NCBI RefSeq assembly: GCF_030503675.1
Contig: NZ_CP129964.1
Location: 2,294,001 to 2,358,000 of the forward strand
DNA from: Lutimonas zeaxanthinifaciens
GTDB lineage: Bacteria > Bacteroidota > Bacteroidia > Flavobacteriales > Flavobacteriaceae
Direction: 5' to 3'
Length of the DNA: 64,000 bases
The notes under the pieces are model-generated. The model saw nothing but the letters and a program-made list of their open reading frames with translations, made no database searches and was not told the origin of the DNA. A program made the translations under genes and the position numbers. Shown in pieces: positions 1 through 64,000 of the stretch (within the stretch, counting starts at the first letter, position 1; the number at the start of each line of letters is the position of its first letter).

Positions 1-1075
1 AGAATATTCGATAATTCTCTCTCAGGTCATTAACCATTGCCATTGCTTCAGGAATGTCTCCTTCCAAAAACACAGGTGTTACACATGTATTTGTTTTTCC
101 AATATTAAATCCTTTCTCAACCAGGCCTTGCTGCAAGGCATCAACATTTTCCCAAAGTTTGGTTCTTAACTCAGGCATTGTCCTGATCATATCCAATCTC
201 TTTAATGCTCCTTTTACCATTGCCATAGGCAAAGACTTGGCGAACATCTGAGAACGCATATTGTATTGCAAATATTTAATAACATCTTTGTTTCCAGCGA
301 AAAAGGCTCCGATTCCCGCCATCGATTTTGCAAAAGTTGCAAAATAAACATCTATTGCATCCTGAACCCCTTGCTCCTCACCTGCTCCGGCACCTGTCTT
401 ACCAAGTGTTCCAAACCCATGAGCGTCATCAACAAGCAGTCTAAAATTGTATTTTTCCTTGAGGGCCGCAATTTCCTTTAACTTACCTTGCTCCCCTCGC
501 ATACCAAAAACTCCTTCGCTTATTACAAGAATGCCTCCATTAGATTCTTCAGCTTTCTTTGAAGCTCTTATCAGATTCTTCTCAAAACTCTCCATATCGT
601 TATGGCGGAAAGTAAATCTTTTACCCTGATGTAGTCTGGCTCCGTCAATGATACATGCGTGAGAATCCATATCGTAAACCACAACATCATTTTTAGTTAC
701 CAAGGCATCAATGGCAGATACCATTCCCTGATACCCGAAGTTCACCAGATAGGCCGCTTCTTTACCAACAAATTCAGCGCATTCACGCTCCAGTTGTTCA
801 TGATAATCGGTATGGCCACTCATCATTCTGGCCCCCATTGGATACGCCATTCCATGTTCCTTTGCCGCCTCGGCATCAACCTTGATCACTTCAGGATGAT
901 TGGCAAGGCCCAAATAATCATTGATACTCCAGGTTATAACCTCCTTACCATTGAACTTCATGCGGTTAGAAATATTACCTTCTAATTTCGGAAACACATA
1001 ATATCCCTCAGCCTGTTTTGCCCATTTACCAAGTGGTCCCTTATCCTTAGTAATTCTCTCAAATAAGTCTTTCAT
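1..1075 (-). CDS. spt: Serine palmitoyltransferase-type alpha-oxoamine synthase (3' part outside window)
   Basis: This is a PLP enzyme of the alpha-oxoamine synthase family (SPT/KBL/BioF), which condenses an amino acid with an acyl-CoA. In Bacteroidota the close type is serine palmitoyltransferase, the first step of sphingolipid synthesis, in the cytosol or at the inner membrane. The visible 358 codons run without a break from the ATG at 1075. They include the PLP-stacking region, DDAHGFGTLG, and TFAKSMA with the Schiff-base Lys at residue 250. The C-terminal end lies left of the window. The start MKDLFERITKDKGPLGKW matches the usual start of flavobacterial homologs from memory. It is transcribed alone: a strong terminator separates it from the upstream gene. 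KBL or BioF would be the alternatives; the long N-terminus and the TWSINDYLGLANHPEV region favour SPT. Confidence 0.85.
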   Translation of the reverse strand, partial: MKDLFERITKDKGPLGKWAKQAEGYYVFPKLEGNISNRMKFNGKEVITWSINDYLGLANHPEVIKVDAEAAKEHGMAYPMGARMMSGHTDYHEQLERECAEFVGKEAAYLVNFGYQGMVSAIDALVTKNDVVVYDMDSHACIIDGARLHQGKRFTFRHNDMESFEKNLIRASKKAEESNGGILVISEGVFGMRGEQGKLKEIAALKEKYNFRLLVDDAHGFGTLGKTGAGAGEEQGVQDAIDVYFATFAKSMAGIGAFFAGNKDVIKYLQYNMRSQMFAKSLPMAMVKGALKRLDMIRTMPELRTKLWENVDALQQGLVEKGFNIGKTNTCVTPVFLEGDIPEAMAMVNDLRENYRIF

Positions 1076-1187
1076 AAATCTGTCTCATTTCAATAGACAA
1101 TCGTAGAAATCGCCTATTTTAAATTATTTGCAAAAATAGAAAAAATACTGATGTAACAATTTCTATGTTTATAGTTTTTTAAAAAAA

Positions 1188-1220
1188 GAAAAGGCTGCTT
1201 TTAGTTAAAGCAGCCTTTTC
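1188..1220 (-). terminator. Rho-independent terminator after the cysteine synthase gene
   Basis: A 14-bp perfect stem (1188-1201 with 1207-1220) and a 5-nt loop are followed on the minus strand by a run of seven T. It ends the gene at 1238-2275. Confidence 0.9.
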
Positions 1221-1237
1221 TTTAATTAATAATTTTA

Positions 1238-2275
1238 TTACCTTATGATTTCCAAGGTATTCGTCTCGTGTTTTTTTGCATCGAAAAAGCCTTGCTCTCT
1301 CATCCAGTCATCGCTATAAACCTTCTCCATATAACGCGATCCATGATCGGGTAAAATCATGACAACCATTGAATCTTTATCAAAATAACCTTGATCAGCA
1401 TACTGAAGTGTGGCCTGTACCACTGCACCACTCGTATATCCAGTAAAAAGTCCTTCTTCAAGAGCTAATTGTCTGGCTTTATGGGCAGCATCTTCATCTG
1501 TCACTTTTTCAAAAACATCAATAACCTCAAAATTTGTAGCAGTAGGAATTAAATTCTTACCCAATCCTTCAATTCTGTATGGATAGATCTCATCAGTATC
1601 AAAATCAGAGGTCTCATGAAACTTTTTAAGTATCGAACCATAGGCATCCACACCTAAAACTTTAATATTTGGATTCTTCTCCTTTAAATATTTACCAACC
1701 CCGGAGATCGTACCCCCGGTACCACTTGCCACAACAACATGAGTCAGTTTACCATCTGTCTGCTCCCAGATTTCCGGTCCTGTGGATAAATAATGCGCCT
1801 CTGAATTCAGTTCATTAAAATATTGATTGATATATACCGAATCGGCTGTTTCCTCGTGAAGTCTTTTTGCAACCTGATAATAAGATCTTGGGTCATCTGC
1901 ACTAACGTTGGCAGGGCAAACGTACACCTTTGCTCCCATGGCCCTCAACATATTGATCTTTCCCTTTGAGGCTTTAGAATTAACGGCAAGTATACATTCA
2001 TATCCTTTTATGATGCAAACCAAGGCAACGCTAAATCCCGTGTTCCCTGAGGTGGTCTCTATAACCTTGCTGCCTTTTTTAAGTATTCCTTTTCTTTCGG
2101 CCTGCTCCACAATGTGTGTCGCAATTCTATCTTTCATCGAATGGCCCGGATTAAAGGCTTCATATTTTGCTAAGAACTGACCGTCTAACTCATTTGTTAT
2201 TCTATTTAATCTAACCAATGGGGTATTACCGACTAAATCTAATATGTTATTAGTTATACCGTTATGTTTTTTCAT
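1238..2275 (-). CDS. PLP-dependent cysteine synthase / cystathionine beta-synthase family protein
   Basis: This is a fold-type II PLP enzyme that makes cysteine or cystathionine by beta-replacement on an activated serine. The whole 345-residue chain is the catalytic domain: NTPLVRL near the N-terminus, NPGHSMKDR with the PLP Lys at residue 48, the substrate loop TSGNTG, and the PLP-phosphate loop [13 protein letters not shown]. There are no C-terminal CBS repeats. The HSMKDR variant of the usual SVKDR motif and the extra C-terminal residues resemble the Bacteroidota cystathionine-beta-synthase-like branch rather than classical CysK. It is monocistronic, with its own minus-7 element at 2310-2317 and a terminator behind it. 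It may link to sulfur assimilation but is not part of the sulfur region farther along. CysK/CysM versus CBS activity cannot be separated by sequence here. Confidence 0.85.
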
Positions 2276-2309
2276 AAAAATATAATGCTTTGATTATAAA
2301 AACCGGGGG

Positions 2310-2317
2310 CAAATTTA
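2310..2317 (-). promoter_or_regulatory. Predicted minus-7 element of the cysteine synthase gene
   Basis: Read on the minus strand this is TAAATTTG, an exact TAnnTTTG Bacteroidota minus-7 element, 34 bp before the ATG. No clear minus-33 element was seen. Confidence 0.5.
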
Positions 2318-2399
2318 AGTATTTTTTTTAAACTACTACTTACTATCTCCATAAGATTGAAGCAAAGGTTCTTAATGTTACAAGAATACAAAAAATTAA

Positions 2400-4556
2400 T
2401 TATTCTGTAATATTCTCTAAATCAAGTAAAAAACTATAATCCCTGGCAACTTCCTTCAGTGCATCGAACCTTCCTGAAGCTCCTCCATGTCCGGTTTCCA
2501 TATTCGTGTAAAGAAGCAGCAGATTATTATCCGTTTTGTTTACCCGGAGCTTGGCCACCCATTTGGCAGGCTCAAAATACTGTACCTGGGAATCGTGTAA
2601 ACCGGTGGTCACCAGCATATGTGGATAATCCTGCTTCTTGACGTTATCATAAGGAGAATACGAGAGCATGTACTGATATGAATCCTTGTTCTTTGGATTT
2701 CCCCATTCATCAAATTCACCTGTTGTCAGAGGAATGCTTTCATCAAGCATGGTAGTAACCACATCTATAAAAGGAACTGCCGCTATTATTCCGTTGAAGA
2801 TTTCAGGATTCATGTTAATTACAGCACCCATTAACAGACCTCCGGCCGATCCTCCTTCTGCATATAAATGTGCTGCAGAAGTATATTTTTGTTCGATCAA
2901 AAATTTTCCCGCGTCAATAAAATCATTAAAGGTATTCATCTTATTGAACATCTTGCCGTCCTCGTACCAGGTACGCCCAAGATATTCCCCTCCACGGATA
3001 TGAGCTATGGCATAGACAAAACCTCGGTCCAGCAAACTCAGCCTAACCGAACTGAAGCGATCACTGACGATACTTCCGTATGAGCCGTAGCCATATAATA
3101 ATAAAGGAGTATTTTCATTGATTTTAGTCGTTTTCCTGTACACGAGCGACACAGCAACTTTTTTGCCATCACGAGTCGGGGCCCATAACCTTTCACTGGA
3201 ATAATTATTCTTGTCAAACTCACCTCCTAAAACCTCTTGTTCTTTTTTTACCTCTTTTGATTTATCATCAACGTTAAAATCGATAACTGAGTTTGGGGTC
3301 GTCAGCGAGTTATAACTGTAACGGATAACACGCGTGTCAAATTCCGGATTATTATAGACCGAAGCCGTGTAGGTTTCCTCATCAAAGGGTAAATAAAAAT
3401 CTTCCTTTCCGTTCCATCTTTTGATTCTGATTTTATTCAGGCCATTGTTTCTTTCCTCCAAAACCAAAAAATCCTTGAAAATGGATATATCCTCGAGCAA
3501 GGTGTCCTCGCGGTGAGGAATTACGTCAACCCAGTTTTCCTGTCCCGTTTTTGCCACAGGAGTTTTCATCAGTTTGAAATTAACTGCTCCGCCATGATTT
3601 GTAAGGATATAAAAATCATTTCCATAATGAGCTACACTATATTCCAACTCTCGTTCACGTGGCTGGATGATCTGGAAACTTTCTTTCGGTTTGTCAGCAT
3701 CAAGGAACCTGTATTCTGTTGAGAGCGTACTGTAGGAACCTATGATGATATATTTTTGAGATTTGGACTTATAAACAAAGGTCCAGAAGGTTTCATCTTT
3801 TTCTTCGAAAACCAATTCATCCTCAGATGCGTCAGTTCCCAAAACATGCTTGTAAATTTTATCGCTGCGAAGGGTAATCGGATCCTTTTTTGCGTAAAAA
3901 ACGGTTTTATTGTCATTTGACCAGGCTGTGCTTCCCGTAGTATTCTTAATAACCTCCGGAAATAAGCTCCCGTTTTCAAGGTTCTTAAACATAATATCAT
4001 ACTGTCTTCTACTAATGGTATCCACTCCAAAAGCGGCAACATCATTAGACCGATTCACATTCAGGCTGGTTAAGGCATAGTACTCATGGCCTTTGGCAAG
4101 CTCATTCACATCTACAATAATTTCCTCTTCAGCCTCCAGGTTTCCCTTCTTTCTGGTATATACCGGATACTGGCTGCCCTTTTCATACCTTGTTATATAA
4201 AAGTACCCGTTTTTCTTGTAAGGAACCGATTCATCATCTTCTTTGATTCTCGATTTCATTTCTTCAAAAAGATCTTCCTGAAACTTTCTTGTATGCCCTG
4301 TCAACGAATCGTAATAACTGTTTTCCGCATTTAAGTAGTCAATTACCCTTTCATTTTCACGCTCATTCAACCAATAATAATCATCTGTTCTCACATCGCC
4401 GTGAATTTCCATTTTTTTAGGAATCCTCTCAGCGATTGGAGGTTTTAACCCCTTTTCTGGCATATATTTAACTTTTTTGTTATCCAACTTTCCGTTTTCA
4501 CAGGAAAATGCAAAAGTAATGGATAAAATAATGATAATTACATTTAATTTTTTCAT
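2400..4556 (-). CDS. ptrB: Secreted oligopeptidase B-like serine peptidase (S9 family)
   Basis: This is a prolyl-oligopeptidase family (S9) peptidase of oligopeptidase B type, which cleaves short peptides after basic residues. It has 718 residues. The N-terminus is a lipoprotein signal (hydrophobic stretch followed by AFSC, with Cys as the lipid anchor), so the enzyme probably sits in the periplasm or outer membrane. An N-terminal beta-propeller occupies roughly residues 40-450, and the alpha/beta-hydrolase domain follows. The triad is readable: Ser570 in GGSAGG, Asp655 in GLHDSQVQ, His690 in TGHGG. It is transcribed divergently from ybaB, with an exact minus-7 element (TAACTTTG) at 4608-4615 on the minus strand. 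Prolyl oligopeptidase is the alternative; the overall pattern from GSYG onward favours PtrB. Confidence 0.88.
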   Translation of the reverse strand: MKKLNVIIIILSITFAFSCENGKLDNKKVKYMPEKGLKPPIAERIPKKMEIHGDVRTDDYYWLNERENERVIDYLNAENSYYDSLTGHTRKFQEDLFEEMKSRIKEDDESVPYKKNGYFYITRYEKGSQYPVYTRKKGNLEAEEEIIVDVNELAKGHEYYALTSLNVNRSNDVAAFGVDTISRRQYDIMFKNLENGSLFPEVIKNTTGSTAWSNDNKTVFYAKKDPITLRSDKIYKHVLGTDASEDELVFEEKDETFWTFVYKSKSQKYIIIGSYSTLSTEYRFLDADKPKESFQIIQPRERELEYSVAHYGNDFYILTNHGGAVNFKLMKTPVAKTGQENWVDVIPHREDTLLEDISIFKDFLVLEERNNGLNKIRIKRWNGKEDFYLPFDEETYTASVYNNPEFDTRVIRYSYNSLTTPNSVIDFNVDDKSKEVKKEQEVLGGEFDKNNYSSERLWAPTRDGKKVAVSLVYRKTTKINENTPLLLYGYGSYGSIVSDRFSSVRLSLLDRGFVYAIAHIRGGEYLGRTWYEDGKMFNKMNTFNDFIDAGKFLIEQKYTSAAHLYAEGGSAGGLLMGAVINMNPEIFNGIIAAVPFIDVVTTMLDESIPLTTGEFDEWGNPKNKDSYQYMLSYSPYDNVKKQDYPHMLVTTGLHDSQVQYFEPAKWVAKLRVNKTDNNLLLLYTNMETGHGGASGRFDALKEVARDYSFLLDLENITE

Positions 4557-4583
4557 TTAAAAGTGCAGTGTCGCTTTAATTCG

Positions 4584-4591
4584 TAATTTTG
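4584..4591 (+). promoter_or_regulatory. Predicted minus-7 element of ybaB
   Basis: TAATTTTG fits TAnnTTTG and lies 47 bp before the ybaB ATG in the 82-bp divergent spacer. A matching element for the opposite gene lies at 4608-4615, so the two promoters overlap face to face. Confidence 0.45.
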
Positions 4592-4638
4592 TTTTTGTAA
4601 CCAAGACCAAAGTTAATCGAATTTTAAAAAAAGTAAAT

Positions 4639-4962
4639 ATGTTTGGAGATATGGAGGGCATGATGGCTAAACTGAAAGAGGCCCAGGCAAAAATAGAGGA
4701 AACCAAAAACAGGCTGAATACGGTAATGGTGGACGGAGACGCAGGTAATGGAATGGTCATTGTCACCATTACGGCTAACAGGGAGATAAAGAATATTGCC
4801 ATTGATGATGAGTTGCTCGAGGATAAAGAGGCCTTAGAAGATTATTTGATCCTCGCCCTTAACAAGGCCATTGAAAAAGCAAATAAAATTAATGAAGCGG
4901 AGATGGCCGCTGCTGCAAAAGGAGGGCTTCCTGACATTCCTGGTATGGATATGTTCAAATGA
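4639..4962 (+). CDS. ybaB: YbaB/EbfC nucleoid-associated protein
   Basis: This is a small DNA-binding protein of the YbaB/EbfC family that binds DNA as a dimer and is nucleoid associated. It has 107 residues, the usual length. The N-terminal [21 protein letters not shown] is followed by a beta core ([19 protein letters not shown]) and a C-terminal helix with [10 protein letters not shown] and a Met-rich end. In many bacteria it sits next to dnaX and recR; here it stands alone between ptrB and the convergent yhhN gene, with only 4 bp between the two stop codons. Confidence 0.93.
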
Positions 4963-4966
4963 TTGC

Positions 4967-5632
4967 CTAACTGGCTTTTTCAAGCTTTAGCATAAATCTC
5001 ACAATAAGATACTGAGCCGAAATATAGGTGATCATGATCAACGGAGCATAAAATGACCTCTCTAAATGAAATTTATTGAGGGCGATCATAGAATCAGAGA
5101 TTATGAACAAAATTGCTCCAGCCAATAAATAACGGGCCAATTCTTTGTCACGGATAAGGTAATTCAACAAACTCACGACTCCAAAAACCGAAATTGCAAA
5201 GCCGTAAACCAGAACCGGAACCAGAAATGATCCCAGTCCGGGATATAAAATCCAGATCAGAACCATATAAAAGATCATAAAGGGAACCGAGGCTTTTAAT
5301 CTTATGCCACGGACACTTTTATTCAATCCTTTGGAAAAAATAAATATATAGATTAGTTGTGTAAGTAAAAACGCAGCGATGCCATACAAGAAAAGGTTAC
5401 TTTTATCAAGCAATAAAACATCACCAAGAAAAGAGAAAAATAAAGCCAAAAGGAAAAATTTATTCTTTATTTCTGAAACAGAAAGATAAAAAGCAATAAG
5501 TGACGGAATAATCAAGGGTTTAAATAAGGTCTGCCAATAAAGGTTTTTAAAGAGGACGGCAAGTATGTCCGCCACAGAGACAAGTATAAAGATGGCTAAA
5601 AATATACGTGATGTTGGCCTGGTTGAAATCAT
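4967..5632 (-). CDS. YhhN family membrane protein (lysoplasmalogenase-like)
   Basis: This is an integral membrane protein of 221 residues with about eight hydrophobic segments and short loops, belonging to the YhhN/TMEM86 family. Animal TMEM86B cleaves the vinyl-ether bond of lysoplasmalogens, and some bacterial members do the same. The family features visible are FFSFLGDVLLL in the N-terminal half and a late GAILFIISDSMIALNKF segment whose acidic residues lie in the membrane. It lies 3 bp downstream of the multihaem cytochrome gene on the same strand and is likely co-transcribed with it. I see no functional reason for that pairing. The substrate is not established. Confidence 0.8.
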   Translation of the reverse strand: MISTRPTSRIFLAIFILVSVADILAVLFKNLYWQTLFKPLIIPSLIAFYLSVSEIKNKFFLLALFFSFLGDVLLLDKSNLFLYGIAAFLLTQLIYIFIFSKGLNKSVRGIRLKASVPFMIFYMVLIWILYPGLGSFLVPVLVYGFAISVFGVVSLLNYLIRDKELARYLLAGAILFIISDSMIALNKFHLERSFYAPLIMITYISAQYLIVRFMLKLEKAS

Positions 5633-5635
5633 AAA

Positions 5636-7504
5636 TTAAAAGTCGGGCAAAATACAATTATCTGATAAGTCCAAAAGTAATGGATTTATACCATCTTTGA
5701 GTGCCCTTGACATAACTTCTGAAGATTCTTTATGACACTCCAGACAGGCGCCTACCCTGAGGATCGATTTCTGTTCCTTGAGATTTAAGGGCCTGAAGTC
5801 CGTTCGGGTTGATACTTTTTTACCCGAAGGTTCAGAGAGAAATCCGATCCATGCATCTTCCGGATATCCGTCATAAGGGTTTTCCGCATAATCCGGCTCG
5901 AAACTCCAGCTTCCTGAACTTCCTTCGATCGTATAATTAAGTTTACCCTTCCCATAGCCCAATGCTGAAGGGTTCTGATGGCAAGAAGCACAGCTTCTCA
6001 CCTCTTTACCTGTGGTATGAGGTGCATTGGCCGCATAGAGTCTTTCAAAAATCCTTTCATCCGAATCTCCCTCAATGGTCAGGATCATTCCTGGTATGGC
6101 CGGCTCATATTTCCTACCTTCCCTGACTTCTCTCACTCCAAGGGAAGGAAGCCCCGTTTCAAACTCAAAAACATGTTCGACCCAGGTACCTGACTTTATT
6201 TTCTTATCGAGTAAATCATAGCCTTTCTGGTCCTTTTCATAGGTATTATGACACCCAATACAACGCGGAGCCCATTGCGAATGGCATGTCGAACAACTCA
6301 ATTGAGCGTGTGAAAGGTTTCCGGAACAACTTTCCGCCTGAGGTTTAATTAAATGTTTTTTTCCATCTTTTTTACCGAGCAGGTAAACGTTTTCATTTTC
6401 ATCAACATAGGTATTCACCAAAGGATGTCCATCGGCTTGAACTCGTAACATTCTTCTGTCTTGATGTGAATATTCACGATGCATAAATACCAACAACGAT
6501 TCCTTATCCAGATCTTCATAATCTATGGTAGCCGGCTTCTCCTGATAATGACAGTCATCGCATTGCAGCGAAACAGCCTCCTCTTCGTGTAAATACCTCT
6601 TTCCGTCACCCATCACCTCATGAGAACTGTGACAGTCAATACATAACATACCTTGAGAATGATGTACATCTTCTCCCTTAAATTCATATACCCTTTTATC
6701 CTGAAACACCTTATACCTCAAAGTATCCAACACCTCATCCTCTTCCAGTAAAGTCTCATGCCATCCCATATAGTTAGAGGAAATTCTTGAAGACCTGCTA
6801 TGACATCCAAAACAATGCTCATCTTTTACAAAAATATCAGTGGAAGGATGTATCGACGGTAATTCTTGCTTAGATGATGAAAGATAAGCCTGTAAATACT
6901 GTTCAGCTTCATCAGAATAATTTAAGTGACATGCATTACAACCTCCTCCTCTGCTCAACTGATCTATTTTTCCCAACTCCGTTTTCTCTGCTCCCAGATG
7001 GCAATTGGCACAAAGGTTTCTCAAATGTTCATCAGCAGCATTGTGTCCAAGGTTCCTGATATCATAGTGGAGGTCCGGACTATCCGTTTCTCCAAAAACA
7101 TATTTATCTACAGCAACAATTCCACTGTTGGTTGTCATAAGTGAATGACTGATCTTGAATAATTCATCGGGATGACAGGTACCGCATGTCTGTTCTGCAT
7201 TACTTAAATTTCCAGGAATCAGGACCATTTCCTTATGGGCTTTGGTTTTGTCAGTTTCCTTTCCGTTACCCAGGTGACAAACCACGCAGCCTATTAATTT
7301 GGGGTCATGGTATTTTGAAAAACCCTGTACATTTATATGACAATCCACACAGGATTCCTTTGAGGCCTCGATTTTACCATAAGATGATCCCGCTGAGTTT
7401 TCTACATCTTTAGTAAAATGCTTCATCACCTGCCATACGGATAAAAAGATCAGCAGGATCCACACCGGCCAGCTCCTTTTCAAATATTTTTGGGAAGCAC
7501 TCAT
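5636..7504 (-). CDS. Membrane-anchored dodecahaem c-type cytochrome
   Basis: A 622-residue protein with a short cytosolic N-terminus, one hydrophobic anchor (about residues 12-28) and a large periplasmic part. It contains twelve CxxCH haem-c motifs: CVDCH, CVVCH, CGTCH, CANCH, CNACH, CFGCH, CIDCH, CDDCH, CSTCH, CIGCH, CASCH and CLECH. Additional His residues lie between them and could serve as distal ligands. I do not recognise it as one of the well-studied families (nitrite reductase NrfA, octahaem tetrathionate reductase, MtrA). It is divergent from the molybdoenzyme operon across a 202-bp spacer holding a perfect CRP-type palindrome, which suggests it is the redox partner of that enzyme. 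Whether it carries electrons or catalyses a reaction is unknown. The start at 7504 gives the expected positively flanked anchor. Confidence 0.88.
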   Translation of the reverse strand: MSASQKYLKRSWPVWILLIFLSVWQVMKHFTKDVENSAGSSYGKIEASKESCVDCHINVQGFSKYHDPKLIGCVVCHLGNGKETDKTKAHKEMVLIPGNLSNAEQTCGTCHPDELFKISHSLMTTNSGIVAVDKYVFGETDSPDLHYDIRNLGHNAADEHLRNLCANCHLGAEKTELGKIDQLSRGGGCNACHLNYSDEAEQYLQAYLSSSKQELPSIHPSTDIFVKDEHCFGCHSRSSRISSNYMGWHETLLEEDEVLDTLRYKVFQDKRVYEFKGEDVHHSQGMLCIDCHSSHEVMGDGKRYLHEEEAVSLQCDDCHYQEKPATIDYEDLDKESLLVFMHREYSHQDRRMLRVQADGHPLVNTYVDENENVYLLGKKDGKKHLIKPQAESCSGNLSHAQLSCSTCHSQWAPRCIGCHNTYEKDQKGYDLLDKKIKSGTWVEHVFEFETGLPSLGVREVREGRKYEPAIPGMILTIEGDSDERIFERLYAANAPHTTGKEVRSCASCHQNPSALGYGKGKLNYTIEGSSGSWSFEPDYAENPYDGYPEDAWIGFLSEPSGKKVSTRTDFRPLNLKEQKSILRVGACLECHKESSEVMSRALKDGINPLLLDLSDNCILPDF

Positions 7505-7518
7505 CTTTTTATTTTCAA

Positions 7519-7526
7519 CAAAACTA
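7519..7526 (-). promoter_or_regulatory. Predicted minus-7 element of the multihaem cytochrome gene
   Basis: On the minus strand this reads TAGTTTTG (TAnnTTTG), 14 bp before the ATG. The CRP-type palindrome at 7579-7594 is centred 60.5 bp upstream of its first base, a distance more like class I activation. Confidence 0.45.
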
Positions 7527-7578
7527 CAACCGGTAAACTTTTTAAATCATGAGCAATGACAGTTTTTGGATTCCCTTA

Positions 7579-7594
7579 TGTGACCGGGGTCACA
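7579..7594. promoter_or_regulatory. Perfect CRP-type palindrome between cytochrome and molybdoenzyme genes
   Basis: TGTGACCGGGGTCACA has 7-bp perfect arms and reads TGTGA-N6-TCACA, the classical CRP consensus. It is placed between two divergent operons and can act on either. The local Crp/Fnr gene at 17664 is the obvious candidate to bind it. Confidence 0.7.
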
Positions 7595-7602
7595 TTTCAA
7601 TA

Positions 7603-7645
7603 TGATTTTTATCAGCTAATCAACTCTTTGTCAGCCATAATTTTA
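7603..7645 (+). promoter_or_regulatory. Crp/Fnr-type box plus minus-7 element of the molybdoenzyme operon
   Basis: TGATTTTTATCA (7603-7614) is an inverted repeat TGA-N6-TCA that also fits the FNR core TGAT-N4-ATCA. Its centre is 29.5 bp before the first base of TAATTTTA (7638-7645), a TAnnTTTA element. The same spacing recurs at three other promoters in the sulfur region. Confidence 0.6.
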
Positions 7646-7706
7646 CAGATGAAACAAGAGGGAAAAATTCATTCATGCATTTTCAATTCCATAAAACTCA
7701 ATCGAG

Positions 7707-9950
7707 ATGAACAATTCACGAAGGTCGTTTATCAAAATTTCTGCCCTGGGAGCAGGTGGTGTAGCCTTATCTTCTGCCGCTTTTAGTGCAATTCCATTAA
7801 ACGATACAATAAATTCGGGGGTGAGTAAAATCAAACCGTTACCGCTGAGAAGAACAGCTACTTATTGTGAAGTGTGTTTTTGGAAGTGCGCGGCCTGGGC
7901 CTATTCTGACGAATTAGGATCGATTCAAAAAATCATAGGAAATCAAAATGACCCTCATTGTTTCGGTCGTTTGTGTCCCAGAGGAACGGGTGGTGTGGGA
8001 ATGTACAGTGACAAGGATAGATTAAAAAAACCCTTGATACGAACCGAAATCAACGGCAAACAGGAATTTAAAGAGGCAAGCTGGAAAGAGGCACTGAATC
8101 TGGTTGCCGAAAAAATGCAAAATATAAAGGACCAATACGGGCCGGAATCTATGGCACTGATCAAACATGGTTCACCCGGCAGTCATCTCGAACACCTGTT
8201 TAAGGCTTTCGGTTCAGACACCATTGCAGAACCTGCTTACGCACAATGCAGAGGGCCACGAGAAACAGGATTTGGGCTGACTTTTGGTTCCTGGGTTGGT
8301 TCACCCGAACCCACTGATATCAGGGATACAAAATGCCTGGTACTCATAGGTTCTCATTTAGGTGAAAATATGCATAACAGTCAGGTTCAGGAAATGTCAG
8401 ATGCCATTGACAACGGTGCACAGATCATTACGGTAGATCCAAGGTTTTCAACGGTTGCTAGTAAATCTCAGTATTGGTTGCCCATCAAACCCTCAACAGA
8501 CATTGCTCTTTTACTTTCCTGGATGCATGTTTTAATCTATGAAGACCTTTATAATAAGGAATATGTTGAAAAATATGGACACGGGTTTGAAGCACTTAAA
8601 AAACATGTTAAACCTTTCAGCCCCGAATGGGCCTATGGTATCACCACTATAAAACCTGATCAGATCAGGAAAACGGCAAGAACAATGGCTTCAGCTGCAC
8701 CTTCAACGATTGTTCATCCCGGCAGGCACGTTACCTGGTACGGGGATGATTCTCAAAGAGCAAGAGCCGTTGCCATCCTGAATGGCCTCTTAGGGTCATG
8801 GGGAAACAGAGGCGGTTTTTATTTTAAAGAAAAAATCAAAATTCCCAAATACCCACATCCGGAATACCCACACCCAAAATGGGGCTGGAAAGAGATCGGA
8901 GAAAAATTTCCATTTGCGGAAATGGGAAATACAACCGAAGTTATCAAAGCCTCTATAGCGTCTGAGGACCAAAAATATCCAATCAAAGGTTGGTTTGTGG
9001 CGGGAACGAACCTGGTGGCCTCAGTTCCTCAAAAGAATCTTATTGAAAAAGCAGCCGAATCACTCGATTTTATTGTTGTGATGGATACAATGCCCATGGA
9101 AATTACGGGCTACGCGGATGTCATACTCCCGGAATGCACCTATCTGGAGCGCTATGACGGATTACGATCCTCTCCCAACAGAGAGCCTTCAGTTGCTCTG
9201 AGAGCACCCGCCGTTGAGCCCCTATATAACACGAAACCTGCCTGGTGGATGGCGAAAGAACTGGGAAATCGTCTCGGATTGTCAGCTTATTTTGACTATG
9301 AAACCATTGAGGAAGTACTGGACTGGCAACTCAAGCAGATTGGCAGCTCGCTTGAAGAGATGAAAAAAATCGGTGTCAAAAACTTTAAGAGAAAATCAGG
9401 ACCTCTTTATCTGCAAAAAGGGAAACCCTATGAATTCCCTACCCAATCCGGTAAAATCGAATTCTATTCAGATGAACTGGCCAGTTTGGGACTTGATCCA
9501 ATGCCGGTATATACTCCTCATGAAACCCCGAACCGGGGATATTACAGACTAAACTATGGAAGGTCTCCGATGCACACCTTCAGCAGGACCATAAATAATC
9601 CAAATCTTAGCGATTTAACCGATGAAAATACACTTTGGGTGAATCCTAAGGTTGCAAGAATAGAAAATCTGAAAAAAGGCCAGGAAGTATGGCTCGAAAA
9701 TCAGGATGGAAAGGTATCACAGTTTCCAATTAAAGTCCGGGTTACAGAAAGAATTCGATGGGACTCCGTTTATATGTACCATGGTTTTGGCCACAATAAT
9801 AAAAAATTATCCAGGGCCCACGGAAAAGGAATCAGTGATACAGATATGATTACAAGAATCAAGGTTGACCCGTTAATGGGCGGGACAGGTATGAGAGGTA
9901 ATTTTGTAAAAATACATATTGAAAACCCGGCTAAAGAAGTAATGATATGA
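7707..9950 (+). CDS. Periplasmic molybdopterin oxidoreductase, PsrA/PhsA type catalytic subunit
   Basis: This is a DMSO-reductase family catalytic subunit with 747 residues, the size of polysulfide/thiosulfate reductase PsrA/PhsA. A Tat signal (SRRSFIK followed by a hydrophobic stretch) sends it folded to the periplasm. The FeS cluster ligands are C54, C57, C61 and C90 (in LCPRG). C181 in YAQCRGPRE lies where the Mo-ligating Cys of PsrA is expected. MGD-binding segments and a C-terminal beta-domain with GFGHNNKKLSRAHGKG follow. It heads a run of seven tightly spaced genes and overlaps the FeS subunit gene by 4 bp (ATGA). Substrate candidates are polysulfide, thiosulfate, tetrathionate or sulfite; the direction of electron flow is not decided by sequence. 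No selenocysteine codon is present, and the sulfur-gene context argues against formate or nitrate. Confidence 0.88.
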   Translation: MNNSRRSFIKISALGAGGVALSSAAFSAIPLNDTINSGVSKIKPLPLRRTATYCEVCFWKCAAWAYSDELGSIQKIIGNQNDPHCFGRLCPRGTGGVGMYSDKDRLKKPLIRTEINGKQEFKEASWKEALNLVAEKMQNIKDQYGPESMALIKHGSPGSHLEHLFKAFGSDTIAEPAYAQCRGPRETGFGLTFGSWVGSPEPTDIRDTKCLVLIGSHLGENMHNSQVQEMSDAIDNGAQIITVDPRFSTVASKSQYWLPIKPSTDIALLLSWMHVLIYEDLYNKEYVEKYGHGFEALKKHVKPFSPEWAYGITTIKPDQIRKTARTMASAAPSTIVHPGRHVTWYGDDSQRARAVAILNGLLGSWGNRGGFYFKEKIKIPKYPHPEYPHPKWGWKEIGEKFPFAEMGNTTEVIKASIASEDQKYPIKGWFVAGTNLVASVPQKNLIEKAAESLDFIVVMDTMPMEITGYADVILPECTYLERYDGLRSSPNREPSVALRAPAVEPLYNTKPAWWMAKELGNRLGLSAYFDYETIEEVLDWQLKQIGSSLEEMKKIGVKNFKRKSGPLYLQKGKPYEFPTQSGKIEFYSDELASLGLDPMPVYTPHETPNRGYYRLNYGRSPMHTFSRTINNPNLSDLTDENTLWVNPKVARIENLKKGQEVWLENQDGKVSQFPIKVRVTERIRWDSVYMYHGFGHNNKKLSRAHGKGISDTDMITRIKVDPLMGGTGMRGNFVKIHIENPAKEVMI

Positions 9951-10480
9951 AATATGCAATGGTCATAGACACATTAAAATGTGTGGGTTGCAGCGATTGC
10001 GTCGTTGCATGTCAAACGGAAAACAAGGTTCCTGTTGGGTATTGCCGCGACTGGGTTACAGAATCCGTAAACGGAAGTTATCCTCAGCTCAATTTAGAGC
10101 TCAAATCTGAAAGATGTAATCAATGTGACAATGCTCCTTGTGTTCGTTGTTGTCCAACCGGTGCCAGTCATAAAGCAGAGGGAGGAATAATTTTAGTTAC
10201 AGCTGATGAATGCATTGGCTGTGGTGCATGTATCGCTTCCTGTCCTTATGATGCCAGATTCCAGCACCCTGATGGATATGTTGATAAATGCACTTTTTGT
10301 GCTCACCGGCTCAAAGAAGGCCAGCTTCCTGCCTGTGTTTCTGTCTGTCCTACCAAGTGTATGTACTTTGGAGATATTGAAGATCCTACAAGTAAGGTGT
10401 CACACCTTCTTAAGTCCAGGAAATATAAAGTTCTCGCCCCCGAAGCCGGAACTAAACCGAATGTTTATTATCTAATCTGA
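9947..10480 (+). CDS. Four-cluster ferredoxin subunit of the molybdoenzyme (PsrB type)
   Basis: The electron-transfer subunit, 177 residues, with four cysteine groups that would hold four [4Fe-4S] clusters: CVGCSDCVVAC, CNQCDNAPCVRCCP, CIGCGACIASCP and CTFC...CVSVCPTKC. It has no signal peptide, so it would leave the cytosol together with the Tat-targeted catalytic subunit. It should carry electrons between that subunit and the NrfD membrane subunit. It overlaps the catalytic gene by 4 bp and is 11 bp before the nrfD-type gene, which is the classic A-B-C order of this enzyme class. Confidence 0.93.
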   Translation: MKYAMVIDTLKCVGCSDCVVACQTENKVPVGYCRDWVTESVNGSYPQLNLELKSERCNQCDNAPCVRCCPTGASHKAEGGIILVTADECIGCGACIASCPYDARFQHPDGYVDKCTFCAHRLKEGQLPACVSVCPTKCMYFGDIEDPTSKVSHLLKSRKYKVLAPEAGTKPNVYYLI

Positions 10481-10491
10481 TACCTTGAATC

Positions 10492-11433
10492 ATGCAAGAA
10501 GAACTTTTCATAAGCGGAAGAAATATACCTAAGATAGATCCATCTCTTGAGGTCTGGCATTTTCCGATATCCCTCTATCTATTTTTAGGCGGCATGGCAG
10601 CCGGAATCATTTTCTTTGCTTCGCTTTTTACAATCCTTGGAAAAGAAAACAAAGTGCAAACAGCCATAAAACCCGCTATGATCATCGTGCTATTTGCTCT
10701 AAGTATCGGATTAATTGCATTATTTTATGACCTTACCCATAAACTATATGTTTGGAGGCTATATACAACCATAAGAGTTGAATCCCCTATGTCCTGGGGG
10801 GCCTGGGTACTTTTGTTTGTCACAGTCGCCAGCTTCTTATGGGTATTCAGCTATTTTTCCGAATTGTTCCCAAAGTGGTCCATCAAAACGGGTTGGCTTA
10901 AAAGTTTTGAACGCTACCTGATCAATCACAGAAAACAACTGGCGATCATACTGTTGCCTCTTTCTATAATTCTGGGAATCTACACGGGGATACTGCTGTC
11001 TGCATTTAATGCAAGGCCTTTATGGAATAATGCCATTTTAGGGCCTTTGTTTCTTGTTTCGGGCTTGTCAACCGGAGCTGCCTGTATCATTTTATTCTCC
11101 CGAGATCATATTGAAAGAAAGCTGTTCAGTAAAATAGACCTTGCTTTAATCATTATTGAACTTGCCCTTATTGCTCATATGCTAATGGGAATGTATGCCG
11201 GTTCAGCAGTTCAACTCGAAGCCCTGGACATCCTTATCAGAGGAGAATATACTGTGATGTTCTTTGTTTTTGTCATCATTCTGGGTCTGATTTTTCCTGC
11301 CCTGCTGGAAAGTATTGAATTATTAGGTTTTAAAGTTCCTGTGGTCATTCCCGCTTTGTTAATCCTTATTGGAGGATTACTTTTCAGAATGGTCATGATC
11401 GAAGCCGGACAGTTAACGAGATATTTATATTAA
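10492..11433 (+). CDS. nrfD: NrfD/PsrC-type membrane subunit
   Basis: An integral membrane protein of 313 residues with about eight or nine hydrophobic segments, of the NrfD/PsrC family, which anchors the enzyme and exchanges electrons with the quinone pool. Typical family features are the N-terminal WHFPISLYLFLGGMAAGIIFF and later GLSTGAACIILFS. It follows the FeS subunit by 11 bp and precedes the first YeeE/YedE gene by 3 bp. Family members either reduce a periplasmic substrate with quinol or feed electrons to quinone, so this subunit does not fix the direction. Confidence 0.92.
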   Translation: MQEELFISGRNIPKIDPSLEVWHFPISLYLFLGGMAAGIIFFASLFTILGKENKVQTAIKPAMIIVLFALSIGLIALFYDLTHKLYVWRLYTTIRVESPMSWGAWVLLFVTVASFLWVFSYFSELFPKWSIKTGWLKSFERYLINHRKQLAIILLPLSIILGIYTGILLSAFNARPLWNNAILGPLFLVSGLSTGAACIILFSRDHIERKLFSKIDLALIIIELALIAHMLMGMYAGSAVQLEALDILIRGEYTVMFFVFVIILGLIFPALLESIELLGFKVPVVIPALLILIGGLLFRMVMIEAGQLTRYLY

Positions 11434-11436
11434 GCC

Positions 11437-11967
11437 ATGAAGAAAGCAGAAAATCAAAATCGACATATATACTGGAACCCCTATTTTGGAGGCTTTCTCT
11501 TAGGACTGCTTATCCTCTTCACCTTTTATATTACAGGGCGAGGGCTCGGGGCCAGCGGAGCACTTAAAAGCAGTGTAGTTACCGTTGTAAACCAGGTTTC
11601 ACCGGAACATAGTGAAACTAATGCTTATTACAGTAAGTTTCTTAAAGACTCGAACTCCCCAATGAATAATTGGCTTGTCTTTGAGGCACTTGGTGTTATC
11701 CTCGGAGCTTTTCTGTCAGGGGCGCTTACGGGAAGGATTCAATGGCAGACTCAGCATTCTCCTAAAATAACAGCAAGAAGACGCCTTGTATTTGCTTTGA
11801 TAGGAGGATTACTCTTCGGATTTGGAGCACAAATTGCAAGAGGATGCACAAGTGGTGCCGCATTGAGCGGTATTTCAATGATGGCTACCGCAGGATTTAT
11901 CAGTATGCTAACCATCTTCGGAACCGGATATCTTGTAGCATATTTTTTTAGAAAAAACTGGATTTAA
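11437..11967 (+). CDS. YeeE/YedE family thiosulfate/sulfur transporter, first half-size subunit
   Basis: A 176-residue membrane protein of the YeeE/YedE (TsuA, DUF395) family. The studied member TsuA imports thiosulfate through a pore lined by conserved cysteines. This protein carries the family signature GFGAQIARGCTSGAALSG, with the Cys in the membrane half-helix, and four or so hydrophobic segments. It has half the length of TsuA; the next gene encodes the complementary half. It is co-transcribed with the molybdoenzyme genes. A periplasmic loop of about 40 residues after the first membrane segment (SSVVTVVNQVSPEH onward) is larger than usual from memory. Expected role: moving a sulfur compound across the inner membrane. 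Confidence 0.85.
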   Translation: MKKAENQNRHIYWNPYFGGFLLGLLILFTFYITGRGLGASGALKSSVVTVVNQVSPEHSETNAYYSKFLKDSNSPMNNWLVFEALGVILGAFLSGALTGRIQWQTQHSPKITARRRLVFALIGGLLFGFGAQIARGCTSGAALSGISMMATAGFISMLTIFGTGYLVAYFFRKNWI

Positions 11968-11984
11968 TTTAAAAAAACGAAAAC

Positions 11985-12575
11985 ATGGGACCACTTATTC
12001 CAAATGAAATAATACCGGTTGAATGGAATTTTGTATTGGCGATTTTGATAGGAATGGCTTTTGGGTATATCATGGAAGCTTCGGGGTTTTCTTCTTCAAG
12101 AAAACTAGTTGGAGTTTTTTACGGTTATGATTTTGCTGTTCTAAAGGTATTTTTAACTGCCTGTCTTGTTTCTTTGATTGGCCTGAGTTACATGAATTAT
12201 CTCAATTGGGTAGATCTGGATCAACTCTTTGTACAACCTACCTATTTGTGGGCGGCACTAATTGGTGGTGTTATAATGGGAGTCGGGTTTCTGGCTGGTG
12301 GATTCTGTCCGGGAACAAGCCTCTGTGCCGTTGGAATAGGAAAAATTGACGGAATTGCCTTCACCATAGGACTCTTCATAGGCATCATGATATTCTCTGA
12401 ATTATTTGAATGGATCGAACCTATTTATGAAGATTATAATCTGGGACACGTTACCCTGGACGAAACCATTGGAATATCAAGGGAGATCATAATTTTCGTG
12501 TTTACGATTCTGGCAATTCTTGCCTTTGCTGTTTCAGATCGTATACGAAAACGCACAAAGAAAATATTTTACTAA
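11985..12575 (+). CDS. YeeE/YedE family thiosulfate/sulfur transporter, second half-size subunit
   Basis: A second YeeE/YedE protein, 196 residues, beginning with a hydrophobic segment and the family motif EASGFSSSRKLVGVFYGYDF. It contains LAGGFCPGTSLCAVGIGKIDG, whose first Cys matches the pore Cys of the other half; a second Cys follows six residues later. It lies 17 bp after the first half. Together the two would give the pseudo-symmetric pore that TsuA forms in one chain. The adjacent rhodanese-fold proteins suggest that the transported group is sulfane sulfur or thiosulfate. Confidence 0.85.
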   Translation: MGPLIPNEIIPVEWNFVLAILIGMAFGYIMEASGFSSSRKLVGVFYGYDFAVLKVFLTACLVSLIGLSYMNYLNWVDLDQLFVQPTYLWAALIGGVIMGVGFLAGGFCPGTSLCAVGIGKIDGIAFTIGLFIGIMIFSELFEWIEPIYEDYNLGHVTLDETIGISREIIIFVFTILAILAFAVSDRIRKRTKKIFY

Positions 12576-12586
12576 AACAATACAGT

Positions 12587-13255
12587 ATGTCCGCCAGATT
12601 CAAAACAAAAAGAATACTCGTAAAAAGAAGTTATCAATTTCTTGCCGTCCTTTTAATAATTCTATCCGGCGGTCTTCTTCTACTTCCGGAAATTCAAAAA
12701 CATGAGGGACTAAGTCCGGAATACTATGTTAAAAATATGTTGAGTACCGAGCGGTATATCAGTACAGATGAACTTGCTGACAGAATAATCAATGAAGACC
12801 CTGCCCTGCTTATCATTGATACAAGAACCACTGAAGAATTCAAAAAGTTCAGTCTTCCAAATGCTATCAACATACCTGTTTCAGAGATTTTCAATCCGGG
12901 AAACAATCTTTATCTGGATCAGGAAGTATATGATATCGTATTGTATTCCAATGATCATTTCTTTGCCGAGGAAGTATGGATGCTCGGCAACAGACTAGGG
13001 TATCAAAGATTATATGTACTTCAGGGAGGATTAAATGCCTGGTTCAATACCATCATTAAACCTACCTATCCTGATCAGACCATGTCGAATGAAGAATTTG
13101 AAAGGTACAACTTTCGAAAAGCAGCGGGTAAATATTTTGGTGTTGCCACAGATACCATTGAGATCATTACAGAGGTTAAAATAGCTCCAACACCAAAAAA
13201 GAAGGTGGTTCCCAAGCCAAAGAAAAAGAAACGTATGCCGGAAGGCGGATGTTAA
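12587..13255 (+). CDS. Membrane-anchored rhodanese-fold protein without catalytic Cys, with GGC tail (copy 1)
   Basis: A 222-residue protein. Residues about 15-35 form one hydrophobic anchor, so the rest should be periplasmic. A single rhodanese domain follows (LLIIDTRTTEEF, LPNAINIPVSEIF, LQGGLNAWF). At the active-site loop, where family members have C-x4-R/G, the sequence is DIVLYSNDHFFAEE: Ser stands where the Cys should be, so sulfur transfer by the usual mechanism is not expected. The last 35 or so residues are a Pro/Lys-rich linker ending in KKKKRMPEGGC, and the terminal Cys is the only Cys in the protein. The tail recurs in the next gene. Possible role: a sulfur-carrying arm or a partner-docking domain for the neighbouring transporter or molybdoenzyme. 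Confidence 0.82.
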   Translation: MSARFKTKRILVKRSYQFLAVLLIILSGGLLLLPEIQKHEGLSPEYYVKNMLSTERYISTDELADRIINEDPALLIIDTRTTEEFKKFSLPNAINIPVSEIFNPGNNLYLDQEVYDIVLYSNDHFFAEEVWMLGNRLGYQRLYVLQGGLNAWFNTIIKPTYPDQTMSNEEFERYNFRKAAGKYFGVATDTIEIITEVKIAPTPKKKVVPKPKKKKRMPEGGC

Positions 13256-13303
13256 TATCATATAAATATGAATTCAATATTGAGAACAATCGAATAGAAG
13301 ATT

Positions 13304-13930
13304 ATGAAAGAATTAGAAAAAACCAGGAGAATATCAATATCTGCCATTCTTTTTTTGCTGGTCATTGTCATTGGTTTTATTACCCTCAAAAAGCCAGAAA
13401 CCTTTTTTACCAAGGATTCCGAACATACCCTTCAGTTCCTGAAGAACCATAACCATGTTATTAGTGCCGATTCGATTTCATCAATGGAACCTGGCACCTT
13501 TGTCTTGATTGATACCCGAAGTAATTTTGAATTCTCAAAAGGCCATATGGCACATGCAGTGAATATTCCTCAAAATCAACTTTTGAAAAAAGAACAACAT
13601 GATGTTTTCAACAGTGCGCTCGCAAATAATAAACGCATCATTATTTACAACGAAACCCCCGAGATGGCAAATAATTCATGCCTGCTGCTATATCAACTTG
13701 GTTTTGAGAATATAAATCTATTGGCTGTTAATACCTACTACCACGACGAAACCTTTAAAATTGTCGATAAATCCGTTGAAAAACCCTTGTACGATTATGC
13801 GCAGACCATGAAAGAAGCCAAGGTCCCGCCGGTAAAAAAAATAACCATCGAACAAAAAACTTTACCTCAAAAGAAAAAAGTTGTTACAAAACCGAAAAAG
13901 AAAAAGAAAATGCCTGAAGGAGGATGCTAA
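13304..13930 (+). CDS. Membrane-anchored rhodanese-fold protein without catalytic Cys, with GGC tail (copy 2)
   Basis: A 208-residue paralog of the preceding protein with the same plan. There is an N-terminal anchor (about residues 9-25), one rhodanese domain (FVLIDTRSNFEFSKGHMAHAVNIPQ) and a Lys/Pro linker ending in KKKKKMPEGGC. The active-site loop reads IIIYNETPEMANNSC, so the catalytic Cys is replaced by Asn, although another Cys lies eight residues later. Overall identity to copy 1 looks modest, while the tail is nearly identical, which indicates selection on the tail. It is the last gene of the molybdoenzyme operon and is followed by a strong terminator. Confidence 0.82.
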   Translation: MKELEKTRRISISAILFLLVIVIGFITLKKPETFFTKDSEHTLQFLKNHNHVISADSISSMEPGTFVLIDTRSNFEFSKGHMAHAVNIPQNQLLKKEQHDVFNSALANNKRIIIYNETPEMANNSCLLLYQLGFENINLLAVNTYYHDETFKIVDKSVEKPLYDYAQTMKEAKVPPVKKITIEQKTLPQKKKVVTKPKKKKKMPEGGC

Positions 13931-13969
13931 AATGCTATTCCTTCAGTCAAGTTAGTTGATTGTTTTGTT

Positions 13970-14000
13970 AAATGCCTTGCTTAAAGCAAGGCATTTTTTT
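13970..14000 (+). terminator. Rho-independent terminator of the molybdoenzyme operon
   Basis: An 11-bp perfect stem (13970-13980 with 13986-13996) with loop ttaaa runs into a stretch of seven T. Confidence 0.92.
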
Positions 14001-14282
14001 GGTAAATTTTTTAAAAAAAATAAGCTCATCTGACGCTTTTGGACGCAATTTTCCAGGCTTAAAAACCCGTGGAGCAATCACTATGTAAAAGAAATGACCT
14101 GCTTATGGAAGGGGATCAATAACCGAAATGAGGCCATTCACTCAAAATTTCAAAAAATACAACGTAATAACTTGATTATCTGTAATTTAATAAATGTTCT
14201 GAGAGAATTTTAAAAGGTTACCAATGTTTCTTCCTTATGTAACCTATGCTACTGAGCAAACTCATTCTGTATTAACATTTCA

Positions 14283-14325
14283 TGAGAAAAATCATGTAAA
14301 TACACTTCCTCCAAAATTATTTTTA
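14283..14325 (+). promoter_or_regulatory. Crp/Fnr-type box plus minus-7 element of the tandem-rhodanese operon
   Basis: TGAGAAAAATCA (14283-14294) is TGA-N6-TCA, extended to CATGA-N6-TCATG at 14281-14296. TATTTTTA (14318-14325, TAnnTTTA) starts exactly 29.5 bp after the palindrome centre. Confidence 0.6.
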
Positions 14326-14371
14326 GCACAAGTATAAACAGATAAATATTTGAATTTTAAAATTTTACATC

Positions 14372-15373
14372 ATGAGAAAACTATCATTTATTCTCGTAAT
14401 TATGCTTTTACCTGTCTCGATTCTACTTACAGGGTTTAAAGCGACCAATAGCAATTCCCGAACTGAAATTAATCCCCCTGGTGAATTTGAAACCTTGTTG
14501 AATTATCTAGAATCCAACAGGCCATTCATCAATACCGAGGCCGCACCTGCCCTGATTTCGGCTGATGAGGTTAAAAAAAATCTCAAAAATCCGAAATATC
14601 AAATTATCGATATCCGAAGTGAAAGCTGGTTTGAATATGGCCATGTAAAGAATGCCGTAAACGTTCATCCATCTCAACTTTTGAATCATTTTGAAAACAG
14701 TATAGTTCCTACCGATTTCGACAAAATCATACTCGTTTGTTATTCAGGGCAGTCTGCGGCTTATTTTACAAGTTTACTGAGAATTGCCGGATATGAAAAT
14801 GTGTATAGCATGAATTGGGGAATGAGCTCCTGGAGAGTTGACTTTGCCGAAAACTCCTGGTTAAAAAACACTTCGGATCAGTATATTTCAAAACTGGAAA
14901 CCATCGAAAATGAAAAAACTGTAAAAGCTTCAAAGCCTTCAATTAATACCGCAAAAACGGAAGGTGAAAAGATTTTAAGGGATCGTCTTCAAAAAGCTTT
15001 TGAAACACCTTACAAAGAGTACATCGTAAAATCAAGTGATGTGTTTGAAAATCCTGGGAACTATTATGTAGTTGATTATACAGGTTTTGAAAGCTATAGA
15101 AAGGGTCACATTCCTTCTGCGGTTCAATACGACCCACAGGGATCATTGAGCTCATCAAAAGATCTATTTACACTTCCTACTGACAAGAGAATATTGGTAT
15201 ATGGTTCAACAGGACAGGAAACGGCCTATGTAGTCGCTTATTTAAATGTCTTGGGTTATGACGCTGGAAACCTTGCGTATGGAGCCAACAGTTTTATGCA
15301 CAAATCCTTAAAAGAAAGCAATCGGGAAGCTTTCACCAAAAAACAAGTGAACATGTACCCGGTAATTGAATAA
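14372..15373 (+). CDS. Exported tandem-rhodanese protein, one active and one Cys-less domain
   Basis: A 333-residue protein with an N-terminal signal peptide or anchor (residues about 1-22). Two rhodanese domains follow. Domain 1 (about 70-165) has YQIIDIRSESWFEYGHVKNAVNV and an active-site loop VCYSGQSAA with Cys123. Domain 2 (about 215-315) keeps the fold (VVDYTGFESYRKGHIPSAVQY) but its loop is VYGSTGQETA, without Cys. This resembles two-domain thiosulfate sulfurtransferases, except that there the C-terminal domain is the active one. It shares the CY(S/T)GQ(S/T)A loop and a WGMSxW segment with the next protein, so the two are paralogs. First gene of a three-gene unit with a second rhodanese and a porin. 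Expected role: sulfane-sulfur transfer in the periplasm. Confidence 0.85.
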   Translation: MRKLSFILVIMLLPVSILLTGFKATNSNSRTEINPPGEFETLLNYLESNRPFINTEAAPALISADEVKKNLKNPKYQIIDIRSESWFEYGHVKNAVNVHPSQLLNHFENSIVPTDFDKIILVCYSGQSAAYFTSLLRIAGYENVYSMNWGMSSWRVDFAENSWLKNTSDQYISKLETIENEKTVKASKPSINTAKTEGEKILRDRLQKAFETPYKEYIVKSSDVFENPGNYYVVDYTGFESYRKGHIPSAVQYDPQGSLSSSKDLFTLPTDKRILVYGSTGQETAYVVAYLNVLGYDAGNLAYGANSFMHKSLKESNREAFTKKQVNMYPVIE

Positions 15374-15409
15374 GAATAACTCAAAACACCATCTTTAAAT
15401 AAAAAAATT

Positions 15410-16426
15410 ATGAAAAAAATAAATTTATTTGTCTTAGCATTGTTATGTATACCGGTCTTGCTGCTCAGCTCCTGTGACAGAGGTGACGACATTAATCCGG
15501 AAAATCCTATCCTGGAACCAGCATTTGATGTCATGAAAAGACATATGCTCGATAATGAACTAGATCTTGGCAATATTTTGAGTGGACCTGGAGGCGAGGT
15601 TAAATTCGTTGCAGGCGCACCCGCCGAGGCTGATTTAGAAGCTTTTCTTAACAAGTATACCATCTTGGATATAAGAACACCGGAAGCCTTTAATTCAGGG
15701 CACATTCAGGGCGCCAAAAATATCTCATTCGCAGATCTTTTAAAAGAAGGAGATGCCGCTTCCAAAAGAATTCTTGTTGTTTGCTATACTGGTCAAACCG
15801 CTTGTTTTGCTACTTCATTATTACGTCTTGCCGGACATAGTGATGCTCAGGCTCTTAAATGGGGTATGTCAGGCTGGAATGCTGAGACTTCAGGCCCATG
15901 GAATTCAAATACAGGAGACGAAGCGAAAGGACATACGAACTGGGCGGCTCACAGTGCACCTTCAAAAATTACATATGAAGATCCATTCATCGATATATAT
16001 TCTTCAGATGGCGGAGATATTTTAAGACAGAGAATTGAGGCAGTAGTTGCCGGTGGATTTAAAACAGCGAAAGGAACCGATGTCTTGAACAATCCCGGAA
16101 ATTACTTTATCAATAATTATTTCAGTGATACAGACTATGGAAACTTCGGTCATATCCAGGATGCATTCAGGATCAAAGAGGAACTAAAACTTGAAGGAAA
16201 TGGAACCAACTATTTAAATCCGGAAAATACTGCAAAAGTGATCACGTATTGTTACACAGGCCAAACCTCTGCAGTGATAACTGCCTGGCTGCAAGTACTT
16301 GGTTATGATGCCTATAGTATGACCTTTGGAATGAATGGCATTTACCATTCCAATCCTGCGTGGGGACCAAATCAGTGGGGTGTAGGATCGTCAGTTCCTA
16401 AGAACTTACCATTGATCAAAAATTAA
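15410..16426 (+). CDS. Tandem-rhodanese lipoprotein with two catalytic Cys
   Basis: A 338-residue protein with a lipoprotein signal (LLLSSC, lipid-anchored Cys20) and an acidic stretch after it, so it is anchored at the periplasmic face of a membrane and possibly surface exposed. Rhodanese domain 1 (about 75-165) has TILDIRTPEAFNSGHIQGAKNISF and VVCYTGQTAC with Cys125; domain 2 (about 225-325) has ITYCYTGQTSA with Cys281. Both active-site loops are intact, unlike its upstream paralog. It lies 36 bp after that gene and 17 bp before the porin gene. Likely a sulfurtransferase acting on thiosulfate, polysulfide or a protein persulfide outside the cytosol. Confidence 0.85.
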   Translation: MKKINLFVLALLCIPVLLLSSCDRGDDINPENPILEPAFDVMKRHMLDNELDLGNILSGPGGEVKFVAGAPAEADLEAFLNKYTILDIRTPEAFNSGHIQGAKNISFADLLKEGDAASKRILVVCYTGQTACFATSLLRLAGHSDAQALKWGMSGWNAETSGPWNSNTGDEAKGHTNWAAHSAPSKITYEDPFIDIYSSDGGDILRQRIEAVVAGGFKTAKGTDVLNNPGNYFINNYFSDTDYGNFGHIQDAFRIKEELKLEGNGTNYLNPENTAKVITYCYTGQTSAVITAWLQVLGYDAYSMTFGMNGIYHSNPAWGPNQWGVGSSVPKNLPLIKN

Positions 16427-16443
16427 TCTTCAATTCAGACATT

Positions 16444-17496
16444 ATGAAAAACATCATATCGATTTTCATCGTATTAGTCCTCGTTATGCTCAGCACTCAG
16501 GTGAATGCACAGGGTTGTGACGCTGAGGATCCCAATGACACAATTGCACCGCCTAAAATCAAATTATTCGGTTTTATTCAGCCCGAATACAATTATACCT
16601 TCTCTGACCCCGCTGAAAGCACTTTTAAGTTCAGAAGAGCAAGAATAGGTGTAAGAGGTCGATTGTTCGAAGATTTTACTTATTATTTCATGCTGGAAAC
16701 AAGTCCATTTATTAATGGTGGAAATGAAGGAAGAGCATACCTGATGGATGCCTTTGTTACCTGGGATAAATACAATTGGGCACGAATCGCAGTAGGATCT
16801 TACAAGCAACCCTTTGGTCTTGAAGTTCAAACCGCATGTAACGCGTTAATTACCATTGACCGTGCCATAGTTTCAGACCAGCTTGTTGTTCCTCAACGAG
16901 ATTATGGTATCTCTGTCTGGGGTGGTAATGTGAATACCCGACTAAATTATGCAGTTGCCCTTATGAATGGTAAGGGATTACTCACAACAGATAACAACAA
17001 TAAAAAGGATATCGTTGGGCGCGTAACCTACAAGCTTTTTGATTTTGTTACCGTTGGAGGTAGTTTCAGATATGGTTACCCAAAGCTTAACAACGACGAA
17101 GACAGTAGAACCACTTATGGAGGGGAAATCCTTTTTGACATCAATAATCTTCATATACAAGGGGAATATATCTATGACGAGGGTGCTTATGACCCCGGAG
17201 CAGATGCCGGCTGTGGAGGTGAACCACTTGCCTTGGGAGAAAAAAGAGACGGAGCTTATGGCATGATCTGGTATGATACCAAGTGGAACCTGCAACCTGT
17301 TTTTAAATATGAGTTCTTTGATCAGGATCTTGACCTTAAGGATGTTCCTTATCGTTACAGTGAAAGAATGACTCTAGGCCTTAATTATTACTTTAACAAA
17401 GCCGTTCGGTTACAAGTGAATTATCAGGCCAATATTGAAACTGTACTTAATCAAGATAATGATAAATTCTTGGCACAAATTCAAGTAGTTTTCTAA
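16444..17496 (+). CDS. OprP/OprO-type outer-membrane porin
   Basis: A 350-residue outer-membrane beta-barrel with a cleavable signal peptide (ending VNAQ). It shows the family pattern of phosphate-selective porins O and P: FGFIQPEYNYTF, FKFRRARIGVRGRLFEDFTYYFMLE, RIAVGSYKQPFGLE and QRDYGISVWG, with alternating aromatic strands to a terminal F. OprP/OprO pass anions such as phosphate or pyrophosphate. Here, as the third gene after two rhodaneses and with a terminator behind it, a sulfur oxyanion (thiosulfate, tetrathionate) is a reasonable substrate guess. The specificity residues cannot be judged without alignment. Confidence 0.85.
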   Translation: MKNIISIFIVLVLVMLSTQVNAQGCDAEDPNDTIAPPKIKLFGFIQPEYNYTFSDPAESTFKFRRARIGVRGRLFEDFTYYFMLETSPFINGGNEGRAYLMDAFVTWDKYNWARIAVGSYKQPFGLEVQTACNALITIDRAIVSDQLVVPQRDYGISVWGGNVNTRLNYAVALMNGKGLLTTDNNNKKDIVGRVTYKLFDFVTVGGSFRYGYPKLNNDEDSRTTYGGEILFDINNLHIQGEYIYDEGAYDPGADAGCGGEPLALGEKRDGAYGMIWYDTKWNLQPVFKYEFFDQDLDLKDVPYRYSERMTLGLNYYFNKAVRLQVNYQANIETVLNQDNDKFLAQIQVVF

Positions 17497-17542
17497 GTAT
17501 TTTATTTGTTTGACTTGAATTCAGCCAGAATCGATTTTGGTG

Positions 17543-17575
17543 AAAACTCCTTGGCTTATGCCGAGGAGTTTTTTT
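17543..17575 (+). terminator. Rho-independent terminator after the porin gene
   Basis: A 13-bp stem (17543-17555 with 17560-17572) with one G-T pair and loop ttat ends in a T run. Confidence 0.88.
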
Positions 17576-17593
17576 GTAATAAATGTTACAGTA

Positions 17594-17636
17594 TGACAAA
17601 TGTCTTGTTTACTCGTTTTCTATTGGCCTAAATTTA
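17594..17636 (+). promoter_or_regulatory. Crp/Fnr-type half-palindrome plus minus-7 element of the regulator gene
   Basis: TGACAAATGTCT (17594-17605) matches TGA-N6-TCA except for the last base and contains the inverted repeat GACA-AA-TGTC. TAAATTTA (17629-17636) begins 29.5 bp after its centre. TTG at 17605-17607 is 21 bp before the minus-7 element and could act as minus-33. This suggests autoregulation, and it puts the gene start at 17664. Confidence 0.5.
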
Positions 17637-17663
17637 TACGAAAATTTTTTATTCCCCAATACA

Positions 17664-18317
17664 ATGAACACACAGGAATTAATATTACGAGAAAAAATCG
17701 GTGAATATTACGGCTCAATTTTCGAAAAAGAACTCGTAGAAGAAATCGTAAAGGTTGGATTTATCGACAAATATAAACATGGTGAAATCCTTGTGGATAT
17801 TGGTGAGAAAATGACGCATATACCACTGATCCTTAACGGAGCTGTAAAAATTATCAGAAAAGAAAGTGAAGGAGAGGAACTCGTTTTATATTTTCTTGAA
17901 AAAGGTGATACTTGTGCTATTTCATTTATTAATTGCATCAATAGAAAGGAAAGTATTTTTAGAGCGGTTGTTGAAAATGATACAGAAGCCATTTTTTTAC
18001 CCGTAGAATATATAGATGACTGGCTTGCCCAATTTAAAACATGGAGACATTATATTATTGACAGTTATCACTTTCGACTCATCGAAATGGTCGAATCAAT
18101 AGACGGACTTGCTTTTATGAATATGAATCAGCGGCTCATGAAGTATCTTGGAGACAAGGCTAAAATCAATCAGGATGTAAATCTTGATATCACACATCAG
18201 GAAATTGCCGACGACCTGAATACATCAAGAGTGGTCGTTACCCGTTTACTGAAGCAGTTGCACAATGAAGGGAAAGTTTATTCCACAAGAAATAAGGTTC
18301 AGGTTCTGGAACTATAA
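17664..18317 (+). CDS. Crp/Fnr family transcriptional regulator
   Basis: A 217-residue Crp/Fnr regulator. A cyclic-nucleotide-binding-like domain (about 20-140) is followed by a winged helix-turn-helix (about 160-215) with ITHQEIADDLNTSRVVVTRLLKQL, where the recognition helix carries SR. The FNR-type N-terminal FeS cysteines are absent. Two Cys, 84 and 91, lie in GDTCAISFINC of the sensor domain. A longer frame opens at 17583, but the predicted minus-7 element lies inside it, so the ATG at 17664 is preferred; it also gives the normal family start. The gene sits among four units that carry matching palindromes and is their likely controller, including of itself. The effector (redox, sulfane sulfur, nucleotide) is unknown. 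Confidence 0.88.
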   Translation: MNTQELILREKIGEYYGSIFEKELVEEIVKVGFIDKYKHGEILVDIGEKMTHIPLILNGAVKIIRKESEGEELVLYFLEKGDTCAISFINCINRKESIFRAVVENDTEAIFLPVEYIDDWLAQFKTWRHYIIDSYHFRLIEMVESIDGLAFMNMNQRLMKYLGDKAKINQDVNLDITHQEIADDLNTSRVVVTRLLKQLHNEGKVYSTRNKVQVLEL

Positions 18318-18324
18318 CCTTTTT

Positions 18325-20358
<2,034 letters not shown>

Positions 20359-20474
20359 CTAAAAGTAACCTTTTTTTTAGTTTTTTTGAATTTGAACTTA
20401 GCCGATATATAAAAAATCCACCATCCCTTGTGTCACTTAAGTTACTGAAAATAGTGTCTTTACGCTCCAAAATA

Positions 20475-20517
20475 TGATTTAAATCACATATTGAAAAAAA
20501 ACCTCGTTCTATCTTTG
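20475..20517 (+). promoter_or_regulatory. Crp/Fnr-type box plus promoter of the SQR operon
   Basis: TGATTTAAATCA (20475-20486) is a perfect 12-bp palindrome, TGA-N6-TCA and TGAT-N4-ATCA. TATCTTTG (20510-20517) is an exact TAnnTTTG element whose first base is 29.5 bp from the palindrome centre. TTG at 20491-20493 is 16 bp before it, close to the minus-33 spacing. With a start site about 4-5 nt after the element, the box would be near -41, a class II position. Confidence 0.65.
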
Positions 20518-20543
20518 TCCTATAATTAATTAAGACAAATATT

Positions 20544-21782
20544 ATGAAGAAGTTAGTGATTTTAGGCGCTGGAACAGCCGGAACAATGATGCTCAACAAA
20601 TTGCATCACGAACTCGATAGAGAGGAATGGGAAATCACAATTGTAGATCAGTACAAAACACATTATTATCAACCGGGATTTTTATTCATTCCATTTGGAA
20701 TATATAATAAGAAAGATGTCATAAAACCAAAATATGACTTTTTCCCTCCGGGTGTCAACGTGATCTTCAGCCCGATCGATAAAATTGTAGGCGAAGAGAA
20801 CAAAGTATTGCTCGAAGATGGTAAAGTTCTGAACTACGATTTTCTGATCATCGCAACTGGTACAGAAACGAGACCTTCTGAAACAGAAGGATTACAAGAC
20901 AAGTTATGGTATAAGGATATTTTTGACTTCTATACAGTAGAAGGAGCAGTTGCCTTGCAAAAGCGCTTTAAAGACTGGGAAGGTGGAAAACTGGTCATGT
21001 GTATACCTGAATTGCCTTATAAGTGTCCTGTAGCACCTATAGAATTTGTATGTCTTGCGGAAGCCTATTTTGCTGAACGCGGTATGAGAGACAAGGTTGA
21101 CATTACTTATGTTACTTTAATGTCGGGGGCTTTTACTAAACCTGTAGCGTCTAAAGTGCTGGGAGACCTTTTAGAAGAAAAGAATATTAAGGTAGAGGCA
21201 GATTTCTACATGAGTCATGTAGATAACGAAAATAAAAAGATCGTCTCTTATGATGACCGAGAAATTGATTTCGATATTCTAACCATTGTTCCCGTCAATA
21301 TGGGATCAGATATGATTGAGCGAAGCGGCTTAGGTGACGACATGAATTATGTTCCCACCGATAAACACACCTTGCAATCAAAACAGTTTGAAAATATTTT
21401 CGTCATAGGAGATGCGTCAAATATTCCGACTTCAAAGGCAGGGTCTGTAGCTCATTTTGCTGCTGAAATTCTAACAGAGAATATCCTTGCTGCTGTAGAA
21501 GGGAGAGCATTACCTGCCAAATTTGACGGTCATGCCAACTGTTATATTGAAACAGGGTATGGAAAAGGAGCGTTGATCGATTTCAATTATGAAACCGAAC
21601 CGCTGCCCGGGACCTTCCCCTTACCTGGAATCGGACCATTTGGTTTATTGAAAAACACCAAGATGAACCACTACGGAAAAATCTTGTTCAGATGGATCTA
21701 CTGGCACATATTACTCAAAGGAAGAGAATTGCCCATTGAAGCTGATATGACCATGGCTGGTAAAAAAAGAGTGACCGCATGA
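20544..21782 (+). CDS. Sulfide:quinone oxidoreductase-like flavoprotein
   Basis: A 412-residue FAD protein of the SQR/flavocytochrome-c sulfide dehydrogenase group, which oxidises sulfide to sulfane sulfur and passes electrons to quinone. Visible are the FAD loop GAGTAGTMMLNKL, the ATG motif (IIATGTETRP), the sheet motif with active Cys161 in PELPYKCPVAPIEF, the second FAD motif FVIGDAS, and Cys333 in GHANCYIETGYG. The first Cys of type I SQR (near 125) is absent, so only two of three redox Cys are present. The C-terminus (about 370-400) is amphipathic or aromatic and could bind the membrane. First gene of an operon with DUF1641, DsrC-like and DsrE2 proteins, and overlaps the next gene by 4 bp. 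Confidence 0.88.
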   Translation: MKKLVILGAGTAGTMMLNKLHHELDREEWEITIVDQYKTHYYQPGFLFIPFGIYNKKDVIKPKYDFFPPGVNVIFSPIDKIVGEENKVLLEDGKVLNYDFLIIATGTETRPSETEGLQDKLWYKDIFDFYTVEGAVALQKRFKDWEGGKLVMCIPELPYKCPVAPIEFVCLAEAYFAERGMRDKVDITYVTLMSGAFTKPVASKVLGDLLEEKNIKVEADFYMSHVDNENKKIVSYDDREIDFDILTIVPVNMGSDMIERSGLGDDMNYVPTDKHTLQSKQFENIFVIGDASNIPTSKAGSVAHFAAEILTENILAAVEGRALPAKFDGHANCYIETGYGKGALIDFNYETEPLPGTFPLPGIGPFGLLKNTKMNHYGKILFRWIYWHILLKGRELPIEADMTMAGKKRVTA

Positions 21783-22468
21783 AAACGATAACAGAAGATA
21801 AAAATATTCAACTGCAGATTGATGCACTTGATAAAAAAATGGACATGATACTGGGTTATGTCCAGCAACAAAATCTGCAATCTAAAATGATTGAAGATCT
21901 TGTAAGCGACCTCAGTATCGTTGGGAAAGACGCCTATGATTCAACTGTTGCCGAGCTTGACAAAAGGCAAGTAGAATTAGATCCATCCGAACTAACAGGA
22001 CTTGCAGTATCATTTTTACGAAATGTTGGTAATATCAAAACTGTAATGGATACCCTGGAAATGGCCGTGGACCTTGGTAAGGAAGTTGGTCCTATTGCAA
22101 ATGAGGTAATCATTGACTTTACCAAACAAATGAATACTCTTGAACAAAAAGGATATTTTGACTTTATCAGAGAAATCGGTCCAGTAGTAGATAATATTGT
22201 TCAGGGATTCAGTCCTCAGGACCTTAAGGAACTAGCGAACAGCATCGTTTCTATACTGAACATTGTTAAGGAAATGACACAACCGGAGGTATTAAATACC
22301 ATGCAAAATGCCATTAAAGCGTTTAACAGTATGGAAACCGAAAGCGTTCCTTCCTACTCGGTCTGGAAATTGATGAGAGAAATGAACAGCCCTGAAATGC
22401 AGAAAGCACTGGGCTATGGAATAACCTTTATGAAAAATGTCTCGAAAGACGTAAGTATAGAAAAATAA
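21779..22468 (+). CDS. DUF1641 protein
   Basis: A 229-residue soluble, mostly helical protein without Cys, matching DUF1641 by its central part (GLAVSFLRNVGNIKTVMDTLEMAVDLGKEVGP, GYFDFIREIGPVVDNIVQGFSPQDLKELANSIVSILN in outline). The function is not known to me. Members are often found beside SQR-type flavoproteins, here with a 4-bp overlap (ATGA), which indicates translational coupling and probably a physical partner. The N-terminal 40 residues look like a coiled coil. Possible roles are a scaffold or membrane tether for the flavoprotein. Confidence 0.8.
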   Translation: MKTITEDKNIQLQIDALDKKMDMILGYVQQQNLQSKMIEDLVSDLSIVGKDAYDSTVAELDKRQVELDPSELTGLAVSFLRNVGNIKTVMDTLEMAVDLGKEVGPIANEVIIDFTKQMNTLEQKGYFDFIREIGPVVDNIVQGFSPQDLKELANSIVSILNIVKEMTQPEVLNTMQNAIKAFNSMETESVPSYSVWKLMREMNSPEMQKALGYGITFMKNVSKDVSIEK

Positions 22469-22500
22469 ACAATCAAATAAATAACTTAAATAATAATATT

Positions 22501-22812
22501 ATGGCTTTACAAACAATCGCAGGAGCACAAATCAATGTATCAGAAGATGGATATCTTGAAAATATGAATGAATGGAATGAAGAGGTCGCAAAAGAAATTG
22601 CCAGTGAAATTGGTATCGAATTGACAGAAAAACATTTCGAGGTTTTGAACTATTTAAGAGAAAAAACTGAAGCGGGTGAATCTTTAACGATCAGAAAAGT
22701 TGGAAAATCAGGGATAACTGATATCAAAGGACTTTACAAACTTTTCCCAAAAGGACCTTTAAAATACTCAGCAAGAATTGCAGGTATACCAAAACCCGCA
22801 AGTTGTGTATAA
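22501..22812 (+). CDS. TusE/DsrC-like sulfur carrier protein
   Basis: A 103-residue protein of the TusE/DsrC family of persulfide carriers. The C-terminal arm reads LFPKGPLKYSARIAGIPKPASCV, with the conserved penultimate Cys102. The second, upstream Cys of true DsrC (in GACKIAG) is replaced by Ala, as in TusE, so it can carry sulfur on one Cys but cannot form the DsrC trisulfide across two. It is the only Cys in the protein. It lies between DUF1641 and DsrE2 genes 32 bp and 33 bp apart. No TusBCD or tRNA-thiolation gene is nearby, so a role in the SQR pathway is more likely than tRNA modification. Confidence 0.9.
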   Translation: MALQTIAGAQINVSEDGYLENMNEWNEEVAKEIASEIGIELTEKHFEVLNYLREKTEAGESLTIRKVGKSGITDIKGLYKLFPKGPLKYSARIAGIPKPASCV

Positions 22813-22845
22813 TCGATCAATTCCTTCAATTTAAATTATAAAATT

Positions 22846-23349
22846 ATGAGTTCAGAAGAAAAAAAACCATTAGAAAAAGTATGTATTATTTGTGCCAAAG
22901 GATCTTTGGAGGATGTATATGCTACATTAGTAATGGCCAACGGTGCCGTTATGGAAGGTATTGAAACGAATGTATTCTTCACTTTCTTTGGACTGGATGG
23001 TATTACACGGGAAAGAATGAACAGCCTGCATACAGCTACAACAGGAAACCCTGCCATGAGAATGCCCGGAGGGCTTCCTTTTCCAACCATGCTGGGAGGA
23101 TTACCAGGTGTGGAAGCGGGAGTATCAAAAATGATGAGAAATCAAATGGAAGAGCTTGACATGCCTCCGGTTGATGAATTCCTTGAAATGATCACCGCAG
23201 GTGGCGGAATGATTTATGCATGTAAATTGGCGGTAGATATGTTCAAACTGGAAAAAGAAGATCTTCATGAAGAGGTTGACTCTATCATCACAATTGGAGA
23301 TTTCTATGGCCTGTGCGACGGAGACCGAACACAGATCATATTTACTTGA
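22846..23349 (+). CDS. DsrE2 family sulfur-relay protein
   Basis: A 167-residue protein of the DsrE/DsrF-like superfamily, DsrE2 (peroxiredoxin-like) branch. It shows KVCIICAKGSLEDVYATLVMANGA, a membrane-friendly middle (GNPAMRMPGGLPFPTMLGGLPG) and the conserved Cys126 in GGMIYACKLAVDMF, which in relatives accepts sulfane sulfur. Other Cys are in the first strand and in GLCDGD. It would exchange sulfur with the DsrC-like protein encoded just upstream. Last gene of the SQR operon, followed by a terminator. Confidence 0.88.
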   Translation: MSSEEKKPLEKVCIICAKGSLEDVYATLVMANGAVMEGIETNVFFTFFGLDGITRERMNSLHTATTGNPAMRMPGGLPFPTMLGGLPGVEAGVSKMMRNQMEELDMPPVDEFLEMITAGGGMIYACKLAVDMFKLEKEDLHEEVDSIITIGDFYGLCDGDRTQIIFT

Positions 23350-23353
23350 AAAT

Positions 23354-23386
23354 AAAATCCCCGGTGTTCGCTACCAGGGATTTTTT
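23354..23386 (+). terminator. Terminator of the SQR operon
   Basis: The stem AAAATCCC/GGGATTTT extends with GGT/ACC across a mismatch and is followed by six T. Confidence 0.8.
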
Positions 23387-23405
23387 AGTGTTGATTTTTT
23401 TAGCA

Positions 23406-23440
23406 AGAGCGGCTACTATATATAGTGGCCGTTCTCTTTT
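23406..23440. terminator. Terminator-like hairpin between convergent SQR and efflux operons
   Basis: A 13-bp stem with two G-T pairs around TATA, with T-rich flanks on both strands, can serve the efflux operon on the minus strand and back up the SQR operon on the plus strand. Confidence 0.7.
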
Positions 23441-23455
23441 TTATAATTGTTTGGT

Positions 23456-25048
23456 TTAATTAGCCGATTGCCTTGCAGCTTTCCGCATTTCACGTTCTCG
23501 GCGATTAAGTTCCTTTCGCTGCTCTTTGCGCTGTTGCTCCTGTTCTGGTGTTAGATAATAATCAACCAACTGACCAGCATAATAAAGACTGTCGCGATCT
23601 ATCTCAGACTCGTCCACATTAAGTTCCTCCGCCAATTGAAGGGCATATTTTTCAAGTTCGGCCTCAGTAACCCAACCTCCACCAAGAGATTTGTAAAGCC
23701 CTATATAGGCACTAAGCAAACGCTGGTAATTTTCAGAGTAGCTTAGACGTGCCTCAAATTCCTGTCTTTGGTTCTCGATAACCTCCAGGTAACTGGTTAC
23801 CCCCTGATAATATCGCTGCTTCGATAAATAACTGGCATTTTCTGCTGCCCTTAATTTAAATTCGTTAGCATCTAATTCATCTCTTAGGGTTTGTAAAGAA
23901 ATTAGAGAATTATCTACCTCCAGCAGGGCATTTAATACAGTATTCTCATAAGAGAAGAGTGACTGACGCGCTATTTCGCGTTCAATATCCACGCGACGAA
24001 CATTTTTGCCCCATTCAAATAATGGCCCCAAAAGACTTGCTCCGGCACTCCAACCCAATCCATTGTCCAACAAGTTTGAAAGATCATTGGATCCTACCCC
24101 TAACATTCCTGTCAAACTTATTGCAGGAAATCTCATGGCCTGAGCGACACCTATTCTTGCGTTTTGTGCTCGATAAAGTTGCGCAGCCTCCATTACATCG
24201 GGCCTTCTTGCCAAAAGTTCAGAAGGAATTCCGTGTGGAACAGAATCAGGGACCTTATATTCTATTAGTGTCTTTGGGGTGAGGATAGCATCAGGATTTT
24301 TACCCAAAAGTATACTTAAATTATTCTCGGCAAAGCCAATTTCACGTTGGAATCTAGGCACAGAGACCTGTGCTACCGCTTTTTGAATTTCCGCCTGGTT
24401 CACGTCAATAATATGCGTATAGCCTTCATCAAAACGGGCTTGGATGATCTGTAATGAAGTGTCTCGTGATGCCAGTGTTTTCTCTGAAATATCCAATCTT
24501 GTCTGGAAATCCAGCAATTTAAAATAATTGACAGCAACCTCACTAATCAGGGCAACCTCTATCGCTCGCTTCCCATAAAAAGAGGCCATAAGCTCTGCCT
24601 GGGCAGCCTCGTTACCTCTTCTGAATTTTCCCCAGAAATCGAGTTCCCAATTCACGGTAGCGTTAACCCCATAGGTCTCCAGATTCTGATCAAGGGGTTG
24701 GCCAAATAACTGATTTTGAACAGATGCATCCGCCTGGACGCCAAACTTTGGTCCCATATCCGCTTTATTGAACTTGTAATTTGCACGTGCCTGCTCAACT
24801 CTGCTGGCAGCAATCAAAAGGTTCTTATTCTCACGAAGAGCCGTGTGAATCAATGTGTCCAGTATAGGGTCATTAAAGATCTCCCACCACTTAAAATTAA
24901 TAATACTATCTGTTTTTTTTGCGGTATATCTAAATTCCACCGGGGTTGTGTCTTCAGGCTCCACATAGTTGGGCCCCACTTTACAGGAAACCACAAACAA
25001 CATCGTCATCAAACCCAGCGTACCATATGTAATAAGTTTCTTAGTCAT
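23456..25048 (-). CDS. RND efflux outer-membrane lipoprotein (OprM/NodT type)
   Basis: The outer-membrane channel of a tripartite drug-efflux pump, about 530 residues. The ATG at 25048 overlaps the stop of the pump gene by 8 bp and gives a proper lipoprotein signal (MTKKLITYGTLG...VVSC, then KVGPNYVEPE, the usual NodT/OprM start). A longer frame from 25108 would place the signal peptide inside the chain, so it is not used. TolC-like helical repeats follow, with LARRPDVMEAAQLYRAQNARIGVAQA, the family hallmark. An unusual highly charged tail of about 55 residues (EQQRKEQRKELNRREREMRK in outline) extends past the usual end. Confidence 0.92.
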   Translation of the reverse strand: MTKKLITYGTLGLMTMLFVVSCKVGPNYVEPEDTTPVEFRYTAKKTDSIINFKWWEIFNDPILDTLIHTALRENKNLLIAASRVEQARANYKFNKADMGPKFGVQADASVQNQLFGQPLDQNLETYGVNATVNWELDFWGKFRRGNEAAQAELMASFYGKRAIEVALISEVAVNYFKLLDFQTRLDISEKTLASRDTSLQIIQARFDEGYTHIIDVNQAEIQKAVAQVSVPRFQREIGFAENNLSILLGKNPDAILTPKTLIEYKVPDSVPHGIPSELLARRPDVMEAAQLYRAQNARIGVAQAMRFPAISLTGMLGVGSNDLSNLLDNGLGWSAGASLLGPLFEWGKNVRRVDIEREIARQSLFSYENTVLNALLEVDNSLISLQTLRDELDANEFKLRAAENASYLSKQRYYQGVTSYLEVIENQRQEFEARLSYSENYQRLLSAYIGLYKSLGGGWVTEAELEKYALQLAEELNVDESEIDRDSLYYAGQLVDYYLTPEQEQQRKEQRKELNRREREMRKAARQSAN

Positions 25049-28000
25049 TGCTTTCAGTTGATTTTTGTTCCAAGGCCATGGCCTTATCACGTTGTTTTTC
25101 ATAGCCAAATATTTTTCCGATCAGCACAAATAACATTGGATATAGAAATACTCCAAGAAATGTCGCTATTGTCATTCCTCCCAATAAAGCCATTCCCATC
25201 ACCTTTCGTGCTTCTGCACCCGATCCGGAGGCGACCACCAAGGGCAATACTCCAAGAATAAAGGAGAAGGCTGTCATTAATATAGGCCTGAAACGGGATT
25301 TCGCCGCTTCCATGGCTGAATCGAAAAGATCTTTTCCTGTGGCAAATTCTTCATTTGCAAACTCGATAATAAGGATTGCATTTTTAGCAGCCATTCCGAT
25401 CAGCATCACAAAGGAAACCTGAGCGAAAATGTTGTTTTCAAAGGAAGGACTGACAAATCTAGAAACCCATAGAAAGAATAATGCCCCAAAGATGGCAAAA
25501 GGTGTTCCCAGTAAAATGGATAAGGGTAGTGACCAGCTTTCATACTGAGCCGCAAGGATCAGGAATACAAAAACCAAAGAGAATACCAGGATCGTTCCCA
25601 ATGAACCCGAAGCCTTCTTTTCCTGAAAGGACATGGCATTCCAGCTATAAGTCATATCTGAAGGTAAGGTTTCTCCCGCAACGCGTTCCAGTGCCTCCAT
25701 AGCCTGAGCCGATGTATAGCCTGGAGCGGGAACCCCAGTAACCTCAACTGCTCTGAATAAATTAAATCGATTTGTATAATCGGGCCCGTAGACTGGTTTG
25801 ATGCTCACGATGGTTCCTAATGGCACCATTTCACCGTCCTTATTGGGTACGAAGAATTTGTTTATCTGACTTTCATCCACCCGATACTCAGGTTCCGCTT
25901 GAATATAGGTCTTGTAGAGGCGTCCAAAACGCGTAAAATCATTCACATAAGACCCTCCCATAAATGATCCAATGGTCTGGTAAAGATCATTCAGTGAAAC
26001 TCCTAATTTCAAGGCTTTCTCTTTATCAATATCCATATATCGCTGAGGAACAGTAGACTGAAAAGGTGTAAAGGCATTGAATACTTCCGGCTGCTCAGTT
26101 GCAGCCTTAACAAATTTCATAGCATTTTCCTGTAGGTAACTGGCAGAATTTCCTCCTCGATCCTGGATCATAATACTGTAACCTGATCCATTACCCAATC
26201 CTGGAATTGCAGGTGGCCCAAAAGAAAACGCCTGTGCTCCTTTGATCTGCATCGCCAGTTTAGCATTTAGTTTCTGTATCACCTCCTTAGCCGTTAAATC
26301 ACGCTCACTCCAATCCTTTAGCGAAAGAAAAAAGAAGCCATTATTTGGAACCATGGACCCGGAAAGCAAACTATATCCTGTTGCCGTGGTTGTATATTCA
26401 ACCTCAGGCATACTCATCAAAATATCTTCTATTTCCTGAGCTATTTCATCAGATCTTTGAATTGATGAGGCATTGGGAAGTTGCACATTGACGTAGAAAT
26501 AGCCCATATCCTCCTCCGGAATAAATCCACCCGGAACCAGCTTAAAGAAAACTCCCGCCGCAACAGTCATGATCAGAATAAATGCAAAGCTTCGTTTTAG
26601 CTTTCGAGTCACCACGTTGGTAAAACTCATATAGCCTTCTGTAGACCGCTCCATACCATGATTGAACTTTCCAAAAAACCAACCTAGTGGTCCCTTGTAA
26701 GGTTTGGGTTCTTTCAATAATAGTGAACAAAGAGCCGGACTCAGTGTAAGAGCGTTGACCGATGACACCAGCACTGAAACTACAATCGTAATTGCGAACT
26801 GCTGATACAAAATACCTGTAATACCTGCCATACCAGCAACCGGTACAAACACCGCCACTAACACCAGGGTTGTGGCTATAACCGGAGCCGTAACTTTAGC
26901 CATGGCTTCATTCGTGGCTTCTTTCGTACTCATCCCTTTTGCAATATTCACCTGAACCGCTTCAACCACTACAATGGCATCATCCACAACGATACCAATG
27001 GCCAGAACCAATCCAAGCAATGACAATACGTTAATTGTAAATCCGAGCATTGGAAAAAATGCAAAGGCTCCTATCAGAGAAACGGGAATCGCCAGAGTAG
27101 GAATGATGGTAGCACGCCAGTCCTGAATAAAAATAAATACTACAAGTATTACTAAAACCAAAGCGATAAAAAGGGTTGTAATAATTTCTTGAATACCCGC
27201 AGTAATGGCAGTAGTTGTATCTAACGAAAGGTCGTATTTCATGCCTTCCGGGAAATCTTTTTCCAACTCATCCATTTGCCCGGTAATGGTTTCAACCAAT
27301 TCCACCGCATTAGCACCCGGTGCCTGATAAATCGCCACAATCGCACAGGTCTCCTTGTTTAAACGGGCCCGCATGTTATATGTTTCGACACCCAATTCTA
27401 CAGTAGCAATATCTTTAATCTTCACCTGAGACCCATCTGAATTTGTTCTTACAACAATTTCTTCGAAGGCCTGCGGAGAATTAAATCTTTCAGGAAGTCG
27501 CACCGTATAGGTGAATTCTGTTCCAGGAGGTGCAGGTTCTGCACCAAATTTACCCCCCGGTACAATAATATTTTGCTGGTTGATCGCATTCATGATCTCA
27601 GGAACAGCGATTCCCAGTGAGGCCAATCGATCTGGTTTCACCCATATTCTCATTGAATAATTAGCCGCACCAAGTACATCAACACGTCCAACCCCTTTGG
27701 TTCGTGCCAACTGATCTTTAATATTGATCAGGGCATAATTGTTCAAAAATTCCTGATCGAATCTACCGTCCGAGGTCAAGGTATATAATCCCACAAAGTT
27801 TGGAAATGACTTTTGGGTTGTGATACCATATTTGGTAACCTCAGCAGGAAGTTTGGCAGTTGCTGCAGAGACCCTGTTTTGAGCTAAAACGGTATTCATA
27901 TCAGGGTCAGTTCCCACATCAAACGAAATGTCAATTACCATTGTACCGTCGTTGGAATTGGTGGACTTCATGTAAATCATGTTGTCCACACCATTGATTT

Positions 28001-28214
28001 CCTGTTCCAAAGGAGTAGCAACAGATTCTTCAACATTTATCGCGTTTGCTCCGGTATAAGTTGCTCTTACCTGAACAATAGGAGGCGTAAAATTAGGATA
28101 CTGTTCAACGGGAAGTCCTATCAGAGCAACGGTTCCCACAATCACAATCACTATAGCAATCACCATAGCCACTATGGGACGTCTTACGAAAAAATTACCT
28201 TTACTTGTAGCCAT
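25041..28214 (-). CDS. RND efflux pump inner-membrane transporter (HAE1, AcrB/MexB type)
   Basis: The proton-driven pump subunit, 1057 residues, the standard size, with 12 membrane segments in two halves and two large periplasmic loops. The N-terminus (FFVRRPIVAMVIAIVIVIVG) and the fourth-segment proton-relay region GIVVDDAIVVVEAV with its Asp pair are canonical, as is the repeat RPILMTAFSFILGVLPLVVASGSGAEAR late in the chain. Likely substrates are amphipathic drugs, bile-salt-like compounds or solvents. Middle gene of a three-gene unit, 6 bp after the adaptor gene. No TetR or other regulator is adjacent. Confidence 0.96.
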   Translation of the reverse strand: MATSKGNFFVRRPIVAMVIAIVIVIVGTVALIGLPVEQYPNFTPPIVQVRATYTGANAINVEESVATPLEQEINGVDNMIYMKSTNSNDGTMVIDISFDVGTDPDMNTVLAQNRVSAATAKLPAEVTKYGITTQKSFPNFVGLYTLTSDGRFDQEFLNNYALINIKDQLARTKGVGRVDVLGAANYSMRIWVKPDRLASLGIAVPEIMNAINQQNIIVPGGKFGAEPAPPGTEFTYTVRLPERFNSPQAFEEIVVRTNSDGSQVKIKDIATVELGVETYNMRARLNKETCAIVAIYQAPGANAVELVETITGQMDELEKDFPEGMKYDLSLDTTTAITAGIQEIITTLFIALVLVILVVFIFIQDWRATIIPTLAIPVSLIGAFAFFPMLGFTINVLSLLGLVLAIGIVVDDAIVVVEAVQVNIAKGMSTKEATNEAMAKVTAPVIATTLVLVAVFVPVAGMAGITGILYQQFAITIVVSVLVSSVNALTLSPALCSLLLKEPKPYKGPLGWFFGKFNHGMERSTEGYMSFTNVVTRKLKRSFAFILIMTVAAGVFFKLVPGGFIPEEDMGYFYVNVQLPNASSIQRSDEIAQEIEDILMSMPEVEYTTTATGYSLLSGSMVPNNGFFFLSLKDWSERDLTAKEVIQKLNAKLAMQIKGAQAFSFGPPAIPGLGNGSGYSIMIQDRGGNSASYLQENAMKFVKAATEQPEVFNAFTPFQSTVPQRYMDIDKEKALKLGVSLNDLYQTIGSFMGGSYVNDFTRFGRLYKTYIQAEPEYRVDESQINKFFVPNKDGEMVPLGTIVSIKPVYGPDYTNRFNLFRAVEVTGVPAPGYTSAQAMEALERVAGETLPSDMTYSWNAMSFQEKKASGSLGTILVFSLVFVFLILAAQYESWSLPLSILLGTPFAIFGALFFLWVSRFVSPSFENNIFAQVSFVMLIGMAAKNAILIIEFANEEFATGKDLFDSAMEAAKSRFRPILMTAFSFILGVLPLVVASGSGAEARKVMGMALLGGMTIATFLGVFLYPMLFVLIGKIFGYEKQRDKAMALEQKSTESND

Positions 28215-28220
28215 ATACTT

Positions 28221-29372
28221 CTAAAGTTTAGATAATTTCTTGCTCTTGAATTCGGTAACATTTGGAACGATCTCCATGTCCTGTCGCGCCCTTTGTAATC
28301 CTTCCATCAGTATTTTCTCACCTTCATTTAACCCTTCTCTTACCAGGTAGAATTCTCCTAATGTCTCCCCGATCTCGACTCTTCTATTCTCCAGTTTATT
28401 CTCAGAATTCACAACATATACTGAATACTGACCCTGAAGTTCCAGGGCACACTTTTGAGGAATAAGAATAGCATCATCAGCACGGCTAAACTCCACCCTG
28501 ATCCGAGCAAACTGGCCTGGACGAATCAAACGATCGGGGTTCGGGAAAGTCGCCTGAATCAGAATTGACCCGGTAGAAGCATCGATGTTTCGATCAATGA
28601 AATCGACCTTTCCATTTTCTGGGAATTCCTTGCCATCGGCCAAGATAAGCCGTAATCCAACATCTGCGCTATCTGATCTTTCAATTTTTGTCTCAGTTCT
28701 CGATATGTATTCGCGTGCAATCTTAAGATAATCATTTTCTGAAAGGAAGAACTGAAAGCGAATATTCCTGAGTTGCGAAACCGTATTCAAAATGACCGGG
28801 TTTGGATCCTTTCCAACAAACTCCCCTTGACGAGCTTCCGTTTTTCCTATAATCCCCTCTATAGGTGCATACATTTTACAATAACCCAAATTGATCTTGG
28901 CTATATTCAGATTGGCCTTTGCTGCCTCCAGACTCGAAATCGCGGCATCTCTTTTACTGACAGCCATATCCAATTCCTGCTGACTTACGGCAGCCATTGC
29001 CGCCAGGGGTTCAATTCTGCGTAAATCACTTTCAGCCTGAACCAGTACAGTTTGAGCCTCGGAAACCTTTGACGTCTCTGCTACTACTTTTTCCTGAAAA
29101 GGTTCTGGATCTATCGAATACAGCAATTGTCCTTCGCTTACCCGTTGGCCTTCTTTAAAATGTATCCCAGTCAGAAAACCCTCTACACGAGCACGAATCG
29201 GAATATCCTTCTCTCCGTAAACCTGACCCACAAACTCTTCATAGAGCGGAACTGATTCGGTATGAATTTCATAGACCTCATAAGACTGAGGCGGCATAGC
29301 TTCTTGTTTGTCTCCTTTCTTACAGGAGAAAAGTAAAGCTGACAATAAAAAAAGAAAGTATATTTTTTTCAT
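28221..29372 (-). CDS. RND efflux periplasmic adaptor (membrane fusion protein)
   Basis: The adaptor linking pump and outer-membrane channel, 383 residues. It starts with a lipoprotein signal (ALLFSC). A lipoyl-like half (VEGFLTGIHFKEGQRVSEGQLLYSID), an alpha-helical hairpin (about 95-160), the second lipoyl half (YCKMYAPIEGIIGKTEARQGEFV) and a beta-barrel plus membrane-proximal domain follow in the AcrA/MexA order. First gene of the efflux unit; the order adaptor-pump-channel is standard. I saw no operator. Confidence 0.95.
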   Translation of the reverse strand: MKKIYFLFLLSALLFSCKKGDKQEAMPPQSYEVYEIHTESVPLYEEFVGQVYGEKDIPIRARVEGFLTGIHFKEGQRVSEGQLLYSIDPEPFQEKVVAETSKVSEAQTVLVQAESDLRRIEPLAAMAAVSQQELDMAVSKRDAAISSLEAAKANLNIAKINLGYCKMYAPIEGIIGKTEARQGEFVGKDPNPVILNTVSQLRNIRFQFFLSENDYLKIAREYISRTETKIERSDSADVGLRLILADGKEFPENGKVDFIDRNIDASTGSILIQATFPNPDRLIRPGQFARIRVEFSRADDAILIPQKCALELQGQYSVYVVNSENKLENRRVEIGETLGEFYLVREGLNEGEKILMEGLQRARQDMEIVPNVTEFKSKKLSKL

Positions 29373-29461
29373 AGGGGGTTAATTTGGTTTTGTAAGATTT
29401 GTTAAAAATAAAAAATCTTTTACAAAAAAATCCATAATCCCCCAAAAACGATAGAATATCT

Positions 29462-30907
29462 CTAATAATAAGTAAACCTTCTAACCTTTGAAATATATTT
29501 CGCCAAACCTAAGACCTGATGGCTGTATCCGTATTCATTGTCATACCATACATACAATAACACATTATCTCCTTCTTTGGACACAATGGTTGCATGACTG
29601 TCAAAAATAGCAGGCTCCAGCGTCCCAACAATATCGGAAGATACAAGTTCATTGCTTAGAGAATACCTTATTTGCTCAACAAGATCACCTTCCAAGGCAA
29701 ATTTTTTGACAATGGCATTGAGATCTTCTTTTGTGGTCTTTCCCTGAATGTTCAGATTTAATATGGCAAGTGAACCATTGGGTACGGGGACCCTGATTGC
29801 ATTCGAGGTTAGTTTACCGGAAAGTTCGGGAACTGCCTTGGAGACCGCTTTTCCCGCTCCCGTCTCGGTGATTACCATATTCAGGGCTGCAGCTCGTCCC
29901 CTGCGGTATTTTTTGTGCATATTATCCACGAGGTTCTGGTCATTGGTGTAGGCATGAATGGTCTCTATATGGCCATGTTTAATTCCCAAGGTATCATTAA
30001 TGACCTTTAAAACGGGTGTAATTGCATTGGTTGTACAGGATGCCGCTGAGAAAATACGATGCTCATCCGGGTCGAAACTCTTTTGGTTTACACCATAAAC
30101 AATATTTGGAACCGTTCCTATTCCCGGTGCTGTAAGCAACACTTTATCAGCTCCTTTAGCTTCTAAATGTCTGGCAAGGGCTTCTTCAGTTCTAAAAGCA
30201 CCTGTATTATCGATGATCAAAGCATCATTTATTCCATACGATGCATAATCCGGATCTTCCGGGCCATTTGCAGAAATCACAAATACAGTGGTCCCGTTTA
30301 TAACCAGAGCATTATTTTTTGCATCTACCTTAACAGATCCCTTAAAATAGCCATGAACAGAATCTTTTCTCAACATGGAGGCCCTTTTTTCAAGGACTTC
30401 AGGTGTGATCTCACCTCTGGTAACTATGGCTCTCAATCTCATTTGAACTCCTTTCCCTGTTCTCGACATTAATTCCCTGGCTAAAAGCCTTCCTATTCGT
30501 CCAAATCCATAAAGTACAACGTCTTTCGGTTTGATACCGTTCCCATATTTGGCGCCCTCAAGTTTTTTCATCACAAAGCCATCCACATCATTTTCACCTG
30601 TCAAATGAAAAACATAGGCCAACTTGCCAATATCGATCTTTGAGGGGTGTAATTCCATTTGCTGAATTTTTTTAGCGATTTGAAGCATATGGCACATCGA
30701 AATGGGTTTTTGCACAAAACCTTTTGCATAATCCAGTAGATTCAATACCTCACTAACATTTCTGTCGATGAGCTGATTTCTAAAAAGAAACAATTCGATA
30801 TTGTTTTCATACCATAAATCACTGATCACTTTGATCAGTTCAACGGTCATTTTTCTCAGTTCCACCTGCTCTGACAGCTGCTCTTCATAGCTACTCATTA
30901 ATTTCAT
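29462..30907 (-). CDS. gap: Long-form glyceraldehyde-3-phosphate dehydrogenase
   Basis: A phosphorylating GAPDH of glycolysis/gluconeogenesis. The catalytic Cys291 lies in ASCTTNAITP, and the substrate-loop and C-terminal WYDNEYGYSHQV motifs are standard. At 481 residues it is about 145 longer than ordinary GAPDH. The extra part is an N-terminal helical segment before the Rossmann fold (which begins at VVLYGFGRIGRLLARELM). Flavobacteria commonly carry this long form in addition to a standard one, and it may be the gluconeogenic or NADP-preferring enzyme; that is inference. Starts at 30907 or 30898 are equally good. Monocistronic, after a strong terminator. Confidence 0.9.
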   Translation of the reverse strand: MKLMSSYEEQLSEQVELRKMTVELIKVISDLWYENNIELFLFRNQLIDRNVSEVLNLLDYAKGFVQKPISMCHMLQIAKKIQQMELHPSKIDIGKLAYVFHLTGENDVDGFVMKKLEGAKYGNGIKPKDVVLYGFGRIGRLLARELMSRTGKGVQMRLRAIVTRGEITPEVLEKRASMLRKDSVHGYFKGSVKVDAKNNALVINGTTVFVISANGPEDPDYASYGINDALIIDNTGAFRTEEALARHLEAKGADKVLLTAPGIGTVPNIVYGVNQKSFDPDEHRIFSAASCTTNAITPVLKVINDTLGIKHGHIETIHAYTNDQNLVDNMHKKYRRGRAAALNMVITETGAGKAVSKAVPELSGKLTSNAIRVPVPNGSLAILNLNIQGKTTKEDLNAIVKKFALEGDLVEQIRYSLSNELVSSDIVGTLEPAIFDSHATIVSKEGDNVLLYVWYDNEYGYSHQVLGLAKYISKVRRFTYY

Positions 30908-30965
30908 AATAACGGGGTCTTTTTGTTAAGAACGCAAAAATATGTGTTTATTATATGCAATCAAC

Positions 30966-30996
30966 AAAAAAATCACTCAAGTTGAGTGATTTTTTA
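30966..30996 (-). terminator. Terminator after the DegP-type protease gene
   Basis: AAAAAATCACTC (30967-30978) pairs perfectly with GAGTGATTTTTT (30984-30995) around aagtt. It is symmetrical, so it can work on both strands; by position it ends the protease gene on the minus strand. Confidence 0.88.
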
Positions 30997-31043
30997 TCAA
31001 GTTCATAATTTTGTTTTTAATGGAACTGTTATGAACCTTAAGA

Positions 31044-32498
31044 TTAGTTCGATCTTACCCTGATATAACCCATTTTTCCGCTTTTTGTAAGAATCTGAAG
31101 TTCAAAATAATCCTTGCTTTGGTATTTCTTAAGCAATAAATCAACCTCGTCGGCGCTTGATACTTTCTGATCTTCGATTGCCAAAATGATATCACCATTT
31201 CCCACACCATACATTTCTTCGATATCTTTATTTCTAAGGTCTATGATCTCTACTCCATGATCAATCTCAAACCTGCTTGCCGTCCCTTTTGAGATTGGCT
31301 TAAGCTCTCCGATGAAATACTTTGAAAAATCTGAATTATCGAATTTATATTTATTGAACTGATTCTTTAACTTTAAGGGAAGGGTTTTGCTGCTTTCATT
31401 TCTCAGGACGGTCACCCGAACCTCATCCCCGGGCCTTTTAGAACCTAAAAAACCTTGCAGATCAGAAAAATTTGAAATCTTAATATTATCCATCTGGACA
31501 ATAATATCACCCACCTGAATACCGGCTTCATCAGATGCACTTCCCTGTAACACTCTTGTCACTATGACACCTTCTGTACTGGCAACTCCAAACTCCTCCG
31601 CTTTTTCACTATTCAATTCTTCATAGTTTATTCCAAGATAAGCTCGCTGAACATTTCCAAATTCAAGTATATCTTCAATAACTCTTCTGGCAATATTGGA
31701 TGGAACTGCGAAAGAATACCCAATATAAGAACCCGTCTGAGATGATATTGCCGTATTTATCCCGATCAAATTCCCTCTTGTATTAACCAGGGCTCCACCG
31801 CTATTTCCCGGGTTGACTGCGGCATCGGTCTGGATAAAAGACTCAATACGTTTATTATTGTTCATGATATTGATATCCCGTGCCTTGGCACTTACTATAC
31901 CAGCGGTCACCGTTGAGGTCAGGTTAAATGGATTTCCAACGGCCAAGACCCATTCTCCAACATTCAAATTATCTGAGTCTCCGAAAGCCAGGTAAGGCAA
32001 ATCTCCTTTATCAATCTTTAATAAAGCAATATCAGTGCTCTCGTCGATCCCAACGACTTCAGCCCGGTATGACTCCTTATTATTAAGGGTTACTTCTAAT
32101 TTTTTTGCCCCCTGGATCACATGATAATTGGTTATGATATAACCATCAGATGAAATGATCACACCTGAACCCGAGCCAATTACCTGACGCTCCGAGCTTC
32201 CTGACTGTCCGTAAAAGAATTCGAGCAAGGGATTAGTCCTTGAAGATGCCGTACTCAGATTCTTTACATGGACAACTGCATGTATCGACTTTTCAGCAAT
32301 CGTTGTGAAATCTGTTCTCTCTGCCGCTTCAGCTTTGACAGACTCATATACGGCAGGAATACTAACTGGCATTGAAGACTCCATAGAACCTTCTCTAACT
32401 TCTTGATTTTCAAAAAACAAAATATATCCACCTAAAGTAAGTACTCCTCCAAGAGCCGAAACGACCAAAATCTTAAAAAAGCTTTTCATATTCTTCAA
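31044..32498 (-). CDS. degP: DegP/DegQ-type periplasmic serine protease with two PDZ domains
   Basis: An envelope quality-control protease (HtrA family), 484 residues. An N-terminal membrane segment acts as signal or anchor. In the trypsin-like domain the triad is readable: His126 in TNYHVIQGAKK, Asp156 in STDIALLKI and Ser233 in NPGNSGGAL. PDZ1 (about 285-375) follows with AYLGINYEEL, and PDZ2 (about 390-480) with GVEIIDLRNKDIEEMYGVGNGDIIL. Degrades or refolds damaged periplasmic proteins. It stands alone between the terminator at 30966-30996 and the divergent dapF. Confidence 0.95.
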   Translation of the reverse strand: MKNMKSFFKILVVSALGGVLTLGGYILFFENQEVREGSMESSMPVSIPAVYESVKAEAAERTDFTTIAEKSIHAVVHVKNLSTASSRTNPLLEFFYGQSGSSERQVIGSGSGVIISSDGYIITNYHVIQGAKKLEVTLNNKESYRAEVVGIDESTDIALLKIDKGDLPYLAFGDSDNLNVGEWVLAVGNPFNLTSTVTAGIVSAKARDINIMNNNKRIESFIQTDAAVNPGNSGGALVNTRGNLIGINTAISSQTGSYIGYSFAVPSNIARRVIEDILEFGNVQRAYLGINYEELNSEKAEEFGVASTEGVIVTRVLQGSASDEAGIQVGDIIVQMDNIKISNFSDLQGFLGSKRPGDEVRVTVLRNESSKTLPLKLKNQFNKYKFDNSDFSKYFIGELKPISKGTASRFEIDHGVEIIDLRNKDIEEMYGVGNGDIILAIEDQKVSSADEVDLLLKKYQSKDYFELQILTKSGKMGYIRVRSN

Positions 32499-32592
32499 TT
32501 TTTTAACATTAAACTCAAAAATAAAAAGAAAAAAACCAAGTTCGACCTACTTTAACTATACTTTAACAAGGGTAATTTGTTGCAATAATTCA

Positions 32593-32600
32593 TACATTTG
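32593..32600 (+). promoter_or_regulatory. Minus-7 element of dapF, probably leaderless transcript
   Basis: TACATTTG (TAnnTTTG) ends 4 bases before the dapF ATG, so transcription would start at or next to the start codon. The same spacing is seen at trmD and queE. Confidence 0.55.
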
Positions 32601-32604
32601 CCAA

Positions 32605-33384
32605 ATGAATTTAGACTTTTTCAAATACCAGGGAGCCGGTAACGATTTCGTTATAGTAGATAACAGAGAAGGTATTTTCCCCGTGGATGATTTTGAGCTT
32701 ATCAAGCGAATATGCGATAGAAAATTTGGAGTCGGAGCTGATGGATTTATGACACTTGAGCAATCTACAGAAGTTGATTTCGAGATGAAGTATTACAATG
32801 CGGACGGAAGACCCGGCTCAATGTGCGGTAACGGAGGCAGATGCCTGGTCGCTTTTGCCAAAAAAAGAGGTGTTTTTAAGGAAAAGACTACTTTCATAGC
32901 CATTGGGGAACTCTATGAAGCCAGCATTAAAAACGATCTTGTCAGTTTAAAAATGATGAATGTACCTTCAGTTGAAAATAAAGCGAATTACGTTTTTATT
33001 GACACAGGTTCACCTCATCATATTGAGTTCACTGAAAATGTAAATGACGTTGATGTCTTGGAACTAGGAAGAAAAATAAGATATGGAGCACCCTATTACG
33101 AAACAGGCACAAATGTTAATTTCGTAGAACAGACCGGTGTCGATACTTTCAAAGTAAGAACCTATGAACGAGGTGTTGAAAATGAAACATTGAGCTGCGG
33201 AACCGGTGTTACGGCAGTCGCCCTTGCCGCTTATCATTTGAATAAGACTCGATCGGAAGAAGTTAAGATTGAAACCAGAGGCGGATCATTGAAAATCTCT
33301 TTTGAACCTGAAGGAACGGGTTTCAAAAATATAGTCTTAACAGGACCTGCGACCCTGGTATTTGAGGGCCAAATAGAAATTTAA
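32605..33384 (+). CDS. dapF: Diaminopimelate epimerase
   Basis: Converts LL- to meso-diaminopimelate, for lysine and peptidoglycan, in the cytosol. It has 259 residues and two mirror-image halves, each with its catalytic Cys: Cys74 in SMCGNGGRC and Cys198 in SCGTGVTAVA. The N-terminal KYQGAGNDFVIVDNR is the family start. First gene of a compact unit (2-bp gap to the acetyltransferase, then mltG and a DUF2279 gene), so it links precursor supply with cell-wall growth. Confidence 0.97.
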   Translation: MNLDFFKYQGAGNDFVIVDNREGIFPVDDFELIKRICDRKFGVGADGFMTLEQSTEVDFEMKYYNADGRPGSMCGNGGRCLVAFAKKRGVFKEKTTFIAIGELYEASIKNDLVSLKMMNVPSVENKANYVFIDTGSPHHIEFTENVNDVDVLELGRKIRYGAPYYETGTNVNFVEQTGVDTFKVRTYERGVENETLSCGTGVTAVALAAYHLNKTRSEEVKIETRGGSLKISFEPEGTGFKNIVLTGPATLVFEGQIEI

Positions 33385-33386
33385 GA

Positions 33387-33917
33387 ATGAGTTTACTCGA
33401 AAATGAAATTTTAAAATTAAGGGCGCTGGAAAGAGACGATCTCGATCTGCTTTTTTCAGTAGAAAACAACAGTGCATATTGGGAGGTCAGCGATACGCTT
33501 GCACCTTTTTCCAGAGATGTTCTGTTAAGGTATATTGAAAATGCACACCTTGACCTTTTTGAAGCCAAGCAATTACGCTTGGTGATTACGCGAACTTCTG
33601 ACAAATGCGTCCTGGGACTGATTGACCTTTATGATTTCAATCCGCACCACAAGAGAGCCGGTATCGGTATTTTAATTTTGAATCAATTTAAACGAAATGG
33701 ATATGCATCGAAAGCACTGGACCTGTTTCTGAACTATGTCTTTGGACATTTGGACCTCCATCAGATCTATGCCAATATTCCGGTGAAAAACCATGCTAGT
33801 TTATCCCTTTTTCAAACAAAAAACTTCGAGGAAGTGGGAATCCAGAAAGAATGGATCAGGAAAAAAGGAGCATTTGAACATGTGGCACTTTATCAAAAAA
33901 TAAACCCAAATCACTAA
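33387..33917 (+). CDS. GNAT family N-acetyltransferase (RimJ/RimL-like)
   Basis: A 176-residue acetyl-CoA-dependent acetyltransferase with the GNAT fold: VLGLIDLYDFNPHHKRAGIGILILNQFKRNGYASKAL covers strands 4-5 and the acetyl-CoA loop (here NQFKRNGYAS, a variant of Q/RxxGxG/A), then LDLHQIYANIPVKNHASLSLFQTKNFEEVG. It resembles the RimJ/RimL and SpeG group, which modify ribosomal protein N-termini or polyamines. The target is unknown. It is wedged between dapF and mltG (TAATG overlap with mltG). Confidence 0.85.
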   Translation: MSLLENEILKLRALERDDLDLLFSVENNSAYWEVSDTLAPFSRDVLLRYIENAHLDLFEAKQLRLVITRTSDKCVLGLIDLYDFNPHHKRAGIGILILNQFKRNGYASKALDLFLNYVFGHLDLHQIYANIPVKNHASLSLFQTKNFEEVGIQKEWIRKKGAFEHVALYQKINPNH

Positions 33918-34945
33918 TGAAGAAGAAAATCGCGATCAGTCTTGGAATACTTTTTCTGATGCTTTGCATTATCGGATATTCATTTTACCGTAAAATTTAT
34001 GCCCCGAATGTAAAAGAGACGGTTTCAATTTATATTCCTACCGGAACTACGATGAACGAATTGATTCCAATTATCGATCCTTATATAAGGAACATTAACG
34101 GATTTATCTGGGTTGCCGAAAAGAAAAATTATCCAAATAGAATAAGACCTGGAAAATTCAGAATTTCTGAAGGAATGAGCAATGAGGAACTGATCAATCA
34201 TTTAAGAGGCGGAAAAGCAGAAACCATCACCCTAACCTTCAACAATCAGGATAGTTTTGAAAAACTGGCAGGAAGAGTAGCAAATCAAATTGAGGCAGAT
34301 TCGACAGCTCTCTTTGAGGCTTTCAAAGATGTTGATTTTATAACCAAAAACGGTTTTACACCAGAAACGGCCATAGCCATGTATATTCCTAACTCCTATG
34401 ATTTTTACTGGAATACGAGCCCGAATGAATTCCGAGACAGAATGTTGACCGAATACAAAAGATTCTGGACCGATGCACGAAGGGAAAAAGCCAAGGCCCA
34501 AAACCTGAATCCGCTTCAAGTATCAACCCTGGCATCAATAGTACAAAAAGAAACAGCTATTATTGAAGAGAGAAAGACCGTTGCAGGTTTATATCTCAAC
34601 CGGCTTCATGATTTCTGGCCACTTCAGGCAGATCCAACAATTATTTTTGCTTTGAAACAAAAGTATGGCCAGGAAAAGGAATACAAACGTGTTTTGAACA
34701 AAGATCTTGATATAGATTCTCCTTATAATACCTATGCCAATTTTGGATTACCACCAGGGCCCATTGGAATGCCTGACATTTCCTCAATTGATGCGGTATT
34801 AAACCCGGAAAACCACAAGTACTATTATATGTGCGCCAGTGTTGAAAAAATGGGTTATCATAAATTTGCTAAAACGCTGAAAGAACATAATACAAACGCC
34901 ACCGCCTATCAAAGATGGGTAAGTCAACAGGGAATAAACAGGTGA
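33917..34945 (+). CDS. mltG: Endolytic peptidoglycan transglycosylase MltG
   Basis: Cuts nascent glycan strands at the inner membrane and sets their length. It has 342 residues: one N-terminal membrane segment (about 7-25), a LysM-like region, and the YceG catalytic domain with VSTLASIVQKETAIIEERKTVAGLYLNRL (catalytic Glu in QKE), then LQADPTIIFAL and SPYNTYANFGLPPGPIGMPD. The start codon overlaps the preceding stop by 1 bp (TAATG). Confidence 0.95.
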   Translation: MKKKIAISLGILFLMLCIIGYSFYRKIYAPNVKETVSIYIPTGTTMNELIPIIDPYIRNINGFIWVAEKKNYPNRIRPGKFRISEGMSNEELINHLRGGKAETITLTFNNQDSFEKLAGRVANQIEADSTALFEAFKDVDFITKNGFTPETAIAMYIPNSYDFYWNTSPNEFRDRMLTEYKRFWTDARREKAKAQNLNPLQVSTLASIVQKETAIIEERKTVAGLYLNRLHDFWPLQADPTIIFALKQKYGQEKEYKRVLNKDLDIDSPYNTYANFGLPPGPIGMPDISSIDAVLNPENHKYYYMCASVEKMGYHKFAKTLKEHNTNATAYQRWVSQQGINR

Positions 34946-35871
34946 TCAGTTCAAAAAATTCATATATTTTTTTTCTGTGCCTCTTCCTGCTCTTGATCAC
35001 AGGAAGTGATTTGCTGATGGCACAGCAAAAAACTCCCTTCTTCCAACGATCTGACACCTTAAACAAGAAAAGAAGAAATGCCGTGTACATCACAGAGGCC
35101 TCTTTAGCCACGGTTACACTTTTGGCCCTCAACCAAGCGTGGTACGCAGATTATGAAAAATCAGGATTTCATTCTTTTAATGACAATTCTGAATGGATGC
35201 AAATGGATAAGTTTGGGCATGTCTTTAGTTCCTACTACATAGGGAAAATGGGCATGGATGCATTGGCCTGGGCCGGTGAATCAAAAAAAAATCAACTTCT
35301 ATATGGTGCTACTCTGGGATTTGTATTTCTTACTGCAGTTGAGGTTTTGGACGGGTTTTCTGAGGAATGGGGTTTTTCAACGGGAGATATTGCCGCCAAC
35401 GCATTGGGAACAGGATTATTAATTGGCCAGGAACTGCTCTGGGAGGAACAAAGAATACAAATGAAGTTTTCCTTTCACACCACCCATTACGCCCTCAATG
35501 ATCCTGACCAATTGGGTAGTACAACTTTAGAACAACTTCTTAAAGATTATAACGGGCAAACTTATTGGCTTTCCTTTAATCTGAGGTCCTTTTTTAAAGA
35601 GAGTAAAATTCCTCCTTGGTTGAATTTTTCTTTAGGCTATGGAGCCAACGGGCTTCCGGAAGGAAGTTTTGACAACTCGGTGGAACCTCCTGCCCCTATT
35701 GAATCTTACAGACAATTTTTTACAAGTATTGATGTGGACCTGACAAAGATCAAAACGAATTCAGATTTTCTAAAAACTGTCTTTAACGTTTTTAACTTTG
35801 TCAAAATTCCTGCACCAACTGTTGAATACAGAAGCAATGGTGATTTTAAATTCCACTTTTTATATTTCTAG
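34915..35871 (+). CDS. DUF2279 (YfiM-like) exported protein
   Basis: A protein of up to 318 residues with an N-terminal hydrophobic segment and probable signal cleavage after LLMAQ. The central part (LALNQAWYADYEKSGFHSFNDNSEWMQMDKFGHVFSSYYIG followed by VEVLDGFSEEWGFSTGDIAANALG, in outline) fits DUF2279/YfiM, a family of predicted outer-membrane lipoproteins of unknown function. The ATG at 34915 overlaps mltG by 31 bp; an alternative GTG at 34942 overlaps its stop as GTGA, the usual coupling pattern, and would shorten the charged N-terminus by nine residues. Coupling with mltG hints at an envelope role. No catalytic motif seen. Confidence 0.78.
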   Translation: MGKSTGNKQVISSKNSYIFFLCLFLLLITGSDLLMAQQKTPFFQRSDTLNKKRRNAVYITEASLATVTLLALNQAWYADYEKSGFHSFNDNSEWMQMDKFGHVFSSYYIGKMGMDALAWAGESKKNQLLYGATLGFVFLTAVEVLDGFSEEWGFSTGDIAANALGTGLLIGQELLWEEQRIQMKFSFHTTHYALNDPDQLGSTTLEQLLKDYNGQTYWLSFNLRSFFKESKIPPWLNFSLGYGANGLPEGSFDNSVEPPAPIESYRQFFTSIDVDLTKIKTNSDFLKTVFNVFNFVKIPAPTVEYRSNGDFKFHFLYF

Positions 35872-35902
35872 ATTCGTAAAGTTCGTATGCTTTTCTGCTC
35901 AT

Positions 35903-35935
35903 TTTGAACGATTTGTAAAAAATGACTTATCTTTG
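35903..35935 (+). promoter_or_regulatory. Promoter with both Bacteroidota elements
   Basis: TTTG (35903-35906), 21 bp, then TATCTTTG (35928-35935): this fits the minus-33/minus-7 pattern in sequence and spacing. It drives the gene starting at 35983. Confidence 0.7.
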
Positions 35936-35982
35936 TACCAGCAATGTAGTTTTTAGGTACTCCCTAACTAAAAAATACAATT

Positions 35983-36612
35983 ATGGAAAAGAGAATGATG
36001 TTTATCGCTTATATCGCGATAATTTTAGTTGTTTTTACACAGAATAATACCCTTTTTTACAAAGCAGATAAAAAAGTGCGTTACAACCTCCCAAAGGCAA
36101 ATACAATTGTAACGGTAAGTAAGAGTGTGGAACCCTTCAAGGTATATTTTACCCCTACAGTTGACAACCTATACATCGGATTTAAAGAAGCTATTGCATT
36201 TAAAGAATCAAGAGGAAATTACAAAAAAGTGAATAGTCTCGGTTATCTTGGGAAATATCAGTTTGGTGAATCCACTTTAAACCGGATCCGAATCTATGAC
36301 ACTGAGAATTTCCTAAATGACCCGGAATTACAGGAGGAGGCTTTTTACACCTTGTGCTCGTTAAACAAATGGATTTTAAAAAGAGACATTAAAAGAAGCG
36401 TGGGTAAAAAAATTAACGGGGTGGTTATTACAGAATCAGGAATTCTGGCTGCAGCACATCTTGCCGGTGCCGGAAATGTAAAAAAATACCTAAGAAGTAA
36501 TGGGGAAATCAACTCATATGATGCTTACGGAACAAACGTGCATCAATACATGAAGAAATTTGCCGGATATGACACTTCTTTTATAAAGCCGGTGAAAAAC
36601 GCAAGAATCTAA
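35983..36612 (+). CDS. Exported lysozyme-fold (transglycosylase-like) protein
   Basis: A 209-residue protein with an N-terminal hydrophobic signal/anchor and a C-terminal domain like soluble lytic transglycosylases: YIGFKEAIAFKESRGNYKKVNSLGYLGKYQFGESTLNRI, where the Glu of KES lies in the position of the catalytic Glu and GxYQFG matches the following motif. A later GILAAAHLAGAGNVKKYLRSNG fits the rest of the fold. Probably trims peptidoglycan in the periplasm. It has its own promoter and is convergent with the methyltransferase gene. Activity rests on the Glu assignment. Confidence 0.75.
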   Translation: MEKRMMFIAYIAIILVVFTQNNTLFYKADKKVRYNLPKANTIVTVSKSVEPFKVYFTPTVDNLYIGFKEAIAFKESRGNYKKVNSLGYLGKYQFGESTLNRIRIYDTENFLNDPELQEEAFYTLCSLNKWILKRDIKRSVGKKINGVVITESGILAAAHLAGAGNVKKYLRSNGEINSYDAYGTNVHQYMKKFAGYDTSFIKPVKNARI

Positions 36613-36631
36613 AATCAGGTTGTCAGGCCAA

Positions 36632-37348
36632 CTAATATTTATGATAAATGAAAATACAGGGTCGCTTATGCAGATCAATGTTTTCACTTTTCCACTCCTT
36701 GATGGTCAAAGTCTTGATATATTCCGTACCCAGTGTAAGATCGGCTGCCACGCACAAAAGTGTTGACGGTGTCAGCGCAGCCTTAAACTCATTGAAAAGT
36801 TTTTGATTACGATAAGGAGTCTCGATAAAGATCTGTGTCTGATCATTTTGTTTTGAAAGGCGCTCAAGTTCCTTGATTCTTTTTTTACGTTCTACTTTTT
36901 CAATGGGCAGATAACCGTTAAATGCAAAATTCTGACCATTAAGTCCGGAACCCATCATGGCCAGAATGATGGACGATGGCCCAACCATAGGTACAACCTC
37001 AATTTTTTTTTGATGCGCCAGCATCACAATATTTGCCCCGGGATCAGCAATAGCAGGCACTCCCGCTTCTGATAACAGACCAACATTTATTCCTTGAAAA
37101 CAGGGGTCCAAAAAAGACTTAGACTCAAATTCACTGGTGTATTTATCGAGCAAAAACAATCGAAGTGCCGGCTGAGATTTTCTGGGTGTGATTTTTTTAA
37201 TAAACCTTCTTGCGCTTTTCTCGTTCTCTACAATGAAAAAATCAATGTTTTCGACTCGCTTTTTTACCGAGATCGGAAGCACCTCGAGAGGCTCATTGTC
37301 ACCCAAGGTTGTTGGGATCAAGTACAGTTTACCAAATCCGGAACTCAT
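36632..37348 (-). CDS. RsmI-like SAM-dependent methyltransferase
   Basis: A 238-residue tetrapyrrole-methylase-fold enzyme related to RsmI, which methylates the 2'-OH of C1402 in 16S rRNA. The family motif SEAGVPAIADPGA is present, along with GPSSIILAMMGSGLNGQNFAFNGYLP and the ETPYRN segment. The N-terminus (LYLIPTTLGDNEPLEVLP) departs from the RsmI consensus (LYLVPTPIGNLEDI), and the chain is shorter, so it belongs to a divergent Bacteroidota branch whose target may differ. It overlaps the phosphatase gene by 4 bp and forms a unit with it and dnaA. Confidence 0.8.
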   Translation of the reverse strand: MSSGFGKLYLIPTTLGDNEPLEVLPISVKKRVENIDFFIVENEKSARRFIKKITPRKSQPALRLFLLDKYTSEFESKSFLDPCFQGINVGLLSEAGVPAIADPGANIVMLAHQKKIEVVPMVGPSSIILAMMGSGLNGQNFAFNGYLPIEKVERKKRIKELERLSKQNDQTQIFIETPYRNQKLFNEFKAALTPSTLLCVAADLTLGTEYIKTLTIKEWKSENIDLHKRPCIFIYHKY

Positions 37349-37800
37349 TTTTCAATTTTTTTTGCAATTACTTCACAGGCTGCGTCCAACATTTCAAACA
37401 CCAGATCAAAACCATTATTCCCACCGTAATAGGGGTCCGGAACTTCTTTGTCCATTCCTGGCTCCATTTCATTGAGAATAAGTTTTACTTTATCAATTTC
37501 ATATTGAGATCCTGCTAAATTCAGGACATCCCTTAAGTTAGCACTGTCCATGACATAGATCAGATCGAAATCTGTAAAATCCTGAACTGAAAATTTCCTG
37601 CAACGCTGATCACTTATATCGATCTGGTTCTTTCTTGCAACCTCCATTGACCTGATATCCGGTAATTCTCCAACATGCCAGCCACCAGTACCTGCCGAAT
37701 CAACAAAAATAGTTTCTGTATTAACTTTAGACTTTAGGATGCCTTCCGCTAATGGCGACCTGCAGATATTTCCCAGACATACCATTAATACCCTAACCAT
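37345..37800 (-). CDS. Low-molecular-weight protein tyrosine phosphatase
   Basis: A 151-residue LMW-PTP. The P-loop is C-x5-R-S at Cys8-Arg14 (VCLGNICRSP), and the general acid Asp lies in VPDPYYGG near residue 120. Such enzymes dephosphorylate tyrosine kinases of polysaccharide export, or arsenate in other contexts. It is 14 bp downstream of dnaA and overlaps the methyltransferase gene, so it is likely part of a dnaA transcript. Confidence 0.93.
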   Translation of the reverse strand: MVRVLMVCLGNICRSPLAEGILKSKVNTETIFVDSAGTGGWHVGELPDIRSMEVARKNQIDISDQRCRKFSVQDFTDFDLIYVMDSANLRDVLNLAGSQYEIDKVKLILNEMEPGMDKEVPDPYYGGNNGFDLVFEMLDAACEVIAKKIEK

Positions 37801-37814
37801 AAACTTCTGAATTT

Positions 37815-39242
37815 CTAAAATGTAAGTTTCTTTGTCAACTCATCCACATATTTGCGAAACTGCTTGTCTGTTTCCGTAAGATTGTCAACGGTCTTACATG
37901 CGTGCAAAACGGTAGCGTGATCACGACTGCCTATTTGCGAACCAATACTGGCCAATGAAGCCTTGGTCATTCTTTTTGCAAAATACATCGCAAGTTGTCT
38001 CGCTTGTACGATATGACGTTTTCTTGTTTTTGACTGCAAGGTTGTAACGTCCATTTCAAAATACTTGGAAACAACCTTCTGAATATAATCGATAGAAACT
38101 TCTTTCTTTGTGTTTTTGACGAATTTATCGACGATCTGCTTTGTAAGCGATAATGTAAATTCCTTTCTGTTAAAGGACGCCTGTGCGATCAGAGAAATTA
38201 AAACCCCTTCCAGCTCACGAACATTCGTTTTGATGTTTTTGGCAATATATTCCACTATTTCCTCAGGAATCTCTACGCCATCCCGGAACATTTTACTCTT
38301 CAAAATACTGATTCTTGTTTCATAATCCGGTGCAACGAGCTCGGCTGACAATCCCCATTTGAAACGAGATAATAAACGCTGTTCAATATCCTGCATATCA
38401 ACAGGTGCCTTATCAGAGGTTAGAATGACCTGTTTGCCATTTTGATGCAAATGATTAAAAATATGGAAGAACACGTCCTGTGTACCTGACTTTCCGGAGA
38501 GGAACTGTACATCATCCACGATCAATACATCGATCATTTGATAAAAATGAATAAAATCATTTCTGGTATTTGCCTTAACTGAGTCAATAAATTGCTGGGT
38601 AAATTTTTCAGCGGAAATATAAAGAACCGTTTTCTCCGGATATCTCTCTTTGATCCTGACTCCAATTGCCTGGGCTAGATGTGTTTTACCCAATCCTACA
38701 CCTCCGTAGATCAGTAAAGGATTGAAAGAGGTACCACCCGGCTTATTGGATACAGCCATACTGGCTGATCTTGCAAGACGATTTGAATCTCCTTCAATAA
38801 AATTTTCAAAATTATAATTGGGATTTAATTGTGATTCTATTTTCACCTTTTGAATTCCAGGAATTACAAAAGGATTCTTCAATTCTCTCTTGTCAATTTC
38901 AAGTGGAATTGTAACTCCCTGAGAGTTAAACGGTTTTTTATTAGAACTTGGAAATTTTACCGTGTGAGGTTTCTTATTACTATAGGTATTTTCCATTCTT
39001 ACATCATAGACCAGTTTTGCATGATCTCCAAGCTCCCTGATCAAAGCCACTCTCAATAATTTAATATAATGTTCTTCCAGCCATTCGAAAAAGAATTTAC
39101 TCGGCACCTGAATGGTCAACACATCTCCTGACAACTTTATGGGTTTTATCGGTTCAAACCATGTTTTATAGGCTTGAGGTTTGATATTATCCTTTATAAA
39201 AAGCAGACAATTATTCCATACAGAGGAGGCTGTTCTCGTCAT
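37815..39242 (-). CDS. dnaA: Chromosomal replication initiator DnaA
   Basis: The replication initiator, 475 residues, with four domains in order: an N-terminal interaction domain (about 1-80), a linker, an AAA+ domain with Walker A GGVGLGKTHL and Walker B DVLIVDDVQFL, and the C-terminal DNA-binding domain with the signature GSRDHATVLHACKTV. The 165-bp space before it has no DnaA-box cluster, so oriC is not shown to be here. Downstream are the phosphatase and methyltransferase genes. Confidence 0.98.
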   Translation of the reverse strand: MTRTASSVWNNCLLFIKDNIKPQAYKTWFEPIKPIKLSGDVLTIQVPSKFFFEWLEEHYIKLLRVALIRELGDHAKLVYDVRMENTYSNKKPHTVKFPSSNKKPFNSQGVTIPLEIDKRELKNPFVIPGIQKVKIESQLNPNYNFENFIEGDSNRLARSASMAVSNKPGGTSFNPLLIYGGVGLGKTHLAQAIGVRIKERYPEKTVLYISAEKFTQQFIDSVKANTRNDFIHFYQMIDVLIVDDVQFLSGKSGTQDVFFHIFNHLHQNGKQVILTSDKAPVDMQDIEQRLLSRFKWGLSAELVAPDYETRISILKSKMFRDGVEIPEEIVEYIAKNIKTNVRELEGVLISLIAQASFNRKEFTLSLTKQIVDKFVKNTKKEVSIDYIQKVVSKYFEMDVTTLQSKTRKRHIVQARQLAMYFAKRMTKASLASIGSQIGSRDHATVLHACKTVDNLTETDKQFRKYVDELTKKLTF

Positions 39243-39407
39243 TTAATTAAAATATTTTTGAATTAAGTATAGTTCCCTTTTTTTAGCAAATCAGGCATCT
39301 TTTTTGCTAGTACAAATTTGTGAATAAAGTTTATTAAAAAAAAATAAAATTGCTATTGATTCTTATTTATTTTTTGATTAAACTATCCGACTACAAATTA
39401 CAACAAA

Positions 39408-39815
39408 ATGATCAAAAACCAAACTAAACTTCGTGTTAGATACGGAGAAACTGATCAGATGGGTTATGTGTATTATGGTAATTACGCTCAGTTTTTTGAG
39501 GTAGGAAGAGTAGAATGGCTTAGGGCTCTGGGGGTTAGTTATAAAAGTCTCGAAGAATCAGGAATCATGCTCCCGGTTCGGGAACTAAACATTAACTATT
39601 TAAAACCAGCTAAATACGATGACCTCTTGACAATTACCACAATTCTTTCAAAAAAACCTCTTGTGAAAATTGAATTTGATTTTGAAGTTCAGAATGAACA
39701 AAATGAGTTGTTAACAACAGGATATGCCAGTCTTGTTTTTATGGACATGAAAAAATCGAAACCCATAAGAGCCCCGAAGGAATTACTGGATCAGATCTAT
39801 TCTTATTTTAAGTAA
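39408..39815 (+). CDS. Hotdog-fold acyl-CoA thioesterase (YbgC type)
   Basis: A 135-residue 4-hydroxybenzoyl-CoA-thioesterase-like protein. The catalytic Asp lies in RYGETDQMGYVYYGNYAQFFEVGRVEWLR, the YbgC/FadM hallmark. It hydrolyses acyl-CoA, with short chains or fatty acyl-CoA likely. It is divergent from dnaA and its end overlaps the convergent yigZ gene by 8 bp. Confidence 0.9.
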   Translation: MIKNQTKLRVRYGETDQMGYVYYGNYAQFFEVGRVEWLRALGVSYKSLEESGIMLPVRELNINYLKPAKYDDLLTITTILSKKPLVKIEFDFEVQNEQNELLTTGYASLVFMDMKKSKPIRAPKELLDQIYSYFK

Positions 39816-40425
39816 TTCTTTTAAGACTGACACAACGAAGATTCAAAAATCGATTTTCAACCTGCTCCAACTTACCTTTTCTTACCGATAAAGTATATTC
39901 ACAATCCAAATCCATTTTTTGTCCTTCAATCGAAATATCCTCCTCCTTGATAATTCGCATGACCTTATCCATATCTGCGTACTGAAACCTAACTGAAAAT
40001 GATCCGGAAACAATTTTCTGAACAATGACCGCCTGCTCCAAACTGTCCTTTGCTGCAGCCCGATACGCTGAGATCAAACCTCCCACCCCCAATTTTGTCC
40101 CACCAAAATAACGCACAACGATGATCAAAACATTTGTCAGGCCAAAAGACTGAATCTGTCCGTAAATTGGTTTTCCGGCACTATTGCCAGGTTCTCCATC
40201 ATCATTGTACCTGAATTCAGGAGTTTCAACCCCCAATCTCCATGCATAACACCAATGCCTTGCTTTAGCATGTTCCTTTTTAACATTTGAAAGGCAACTG
40301 TCTATCTGATCACGATTGGAAACAGGGAATGACAATCCCAGAAACTTACTCCCCTTTTCTTTATATAAGCCATGAACACTTGGAGAACCAATCGTACTGT
40401 AAACATCATCTATACCCTCCTCCAT
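39808..40425 (-). CDS. yigZ: YigZ/IMPACT family protein
   Basis: A protein of about 205 residues of the YigZ (IMPACT/UPF0029) family. It starts with DDVYSTIGSPSVHGLYKEKGSKFLGLSFPV and carries the hallmark KARHWCYAWRLG...EFRYNDDGEPGNSAGKPIYGQI followed by VLIIVVRYFGGTKLGVGGLISAYR. The biochemical role is unclear; human IMPACT regulates GCN2. The ATG at 40425 lies 4 bp past the ribD stop and matches the family start. A longer frame from 40476 would run 47 bp into ribD and is less likely. Confidence 0.88.
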   Translation of the reverse strand: MEEGIDDVYSTIGSPSVHGLYKEKGSKFLGLSFPVSNRDQIDSCLSNVKKEHAKARHWCYAWRLGVETPEFRYNDDGEPGNSAGKPIYGQIQSFGLTNVLIIVVRYFGGTKLGVGGLISAYRAAAKDSLEQAVIVQKIVSGSFSVRFQYADMDKVMRIIKEEDISIEGQKMDLDCEYTLSVRKGKLEQVENRFLNLRCVSLKRIT

Positions 40426-40429
40426 CAAC

Positions 40430-41470
40430 TTATTTTTTAAACCTATATAATTTATCTCTTCCGATTTGTGATTCAACTTTATGTATTCCTTTCAACTCAG
40501 GGGCCTTTATTCCTTTATGAAAAATTGCAGAACCCTCAAATACTCTTGCTTCATCCCACAATTCGCCATCAAGAAATGAGTTTATGGTGACTGACCCTCC
40601 CTCAACTATTAGAGACTGAATATCTTTATCATAAAGCACCTTTAGAATTTGCTCAATAACACCTTCTTTAAAATCAAGTTTGCAGAACTCAATATTGTTA
40701 TCAATTTCATTTCGTCTCGAATTAAAGACCAGGGTGGGGCAGGAACCATCAAAAATATTCAAATTGCCTTTTAAGCGTAATTCAGCATCAATAATAATTC
40801 TATAAAGTTGATTCCCTTTAAAATCTCTACTGCTTAATTGGGGATTATCCTGTTCAACTGTTTTTCTTCCCACAAGAATGGAGGCTTCTTCCGTCCTCCA
40901 CTGATGAACCTTTTGTCTGGAAAATTCATTTGTAATCCAAACAGGGCTGCCTTTTTCTATATTTTCAGCATGCGGAAAAATAAAGCCATCTTTACTTTGC
41001 GCCCATTTTAAAATAATATAAGGCCGTTTTTTCTGGTGAAATGTATAGAACCTCTTATTCAATTCTTCACTCTCCTGTTTCAAAACCTCAGAAATGACCT
41101 CTACACTGTTAGCTCTGAGTTTGTTCAATCCTCGCCCGCTTACTAAGGGATTCGGATCAAGCGACCCAACAACAACCCTGGGAATGCCGCTTTTTACTAT
41201 GAGGTCTGCGCAGGGTGGAGTTCTGCCATGATGTGAACATGGCTCCAGATTAACATAAATGGTAGACTTAGGCAGGAGACTCCTATCTGACACAGCATTA
41301 ATAGCATTGACCTCAGCATGAGGGCTCCCTGCTTTTTGATGCCAACCCTCACCTATTATCCTATCTTCGTACACCACAACTGCTCCAACCATAGGGTTCG
41401 GATATACCAGACCCAATCCGTGTCTTGCCAGTTCAAGGCAACGTTTCATAAATTTTTCATGATCCTCCAT
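40430..41470 (-). CDS. ribD: Bifunctional riboflavin biosynthesis deaminase/reductase RibD
   Basis: Carries out deamination of the pyrimidine and reduction of the ribose in riboflavin synthesis. It has 346 residues. The N-terminal deaminase domain has the zinc site HAEVNA and EPCSHHGRTPPC; the C-terminal reductase domain starts near residue 150 (RPYIILKWAQSKDGF) with VEGGSVTINSFL late in the chain. First gene of a two-gene unit with yigZ, divergent from prmC. Confidence 0.95.
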   Translation of the reverse strand: MEDHEKFMKRCLELARHGLGLVYPNPMVGAVVVYEDRIIGEGWHQKAGSPHAEVNAINAVSDRSLLPKSTIYVNLEPCSHHGRTPPCADLIVKSGIPRVVVGSLDPNPLVSGRGLNKLRANSVEVISEVLKQESEELNKRFYTFHQKKRPYIILKWAQSKDGFIFPHAENIEKGSPVWITNEFSRQKVHQWRTEEASILVGRKTVEQDNPQLSSRDFKGNQLYRIIIDAELRLKGNLNIFDGSCPTLVFNSRRNEIDNNIEFCKLDFKEGVIEQILKVLYDKDIQSLIVEGGSVTINSFLDGELWDEARVFEGSAIFHKGIKAPELKGIHKVESQIGRDKLYRFKK

Positions 41471-41574
41471 ATGACCGTTTACACATACGAAAATAAAAAT
41501 ATTAAAATTTAAATGTATATTTCCGCAATTCTAATTTAATAACATTCCATTACCAAGAGCGATTTATTCTGCAT

Positions 41575-42423
41575 ATGTATATTAATTCGATTAAAAGCCT
41601 GTTTCATGAGAGATTAATATCCCATTATCCCGTCCAGGAAATCAATAGCTTTTTCCATCTTCTCACGGAGAATTACCTGAATAAATCAAGATTGGAACTG
41701 GCATTGGAACCGGACCTGAAGTTGGATCAAAAAGACGCTGACCTATTTCTTGACGCTCTAAGCCGGTTAGAAGAAGAATATCCCATACAATATATAATGG
41801 GTCATACGGAATTCATGGGAAGAAGGTTCAAAGTAAATAAAAATGTTCTGATCCCCCGACCTGAAACTGAAGAACTGATTCTCTGGGTCCTGAATTCGAA
41901 TTCAGAAAGAACTGAGCTTGACATTCTTGACATTGGAACAGGAAGTGGCTGTATCTCTATATCATTGTCAAAGCAATTATCTGATGCAAGGGTAGATGCA
42001 ATGGACATTTCAGAAGAAGCACTGCGGATTGCTGCTGAAAATGCCAAGGAAAACAAAGCAGGTGTCAACTTTATTCAAAGTGATATTCTCACTTTAAAAA
42101 GCCTCTCACGATCGTATGACATTATAGTTTCCAACCCTCCATACGTGAGAAAATCAGAAAAATCCGAGATGAAAAATAATGTTCTAAAATACGAACCTGA
42201 TCTCGCATTATTTGTCGAAGATGAGGATCCTCTGATTTTTTATCGCAAAATAGGAGAACTCGCTTTTATCGCACTAAACAAGTCAGGTTATTTATTTTTT
42301 GAAATCAATCAGTTTCTCGCTGAAGATTTGGTTAAATTAATAAAGGCCATCGGTTTTGATTCCGTTGAATTAAAAAAGGATATTTTCGGATCGGACAGAA
42401 TGATCAGGGCTCTCAAAAAATAA
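41575..42423 (+). CDS. prmC: Peptide chain release factor glutamine methyltransferase PrmC
   Basis: Methylates the GGQ glutamine of release factors RF1/RF2. It has 282 residues: an N-terminal helical domain, then a Rossmann methyltransferase with [16 protein letters not shown] (SAM binding) and the active-site motif [22 protein letters not shown] is also typical. Its stop codon is 13 bp before the trmD start, but trmD has its own minus-7 element in that space. Confidence 0.96.
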
Positions 42424-42424
42424 A

Positions 42425-42432
42425 TATCTTTG
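42425..42432 (+). promoter_or_regulatory. Minus-7 element of trmD, probably leaderless transcript
   Basis: TATCTTTG (TAnnTTTG) lies right after the prmC stop and ends 4 bases before the trmD ATG, the same spacing as at dapF and queE. Confidence 0.55.
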
Positions 42433-42436
42433 CCAG

Positions 42437-43129
42437 ATGAGAATAGATATCATCACAGTTTCACCCGAATTGATAAAAAGCCCTTTTGAGTATTCGATTC
42501 TTAAAAGAGCCCGGGATAAAGGCAAGGCAGAAATTCATTTTCACGACCTTAGAAAATACGCCATCAATAAGTATGGAAAAATAGATGACTATCAGTTTGG
42601 GGGTGGTGCCGGTATGGTTTTAATGATGGAACCCATTGATAAATGTATAAGTCAATTGCTTCAGGAAAGAAAATACGACGAGGTTATTTACATGACTCCT
42701 GACGCTCAAACGTTAAATCAACAAACAGCTAATTCACTTTCGGCCAAAAAAAACCTGATCATTTTAACCGGTCATTATAAAGGAGTTGATCAGCGGGTGC
42801 GCGACAAATTCGTGACCAAAGAAATTTCTATAGGAGACTACGTCCTTTCGGGTGGAGAATTGGCTGCCGCTGTGCTCTGTGATGCTGTAATAAGACTTAT
42901 TCCCGGGGTTTTAGGAGATGAGACCTCTGCCCTTACCGATTCTTTTCAGGATAACTTACTTGCACCTCCTGTCTTTACCCGGCCGGCTGATTACAAAGGC
43001 ATGAAGGTACCTGAAATTCTACTTTCGGGGAATTTTCCGAAAATCGACGAATGGAGACATGAACAAGCCCTTAACCGGACTCGACGTATTAGGCCTGATT
43101 TGCTTGATGAGGAATCTTCGGATGATTAG
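42437..43129 (+). CDS. trmD: tRNA (guanine-N1)-methyltransferase TrmD
   Basis: Methylates G37 of tRNAs to prevent frameshifting. A 230-residue SPOUT-fold protein with the family start [25 protein letters not shown] in outline, and knot motifs [13 protein letters not shown] and [16 protein letters not shown]. Next to rplS as in many bacteria, although here rplS has a separate promoter and the rest of the usual rpsP-rimM-trmD-rplS order is missing. Confidence 0.97.
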
Positions 43130-43229
43130 TCAGATTCGCCTCTAATTCACAGTGCTAAAGTAATTTAGACAGAATCATAACAACTTTAAAATATTTTACA
43201 CCTCTTCTTTTTTAATCAAAACTTTTTTA

Positions 43230-43237
43230 TAAATTTG
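43230..43237 (+). promoter_or_regulatory. Predicted minus-7 element of rplS
   Basis: TAAATTTG (TAnnTTTG) lies 71 bp before the rplS ATG. The long leader could hold ribosomal-protein autoregulation, but no clear hairpin was seen in it. Confidence 0.5.
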
Positions 43238-43308
43238 CACTCTCAAAAATTAACCTCTGACGAAAATCGTGAATGTTGATTATTGAAAAACCATTTTAAA
43301 ACATAATA

Positions 43309-43659
43309 ATGGAAAATTTAGTAAAATTTGTACAAGACGAATTTGTTGCAAAAAAAGAAATTCCTGAGTTTGCAGCCGGAGATACTATTACGGTTTACTT
43401 TGAAATTAAAGAAGGTTCAAAAAGCAGAACTCAGTTTTTTAGAGGAGTTGTTATTCAACGAAGAGGAAGCGGTAGTTCAGAAACTTTCACCATCAGAAAA
43501 ATGTCCGGAACAATTGGAGTAGAAAGAATTTTTCCTGTAAACCTTCCTGCAATCCAAAAGATTGAAGTGAACAAGCGAGGTAAAGTAAGAAGAGCACGAA
43601 TTTACTACTTTAGAAATCTTACGGGTAAAAAAGCACAAATTAAAGAAAGAAGGGCATAA
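43309..43659 (+). CDS. rplS: 50S ribosomal protein L19
   Basis: A protein of the large ribosomal subunit at the 30S interface, 116 residues, the usual length. It has the L19 pattern IPEFAAGDTITVYFEIKEGSKSRTQFFRGVVIQRRGSG and SGTIGVERIFPVNLPAIQKIEV in outline, with a Lys/Arg-rich C-terminus. Confidence 0.98.
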   Translation: MENLVKFVQDEFVAKKEIPEFAAGDTITVYFEIKEGSKSRTQFFRGVVIQRRGSGSSETFTIRKMSGTIGVERIFPVNLPAIQKIEVNKRGKVRRARIYYFRNLTGKKAQIKERRA

Positions 43660-43681
43660 TCCTTTTTTAAAGAAAATAATC

Positions 43682-43718
43682 AACCTCTTCTGTCCTATGA
43701 AAGAAGAGGTTTTTTTAT
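43682..43718 (+). terminator. Rho-independent terminator after rplS
   Basis: A 10-bp stem (43682-43691 with 43702-43711) and a 10-nt loop are followed by seven T. Confidence 0.88.
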
Positions 43719-43774
43719 TAACTTTTGTTAATAATCGCATTTAATAATATGTTAAAAACAAAAGTGTTTAAAAA

Positions 43775-43805
43775 TTGAATTCTATGGTTTTACGATATAT
43801 ATTTG
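43775..43805 (+). promoter_or_regulatory. Orphan promoter with both elements
   Basis: TTG (43775-43777), 20 bp, TATATTTG (43798-43805): this fits the Bacteroidota consensus and spacing. No coding gene follows for over 900 bp. Confidence 0.6.
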
Positions 43806-43808
43806 AAT

Positions 43809-44187
43809 CATAAATCGGGAAGGTCCAGTTAAGGTTTGGAACTTGAGGTGCAGATTTTGAGTTTTGTCCTTTTTTGAAATTGACCTGGTTTTGTCAGGAT
43901 GCAAGTCTTGACGTAATGACTGATCGTTACACGAGATCAATGTATTTAGCATAAATATTTAGATTTTAAGGTTAGTTATTGCAATCAAATGTTTTGTTAA
44001 GGTTCTTTGAAGGAGTCTGAATTTCGATGAAGGCATTTTCAAAAAACAAAGGCAAAATGTTTAAAAGAAATTAAAGCTTGAAGTTTAATTATTGGAACAT
44101 GCAAATGTGAGGATAAGTGATCAATTTTAAGCTAAATGTTTCGGCAAATGCCCATGAGAAAGTTCCACTTTTTCATGGGTATTGTTT
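43809..44187 (+). ncRNA. Candidate noncoding RNA of about 380 nt
   Basis: It runs from the predicted start of the orphan promoter to a 13-bp hairpin (CCCATGAGAAAGT with ACTTTTTCATGGG, one G-T pair, 44151-44179) followed by TTTTTT at 44185-44190. I compared it by eye with tmRNA, RNase P RNA, 6S and SRP RNA and found none of their hallmark sequences. Family unknown. Confidence 0.4.
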
Positions 44188-44190
44188 TTT
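44151..44190 (+). terminator. Hairpin and T run without an upstream coding gene
   Basis: A 13-bp stem with a 3-nt minimal loop, then tattg and six T. It would end an RNA from the orphan promoter. Confidence 0.65.
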
Positions 44191-44261
44191 AATACATGAC
44201 CGGCCTTTCACAACCCGGGAAAATGCGGATTCCTGTAAAGTTCGAATCACAAAACTCAGTC

Positions 44262-44281
44262 TTATTAACAATTGTTAATAA
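44262..44281. repeat. Perfect 20-bp palindrome
   Basis: TTATTAACAATTGTTAATAA is identical to its reverse complement. Several further TGTTAA words lie within 100 bp. It may be a protein-binding site; its owner is not known. Confidence 0.7.
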
Positions 44282-44606
44282 CTACTGTTAATATCCTGTT
44301 AGTCCTTTTATTATTCATTTCTAATCACTTGTTAATCTGTTCATTTAAATTTGTTTTGGTCTTTGATCCTGGTGAGGCTCTCCCCGATAAAAAGGTTATG
44401 AAAATTGTCTCATTAAGAAATAAGATTTTAGATTAATTTCTAAAACTGTTTTTTGAAATACGGAACTAAAGTGTTTAGCGCAATTCATATTTAGTTTTAC
44501 AAAAGGCAGTCGCTTAAAGAGTTTTTAATGTTATACTACCATTAAATCCTCCCTATTTTAAACCAAAGCAATATTTAAATACTATTAAATATTGTTAACC
44601 AAACCA

Positions 44607-44646
44607 AAAAGCCGTACAAAGTCCCACTTTGATACGGCTTTTAATT
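44607..44646 (+). terminator. Second terminator-like hairpin in the gap
   Basis: AAAAGCCGTA (44607-44616) pairs with TACGGCTTTT (44633-44642), with an inner AAAGT/ACTTT stem. It would end an RNA started at the minus-7 element 44346-44353 and insulates icd from upstream transcription. Confidence 0.65.
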
Positions 44647-44737
44647 TATAATTATATCAGAAATGCAGCTAAAAATTAGAGAATTCTTAAAACCGCATTT
44701 TTTGATTTTCCATGGTTCAAACTTAGTGATGGTTTAT

Positions 44738-44745
44738 TATATTTG
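44738..44745 (+). promoter_or_regulatory. Predicted minus-7 element of icd
   Basis: TATATTTG (TAnnTTTG) lies 16 bp before the icd ATG. No clear minus-33 element. Confidence 0.5.
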
Positions 44746-44761
44746 CAGCAATTAAATCAAA

Positions 44762-45994
44762 ATGACAATGACTAAAATAAAAGTAACCAACCCCATCGTT
44801 GAATTGGACGGTGATGAAATGACAAGAATAATTTGGAAATTTATCAAAGACCAGCTTATACTTCCCTATCTTGATCTTGACATCAAATATTATGACCTTG
44901 GTGTTGAGTACCGTGATGAAACCAACGACCAGATTACTATTGATGCAGCTGAAGCCATTAAGAAATATCATGTTGGAATCAAATGTGCCACTATTACTCC
45001 GGACGAGGATAGAGTTAAAGAATTCGATCTGAAAAAAATGTGGCGTTCTCCAAACGGAACTATCCGAAACATCGTAGGAGGTACAATTTTCAGAGAACCT
45101 ATCATTATGAAAAATGTTCCAAGATATGTTCAGGGATGGACTAAGCCGATCTGTATTGGAAGACATGCCTTTGGTGATCAATACAAAGCAACAGATATCG
45201 TTACTAAAGGAAAAGGTAAACTGACGATGACCTTCACTCCTGAGGATGGCAGTGAATCTCAATCATTCGAGATCTACAATTTTGATGAGAACGGTGTAGC
45301 TATGGCCATGTACAATATTGATTCATCGATCTACGGCTTTGCTCGTTCCAGTTTCAATCAGGCACTTTCGAAAGGCTGGAACCTCTACTTTAGCACAAAA
45401 AATACCATCTTAAAGGCCTATGACGGAAGGTTTAAAGATATTTTTGAAGAAGTTTACCAGACTGAATTCAAGGATAAATTCAAAGCTGCCGGTATTACTT
45501 ATGAGCACAGATTGATAGATGATATGGTGGCTGCAGCAATGAAATGGGATGGTGGCTTTGTATGGGCCTGCAAAAATTATGATGGTGATGTTCAATCAGA
45601 TACGGTTGCACAAGGATTTGGAAGTTTAGGGCTTATGACTTCTGTTCTTGTTACTCCAGATGGAAAAACTGTTGAAGCAGAAGCTGCGCATGGTACTGTA
45701 ACCAGACACTACAGACAACATCAGCAAGGAAAGGAAACTTCAACCAACCCTTTAGCATCTATTTTTGCATGGACCAGAGGATTGGAACACAGAGGTAAAC
45801 TTGACAACAACCAGGAACTGATCAATTTTTGCCATACCCTTGAAAAGGTATGTATTGACACAGTAGAAGGCGGAAAAATGACAAAGGACCTGGCACTGTT
45901 GATTCACAAGGAAAATATGACTTCAGATGATTACCTAAACACGCAGGAATTCCTGAATGAATTAAAACAAAACCTGGATAAAGCATTGGCTTAA
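44762..45994 (+). CDS. icd: NADP-dependent isocitrate dehydrogenase (dimeric, eukaryote-like type)
   Basis: Oxidative decarboxylation of isocitrate in the citric acid cycle. It has 410 residues. The chain ([53 protein letters not shown]) belongs to the homodimeric type II NADP enzymes known from eukaryotes and some bacteria, not to the E. coli Icd type and not to the 740-residue monomeric form. The start may be the ATG at 44762 or 44768. Monocistronic between two terminators. Confidence 0.95.
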
Positions 45995-46014
45995 TCATCC
46001 GGTTTTTCTGAACC

Positions 46015-46053
46015 AAAAAGGGCTTTAATATTAACTATTAAAGCCCTTTTTTT
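46015..46053 (+). terminator. Rho-independent terminator after icd
   Basis: A 16-bp perfect stem (46015-46030 with 46036-46051), loop ttaac, then T. Confidence 0.93.
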
Positions 46054-46113
46054 GGTTATAAGAAATTTCACTTCTATATTTATAACCATACTAGCAACAG
46101 TTTATCAAAGAAT

Positions 46114-46374
46114 ATGAATCAAGAAACCTCCAAACAGAAAAAAGTTTTTAAGGACAACGAAACGAAAAAGCTTTACCATAAAGGTTTGAAATTTCTTGCG
46201 GTATCCCTGCCATTATTATTCGCCTCTCCTATTGTTGTAACAATTGGCTTTAAATCTTTAAATAAAGGCAATGGCTATTTTCTGCTGGCTTTGGGATGCC
46301 TTATGACAATTTTTACTATTGGACTTGTCACACAGGCCTTTCGACTTATTTTAAAAGCTCTTTTTAGCTCATGA
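46114..46374 (+). CDS. Small two-segment membrane protein (DUF6095 type)
   Basis: An 86-residue protein with a charged N-terminus (residues 1-25, Lys-rich) and two hydrophobic segments (about 28-47 and 55-80) joined by KSLNKGNG. It resembles the flavobacterial DUF6095 family from memory; the function is unknown. Its stop overlaps the start of the ATP-grasp gene (ATGA), so the two are translated together. Confidence 0.75.
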   Translation: MNQETSKQKKVFKDNETKKLYHKGLKFLAVSLPLLFASPIVVTIGFKSLNKGNGYFLLALGCLMTIFTIGLVTQAFRLILKALFSS

Positions 46375-47438
46375 AACGAAATGCGGCCTTTGTCAAGCTC
46401 ACTCACTGGGAACACTGGCCGGCGTTTACCTATTATATGCCTTTACTTCCACTGTTCCTGGTCCGATCACTGAAAGCAAGGCATCCTATTTACTTTACCG
46501 TTACGAACCCCGGAGTTTTATATTCTGGAAATGGCACGGAATCAAAATTTAAGACCCTGGAGCTTGTCCCCGAAAAATACAGACCAAAAGGGTTTCTTTT
46601 TTGTAAAAATGATTCCCTGGAAAGGTTGGAAAACAGGTTGTCGGAAGCCAAGATTGAATTTCCTCTCATTGCAAAACCTGATATTGGGTTCAGAGGTTAT
46701 ATGGTTAAAAAGATCAAGAACCTGGATCATTTAAAAAAGTATTTAACCCTTCTTAATGAAAATACGATCATTCAGGAATTTATACCCTACCAAAAAGAAA
46801 TAGGTGTTTTTTATTATAGATTCCCTGACAAAAAAAAAGGTAGTGTAAGTTCTGTTACCATAAAAAAATTTATCAGAGTAACCGGTGACGGAAAGCAAAC
46901 CCTGGCAGAACTGATTCAAAAAGATGAGCGGGCCTTTCTCTATAAAAACCTGTTTACCATTCTTCACAGAGATAAAATTGATAAGGTATTGGATCGTGGC
47001 CAGGAAATGATTCTCTCCGTGATTGGAAATCACTCTAAGGGAACCCAATTTATTAATGGCAATCATTTGATAAACAATAATTTGAAGGATTTTATGGATG
47101 GAATTTGCCAGCATATCCAAGGATGGAATTATGGAAGACTCGACATCAAATACAAAGATTACAGCAGTTTGATGAACGGGACAGATTTTAAGATCCTGGA
47201 GGTTAACGGCATTATTTCCGAACCAACACATATCTATGACGCGACTGATGAAAATGCTTCTTTCTTAAACGCACTTAAATCAATTAATAAACATTGGGAT
47301 ATAATGGGTAAAATAGCAGTTCAGGTTCATAATGAGCAAAACGTCCCCTATCCTTCGGTTGGAGCCTATTTAAAAAATATTCTGTGGTTAAGATCCTACT
47401 CTAAAAAATTGAAAAAACTGAATTCGATCGACCTTTAA
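46371..47438 (+). CDS. ATP-grasp enzyme, D-alanine-D-alanine ligase-like
   Basis: A 355-residue protein. The ATP-grasp region is clear from about residue 75: KIEFPLIAKPDIGFRGYMVKKI (nucleotide-binding Lys), NTIIQEFIPYQKEIGVFYYR, and the C-terminal metal-binding GTDFKILEVNGIISEPTHIYD. The N-terminal 70 residues include a hydrophobic stretch (LPLFLVRSLKARHP), unlike ordinary ligases. It probably joins a carboxylate to an amine or thiol; the substrates are unknown. Coupled to the small membrane protein upstream, which suggests a membrane-linked role. Confidence 0.78.
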   Translation: MKRNAAFVKLTHWEHWPAFTYYMPLLPLFLVRSLKARHPIYFTVTNPGVLYSGNGTESKFKTLELVPEKYRPKGFLFCKNDSLERLENRLSEAKIEFPLIAKPDIGFRGYMVKKIKNLDHLKKYLTLLNENTIIQEFIPYQKEIGVFYYRFPDKKKGSVSSVTIKKFIRVTGDGKQTLAELIQKDERAFLYKNLFTILHRDKIDKVLDRGQEMILSVIGNHSKGTQFINGNHLINNNLKDFMDGICQHIQGWNYGRLDIKYKDYSSLMNGTDFKILEVNGIISEPTHIYDATDENASFLNALKSINKHWDIMGKIAVQVHNEQNVPYPSVGAYLKNILWLRSYSKKLKKLNSIDL

Positions 47439-47444
47439 TACGTG

Positions 47445-47942
47445 TTATTCATTGAAGGTTTTTCCCCTTGGAGTGGTTGGATTGTACCCAAAATCACCAT
47501 CGGGAAGATCAATTCCCAGTTGAGAAATTATATATCCGATACTGGCAAAATGATGAATTGCATGACTATGGGCCTGAATCAAAGCCCCGGCCAGTGTATA
47601 GTTTGCGGTTACCATGCCCAGACCTAAATCATCTTTCACTTTAACAATGCGCTCAAGACTTGTCGGCTCAATTTTTCTAAGTTTCATTTGAATCTCCTCA
47701 AAATAAGCCAACCCAACTGCAACATTAACCTCTGCCAATTCATTTCTTTCTCTTGCAGACAGATCTACAATTCCTTCATCCATACCTTTCAAAACGCAGT
47801 TGAAAACATCAAGAATATGGCGCATATGGACACCTATACTGGAATAATAAGGAGCAGTAGAATCATTGGCATATTCCTCATCATTTATTGAATTTAATAA
47901 ATTGATTCCTCGATTGAGGTTCTGAATAATAGCTGGAATCAT
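47445..47942 (-). CDS. DinB/YfiT-like protein
   Basis: A 165-residue four-helix-bundle protein of the DinB superfamily. Metal-binding His candidates are in SIGVHMRHILDVFN and IQAHSHAIHHFASIGYI. Family members include thiol-dependent S-transferases and stress-induced proteins of unknown function. Convergent with the ATP-grasp gene, 6 bp between stops. Confidence 0.78.
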   Translation of the reverse strand: MIPAIIQNLNRGINLLNSINDEEYANDSTAPYYSSIGVHMRHILDVFNCVLKGMDEGIVDLSARERNELAEVNVAVGLAYFEEIQMKLRKIEPTSLERIVKVKDDLGLGMVTANYTLAGALIQAHSHAIHHFASIGYIISQLGIDLPDGDFGYNPTTPRGKTFNE

Positions 47943-47983
47943 TAATATTTATTTTCGTATGTGTCGCTAATTTAATAAAATAA

Positions 47984-48598
47984 TTACTTCAAAAATCTAA
48001 TCAGGGTCAAAATACCGAGAATGAAAAACAACAGGCTCAAAATATAATTAATATTACGCGCGATGAACTGTGCTTTTTTGACAATAATCCGGGCGAAATT
48101 CACATAGGTCAAAAACAAAGAAAATGCGCCAAGAAAGACTCCCGTAACGAAAAGATTAATAAAAGGCTGTTCGGTTTTTAACAATCCCCGGTTTTCCAAT
48201 ACAGATGATAAAACAAGATAGAAAGGTATAGCCAGCATGTTCATTCCGGACATCAGCATACCCAGCCAAAAACTTTTTCCTTTCCTTTTTCCTCCCTCAC
48301 CGCTAAATTTCTTTCTGGCCTGAATAAAAAACACCACGGAAAGAAGAAACAAAACAACTACCCCAGCAATATTTAATCGATCTATTATTTCCGGGTGATC
48401 TGCAAAGAAACGTGCAAATACAAGGGCGATAAAGGCCTGGGGAATAACCACCATCGCTGCGCCCAAAGCAAACCAGATACCTTCCTTTTTATTTTTTTCA
48501 ATAGCCGTTCTTACAGCAGTCATGTTAAGCATTCCGGGAGGGATCAAGCTAATAAAGGCCATCACAAAACCCAATAAAATATGCGATAAATAGGTCAT
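47984..48598 (-). CDS. LysE/RhtB family exporter
   Basis: A 204-residue membrane protein with about six hydrophobic segments and the LysE-family N-terminus GFVMAFISLIPPGMLNMTAVRTAIEKNKKEG with its Pro-rich motif. Members export amino acids or small metabolites. The substrate is not predictable. Confidence 0.82.
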   Translation of the reverse strand: MTYLSHILLGFVMAFISLIPPGMLNMTAVRTAIEKNKKEGIWFALGAAMVVIPQAFIALVFARFFADHPEIIDRLNIAGVVVLFLLSVVFFIQARKKFSGEGGKRKGKSFWLGMLMSGMNMLAIPFYLVLSSVLENRGLLKTEQPFINLFVTGVFLGAFSLFLTYVNFARIIVKKAQFIARNINYILSLLFFILGILTLIRFLK

Positions 48599-48658
48599 AA
48601 ACGAATTAAAATAGATGCTCGAACAATCAAATTTCGGTATAATGATTAAAATAATAAG

Positions 48659-50119
48659 CTATAATCCCAGATATTTCCTGAATATCAAATTAATATCTTC
48701 TGACAACTTAAATTTTACCACTAAAAACACGAATGTAACAGTGATCATCAAAGATTTCAGAACAATATTAAAATAGGCGTTGGAAGAAATATCAACAAAT
48801 GAGAAAATTGAATAAATCACTCCTGTAATCATTAATAACGTACCTGTTTTTGAGCTAAATGGCTGCATATTTAAACGAGCCTTTACATAAATGATTTTAA
48901 GGATGGAAAACATGGCTACGACTAATAAAGTCGCCAAAGCAGCCCCTACTATACCTAAGGATTCAATAAGGATTCGATTCAAAACAATTACGCTTAGTGC
49001 CATACCAATCGAATAATAAAAGAGCATTTTATAATACCTGGAATTCGTGAGTATGGCTCCGTTTGTACCTAAGGACAATTTGACCAGTTCGGAAATTGAA
49101 ATAATCAATACGATGCTTATTCCCACAGAGTATTCTGGTTTGTTTATAATACTGTATAGATCTCCGATATTTAAATTGATCAATAGAAAAAGTAAACCTC
49201 CGATGATCAGAAGATTCAAGGAACTTTTCCGGTAAAGATTACTCACCTCATCCATATTGTTATTATTGATCTCTCTGGCGGTTATTGGATTAATAATCTG
49301 CTGCATGGCCCTTGATGGTATGCCGATAACTGAAGCGATATAAACCCCAACAGAGTAATAGGCAACTTCTGCAATAAACTTCATCTGGGGAATCATAAAC
49401 TTATCAATTTCCAAGAGGATCGTACCCGCAGAACCCGCCATAATGATATACATTGAAAAGGAAAGGATCTCTCTTAAATTCTTTGGAAATCCCGGCCAGA
49501 CCCATTCTGGGAAATATAATTTAAATGCATAGAGCATCATTATCACTACTCGAAGAAAATATACCAGAACTACAGCATAAATAAATTCATCCGCATTGAT
49601 CCATTCCAGATATACAGCAAATAATAAGAGCGATACAGAAATCCTCGCAAATACTTCCTTTATAAAATTTCCAAAAACCGACTTCATCTGAACCCTGCTC
49701 CAGGCATAGAAGACTTCAAAATAACCCATAAAAACAGCGAGGAAGAATATGGTAAAAGTGTATTGTTTTATAATGATGTTCTCCCTGGCCAAAAATTCCG
49801 CGATCTGATTGTAAAAAACAACTCCCAGAATCGCCATTGGAACCATCACCAGAAGAGGCAACAAAACTGCTGTTAACAAAAAATTATCCTGATCTGTTTT
49901 TTCCTGATATGATGAGAAAAAACGTATGATCGTATGTTGCATTCCAAAAACCATAAGGGGCATGATCATGTTGGCCGATGATAATAAAAAAGTGATCAGG
50001 CCAAAATATTCGGCCTCCAAAAAATGAGTGTAAAGAAACAATACATTCAGCCCTCCGATTGCAAAACCCAAAAATAGAACCAAAGTATTGTTGAAGGATT
50101 GTTTAAATACGATTCCCAT
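48659..50119 (-). CDS. Polysaccharide (Wzx-like) flippase family protein
   Basis: A 486-residue membrane protein with about 14 hydrophobic segments, of the polysaccharide biosynthesis / oligosaccharide flippase (MOP) superfamily; QSFNNTLVLFLGFAIGGLNVLFLYTHFLEAEYFGLITFLLSSANMI is the N-terminal pattern in outline. It probably moves a lipid-linked glycan across the inner membrane. It lies 1 bp after the MATE transporter gene, another MOP member, and no glycosyltransferase is nearby. Confidence 0.85.
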   Translation of the reverse strand: MGIVFKQSFNNTLVLFLGFAIGGLNVLFLYTHFLEAEYFGLITFLLSSANMIMPLMVFGMQHTIIRFFSSYQEKTDQDNFLLTAVLLPLLVMVPMAILGVVFYNQIAEFLARENIIIKQYTFTIFFLAVFMGYFEVFYAWSRVQMKSVFGNFIKEVFARISVSLLLFAVYLEWINADEFIYAVVLVYFLRVVIMMLYAFKLYFPEWVWPGFPKNLREILSFSMYIIMAGSAGTILLEIDKFMIPQMKFIAEVAYYSVGVYIASVIGIPSRAMQQIINPITAREINNNNMDEVSNLYRKSSLNLLIIGGLLFLLINLNIGDLYSIINKPEYSVGISIVLIISISELVKLSLGTNGAILTNSRYYKMLFYYSIGMALSVIVLNRILIESLGIVGAALATLLVVAMFSILKIIYVKARLNMQPFSSKTGTLLMITGVIYSIFSFVDISSNAYFNIVLKSLMITVTFVFLVVKFKLSEDINLIFRKYLGL

Positions 50120-50120
50120 T

Positions 50121-51467
50121 CTAATTATTTTCTATGAGTTTATTGGTCAAATAATTAAATCTTAACAAGAGTAGAACAGCCGATACTGTTAACCCGGCTA
50201 AAAGTCCGACCCATATTCCCTGTGATCCTAATCCCAGCTCTTTGCCCAAGATATAACATATCGGGAAACCAACAATCCAATAAGCAATAAAAGTAATGTA
50301 GGTAGGTATCCTTACATCCTGTAAGCCTCTCAAAGCGCCTAATACAACTACCTGAACTCCATCTGATAACTGAAAAAGGCCTGCGATCAGCAATAGTGAT
50401 GCTGCCGTATGTACAACAGATTCATTGTCGATATAAATTTCGGGAAGAACATTTTTAAAGGTTATAAACAATAGGGCAAAAACCATTTCAATGATAAAAA
50501 CCTGCAGAAAAATTGAAATACTTACCCTTCTCAATTCTGTAAAATTCCTTAAGCCTTTTTGATTGCCTACCCTTATGGTCGCCGTTACACCAAGACCAAC
50601 GGCTATCATAAAGGTCATAGAGGATAAATTCAGTGCAATTTGGTTAGCGGCCTGGTCAATGGTTCCCATCGTTCCGGCCAGCCAAATAGCTGCGGTAAAA
50701 ACACCAACCTCAAAGAGCATCTGCATGGCAGTAGGAAATCCAAGATTTATGATTTTTTTAAACAGCTCATTGGAAATCTCCTTTAATTTCAACCAATTAA
50801 AATAGGGTTGAAACTTGCTTCTTGAATTTAGAATAATGATCATAAAAAATACCATAGCAAATCGGGCAAACAATGTTCCGTAAGCCGCTCCCACCAGTTC
50901 GAGTCTTGGGAAAATCCAAAATCCATAGATTAAAAAAAAGTTCAGCACTACATTGACCACATTAGCCATCAAGGTAGCATTCATACCATATTTTGTATTC
51001 GACATTCCGTCTGCGAATTGCTTATAGGCCTGAAAAATCATAAGAGGAATCATAGAAAGGGCCACGATGTTCAAATAGGGCCTGGCCAGTTCAACCACCT
51101 CAGGTGGCTGATCCATGTATTCCATTAAGGGATTTGCCAACACCAGCAAAACAAACATACTGATCCCCAATAATGAACACAATATCAACCCATGCTGAAA
51201 CAGCCTCCTTCCTTTATCACTGTCTTTCTCTCCATCAGCTTCAGCAATTAAAGGGGTAATTGCCATTGAAAATCCTATACCCAGCGAAAATGCAATAAAT
51301 ACAAAACTATTTCCCAGAGAAACCGCCGCAAGTGGAGCAGCTCCAAGCCTTCCCACCATGATATTATCAGCGAGGCCAACCAGTACATGGCCCAGGTGAC
51401 CAATCATCACAGGTATGGCCAACTGAAAATTATACTTAAATTCAGACGTGTACTTTTTTAAACTCAA
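50121..51467 (-). CDS. MATE family efflux transporter (NorM type)
   Basis: A 448-residue membrane protein with 12 segments in two halves. The N-terminus (FQLAIPVMIGHLGHVLVGLADNIMVGRLGAAPLAAVSLGNS in outline) is the NorM/DinF hallmark. Exports cationic drugs or metabolites using Na+ or H+. First gene of a two-gene unit with the flippase, divergent from the gene at 51626. Confidence 0.92.
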   Translation of the reverse strand: MSLKKYTSEFKYNFQLAIPVMIGHLGHVLVGLADNIMVGRLGAAPLAAVSLGNSFVFIAFSLGIGFSMAITPLIAEADGEKDSDKGRRLFQHGLILCSLLGISMFVLLVLANPLMEYMDQPPEVVELARPYLNIVALSMIPLMIFQAYKQFADGMSNTKYGMNATLMANVVNVVLNFFLIYGFWIFPRLELVGAAYGTLFARFAMVFFMIIILNSRSKFQPYFNWLKLKEISNELFKKIINLGFPTAMQMLFEVGVFTAAIWLAGTMGTIDQAANQIALNLSSMTFMIAVGLGVTATIRVGNQKGLRNFTELRRVSISIFLQVFIIEMVFALLFITFKNVLPEIYIDNESVVHTAASLLLIAGLFQLSDGVQVVVLGALRGLQDVRIPTYITFIAYWIVGFPICYILGKELGLGSQGIWVGLLAGLTVSAVLLLLRFNYLTNKLIENN

Positions 51468-51577
51468 TGCGGTAGTTTTAGATTTGGCTGATGCAAATTT
51501 ATGTTATTCTTTCCTAGTTACTTCAAAGAGCTGAATTATTTTCTTTTTTGACTATTTAATATAGATATGGTTTTACG

Positions 51578-51585
51578 TATCTTTG
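51578..51585 (+). promoter_or_regulatory. Predicted minus-7 element
   Basis: TATCTTTG (TAnnTTTG) lies 41 bp before the TTG start at 51626. Confidence 0.45.
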
Positions 51586-51625
51586 TGCAAAAGCTTTTTG
51601 GTAACCCCCACTATTCAGTTTGATT

Positions 51626-52717
51626 TTGAAAAGATTTATTCCCTTTTTACTTATTTCTATTATCTTCATGTTTTTCACTGCGGAAGTAGTGCATGCTCAA
51701 GATGTCACAACCATTACGGCAAGCAGCGAAGACATCAGTGACAATCTTGATCTTGAAGCTGTTGCCTCGGTTTTCGGGGATTCAAAAGACCTTGAGGATT
51801 TTGAAAAAAGACTGAATGACCCTGATACACAAATTTCGAATCTTGATCTTAACAATGATGGTGAGGTCGATTACTTACGTGTGATGGAAACCGCGGAAAA
51901 CAATGTTCACAGTATTTCCATACAGGCTGTTATTGGGAAAGACATGTACCAGGAAGTAGCGGTCATTGATGTTCAAAAAGATTCAAAGGGGAAAACCCAG
52001 GTACAGGTAGTAGGAAACGTGGATATGTACGGGCCTAATTATTACATTACTCCTTATTACCCTGTGGTTCCTGTATTTTTCACTTTTTTCTGGGTCGCAA
52101 CATATCGCCCTTGGTATTCTCCCTGGTACTGGGGATACAGGCCGCCTTATTTCAGGCCCTGGCCTCCGATCTCACCTTATAGGTACAGAAGCAATGTTCA
52201 TGTCCATATCAATATAAATAATACGTATAACCGAAATAATGTTCGGATAAACAATAATGTTCGTGTAAATAACAATAATAACGCCTACTTCAGGAATAAC
52301 CCTGACAAATCGTTTAATAAACGAAATCCCGGATCCAGTAACCGGAACGAACTGGTTTCAAATAGAAAATCCAGGCCTTCGAACAAAGGAATAAACTCTG
52401 ACAGAGGGTATAAATCTACCGGGAGACCCGTAAATAAACCTGAAAGCAGGCCTTCACAACAACCTGGCAATAAGCAGAGTACTAAACCCAATACAAGGCC
52501 GTCTAATACCCGACCGAGCACAAAACCATCATATACCAAACCAAATACGCGGCCATCCAATAAACCGAGTACAAGGCCGAGCACAAGACCAAGTACGAGA
52601 CCAAGCACAAGACCCTCATCAACACGGCCGAGCACAAGACCAAGTTCCAGGCCTTCTGCGCCATCAGCTTCCAGAAGACCCGCTTCACGGTCGAGTCATA
52701 CGAGGACAAGACATTAA
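51626..52717 (+). CDS. Secreted protein with Asn-rich and RPST-repeat tail
   Basis: About 363 residues. There is no ATG at the 5' end: TTG at 51626 gives MKRFIPFLLISIIFMF, a good signal peptide cut after VHA; TTG at 51620 is the alternative. A mature N-terminal domain (about 25-150) has DLEAVASVFGDSKDLEDFEKRLN and an EF-hand-like loop DLNNDGEVDYLRV. An aromatic Trp/Tyr/Pro stretch follows (TYRPWYSPWYWGYRPPYFRPWPP), then an Asn-rich part, and about 100 residues of (R/K)PS(T/N/S) repeats with high positive charge. I do not recognise the function. Low complexity and charge suggest an extracellular or peptidoglycan/polysaccharide-binding structural protein. 42 bp before the mscS gene. Confidence 0.75.
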   Translation: MKRFIPFLLISIIFMFFTAEVVHAQDVTTITASSEDISDNLDLEAVASVFGDSKDLEDFEKRLNDPDTQISNLDLNNDGEVDYLRVMETAENNVHSISIQAVIGKDMYQEVAVIDVQKDSKGKTQVQVVGNVDMYGPNYYITPYYPVVPVFFTFFWVATYRPWYSPWYWGYRPPYFRPWPPISPYRYRSNVHVHININNTYNRNNVRINNNVRVNNNNNAYFRNNPDKSFNKRNPGSSNRNELVSNRKSRPSNKGINSDRGYKSTGRPVNKPESRPSQQPGNKQSTKPNTRPSNTRPSTKPSYTKPNTRPSNKPSTRPSTRPSTRPSTRPSSTRPSTRPSSRPSAPSASRRPASRSSHTRTRH

Positions 52718-52759
52718 AACCAGTAATTAATTCTAACTTTTTCTAAATCAATACTCAAA

Positions 52760-53581
52760 ATGGATATTAACTTTAACAGCAGCAGTTTACTTGATCAATT
52801 CACTGAAGCCGTCTACACCTACGGACCAAAACTGTTAGGAGGAATACTCGTATGGATCATCGGAGGATTCATCATCAAACTTTTCATGGGATCTTTTACT
52901 AAAATGCTGAATAAAAGAAATACGGATGAATCTTTAAAACCATTCTTAATAAGTCTGGCAGGTATTCTTTTGAAAACTATGCTTGTTATAAGTGTTTTAG
53001 GCATGCTTGGTGTGGAAATGACATCATTCATTGCTGTACTGGGTGCTGCAGGTTTAGCAGTTGGGATGGCCTTGTCTGGCACCCTTCAAAACTTTGCAGG
53101 CGGGGTAATTATTTTATTGTTTAAACCCTTTAAAGTAGGAGACTATATCGATGCTCAGGGACATGCAGGAATTGTAAAGGAAATACAAATATTTAATACA
53201 ATTTTACTCGAACTTGATAATAAAACCGTGATACTTCCCAATGGCCCTTTGTCTACCGGATCAATGGTGAATTATTCTACACAACCTACCAGAAGAGTTG
53301 ATTTCACTTTTGGAATCGCTTACGGAGATGAAGTTGACAAAGCGAGAAAGGTAATTTTTGATTTGTTTAAAAATGACAAAAGAATCCTTAAAGATCCGGC
53401 TTATTTTGTGGGCTTGTCCGAAATGGCTGACAGTTCAGTGAACCTCGCTGCACGAGCCTGGGTAAAAGGTGAGGATTACTGGGATGTTTACTTCGATATC
53501 AATGAAAAAACATACAATGCCTTTAATGCTGAAGGCATCAGTATTCCATTTCCACAAATGGATGTGCATATTCAAAAGTAA
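52760..53581 (+). CDS. mscS: Small-conductance mechanosensitive channel MscS
   Basis: An osmotic safety valve, 273 residues, the size of E. coli MscS. Three membrane segments precede the pore helix GAAGLAVGMALSGTLQNFAGGVIIL, which is the MscS signature, then the beta domain (FKPFKVGDYIDAQGHAGIVKEIQIFNT) and the C-terminal alpha/beta domain ending EGISIPFPQMDVHI. Confidence 0.96.
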   Translation: MDINFNSSSLLDQFTEAVYTYGPKLLGGILVWIIGGFIIKLFMGSFTKMLNKRNTDESLKPFLISLAGILLKTMLVISVLGMLGVEMTSFIAVLGAAGLAVGMALSGTLQNFAGGVIILLFKPFKVGDYIDAQGHAGIVKEIQIFNTILLELDNKTVILPNGPLSTGSMVNYSTQPTRRVDFTFGIAYGDEVDKARKVIFDLFKNDKRILKDPAYFVGLSEMADSSVNLAARAWVKGEDYWDVYFDINEKTYNAFNAEGISIPFPQMDVHIQK

Positions 53582-53621
53582 AAACAAAAATGACATAGTC
53601 GGATTGAGGGTAGACATTTGT

Positions 53622-54830
53622 TTAGCTTAATCCGGCTATGATTTCATCGGCTACGGCCAAACATGCAGTTGCCGCCGGAGAGGGCGCGTTGATCACATGT
53701 GTAACTCCCTCTGTGTGTATTATTTTGAAATCATCGATCATTTCTCCGTTCTCTCCCACTGCCTGAGCACGAACTCCTGAACGCGTAGCTTTGACTTCAT
53801 CCTCTTTTATGGAAGGCATCATTTTTTGTAATTCTTTTACGAATAACTTTTTTGAAAAAGCACGCCGGTACTCTTCTATCCCTTTCTTCCAGTTTTTCGC
53901 GAAGAGCCTTATTGTCCCTTTATAAGTAAGCGCCTCAAGGCTATCCTTCAGGTTAAAACTCGTTCTTCTGTAACCTTCTCTTTTAAATGTAAAAACGGCG
54001 TTAGGACCACACTCAACCTCTCCTCCTACCATTGGCGTATAATGCACGCCTAAAAAAGGGTACCTGGGATCAGGAACAGGATAGACCAAATTATTAACCT
54101 TATGTTTGGCATTGGGTTTTAACTCATAATAATCACCTCTGAATCCGACAATCTGCATTTTTAGGTTTACTTTATCCAGCCTCGCAAGACGATCGGAGAA
54201 AAGTCCGCCACATACAATTACTTCTTTTGAGGTTATGGATTGCTTTGAGGTTTTAACCTGTACCAGATTATTTTCCCGGTGCAAACCAATCACTTTTTCA
54301 TCAAGGAATAAATGATTCACTGAATTCTTTTCCAAAAGAAGCCTGACAAAAGTTTTGACCACCTCAACATAATCAATGATCCCTGCACTTGGAACCCAAA
54401 TTGCTTTAACTCCCTTGATATAAGGCTCCCTTCTACTGATTTCATCCCTGTCAATGCATTCAATTCCAGGCGTCTTATTATCTAATCCGTTTTGAAAAAT
54501 CCTGTCCAAAACCAAAGACTCCTGCTCACTGGTGGCCACTATAATCTTTCCGCAAATCTTGTGAGGAATATCGTATTTCCTGGCAAAAGCCACAAGCTGT
54601 TCCCTGCCGATTCTACAATTTTCGGCTTTCAGTGAACCAGGCCTGTAATAGATTCCTGAATGAATCACTCCCGAATTCCGACCAGTTTGATGCATGCCAA
54701 GCCCACCTTCTTTTTCAACAAGAGCAATCGATTTTTCAGGATATTTTTCACTTAGTTTATATGCTGTAGCGGCACCAACAATACCTCCGCCTACAATCAA
54801 GTAATCAAAGAACTGATCTTGCTCCATCAA
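53622..54830 (-). CDS. lhgO: L-2-hydroxyglutarate oxidase
   Basis: An FAD enzyme that oxidises L-2-hydroxyglutarate to 2-oxoglutarate and passes electrons to the quinone pool. It has 402 residues. FAD loop at the N-terminus: IVGGGIVGAATAYKLSEKYP. The family region GLGMHQTGRNSGVIHSGIYYRPGSLKA in outline and the C-terminal HVINAPSPAATACLAVADEI are characteristic of LhgO. It overlaps the MFS gene by 4 bp and follows it. An inverted repeat (53595-53605 with 53629-53639) sits at its 3' end, without a T run. Confidence 0.93.
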   Translation of the reverse strand: MMEQDQFFDYLIVGGGIVGAATAYKLSEKYPEKSIALVEKEGGLGMHQTGRNSGVIHSGIYYRPGSLKAENCRIGREQLVAFARKYDIPHKICGKIIVATSEQESLVLDRIFQNGLDNKTPGIECIDRDEISRREPYIKGVKAIWVPSAGIIDYVEVVKTFVRLLLEKNSVNHLFLDEKVIGLHRENNLVQVKTSKQSITSKEVIVCGGLFSDRLARLDKVNLKMQIVGFRGDYYELKPNAKHKVNNLVYPVPDPRYPFLGVHYTPMVGGEVECGPNAVFTFKREGYRRTSFNLKDSLEALTYKGTIRLFAKNWKKGIEEYRRAFSKKLFVKELQKMMPSIKEDEVKATRSGVRAQAVGENGEMIDDFKIIHTEGVTHVINAPSPAATACLAVADEIIAGLS

Positions 54831-56131
54831 TGCACGTATTTGGTTTTTTTCATAAAACTCAGAACGATAAAACTCGCCACAAAAAAGATGCAGAGCAATA
54901 AGATCGATAGTCGCATGGAGGCTGTAATAGAAATAGCAAGACCAAAAATAAAGGTACCCCAGACAATCGCCACTTTTTCGGTCACGTCAAAAAAGCTAAA
55001 GTAAGTTGTAGGATCCAAAGTGTTTTCCGGCAGAAGCTTTGAATATGTGGATCTCGAAAGAGTTTGTATTGCACCAAGCACCAGGCCTATAAAACCACTG
55101 ATCACATAGAACTTTAACTGAACATTTGGATCATTTTTATCTAGGAAATAAGCGCTTAGGCAGGCTAGTGCCCAAATTACAATGGTAATTTTTAAGGTGC
55201 TGATATTACCTATCTTGCCCGACAGGTTTGAAAAAATATATGCCCCGGCAATTCCGACAAGCTGAATTACAATTATCGTTAGAATAAGACTGCTCGTGGA
55301 AAGCCCTATTTCCGATTTCCCATAAATGGTAGCAAGTAAAATGGTTGACTGCACCCCAACACTATAAAGGAAAAAGGAAGTCAGGAAATTCAAAAGGACA
55401 GGCTGATCTTTCAATTCATTCACTACCTTTTTTAATTCCTGAAACCCTTTAAAGATATAATCCCGTTTTTTCTTGTCACTTCGAAAACCATCAGGCAACC
55501 TTCTAAAAGTAAACTGTGCAAATCCCATCCACCAGATTCCTACAGTTAAAAATGAAATTCTCGGAGCCATACCGGGATCCGAAATACCATACCACTCAGG
55601 ATTCATCACCATCGTCAGATTGAAAATCAAAAGTAAGACCGAACCTATATAACCATATATGAAACCCAGTGCACTTACCCTGTCCTGTTGGTCATTATAC
55701 GCTACTTCCGGCAAAAAGGCATTGTAGAATACCAAACTCCCCCAAAAACCTATACTTGCAAAAACGGAAAAAACAATACCGATCCATAAAGTATCCACTC
55801 CTTCAAAAAAGTACAAACTCATGACACTGATCGAACCGAAATAGCAAAAAAACTGCATATACGATTTCTTGTTACCCACATAATCCGCTATACCCGACAA
55901 AATGGGGGAAATAAAAGCTACGATCAAAAAAGAAAATGAAAGTGCATAGGTGTAAAGTGAGGTATTGTCAAATTGCATACCCAAAAAGTTTACCAGGCCA
56001 CTTTCAGTCTCGGTGACAGTTTCATAATAAATCGGGAAAACGGCAGTACTTATAACGAGGGAATAAACTGAGTTGGCCCAATCGTAAAATGCCCAACTGT
56101 GAATCAGTTTTTTATCTCCTTTCTGGAGCAT
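54827..56131 (-). CDS. MFS transporter, UMF1/Atg22 type
   Basis: A 434-residue membrane protein with about 12 segments of the UMF1 (Atg22-like) branch of the major facilitator superfamily: IHSWAFYDWANSVYSLVISTAVFPIYYETV at the N-terminus is the hallmark in outline, along with LGAIQTLSRSTYSKLLPEN. Substrate unknown; yeast Atg22 exports amino acids from the vacuole. Translationally coupled with lhgO, which suggests uptake or efflux of a related organic acid. Confidence 0.88.
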   Translation of the reverse strand: MLQKGDKKLIHSWAFYDWANSVYSLVISTAVFPIYYETVTETESGLVNFLGMQFDNTSLYTYALSFSFLIVAFISPILSGIADYVGNKKSYMQFFCYFGSISVMSLYFFEGVDTLWIGIVFSVFASIGFWGSLVFYNAFLPEVAYNDQQDRVSALGFIYGYIGSVLLLIFNLTMVMNPEWYGISDPGMAPRISFLTVGIWWMGFAQFTFRRLPDGFRSDKKKRDYIFKGFQELKKVVNELKDQPVLLNFLTSFFLYSVGVQSTILLATIYGKSEIGLSTSSLILTIIVIQLVGIAGAYIFSNLSGKIGNISTLKITIVIWALACLSAYFLDKNDPNVQLKFYVISGFIGLVLGAIQTLSRSTYSKLLPENTLDPTTYFSFFDVTEKVAIVWGTFIFGLAISITASMRLSILLLCIFFVASFIVLSFMKKTKYVH

Positions 56132-56322
56132 AGGAAGGTAGTTTAAAATTTTCGAACGACAATGTACAATTTTTTTCCTTTTACCGAAGCGTAATTACCC
56201 AAATACCCCGATTTTATTTGGTTCAGAAATTCGTTAGCTTTGTCTATTCAAAATTTTTCCTGACCAAAGAAAACAAATCATTAAACAGAGTTTGAAAAGA
56301 ATACATTGTGCCTGATAAAAAA

Positions 56323-57174
56323 ATGCCCTCCAGAAATCATAATTCCTTTGTCATCCCGAGATATGTAATCACCTTTGGCAAGGTTTTGCAATTCTTCTCA
56401 GAAAATGCTGCCACTCTTTTTGTTGCAAAATTATTTTCGACCCCGGTAAAAGTTAAAGTTCCGGATAGAGAACTAACCATGCGAAACAGCGCAAAAAATG
56501 AATCTTTGTATCTTACTGTATGCAAAAAAGAAATAAATATATACATCTACGGATATTCGAAAAAGAAGGTACTGATCGTTCACGGTTGGGCAGGAAGAGG
56601 AACTCAATTGTTTCAAATTGCCGATAAAGTACTTGAAAACAGAATGATGGTGGTAAGTTTTGACGGACCTGCACACGGCCTTTCCTCTGGTAAAATGACA
56701 AACATGATGGAATTTCTCGAAGCCATTAACGAAGTCAATAAAAAATACGGGGCTTTTGAAGCCGCCATCGGACATTCCTTTGGGGGCATGGCCTTGATCA
56801 ATGCAGTCGCAAATGGATTAAAAGTTTCGAAACTGGTAACCATCGGAGCTGACAATTCAATTCCTCAGATATTTAAATATTTTGTAAAAAAAGTTGAATT
56901 AAAGCCTGAAATAGAAAAAAGATTAATAGCCCTGTCTGAAAAGAAATTGAGTACTTCACTTGATGAAATTTCATCGAAAAACAAAGCCGAGAAAATAGAT
57001 ATCCCAACGCTGATCATTCATGATAGTGAAGATAAATATGTTGATGTAAGAAGTGCGGTTGAAATTCGTCAAAGCCTTAAAAAAGGTGAATTGCTGATCA
57101 CAAATGGTCTTGGACATCATAAAATTTTTAAAGACGGTTTTGTTATTCAGAGGATAATTGATTTTATAAAATGA
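56323..57174 (+). CDS. Alpha/beta hydrolase
   Basis: About 283 residues, alpha/beta-hydrolase fold. The oxyanion region is IVHGWAGRGTQLF, the nucleophile elbow is AIGHSFGGMAL with Ser152, the likely acid Asp lies in IIHDSEDKYVD, and the His in GLGHHKIFKDGFV. It resembles esterase/lipase proteins of unknown substrate. The ATG at 56323 is preferred; a GTG at 56308 would add five residues. It overlaps msrB by 4 bp. Confidence 0.85.
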   Translation: MPSRNHNSFVIPRYVITFGKVLQFFSENAATLFVAKLFSTPVKVKVPDRELTMRNSAKNESLYLTVCKKEINIYIYGYSKKKVLIVHGWAGRGTQLFQIADKVLENRMMVVSFDGPAHGLSSGKMTNMMEFLEAINEVNKKYGAFEAAIGHSFGGMALINAVANGLKVSKLVTIGADNSIPQIFKYFVKKVELKPEIEKRLIALSEKKLSTSLDEISSKNKAEKIDIPTLIIHDSEDKYVDVRSAVEIRQSLKKGELLITNGLGHHKIFKDGFVIQRIIDFIK

Positions 57175-57641
57175 AAACATTTATAGCATTGCTGTTGATA
57201 TTGTCTGGAACAACGTTAATGGCTCAGGAAAAAAAAAGTATGGAAAGAAAAGTAAACAAAACGGAAGAGGAATGGAAACAGGTTTTAACTCCTCAGCAGT
57301 ATTATGTCTTGAGGGAAAAAGGTACTGATCGTCCGGGTGACGGAGGGTATACCAAACATTTTGAGAAAGGAACTTATCATTGTGCTGCCTGTGATGCACA
57401 GCTATTCGAATCAGGTACTAAATATGAATCTCATTGCGGCTGGCCTTCGTTTGACGACGCAATCAAAGGAAGTGTTGAGTATGTCCTTGACAAGAGTCAC
57501 GGTATGATAAGAACTGAGATCATCTGCACAAGTTGTGGTGGACATTTAGGTCATGTTTTTGACGATGGCCCAAGAGATACCACCGGAAAACGCTACTGTG
57601 TAAATACTTCTTCTATCCGATTTGAAAAATCTGATCTTTAA
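57171..57641 (+). CDS. msrB: Secreted peptide-methionine (R)-S-oxide reductase MsrB
   Basis: Repairs methionine-R-sulfoxide. It has 156 residues. An N-terminal signal peptide (cut after LMAQ) sends it to the periplasm, unlike the usual cytosolic form. The MsrB domain has two zinc CxxC pairs (CAAC and CTSC), GWPSFDDAI, GHLGHVFDDGP and catalytic Cys143 in KRYCVNTSS. A fifth Cys in ESHCGWPSF may be the resolving one. Coupled to the hydrolase gene (ATGA). Confidence 0.95.
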   Translation: MKTFIALLLILSGTTLMAQEKKSMERKVNKTEEEWKQVLTPQQYYVLREKGTDRPGDGGYTKHFEKGTYHCAACDAQLFESGTKYESHCGWPSFDDAIKGSVEYVLDKSHGMIRTEIICTSCGGHLGHVFDDGPRDTTGKRYCVNTSSIRFEKSDL

Positions 57642-57688
57642 AAGCGTACTGAGGGCTTTTAAGTAAGGAAATCTTTGTCTGAATTTGT

Positions 57689-57696
57689 TATCTTTG
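57689..57696 (+). promoter_or_regulatory. Predicted minus-7 element of ffh
   Basis: TATCTTTG (TAnnTTTG) lies 45 bp before the ffh ATG. Confidence 0.45.
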
Positions 57697-57741
57697 CAAG
57701 CTATTATAAAATGCATCGTAATAAAATCAGGATAAGTAATT

Positions 57742-59070
57742 ATGTTCAATAATTTAAGTGACAAATTAGATAAGGCCTTTCATGTTCTTAAGGGGCACGG
57801 AAGTATAACGGAGATCAATGTAGCTGAGACTTTAAAAGAGGTTCGAAGGGCACTATTAGACGCTGACGTTAATTTCAAAATTGCCAAAAATTTTACAAAT
57901 ACCGTAAAAGAAAAAGCACTTGGGCAAAATGTACTGACTACCCTGAATCCAGGTCAGTTAATGGTGAAGATCGTCAAGGATGAGCTCACTGAACTGATGG
58001 GTGGTGATACGGTAGGGATCAATCTAAAAGGTGCCCCGACTGTAATCTTAATGTCAGGACTGCAAGGTTCGGGTAAGACGACTTTTTCGGGTAAACTTGC
58101 CAATTATCTCAAAAATAAAAAAACAAAACAGGTACTGCTTGTTGGTTGTGATGTGTACCGCCCTGCTGCGATCAATCAGTTAAGGGTTGTTGGAGATCAG
58201 ATCGGAGTTGAAGTATATGCGGAAGAGGGAAACATGAACCCTGTTGAAATTGCGCAAAATGCCCTTAAACATGCTAAGTCAACCGGAAAAAATGTGGTAA
58301 TCATCGATACGGCCGGGCGTCTGGCTGTTGATGAGGAAATGATGAATGAAATTTCCAATATTCACAGGGCCATAGAACCTCAGGAAACACTTTTCGTTGT
58401 TGATTCCATGACGGGTCAAGATGCTGTAAATACGGCAAAATCCTTTAATGATGTATTGAATTTTGATGGGGTAGTCCTTACCAAATTAGATGGTGATACA
58501 AGAGGTGGAGCAGCCCTTTCTATCAAATCTGTTGTTAACAAACCCATAAAGTTTATCGGAACGGGTGAGAAAATGGAGGCTATCGATGTTTTCCATCCTG
58601 ATCGAATGGCCGAACGTATTTTGGGTATGGGAGACGTAGTGTCTCTTGTTGAAAGAGCCCAGGAACAATATGATGAAGAAGAAGCCAGAAGGATTCAAAA
58701 GAAAATTGCCAAAAATCAGTTTGGTTTTGATGATTTCCTGAAACAGATCCAGCAGATTAAGAAAATGGGTAATATGAAGGACCTTGTGGGAATGATTCCG
58801 GGAGCTGGTAAAATGATGAAAGATGTTGACATCGATGATGATGCTTTCAAGGGAATTGAGGCAATCATTCATTCAATGACTCCGGGTGAAAGAAGCACCC
58901 CATCTATAATTAATGCCAGCAGGAAGAAAAGAATTGCCAAGGGCTCAGGTACAAATGTGCAGGAAGTAAATCAGTTATTGAAGCAATTCAATCAGATGAG
59001 CAAAATGATGAAAATGATGCAAGGTGGCGGTGGTAAGAAGATGATGCAAATGATGAAGGGAATGCAATAA
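57742..59070 (+). CDS. ffh: Signal recognition particle protein Ffh
   Basis: The SRP GTPase that binds signal peptides as they leave the ribosome and targets them to FtsY and the Sec machinery. It has 442 residues in N, G and M domains. G1 is GLQGSGKTTFSGKLA; DTAGRLAVDEEMM and TKLDGDTRGGAALS are the other GTPase motifs. The Met-rich M domain ends MSKMMKMMQGGGGKKMMQMM in outline. Confidence 0.98.
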   Translation: MFNNLSDKLDKAFHVLKGHGSITEINVAETLKEVRRALLDADVNFKIAKNFTNTVKEKALGQNVLTTLNPGQLMVKIVKDELTELMGGDTVGINLKGAPTVILMSGLQGSGKTTFSGKLANYLKNKKTKQVLLVGCDVYRPAAINQLRVVGDQIGVEVYAEEGNMNPVEIAQNALKHAKSTGKNVVIIDTAGRLAVDEEMMNEISNIHRAIEPQETLFVVDSMTGQDAVNTAKSFNDVLNFDGVVLTKLDGDTRGGAALSIKSVVNKPIKFIGTGEKMEAIDVFHPDRMAERILGMGDVVSLVERAQEQYDEEEARRIQKKIAKNQFGFDDFLKQIQQIKKMGNMKDLVGMIPGAGKMMKDVDIDDDAFKGIEAIIHSMTPGERSTPSIINASRKKRIAKGSGTNVQEVNQLLKQFNQMSKMMKMMQGGGGKKMMQMMKGMQ

Positions 59071-59126
59071 ATTTATTTTCGGTCTACAACAAATAAATCG
59101 CTTTGAACACTTAAAACTTACATGAC

Positions 59127-59999
59127 ATGATCCTACTTGATGGCAAAAAAACCTCAGACGATATCAAAAACGAAATTGCCGAGGAAGTAAAGAGCCGAAA
59201 GGCGGCCGGGTTAAAAACACCTCATCTTGCGGCCATTATTGTTGGGACTGACGGAGCCAGTATGACCTATGTTAACAGCAAAGTCAAGTCTTGTCAGAAA
59301 GTCGGATTCAATTCTACCCTGATCGACCTTCCCGAGGATACTACGGAAGAGCAGTTATTGCACGAAATCCAGGAACTTAACAATGATAAGGACATTGACG
59401 GATTTATCGTTCAATTGCCGTTACCTAAGCAGATTGATGAGCAAAAGGTTTTAATGGCTGTTGATCCTGACAAGGATGTCGACGGCTTTCACCCTGTAAA
59501 TGTTGGTAAAATGACCCTCGACCTTCCCTCCTTTTTACCTGCTACTCCTTATGGGATACTTGAACTTTTAGAAAGGTATGAAGTGGAAACTTCCGGTAAG
59601 AACGTTGTAGTTATAGGCAGAAGCCACATCGTAGGAAGACCCATGAGCATTTTGCTGAGTCAAAAGCGAAAGGTGGGTAATGCAACGGTAACCATAGCTC
59701 ATAGCCAAACAAAGAATCTGGCCGCATTGACAAGAGAAGCAGATATTGTTGTAGCTGCATTGGGAATTGCTGAATTTCTAACAGGAGACATGGTTAAAGA
59801 AGGAGCCACAATCATTGATGTGGGAATCACAAGGGTACCGGATGAAACTCGAAAAAGAGGTTACAGGCTTGCCGGGGATGTTGATTTCGATTCCGTTAGT
59901 AAAAAAGCGGGTTATATCACACCTGTGCCCGGTGGCGTTGGACCCATGACAATTGCCATGCTGCTAAAAAATACGCTTCAGGCCTGTAAAAATAATTAG
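59127..59999 (+). CDS. folD: Methylene-THF dehydrogenase/cyclohydrolase FolD
   Basis: Bifunctional one-carbon enzyme that interconverts methylene-THF and formyl-THF. It has 290 residues. Typical are [14 protein letters not shown] (catalytic Lys), [28 protein letters not shown], and the Rossmann motif [18 protein letters not shown], ending [15 protein letters not shown]. Convergent with the cupin gene. Confidence 0.97.
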
Positions 60000-60010
60000 A
60001 AATAAGAAGC

Positions 60011-60373
60011 CTAATCCTCTTCTCTATTTGCTTTATCCAGCTCAAATGGAGGTGTACAGATGGCGATATATTCACAGGGCTCATCAAATGGATTGGCATA
60101 CTGAATGCGACTTCCCTTATTTATCTTTATAGATTCTCCGGGTCCCAGAATGAGTTCATCACCATCGATGATGAATCTCTTTTTACCCTTGATGACATAG
60201 GTTATCTCATCAAAATCAGGAGTTTGAAAGGGTTCACTCCATCCCGGTGGCGCAATCATATGAGCCAGGCTCAGGTCAGCCTTGATACTGGCCATGCCAA
60301 AATGTTCTTCAATCAGTTTTCCATCATTTGTGGGAACTACAAAGGGGCTTTTCTGAACTTTATAATTTTTCAT
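60011..60373 (-). CDS. Small cupin-domain protein
   Basis: A 120-residue single cupin: EITYVIKGKKRFIIDGDELILGPGESIKINKGSRIQYANPFDEPCEYIAICTPPF covers both cupin motifs, but the first lacks the usual two metal-binding His, so metal use is doubtful. Function unknown. It overlaps the upstream FMN-protein gene by 14 bp. Confidence 0.8.
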   Translation of the reverse strand: MKNYKVQKSPFVVPTNDGKLIEEHFGMASIKADLSLAHMIAPPGWSEPFQTPDFDEITYVIKGKKRFIIDGDELILGPGESIKINKGSRIQYANPFDEPCEYIAICTPPFELDKANREED

Positions 60374-61007
60374 TCGCTGCCTTTTTTACACTCTCGGAAA
60401 TTTCAATACCATCGTTTAACGCAGGATCTGAAACAGGGCTTCCATAACTCCTTTCTATAGGTAACAGACCAGCCCAGATATCAAGCTCATAATCCTTTGT
60501 ATCATCACCGACTCCTTCATTTCTGATCTTTGCCGAACCCTCCTGAATCTTAAATTTTAAAACCTTGGTCACGTTCAACTCTTTGGAATTAGGTTTTCTA
60601 ACCTCCTCCCATCTGTCGGCCAGTACCTGATTTGAAATAATTTGTAAGGCTTCTGATTTTTCTTTGTCATCCTCCACAAGAAATGCCTGTCCAAAAAGTG
60701 TCACCGATTCATAATTCAAAGAATGGTGAAAAGCCGATCTCGCCAAAACCAGTGCATTGGTCCTTGTAACATTTATTGAAAGACGAACTCCCTCTTCCAT
60801 GGATTGAAGCATTCTGCTCACATTGGCTCCATGAAAATACAAAGTATCTTCTTTTCTTCCATAAATAGTTGGGATGACCACGGGATGGTCTTCATGAACA
60901 AAACCGATCTGACAGATAAATTCTTTATCCAGTATACTATAGATGATTTTATTGTCATAGGAACCTCTTTTAGGAATCCTTTTGACTTTAGAGCGGTCAG
61001 TTTTCAT
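60360..61007 (-). CDS. Pyridoxamine 5'-phosphate oxidase-like FMN protein
   Basis: About 215 residues, FMN-binding split-barrel fold (PNPOx-like, NimA/5-nitroimidazole-resistance-like): RSKVKRIPKRGSYDNKIIYSILDKEFICQIGFVHEDHPVVIPTIYGRKEDTLYFHG in outline, then LNYESVTLFGQAFLVEDDKEK. Likely a flavin reductase-type or haem-handling protein; the substrate is unknown. The ATG at 61007 gives the family start; a longer frame to 61079 would overlap the neighbouring gene and adds a non-family leader. Confidence 0.82.
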   Translation of the reverse strand: MKTDRSKVKRIPKRGSYDNKIIYSILDKEFICQIGFVHEDHPVVIPTIYGRKEDTLYFHGANVSRMLQSMEEGVRLSINVTRTNALVLARSAFHHSLNYESVTLFGQAFLVEDDKEKSEALQIISNQVLADRWEEVRKPNSKELNVTKVLKFKIQEGSAKIRNEGVGDDTKDYELDIWAGLLPIERSYGSPVSDPALNDGIEISESVKKAANEKL

Positions 61008-61038
61008 GATTATGTTTATTGAAGAATAATATTCTATT

Positions 61039-61572
61039 CTATTCGAACCAAAGGCTGATAAATTTGATGTTGGCCTCATCAGGTATCTGATCCTGTCTTA
61101 TTTCACTCATATCAAATTCATCCAGATTCAGATCTTCCTTATTTAAGGAAATCGTTGCATTAATTTCATCGATGAATAATATTGCTGAACTAAAAGAGGG
61201 CTCAATCTTATCAATGCTGTAATTTTCAGCCACATCTCCAAACGAGGAAGTCGTGGAAATACCTTTTTCAGTAATGTAATTACCACTGTAAATCTTTACG
61301 AGCTCCAAACCTTTTACCGAATCATTTTCGATTAATGGAAAAAATACCAGCGAAGGCTTACCTTCCACATCAAAAACTCTGTATTCTCTTATAATTTCAG
61401 ATTCTAAAGGAAACTTTTCTATCGAATCCTTTTTAAATATTTTATCCAATTGATCAATGGTGGTATTTTTTCCAATATCTCCCAGTTGATTTTTCACAAT
61501 CAGCAGATCTCTATCCTGCCCGCATCGAACAAATAGGATTGACAATAGAACTATTCCAAGTATTCTTTTCAT
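61039..61572 (-). CDS. Small lipoprotein of unknown function
   Basis: About 177 residues. The ATG at 61572 starts a lipoprotein signal (MKRILGIVLLSILFVRC) with the lipid Cys at 17; a longer frame from 61629 would bury it and is rejected. The rest is acidic and without Cys, with no motif I recognise (DLLIVKNQLGDIGKNTTIDQLDKIF onward). The pattern of alternating strands suggests a small beta-rich periplasmic domain. Same strand as, and 31 bp before, the FMN-protein gene. Confidence 0.7.
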   Translation of the reverse strand: MKRILGIVLLSILFVRCGQDRDLLIVKNQLGDIGKNTTIDQLDKIFKKDSIEKFPLESEIIREYRVFDVEGKPSLVFFPLIENDSVKGLELVKIYSGNYITEKGISTTSSFGDVAENYSIDKIEPSFSSAILFIDEINATISLNKEDLNLDEFDMSEIRQDQIPDEANIKFISLWFE

Positions 61573-61653
61573 TTTCAAAATATTTAATTTTTGAGAGGGC
61601 AATATATATACACATTTGAAATTCTGCAAATATATTCAAGCCAATACCCTGCT

Positions 61654-63177
61654 TTATTTTTTCATTACTTTATTGAGTATTCCAAATACTCCTCTGATAA
61701 AGGTTGCACTCGTAACTACCTTTACAATCGGATTAATCGTTGACCTGCTCCTTCGTGATGAAGAGGTTTTTTTACGCTTGATTTCTTCTTCCTTCTTCTT
61801 AATTTCTTCAGCCTGATGTTGCGCCACGGCTATTTTTTCATTCAGCAATTCATAAGCACTTTCGCTGTCTATTGCTTCATTATATCTTGAGGCTATTTTT
61901 GACTGAGCGATCTGAGTACTCAATTCCTCCTTAGACAAAACATCCATTCTGCTCATTGGTGCCCGCAATAAGGCTCTTACTAAAGGCGTTGGAATACCTT
62001 TTTCATTTAAAGCGGAGATCAAAGCTTCGCCAATTCCAAGTTCAGTAAGTACTTTTGCGGTATCATAAAACTCGGAGACAGGATAATTTTCAGCAGCAAG
62101 TTTTATGGCCTTCCTGTCTTTTGCGGTAAATGCGCGCAAAGCATGTTGAATTTTTAAGCCCAGCTGAGAGAGTACATCTGCCGGTATATCTTTTGGATTT
62201 TGAGTAACGAAATAAATTCCTATTCCTTTGGAACGAATCAACTTTACGATGCTCTCTAACTGATCAAGCAGCGATTTAGAGGCATTTTCAAAGACCAAAT
62301 GAGCCTCGTCAATGAATAAAACCAGTTCGGGACGATCGCTATCCCCTAACTCAGGAAAGGAGTTGTACACTTCAGCCAGAAGTTGCAGCATAAAGGTACT
62401 GAACATTTGAGGTTTGTCGTGTATATCGGTAAGCCGTAAGACAGAGATTATTCCACGTCCGTCATCTGACACCCTGCACAAATCCTGAACATCAAAGGAG
62501 CGTTCACCAAAAAACAAATCTGCTCCCTGTTGTTCCAAGGCAACAATCTTTCTAAGAATGGCCCCAGTAGAGGCTGTTGAAATTCTGCCATAACTGGCTT
62601 CAATTTCCGATTTTCCTTCTCGGGTGGCATATTGAAGTACCTTTTTCAAATCCTTAAGATCCAGCAAGCCTAAATTGTTATCGTCACAATACTGGAATAA
62701 AATTGCCAGAATTCCTTCCTGTACCTCCGAAAGGCCTAAAATTCTCGATAATAAAACAGGTCCAAATTCTGAAACCGTTGCACGTAATCTAGTACCCTTT
62801 TGTTCCGATATTGTCAATATCTCAACCGGAAATTCCCTGGCTTCAAAAGGAATTCCTATCTTTTCATGGCGCTCGTCAATTTTAGGATGCCCGGGACTTG
62901 CTTTTGCCAGTCCACTTAAATCTCCTTTAAGGTCCATAAGTAAAACCGGTATCCCTTTTTCAGAAAGGTTCTCAGCAAAAACCTGCAGCGTTTTTGTCTT
63001 ACCAGTGCCTGTTGCACCTGAAATTAACCCATGTCTGTTGATTGTTTTTAAAGGTATATTTACCAATGAACCGGTAAAGGTTTCATCTCCAATCATACCA
63101 GCCCCCATTGTAATAAATTCTCCTTTTGTCTGATAACCCTTTGCTATCGAATCTACAAACTTTTTACTATCCGCCAT
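61654..63177 (-). CDS. HerA-like ATPase (DUF853 family)
   Basis: A 507-residue P-loop ATPase of the HerA/FtsK group, DUF853 (YjgR-like) branch. Walker A is GATGTGKTKTLQVFAE, Walker B is LVLFIDEAHLVF, and a sensor-like YFVTQNPKDIPADVLSQLG follows. The N-terminus binds the nucleotide early, without an added beta-barrel. A charged coiled coil (EEIKKKEEEIKRKKTSS in outline) and a basic tail end the chain. In archaea HerA works with NurA in DNA end resection; the bacterial DUF853 role is not known to me. Confidence 0.88.
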   Translation of the reverse strand: MADSKKFVDSIAKGYQTKGEFITMGAGMIGDETFTGSLVNIPLKTINRHGLISGATGTGKTKTLQVFAENLSEKGIPVLLMDLKGDLSGLAKASPGHPKIDERHEKIGIPFEAREFPVEILTISEQKGTRLRATVSEFGPVLLSRILGLSEVQEGILAILFQYCDDNNLGLLDLKDLKKVLQYATREGKSEIEASYGRISTASTGAILRKIVALEQQGADLFFGERSFDVQDLCRVSDDGRGIISVLRLTDIHDKPQMFSTFMLQLLAEVYNSFPELGDSDRPELVLFIDEAHLVFENASKSLLDQLESIVKLIRSKGIGIYFVTQNPKDIPADVLSQLGLKIQHALRAFTAKDRKAIKLAAENYPVSEFYDTAKVLTELGIGEALISALNEKGIPTPLVRALLRAPMSRMDVLSKEELSTQIAQSKIASRYNEAIDSESAYELLNEKIAVAQHQAEEIKKKEEEIKRKKTSSSRRSRSTINPIVKVVTSATFIRGVFGILNKVMKK

Positions 63178-63348
63178 AGAATACTTTTTTGATAAATTTA
63201 ACCCTTTTCATCAATAATTAAAAATCTATTCTGTTCGTCTTGGATTAGATAAATGGTATGAAAAATAATGGTCCTGATCAATATTTTTACAGATTTCGAT
63301 GAAAAAAATATGTGTTCAAAATAATCGCTATAATACTGAATTACTGTT

Positions 63349-63356
63349 TATCTTTG
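63349..63356 (+). promoter_or_regulatory. Minus-7 element of queE, probably leaderless transcript
   Basis: TATCTTTG (TAnnTTTG) ends 4 bases before the queE ATG. No preQ1 riboswitch was recognised in the 183-bp space before it. Confidence 0.55.
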
Positions 63357-63360
63357 CGCC

Positions 63361-63990
63361 ATGCTAAAAGAAACGGAAATACTAATTGAGAAAGGCGAGA
63401 TGCTTCCGCTTATGGAAGAGTTCTATACCATTCAGGGAGAAGGATTTCACACAGGTAAAGCGGCCTATTTTATTCGGATTGGAGGATGTGATGTGGGTTG
63501 TCACTGGTGTGATGTCAAAGAAAGCTGGAATGCAGAATTACATCCACCCACTTTGACCAGACAGATCGTTGAAAAAGCACAAAAATATGCGAATACGGTA
63601 GTTATAACTGGTGGAGAGCCTCTTATGTGGAATATGGATCATATAACATCTATGCTGTATAAAGCCGGATTAAAAGTTCATATTGAAACTTCCGGGGCCT
63701 ATACCCTGACCGGAAAATACGACTGGATCTGTTTATCACCAAAAAAGACCAAGCTTCCACTTACTGAGGTGTACGAAGCCGCCCACGAATTAAAAGTGAT
63801 CATTTACAATAAGCACGATTTTAAATTTGCCGAAGAACAGGCTTCGAAAGTAAGCCCGAATTGTGAACTTTTTCTTCAACCCGAATGGAGCAACAGAGAT
63901 AAAATGACACCTCAGATCGTAGATTATGTCATGGAGCATCCCAAATGGAAAATTTCCCTGCAAACCCATAAGTATCTTAACATTCCTTAA
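63361..63990 (+). CDS. queE: 7-carboxy-7-deazaguanine synthase QueE
   Basis: A radical-SAM enzyme that makes 7-carboxy-7-deazaguanine in queuosine (preQ0) synthesis. It has 209 residues. The 4Fe-4S/SAM motif is C-x3-C-x2-C at Cys43, Cys47 and Cys50 (GGCDVGCHWCD), with the substrate and SAM regions YTIQGEGFHTGKAAYFIRIGG before it, VVITGGEPLMW after it and HIETSGAYTL further on. It is 209 residues, a normal length for the short QueE forms. The other que genes are not in the window. Confidence 0.94.
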   Translation: MLKETEILIEKGEMLPLMEEFYTIQGEGFHTGKAAYFIRIGGCDVGCHWCDVKESWNAELHPPTLTRQIVEKAQKYANTVVITGGEPLMWNMDHITSMLYKAGLKVHIETSGAYTLTGKYDWICLSPKKTKLPLTEVYEAAHELKVIIYNKHDFKFAEEQASKVSPNCELFLQPEWSNRDKMTPQIVDYVMEHPKWKISLQTHKYLNIP

Positions 63991-64000
63991 AAAAAACTCT

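Follow-up and report, generated by a model that had tools for sequence, protein, structure and literature searches.

Cysteine-tailed, catalytically dead rhodaneses as candidate periplasmic sulfur carriers of a split YeeE/YedE channel in Bacteroidota

Lutimonas zeaxanthinifaciens carries two neighbouring genes for rhodanese-like proteins that lack the cysteine of the enzyme and have a cysteine as their very last residue, which raises the question of what such proteins do. An active rhodanese has its catalytic Cys in the active-site loop. The two genes (here called the twins) lie in a stretch of 64,000 nucleotides (the window; contig NZ_CP129964.1, positions 2,294,001 to 2,358,000), with the following positions in it:

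12587..13255, + strand: twin 1, 222 aa; N-in anchor, dead rhodanese domain (Ser at the catalytic position), Lys/Pro linker, terminal Cys
13193..13252, + strand: Cys arm of twin 1 (last 20 codons), ending in KKKKRMPEGGC
13304..13930, + strand: twin 2, 208 aa; same design as twin 1, Asn at the catalytic position
13868..13927, + strand: Cys arm of twin 2 (last 20 codons), ending in KKKKKMPEGGC

The initial annotation had described two adjoining reading frames, each with an anchor, one rhodanese domain and a Lys/Pro tail ending in MPEGGC, with Ser and Asn in place of the active-site Cys and with tails far more alike than the domains; all of this was borne out. The frames and their composition are confirmed by ORF calling and by Pfam, where the Rhodanese model (PF00581) gives 51.5 bits for twin 1 and 40.3 bits for twin 2 (cut-off 22.2). 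In the alignment the catalytic position is occupied by the Ser of YSNDHF (twin 1) and the Asn of YNETPE (twin 2), which rules out an active rhodanese or thiosulfate sulfurtransferase for the twins. Besides the tail Cys, twin 1 has no cysteine and twin 2 has Cys126. The stop codon follows directly after the final Cys in both, and selenocysteine at the ends is ruled out by the terminal codons in the window, TGT and TGC. The twins have 17 of their last 22 residues in common, 13 of these 17 with different codons, against 23% identity outside the last 22 residues. Both have a single N-terminal hydrophobic helix with positive charges ahead of it, accompanied in twin 2 by two acidic residues. At E 0.01 Pfam returned only Rhodanese for the twins, and membership in the SoxY family (PF13501) was rejected. 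The AlphaFold model of twin 1, made from six sequences, has a mean pLDDT of only 57.5, with residues 180-212 and 219-222 under 50, and is too weak to yield more than the recovery of rhodaneses in PDB; on docking it gives no information. The DNA pattern GARGGNGGNTGYTR has five matches in the genome, two of which are the twin genes; of the three others one was inspected and lies inside a longer ORF, and more genes with such an end are possible.

The genes around the twins suggest sulfur chemistry. In order, the locus consists of a PhsA/PsrA-like protein, an iron-sulfur subunit, an NrfD-like subunit, the two halves of a channel (YeeE-a and YeeE-b), twin 1, twin 2 and a hairpin:

7707..9950, + strand: PhsA/PsrA-like molybdopterin oxidoreductase (485.9 bits to the PhsA model, below its cut-off of 694)
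9947..10480, + strand: PsrB/NrfC-like iron-sulfur subunit
10492..11433, + strand: PsrC/NrfD-like membrane subunit
11437..11967, + strand: YeeE-a, C-terminal half of a YeeE/YedE (TsuA-type) channel; C137 aligns with TsuA Cys293
11985..12575, + strand: YeeE-b, N-terminal half of the YeeE/YedE channel; C108 aligns with TsuA Cys91, and Ser36 stands where TsuA has its entry Cys22
13970..13996, + strand: terminator-like hairpin of 12 pairs with a T-run, 3' of twin 2
14372..15373, + strand: untailed tandem rhodanese, N-terminus signal-like; loop of the first domain with Cys (by eye)
15410..16426, + strand: untailed tandem rhodanese, lipoprotein-like by eye; loops of both domains with Cys

The PhsA/PsrA-like protein has a weak Tat-signal match, under the cut-off of that model. 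The hairpin scan of the window as a whole gave no excess (8 found, shuffle mean 9.1). The two tandem rhodaneses behind the hairpin are followed by a porin and a regulator that is Crp-type by eye. The porin (16444-17496) is ExtI-like, and a multiheme cytochrome (Pfam) upstream of the locus in opposite orientation (5636-7504) is ExtM-like, both below the cut-offs of their models; a relative of this cytochrome at L025 scores 242 bits to ExtM (cut-off 800). ExtM and ExtI are parts of a selenite/tellurite reduction operon.

The two channel halves match the Sulf_transp model (PF04143) with 89.2 bits (YeeE-a, 11437) and 59.6 bits (YeeE-b, 11985), the cut-off being 27. In alignments to 6leo (TsuA) or its fusion, YeeE-a corresponds to the C-terminal half, its conserved Cys falling on Cys293, and YeeE-b to the N-terminal half, its conserved Cys falling on Cys91. 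These cysteines are invariant (YeeE-a, 25/25 rows; YeeE-b, 17/17 and 30/30 rows), and the position of TsuA Cys22 is occupied by S or G in 47/47 YeeE-b rows. A TsuA thiosulfate transporter proper was rejected on this residue, on the two genes and on the lack of a TusA-family match in the window genome. In the excerpts available of the TsuA-TsuB paper (PMC11073785), thiosulfate is located close to a conserved Cys at the outer surface of TsuA, for which reason Cys22 is read here as the entry Cys, and the Cys of TsuB is called a fourth cysteine, located at the exit. PmpA and PmpB likewise form a channel in two genes with one conserved Cys each, and excerpts of the SoxT paper (PMC11582611) describe PmpB and PmpA with only the Cys91 and Cys293 equivalents.

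Since the channel beside the twins keeps the equivalents of Cys91 and Cys293 and is without that of Cys22, it is proposed that the arm supplies the entry Cys. The twins would be membrane-tethered periplasmic sulfur carriers of the split YeeE/YedE channel, with a Cys arm that hands sulfur to it, as a persulfide or a thiosulfonate, a reading to which we assign a probability of about 0.55. The more general reading of the initial annotation, a periplasmic sulfur-carrying arm on a dead rhodanese, is supported at the level of sequence, and a sulfur-carrying role is the safer part, being likelier than the specific transfer to the channel. In the proposed mechanism the rhodanese domain would no longer act as a catalyst and would serve as a docking module instead, and the working Cys would sit at the very end of a flexible arm rich in K and P. 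This Cys would be loaded with sulfane sulfur or a thiosulfonate by a periplasmic enzyme, namely PhsA/PsrABC and perhaps the neighbouring tandem rhodaneses in the window, and an octaheme cytochrome or a 3MST-like protein elsewhere. The loaded arm would swing to the channel mouth, where its Cys would replace the missing entry Cys (TsuA Cys22) and pass the group on to the two channel cysteines. We infer the loading, the species carried, the swing, the contact with the channel and the inward direction. The passage of sulfur from the SoxY Cys along channel cysteines is held conceivable in the discussion of PMC11582611, where direct Cys-to-Cys transfer is also doubted, the cysteines of TsuA being about 7 Å apart. 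No TusA (PF01206) match was found in the window genome, nor in seven of the 11 other carriers tested; the usual cytoplasmic acceptor is thus missing in these, which is notable in a genome with a YeeE-type channel and counts against the proposal, and transport may instead run in the direction of export.

The terminal Cys was followed through the family. Twin queries against 296 genomes of the order (E 1e-10) gave matches in 6 and 4 genomes, and a profile of eight twin-1 orthologues (E 1e-12) matched 61/395 genomes of the phylum, which rules out a one-genome curiosity. Two of the 61 deviate, G448 (L126) with an ordinary untailed rhodanese and G554 (L127) with a frame-broken gene; the remaining matches have Cys as their last or second-last residue. 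Profile matches that scored 45 bits or more were aligned in two sets, and the terminal Cys is present in 43/43 separate proteins and 30/30 YeeE-b fusions; no other column of the 43 separate proteins has Cys in 10% or more of them. Left out of these rows are L126 (untailed), L127 (frame-broken), L087 (wrong length) and the tandem rhodanese of L029, together with matches below 45 bits, which include L086 and, from L028, its tandem rhodanese. For comparison, Cys occurs within the last two residues of 8/927 other ORFs around the first 69 loci (9/928 when L086, a family member called from an internal start, is included). The catalytic column over 77 rows reads S29 A21 G19 C4 N3 D1; Cys stands in the rows L085, L098, L126 and L029, of which the last two, an ordinary untailed rhodanese and a tandem rhodanese, are not members of the dead-rhodanese family. 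With the catalytic Cys mostly lost and the terminal Cys invariant, the family has dropped the Cys of the enzyme and kept that of the tail.

Tail endings over 67 loci are GGC (32), EGC (18), MGC (4), GGCG (4), GGCA (2), GGCS (2) and GLCS (2), with DGC, FQC and GGCT once each; over all fetched loci 73 tailed ORFs were counted, or 67 by a stricter rule. In the frame-broken gene at L127:7947-8540 a KKKKREGC end survives in another frame. The member at L104:7739-8362 ends in RFQC, with no Gly before the Cys; YeeE-a and YeeE-b adjoin it, and the usual enzymes are absent from the stretch. Diverged fusions at L160:7845-9041 and L162:6675-7871 end in SGGLCS, the Cys lying one residue farther from the GG pair, and adjoin two cytochromes, one octaheme-like and one that is b561-like in part (Pfam on L160).

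Prediction speaks for a periplasmic Cys tail. A hydrophobic helix near the N-terminus, mostly behind a positively charged start, is found in 41/43 separate members, and the remaining two are lipoprotein-like by eye. All 30 fusions have an extra helix directly before the rhodanese. The expectations of the initial annotation that the tail is periplasmic rather than cytosolic and that its Cys is kept in homologues thus came through, the former by prediction and the latter by count. Its remark that it knew of no sulfur carrier of this design also stands, within the portions consulted of the open-licence PubMed Central literature (including PMC13047784, PMC7887784 and PMC5317091), in which no description of a Cys-tailed dead rhodanese was recognised.

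Relatives and their neighbours were collected, and the split YeeE/YedE channel proved constant, often as a fusion, while the enzymes change. Since the first profile included the tail, it might have been biased towards tailed matches, and the search was therefore repeated with YeeE-a alone, which has no tail. At E 1e-20 it gave 69 places in 65/395 genomes, and a Cys-terminated rhodanese lies near 67 of them, 35 fused to YeeE-b and 32 separate (one, L127, split between two frames). Five of the 67 had been missed by the first profile search (G415, G492, G535, G550, G564), and seven YeeE-a places outside its reach were fetched separately. The two places with no tailed rhodanese (G456, G588) are the weakest matches and adjoin a metallo-beta-lactamase/rhodanese protein (Pfam on the L163 copy), which we take to be persulfide-dioxygenase-like:

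L163:2359-4344: YeeE half beside a metallo-beta-lactamase and tandem-rhodanese protein, no Cys tail
L164:5847-7832: the same arrangement

In L019, YeeE-a lies upstream of 7399 in two distant pieces of a metagenome chromosome, probably an assembly error.

The best surviving alternative is that the arm takes up sulfur from polysulfide or thiosulfate and carries it to a periplasmic enzyme (PsrABC or the octaheme cytochrome), as Sud does, the channel being an independent companion. The window locus, a PhsA/PsrABC operon, agrees with it, and so does genome G196 (99% complete; L027), which has PsrABC and both tailed twins but in which YeeE-a, the half used as query, found nothing at E 0.01, either in the locus or elsewhere in the genome; the arm can persist without the YeeE-a half of the channel, which counts against the arm-to-channel proposal. 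Across the family, however, the enzyme varies between loci and the channel and arm are constant. Locus types were assigned from shared gene clusters (L160 and L162 were typed as octaheme through the Pfam match of the L160 cytochrome), and a YeeE-a tree of 67 rows holds 32 octaheme-cytochrome, 28 Psr, four 3MST-like, two metallo-beta-lactamase and one other locus. It leaves out L068, where the contig ends early, and the trees are without the YeeE-a of L019, L079, L090, L096, L123 and L158, owing to ORF calling or assembly. One octaheme protein matches TIGR04315 with 601 bits (cut-off 375). On this tree the starred branches require the Psr label to have changed at least twice; the best tree needs six changes, and its bootstrap had not converged. 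The enzyme has thus differed while channel and arm stayed, and four TST-type loci have neither reductase within about 16 kb. The fusions noticed are, moreover, with the channel half and none with an enzyme.

The tail endings of the Psr-type loci point the same way. All eight Psr-type loci of one starred channel clade end in GGC(x), against 1/20 in the rest, where 18 end in EGC (including L127, from its separate frame) and one in DGC. As judged from the sequences, the tail ending goes with the channel clade and not with the enzyme. This could reflect an arm matched to its channel; plain co-inheritance could give the same. Taken with the points above, it makes an arm that feeds the enzyme unlikely.

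Somewhat less probable still is a redox latch, in which the terminal Cys would bond reversibly to a cysteine of the channel or of its twin partner, and the disulfide would gate transport by the redox state of the periplasm. A lone Cys at a flexible end suits disulfides, the channel offers two invariant cysteines and the twins have common tails. Against this, more than one tailed protein is present in only 8/67 loci with a tailed protein, so that pairing of twins is not general, and the setting of the loci read is one of sulfur chemistry.

The likeness of the tails within a genome bears on their partner. For five twin-bearing lineages (last 20 residues without GGC, one representative per lineage), tail identity is 0.81 within a genome and 0.36 between lineages, domain identity is 0.27 within a genome and 0.36 between orthologues, and none of the 120 permutations does better than the true pairing of tails. 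The genomes G001 and G017 each have the same tail on one further protein, a tandem rhodanese that is lipoprotein-like and has Cys in its loops, and the tail pattern occurs at exactly three places in each of these genomes. Tandem rhodaneses with an SGGCG tail common to two dead neighbours are located as follows:

L028:7025-8146: tandem rhodanese with the shared SGGCG tail
L029:12030-13148: tandem rhodanese with the shared SGGCG tail

A tail common to three proteins and alike within a genome suggests one common partner. It is very improbable that the likeness is due to gene conversion only and that the tail is a signal for sorting, anchoring or metal binding with no part in sulfur transfer: the excess of tail over domain likeness and the few codon differences at common residues in G196 (4/16), G017 (5/20), G109 (7/18) and G276 (6/14) would agree with it, but differences are many in the window (13/17), L018 (10/17), L019 (9/17) and G001 (10/22), the terminal Cys is kept in single-gene loci too, and at most one residue follows the Cys in 71/73 aligned rows, which leaves no C-terminal hydrophobic sorting segment. 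Recent gene conversion as the sole cause is rejected for the window, L018, L019 and G001; the rejection appears less clear for G196, G017, G109 and G276, where the low codon difference indicates that conversion may have helped.

Cys-tailed dead rhodaneses are a family spread through Bacteroidota and seen once in Gemmatimonadota. A plasmid of Gemmatirosa kalamazoonensis encodes a 3MST-like protein, YeeE-a, YeeE-b and a tailed rhodanese with Ser in its pocket, the sole Cys of which is the last residue:

L167:5387-10455 (NZ_CP007129.1): Gemmatimonadota plasmid locus of the 3MST type

The ORF after this system has its best match within the set in a cysteine-desulfurase-like cluster. A tblastn search of plasmids with the fusion, the separate rhodanese and YeeE-a as queries gave one Gemmatirosa record each, and also a Sulfuricella and a Microbacterium record (matches only). 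In the excerpts available of PMC5317091, Caldithrix abyssi is described with two single-domain sulfurtransferases near PsrABC. A phmmer search of PDB with the fusion protein found nothing.

The preferred reading, a tethered carrier that hands sulfur to the channel, may be set beside known systems. SoxY (of SoxYZ) holds its substrate on the Cys of a C-terminal GGCGG arm; DsrC/TusE has a C-terminal Cys arm, is cytoplasmic and carries sulfur between partners; Sud of Wolinella succinogenes is a periplasmic rhodanese-type sulfur carrier that works with PsrABC and has its Cys in the rhodanese domain. With SoxY the family of the twins has in common the predicted periplasmic location, a Gly-flanked Cys in a C-terminal arm (some members end in GGCG) and sulfur chemistry; it differs in the rhodanese fold, the membrane anchor or lipoprotein form and the link or fusion to a YeeE-type channel. 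A search for SoxY in 12 genomes gave no match and is uninformative, since the positive control was also without a match. DsrC/TusE is similar in the Cys at or beside the C-terminus of a flexible arm, but DsrC is cytoplasmic and of another fold, whereas the family of the twins is predicted to be periplasmic. Sud resembles it as a periplasmic rhodanese-type protein alongside PsrABC; Sud uses the Cys of the rhodanese domain, whereas here this Cys is lost and that of the tail kept.

TsuA-TsuB (YeeE-YeeD) also pairs a Cys carrier with a channel, and the split channel aligns with TsuA (6leo) including the equivalents of Cys91 and Cys293. The entry Cys22 of TsuA is, however, missing from it, and its carrier TsuB, of the TusA family, works in the cytoplasm at the exit (PMC11073785, in the part available), in contrast to a dead rhodanese predicted to be periplasmic. 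PmpA/PmpB are alike in the two-gene channel with one conserved Cys in each half (PMC11582611, in the part available); two PmpAB-like loci found here are without a Cys-tailed rhodanese and branch apart, PmpAB themselves being known by description.

A wider claim, that a tethered, Cys-tipped arm on a dead rhodanese, charged by whichever periplasmic sulfur enzyme the operon holds, discharges into a pore without an entry Cys and so provides a group-transfer route for sulfane sulfur in Bacteroidota and beyond, is put forward tentatively, with somewhat less than an even chance of being right. In the abstract of the recent SoxT paper (PMC11582611), the import of sulfur into the cytoplasm is called poorly understood, and in its discussion the presentation of sulfur to YeeE-like transporters is covered by models only. 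A carrier next to or fused to its channel, with one conserved Cys, makes this question of presentation testable by a single point mutation. Functionally the arm would belong with the known swinging-arm carriers, as a variant of them; the architecture of a transporter to which a Cys arm is tethered appears to be new. If the proposal is true, a new fold joins the swinging-arm sulfur carriers, the working Cys has moved from the pocket of an enzyme to a mobile tail, and the Cys tail would allow sulfur handling to be recognised from sequence in many Bacteroidota.
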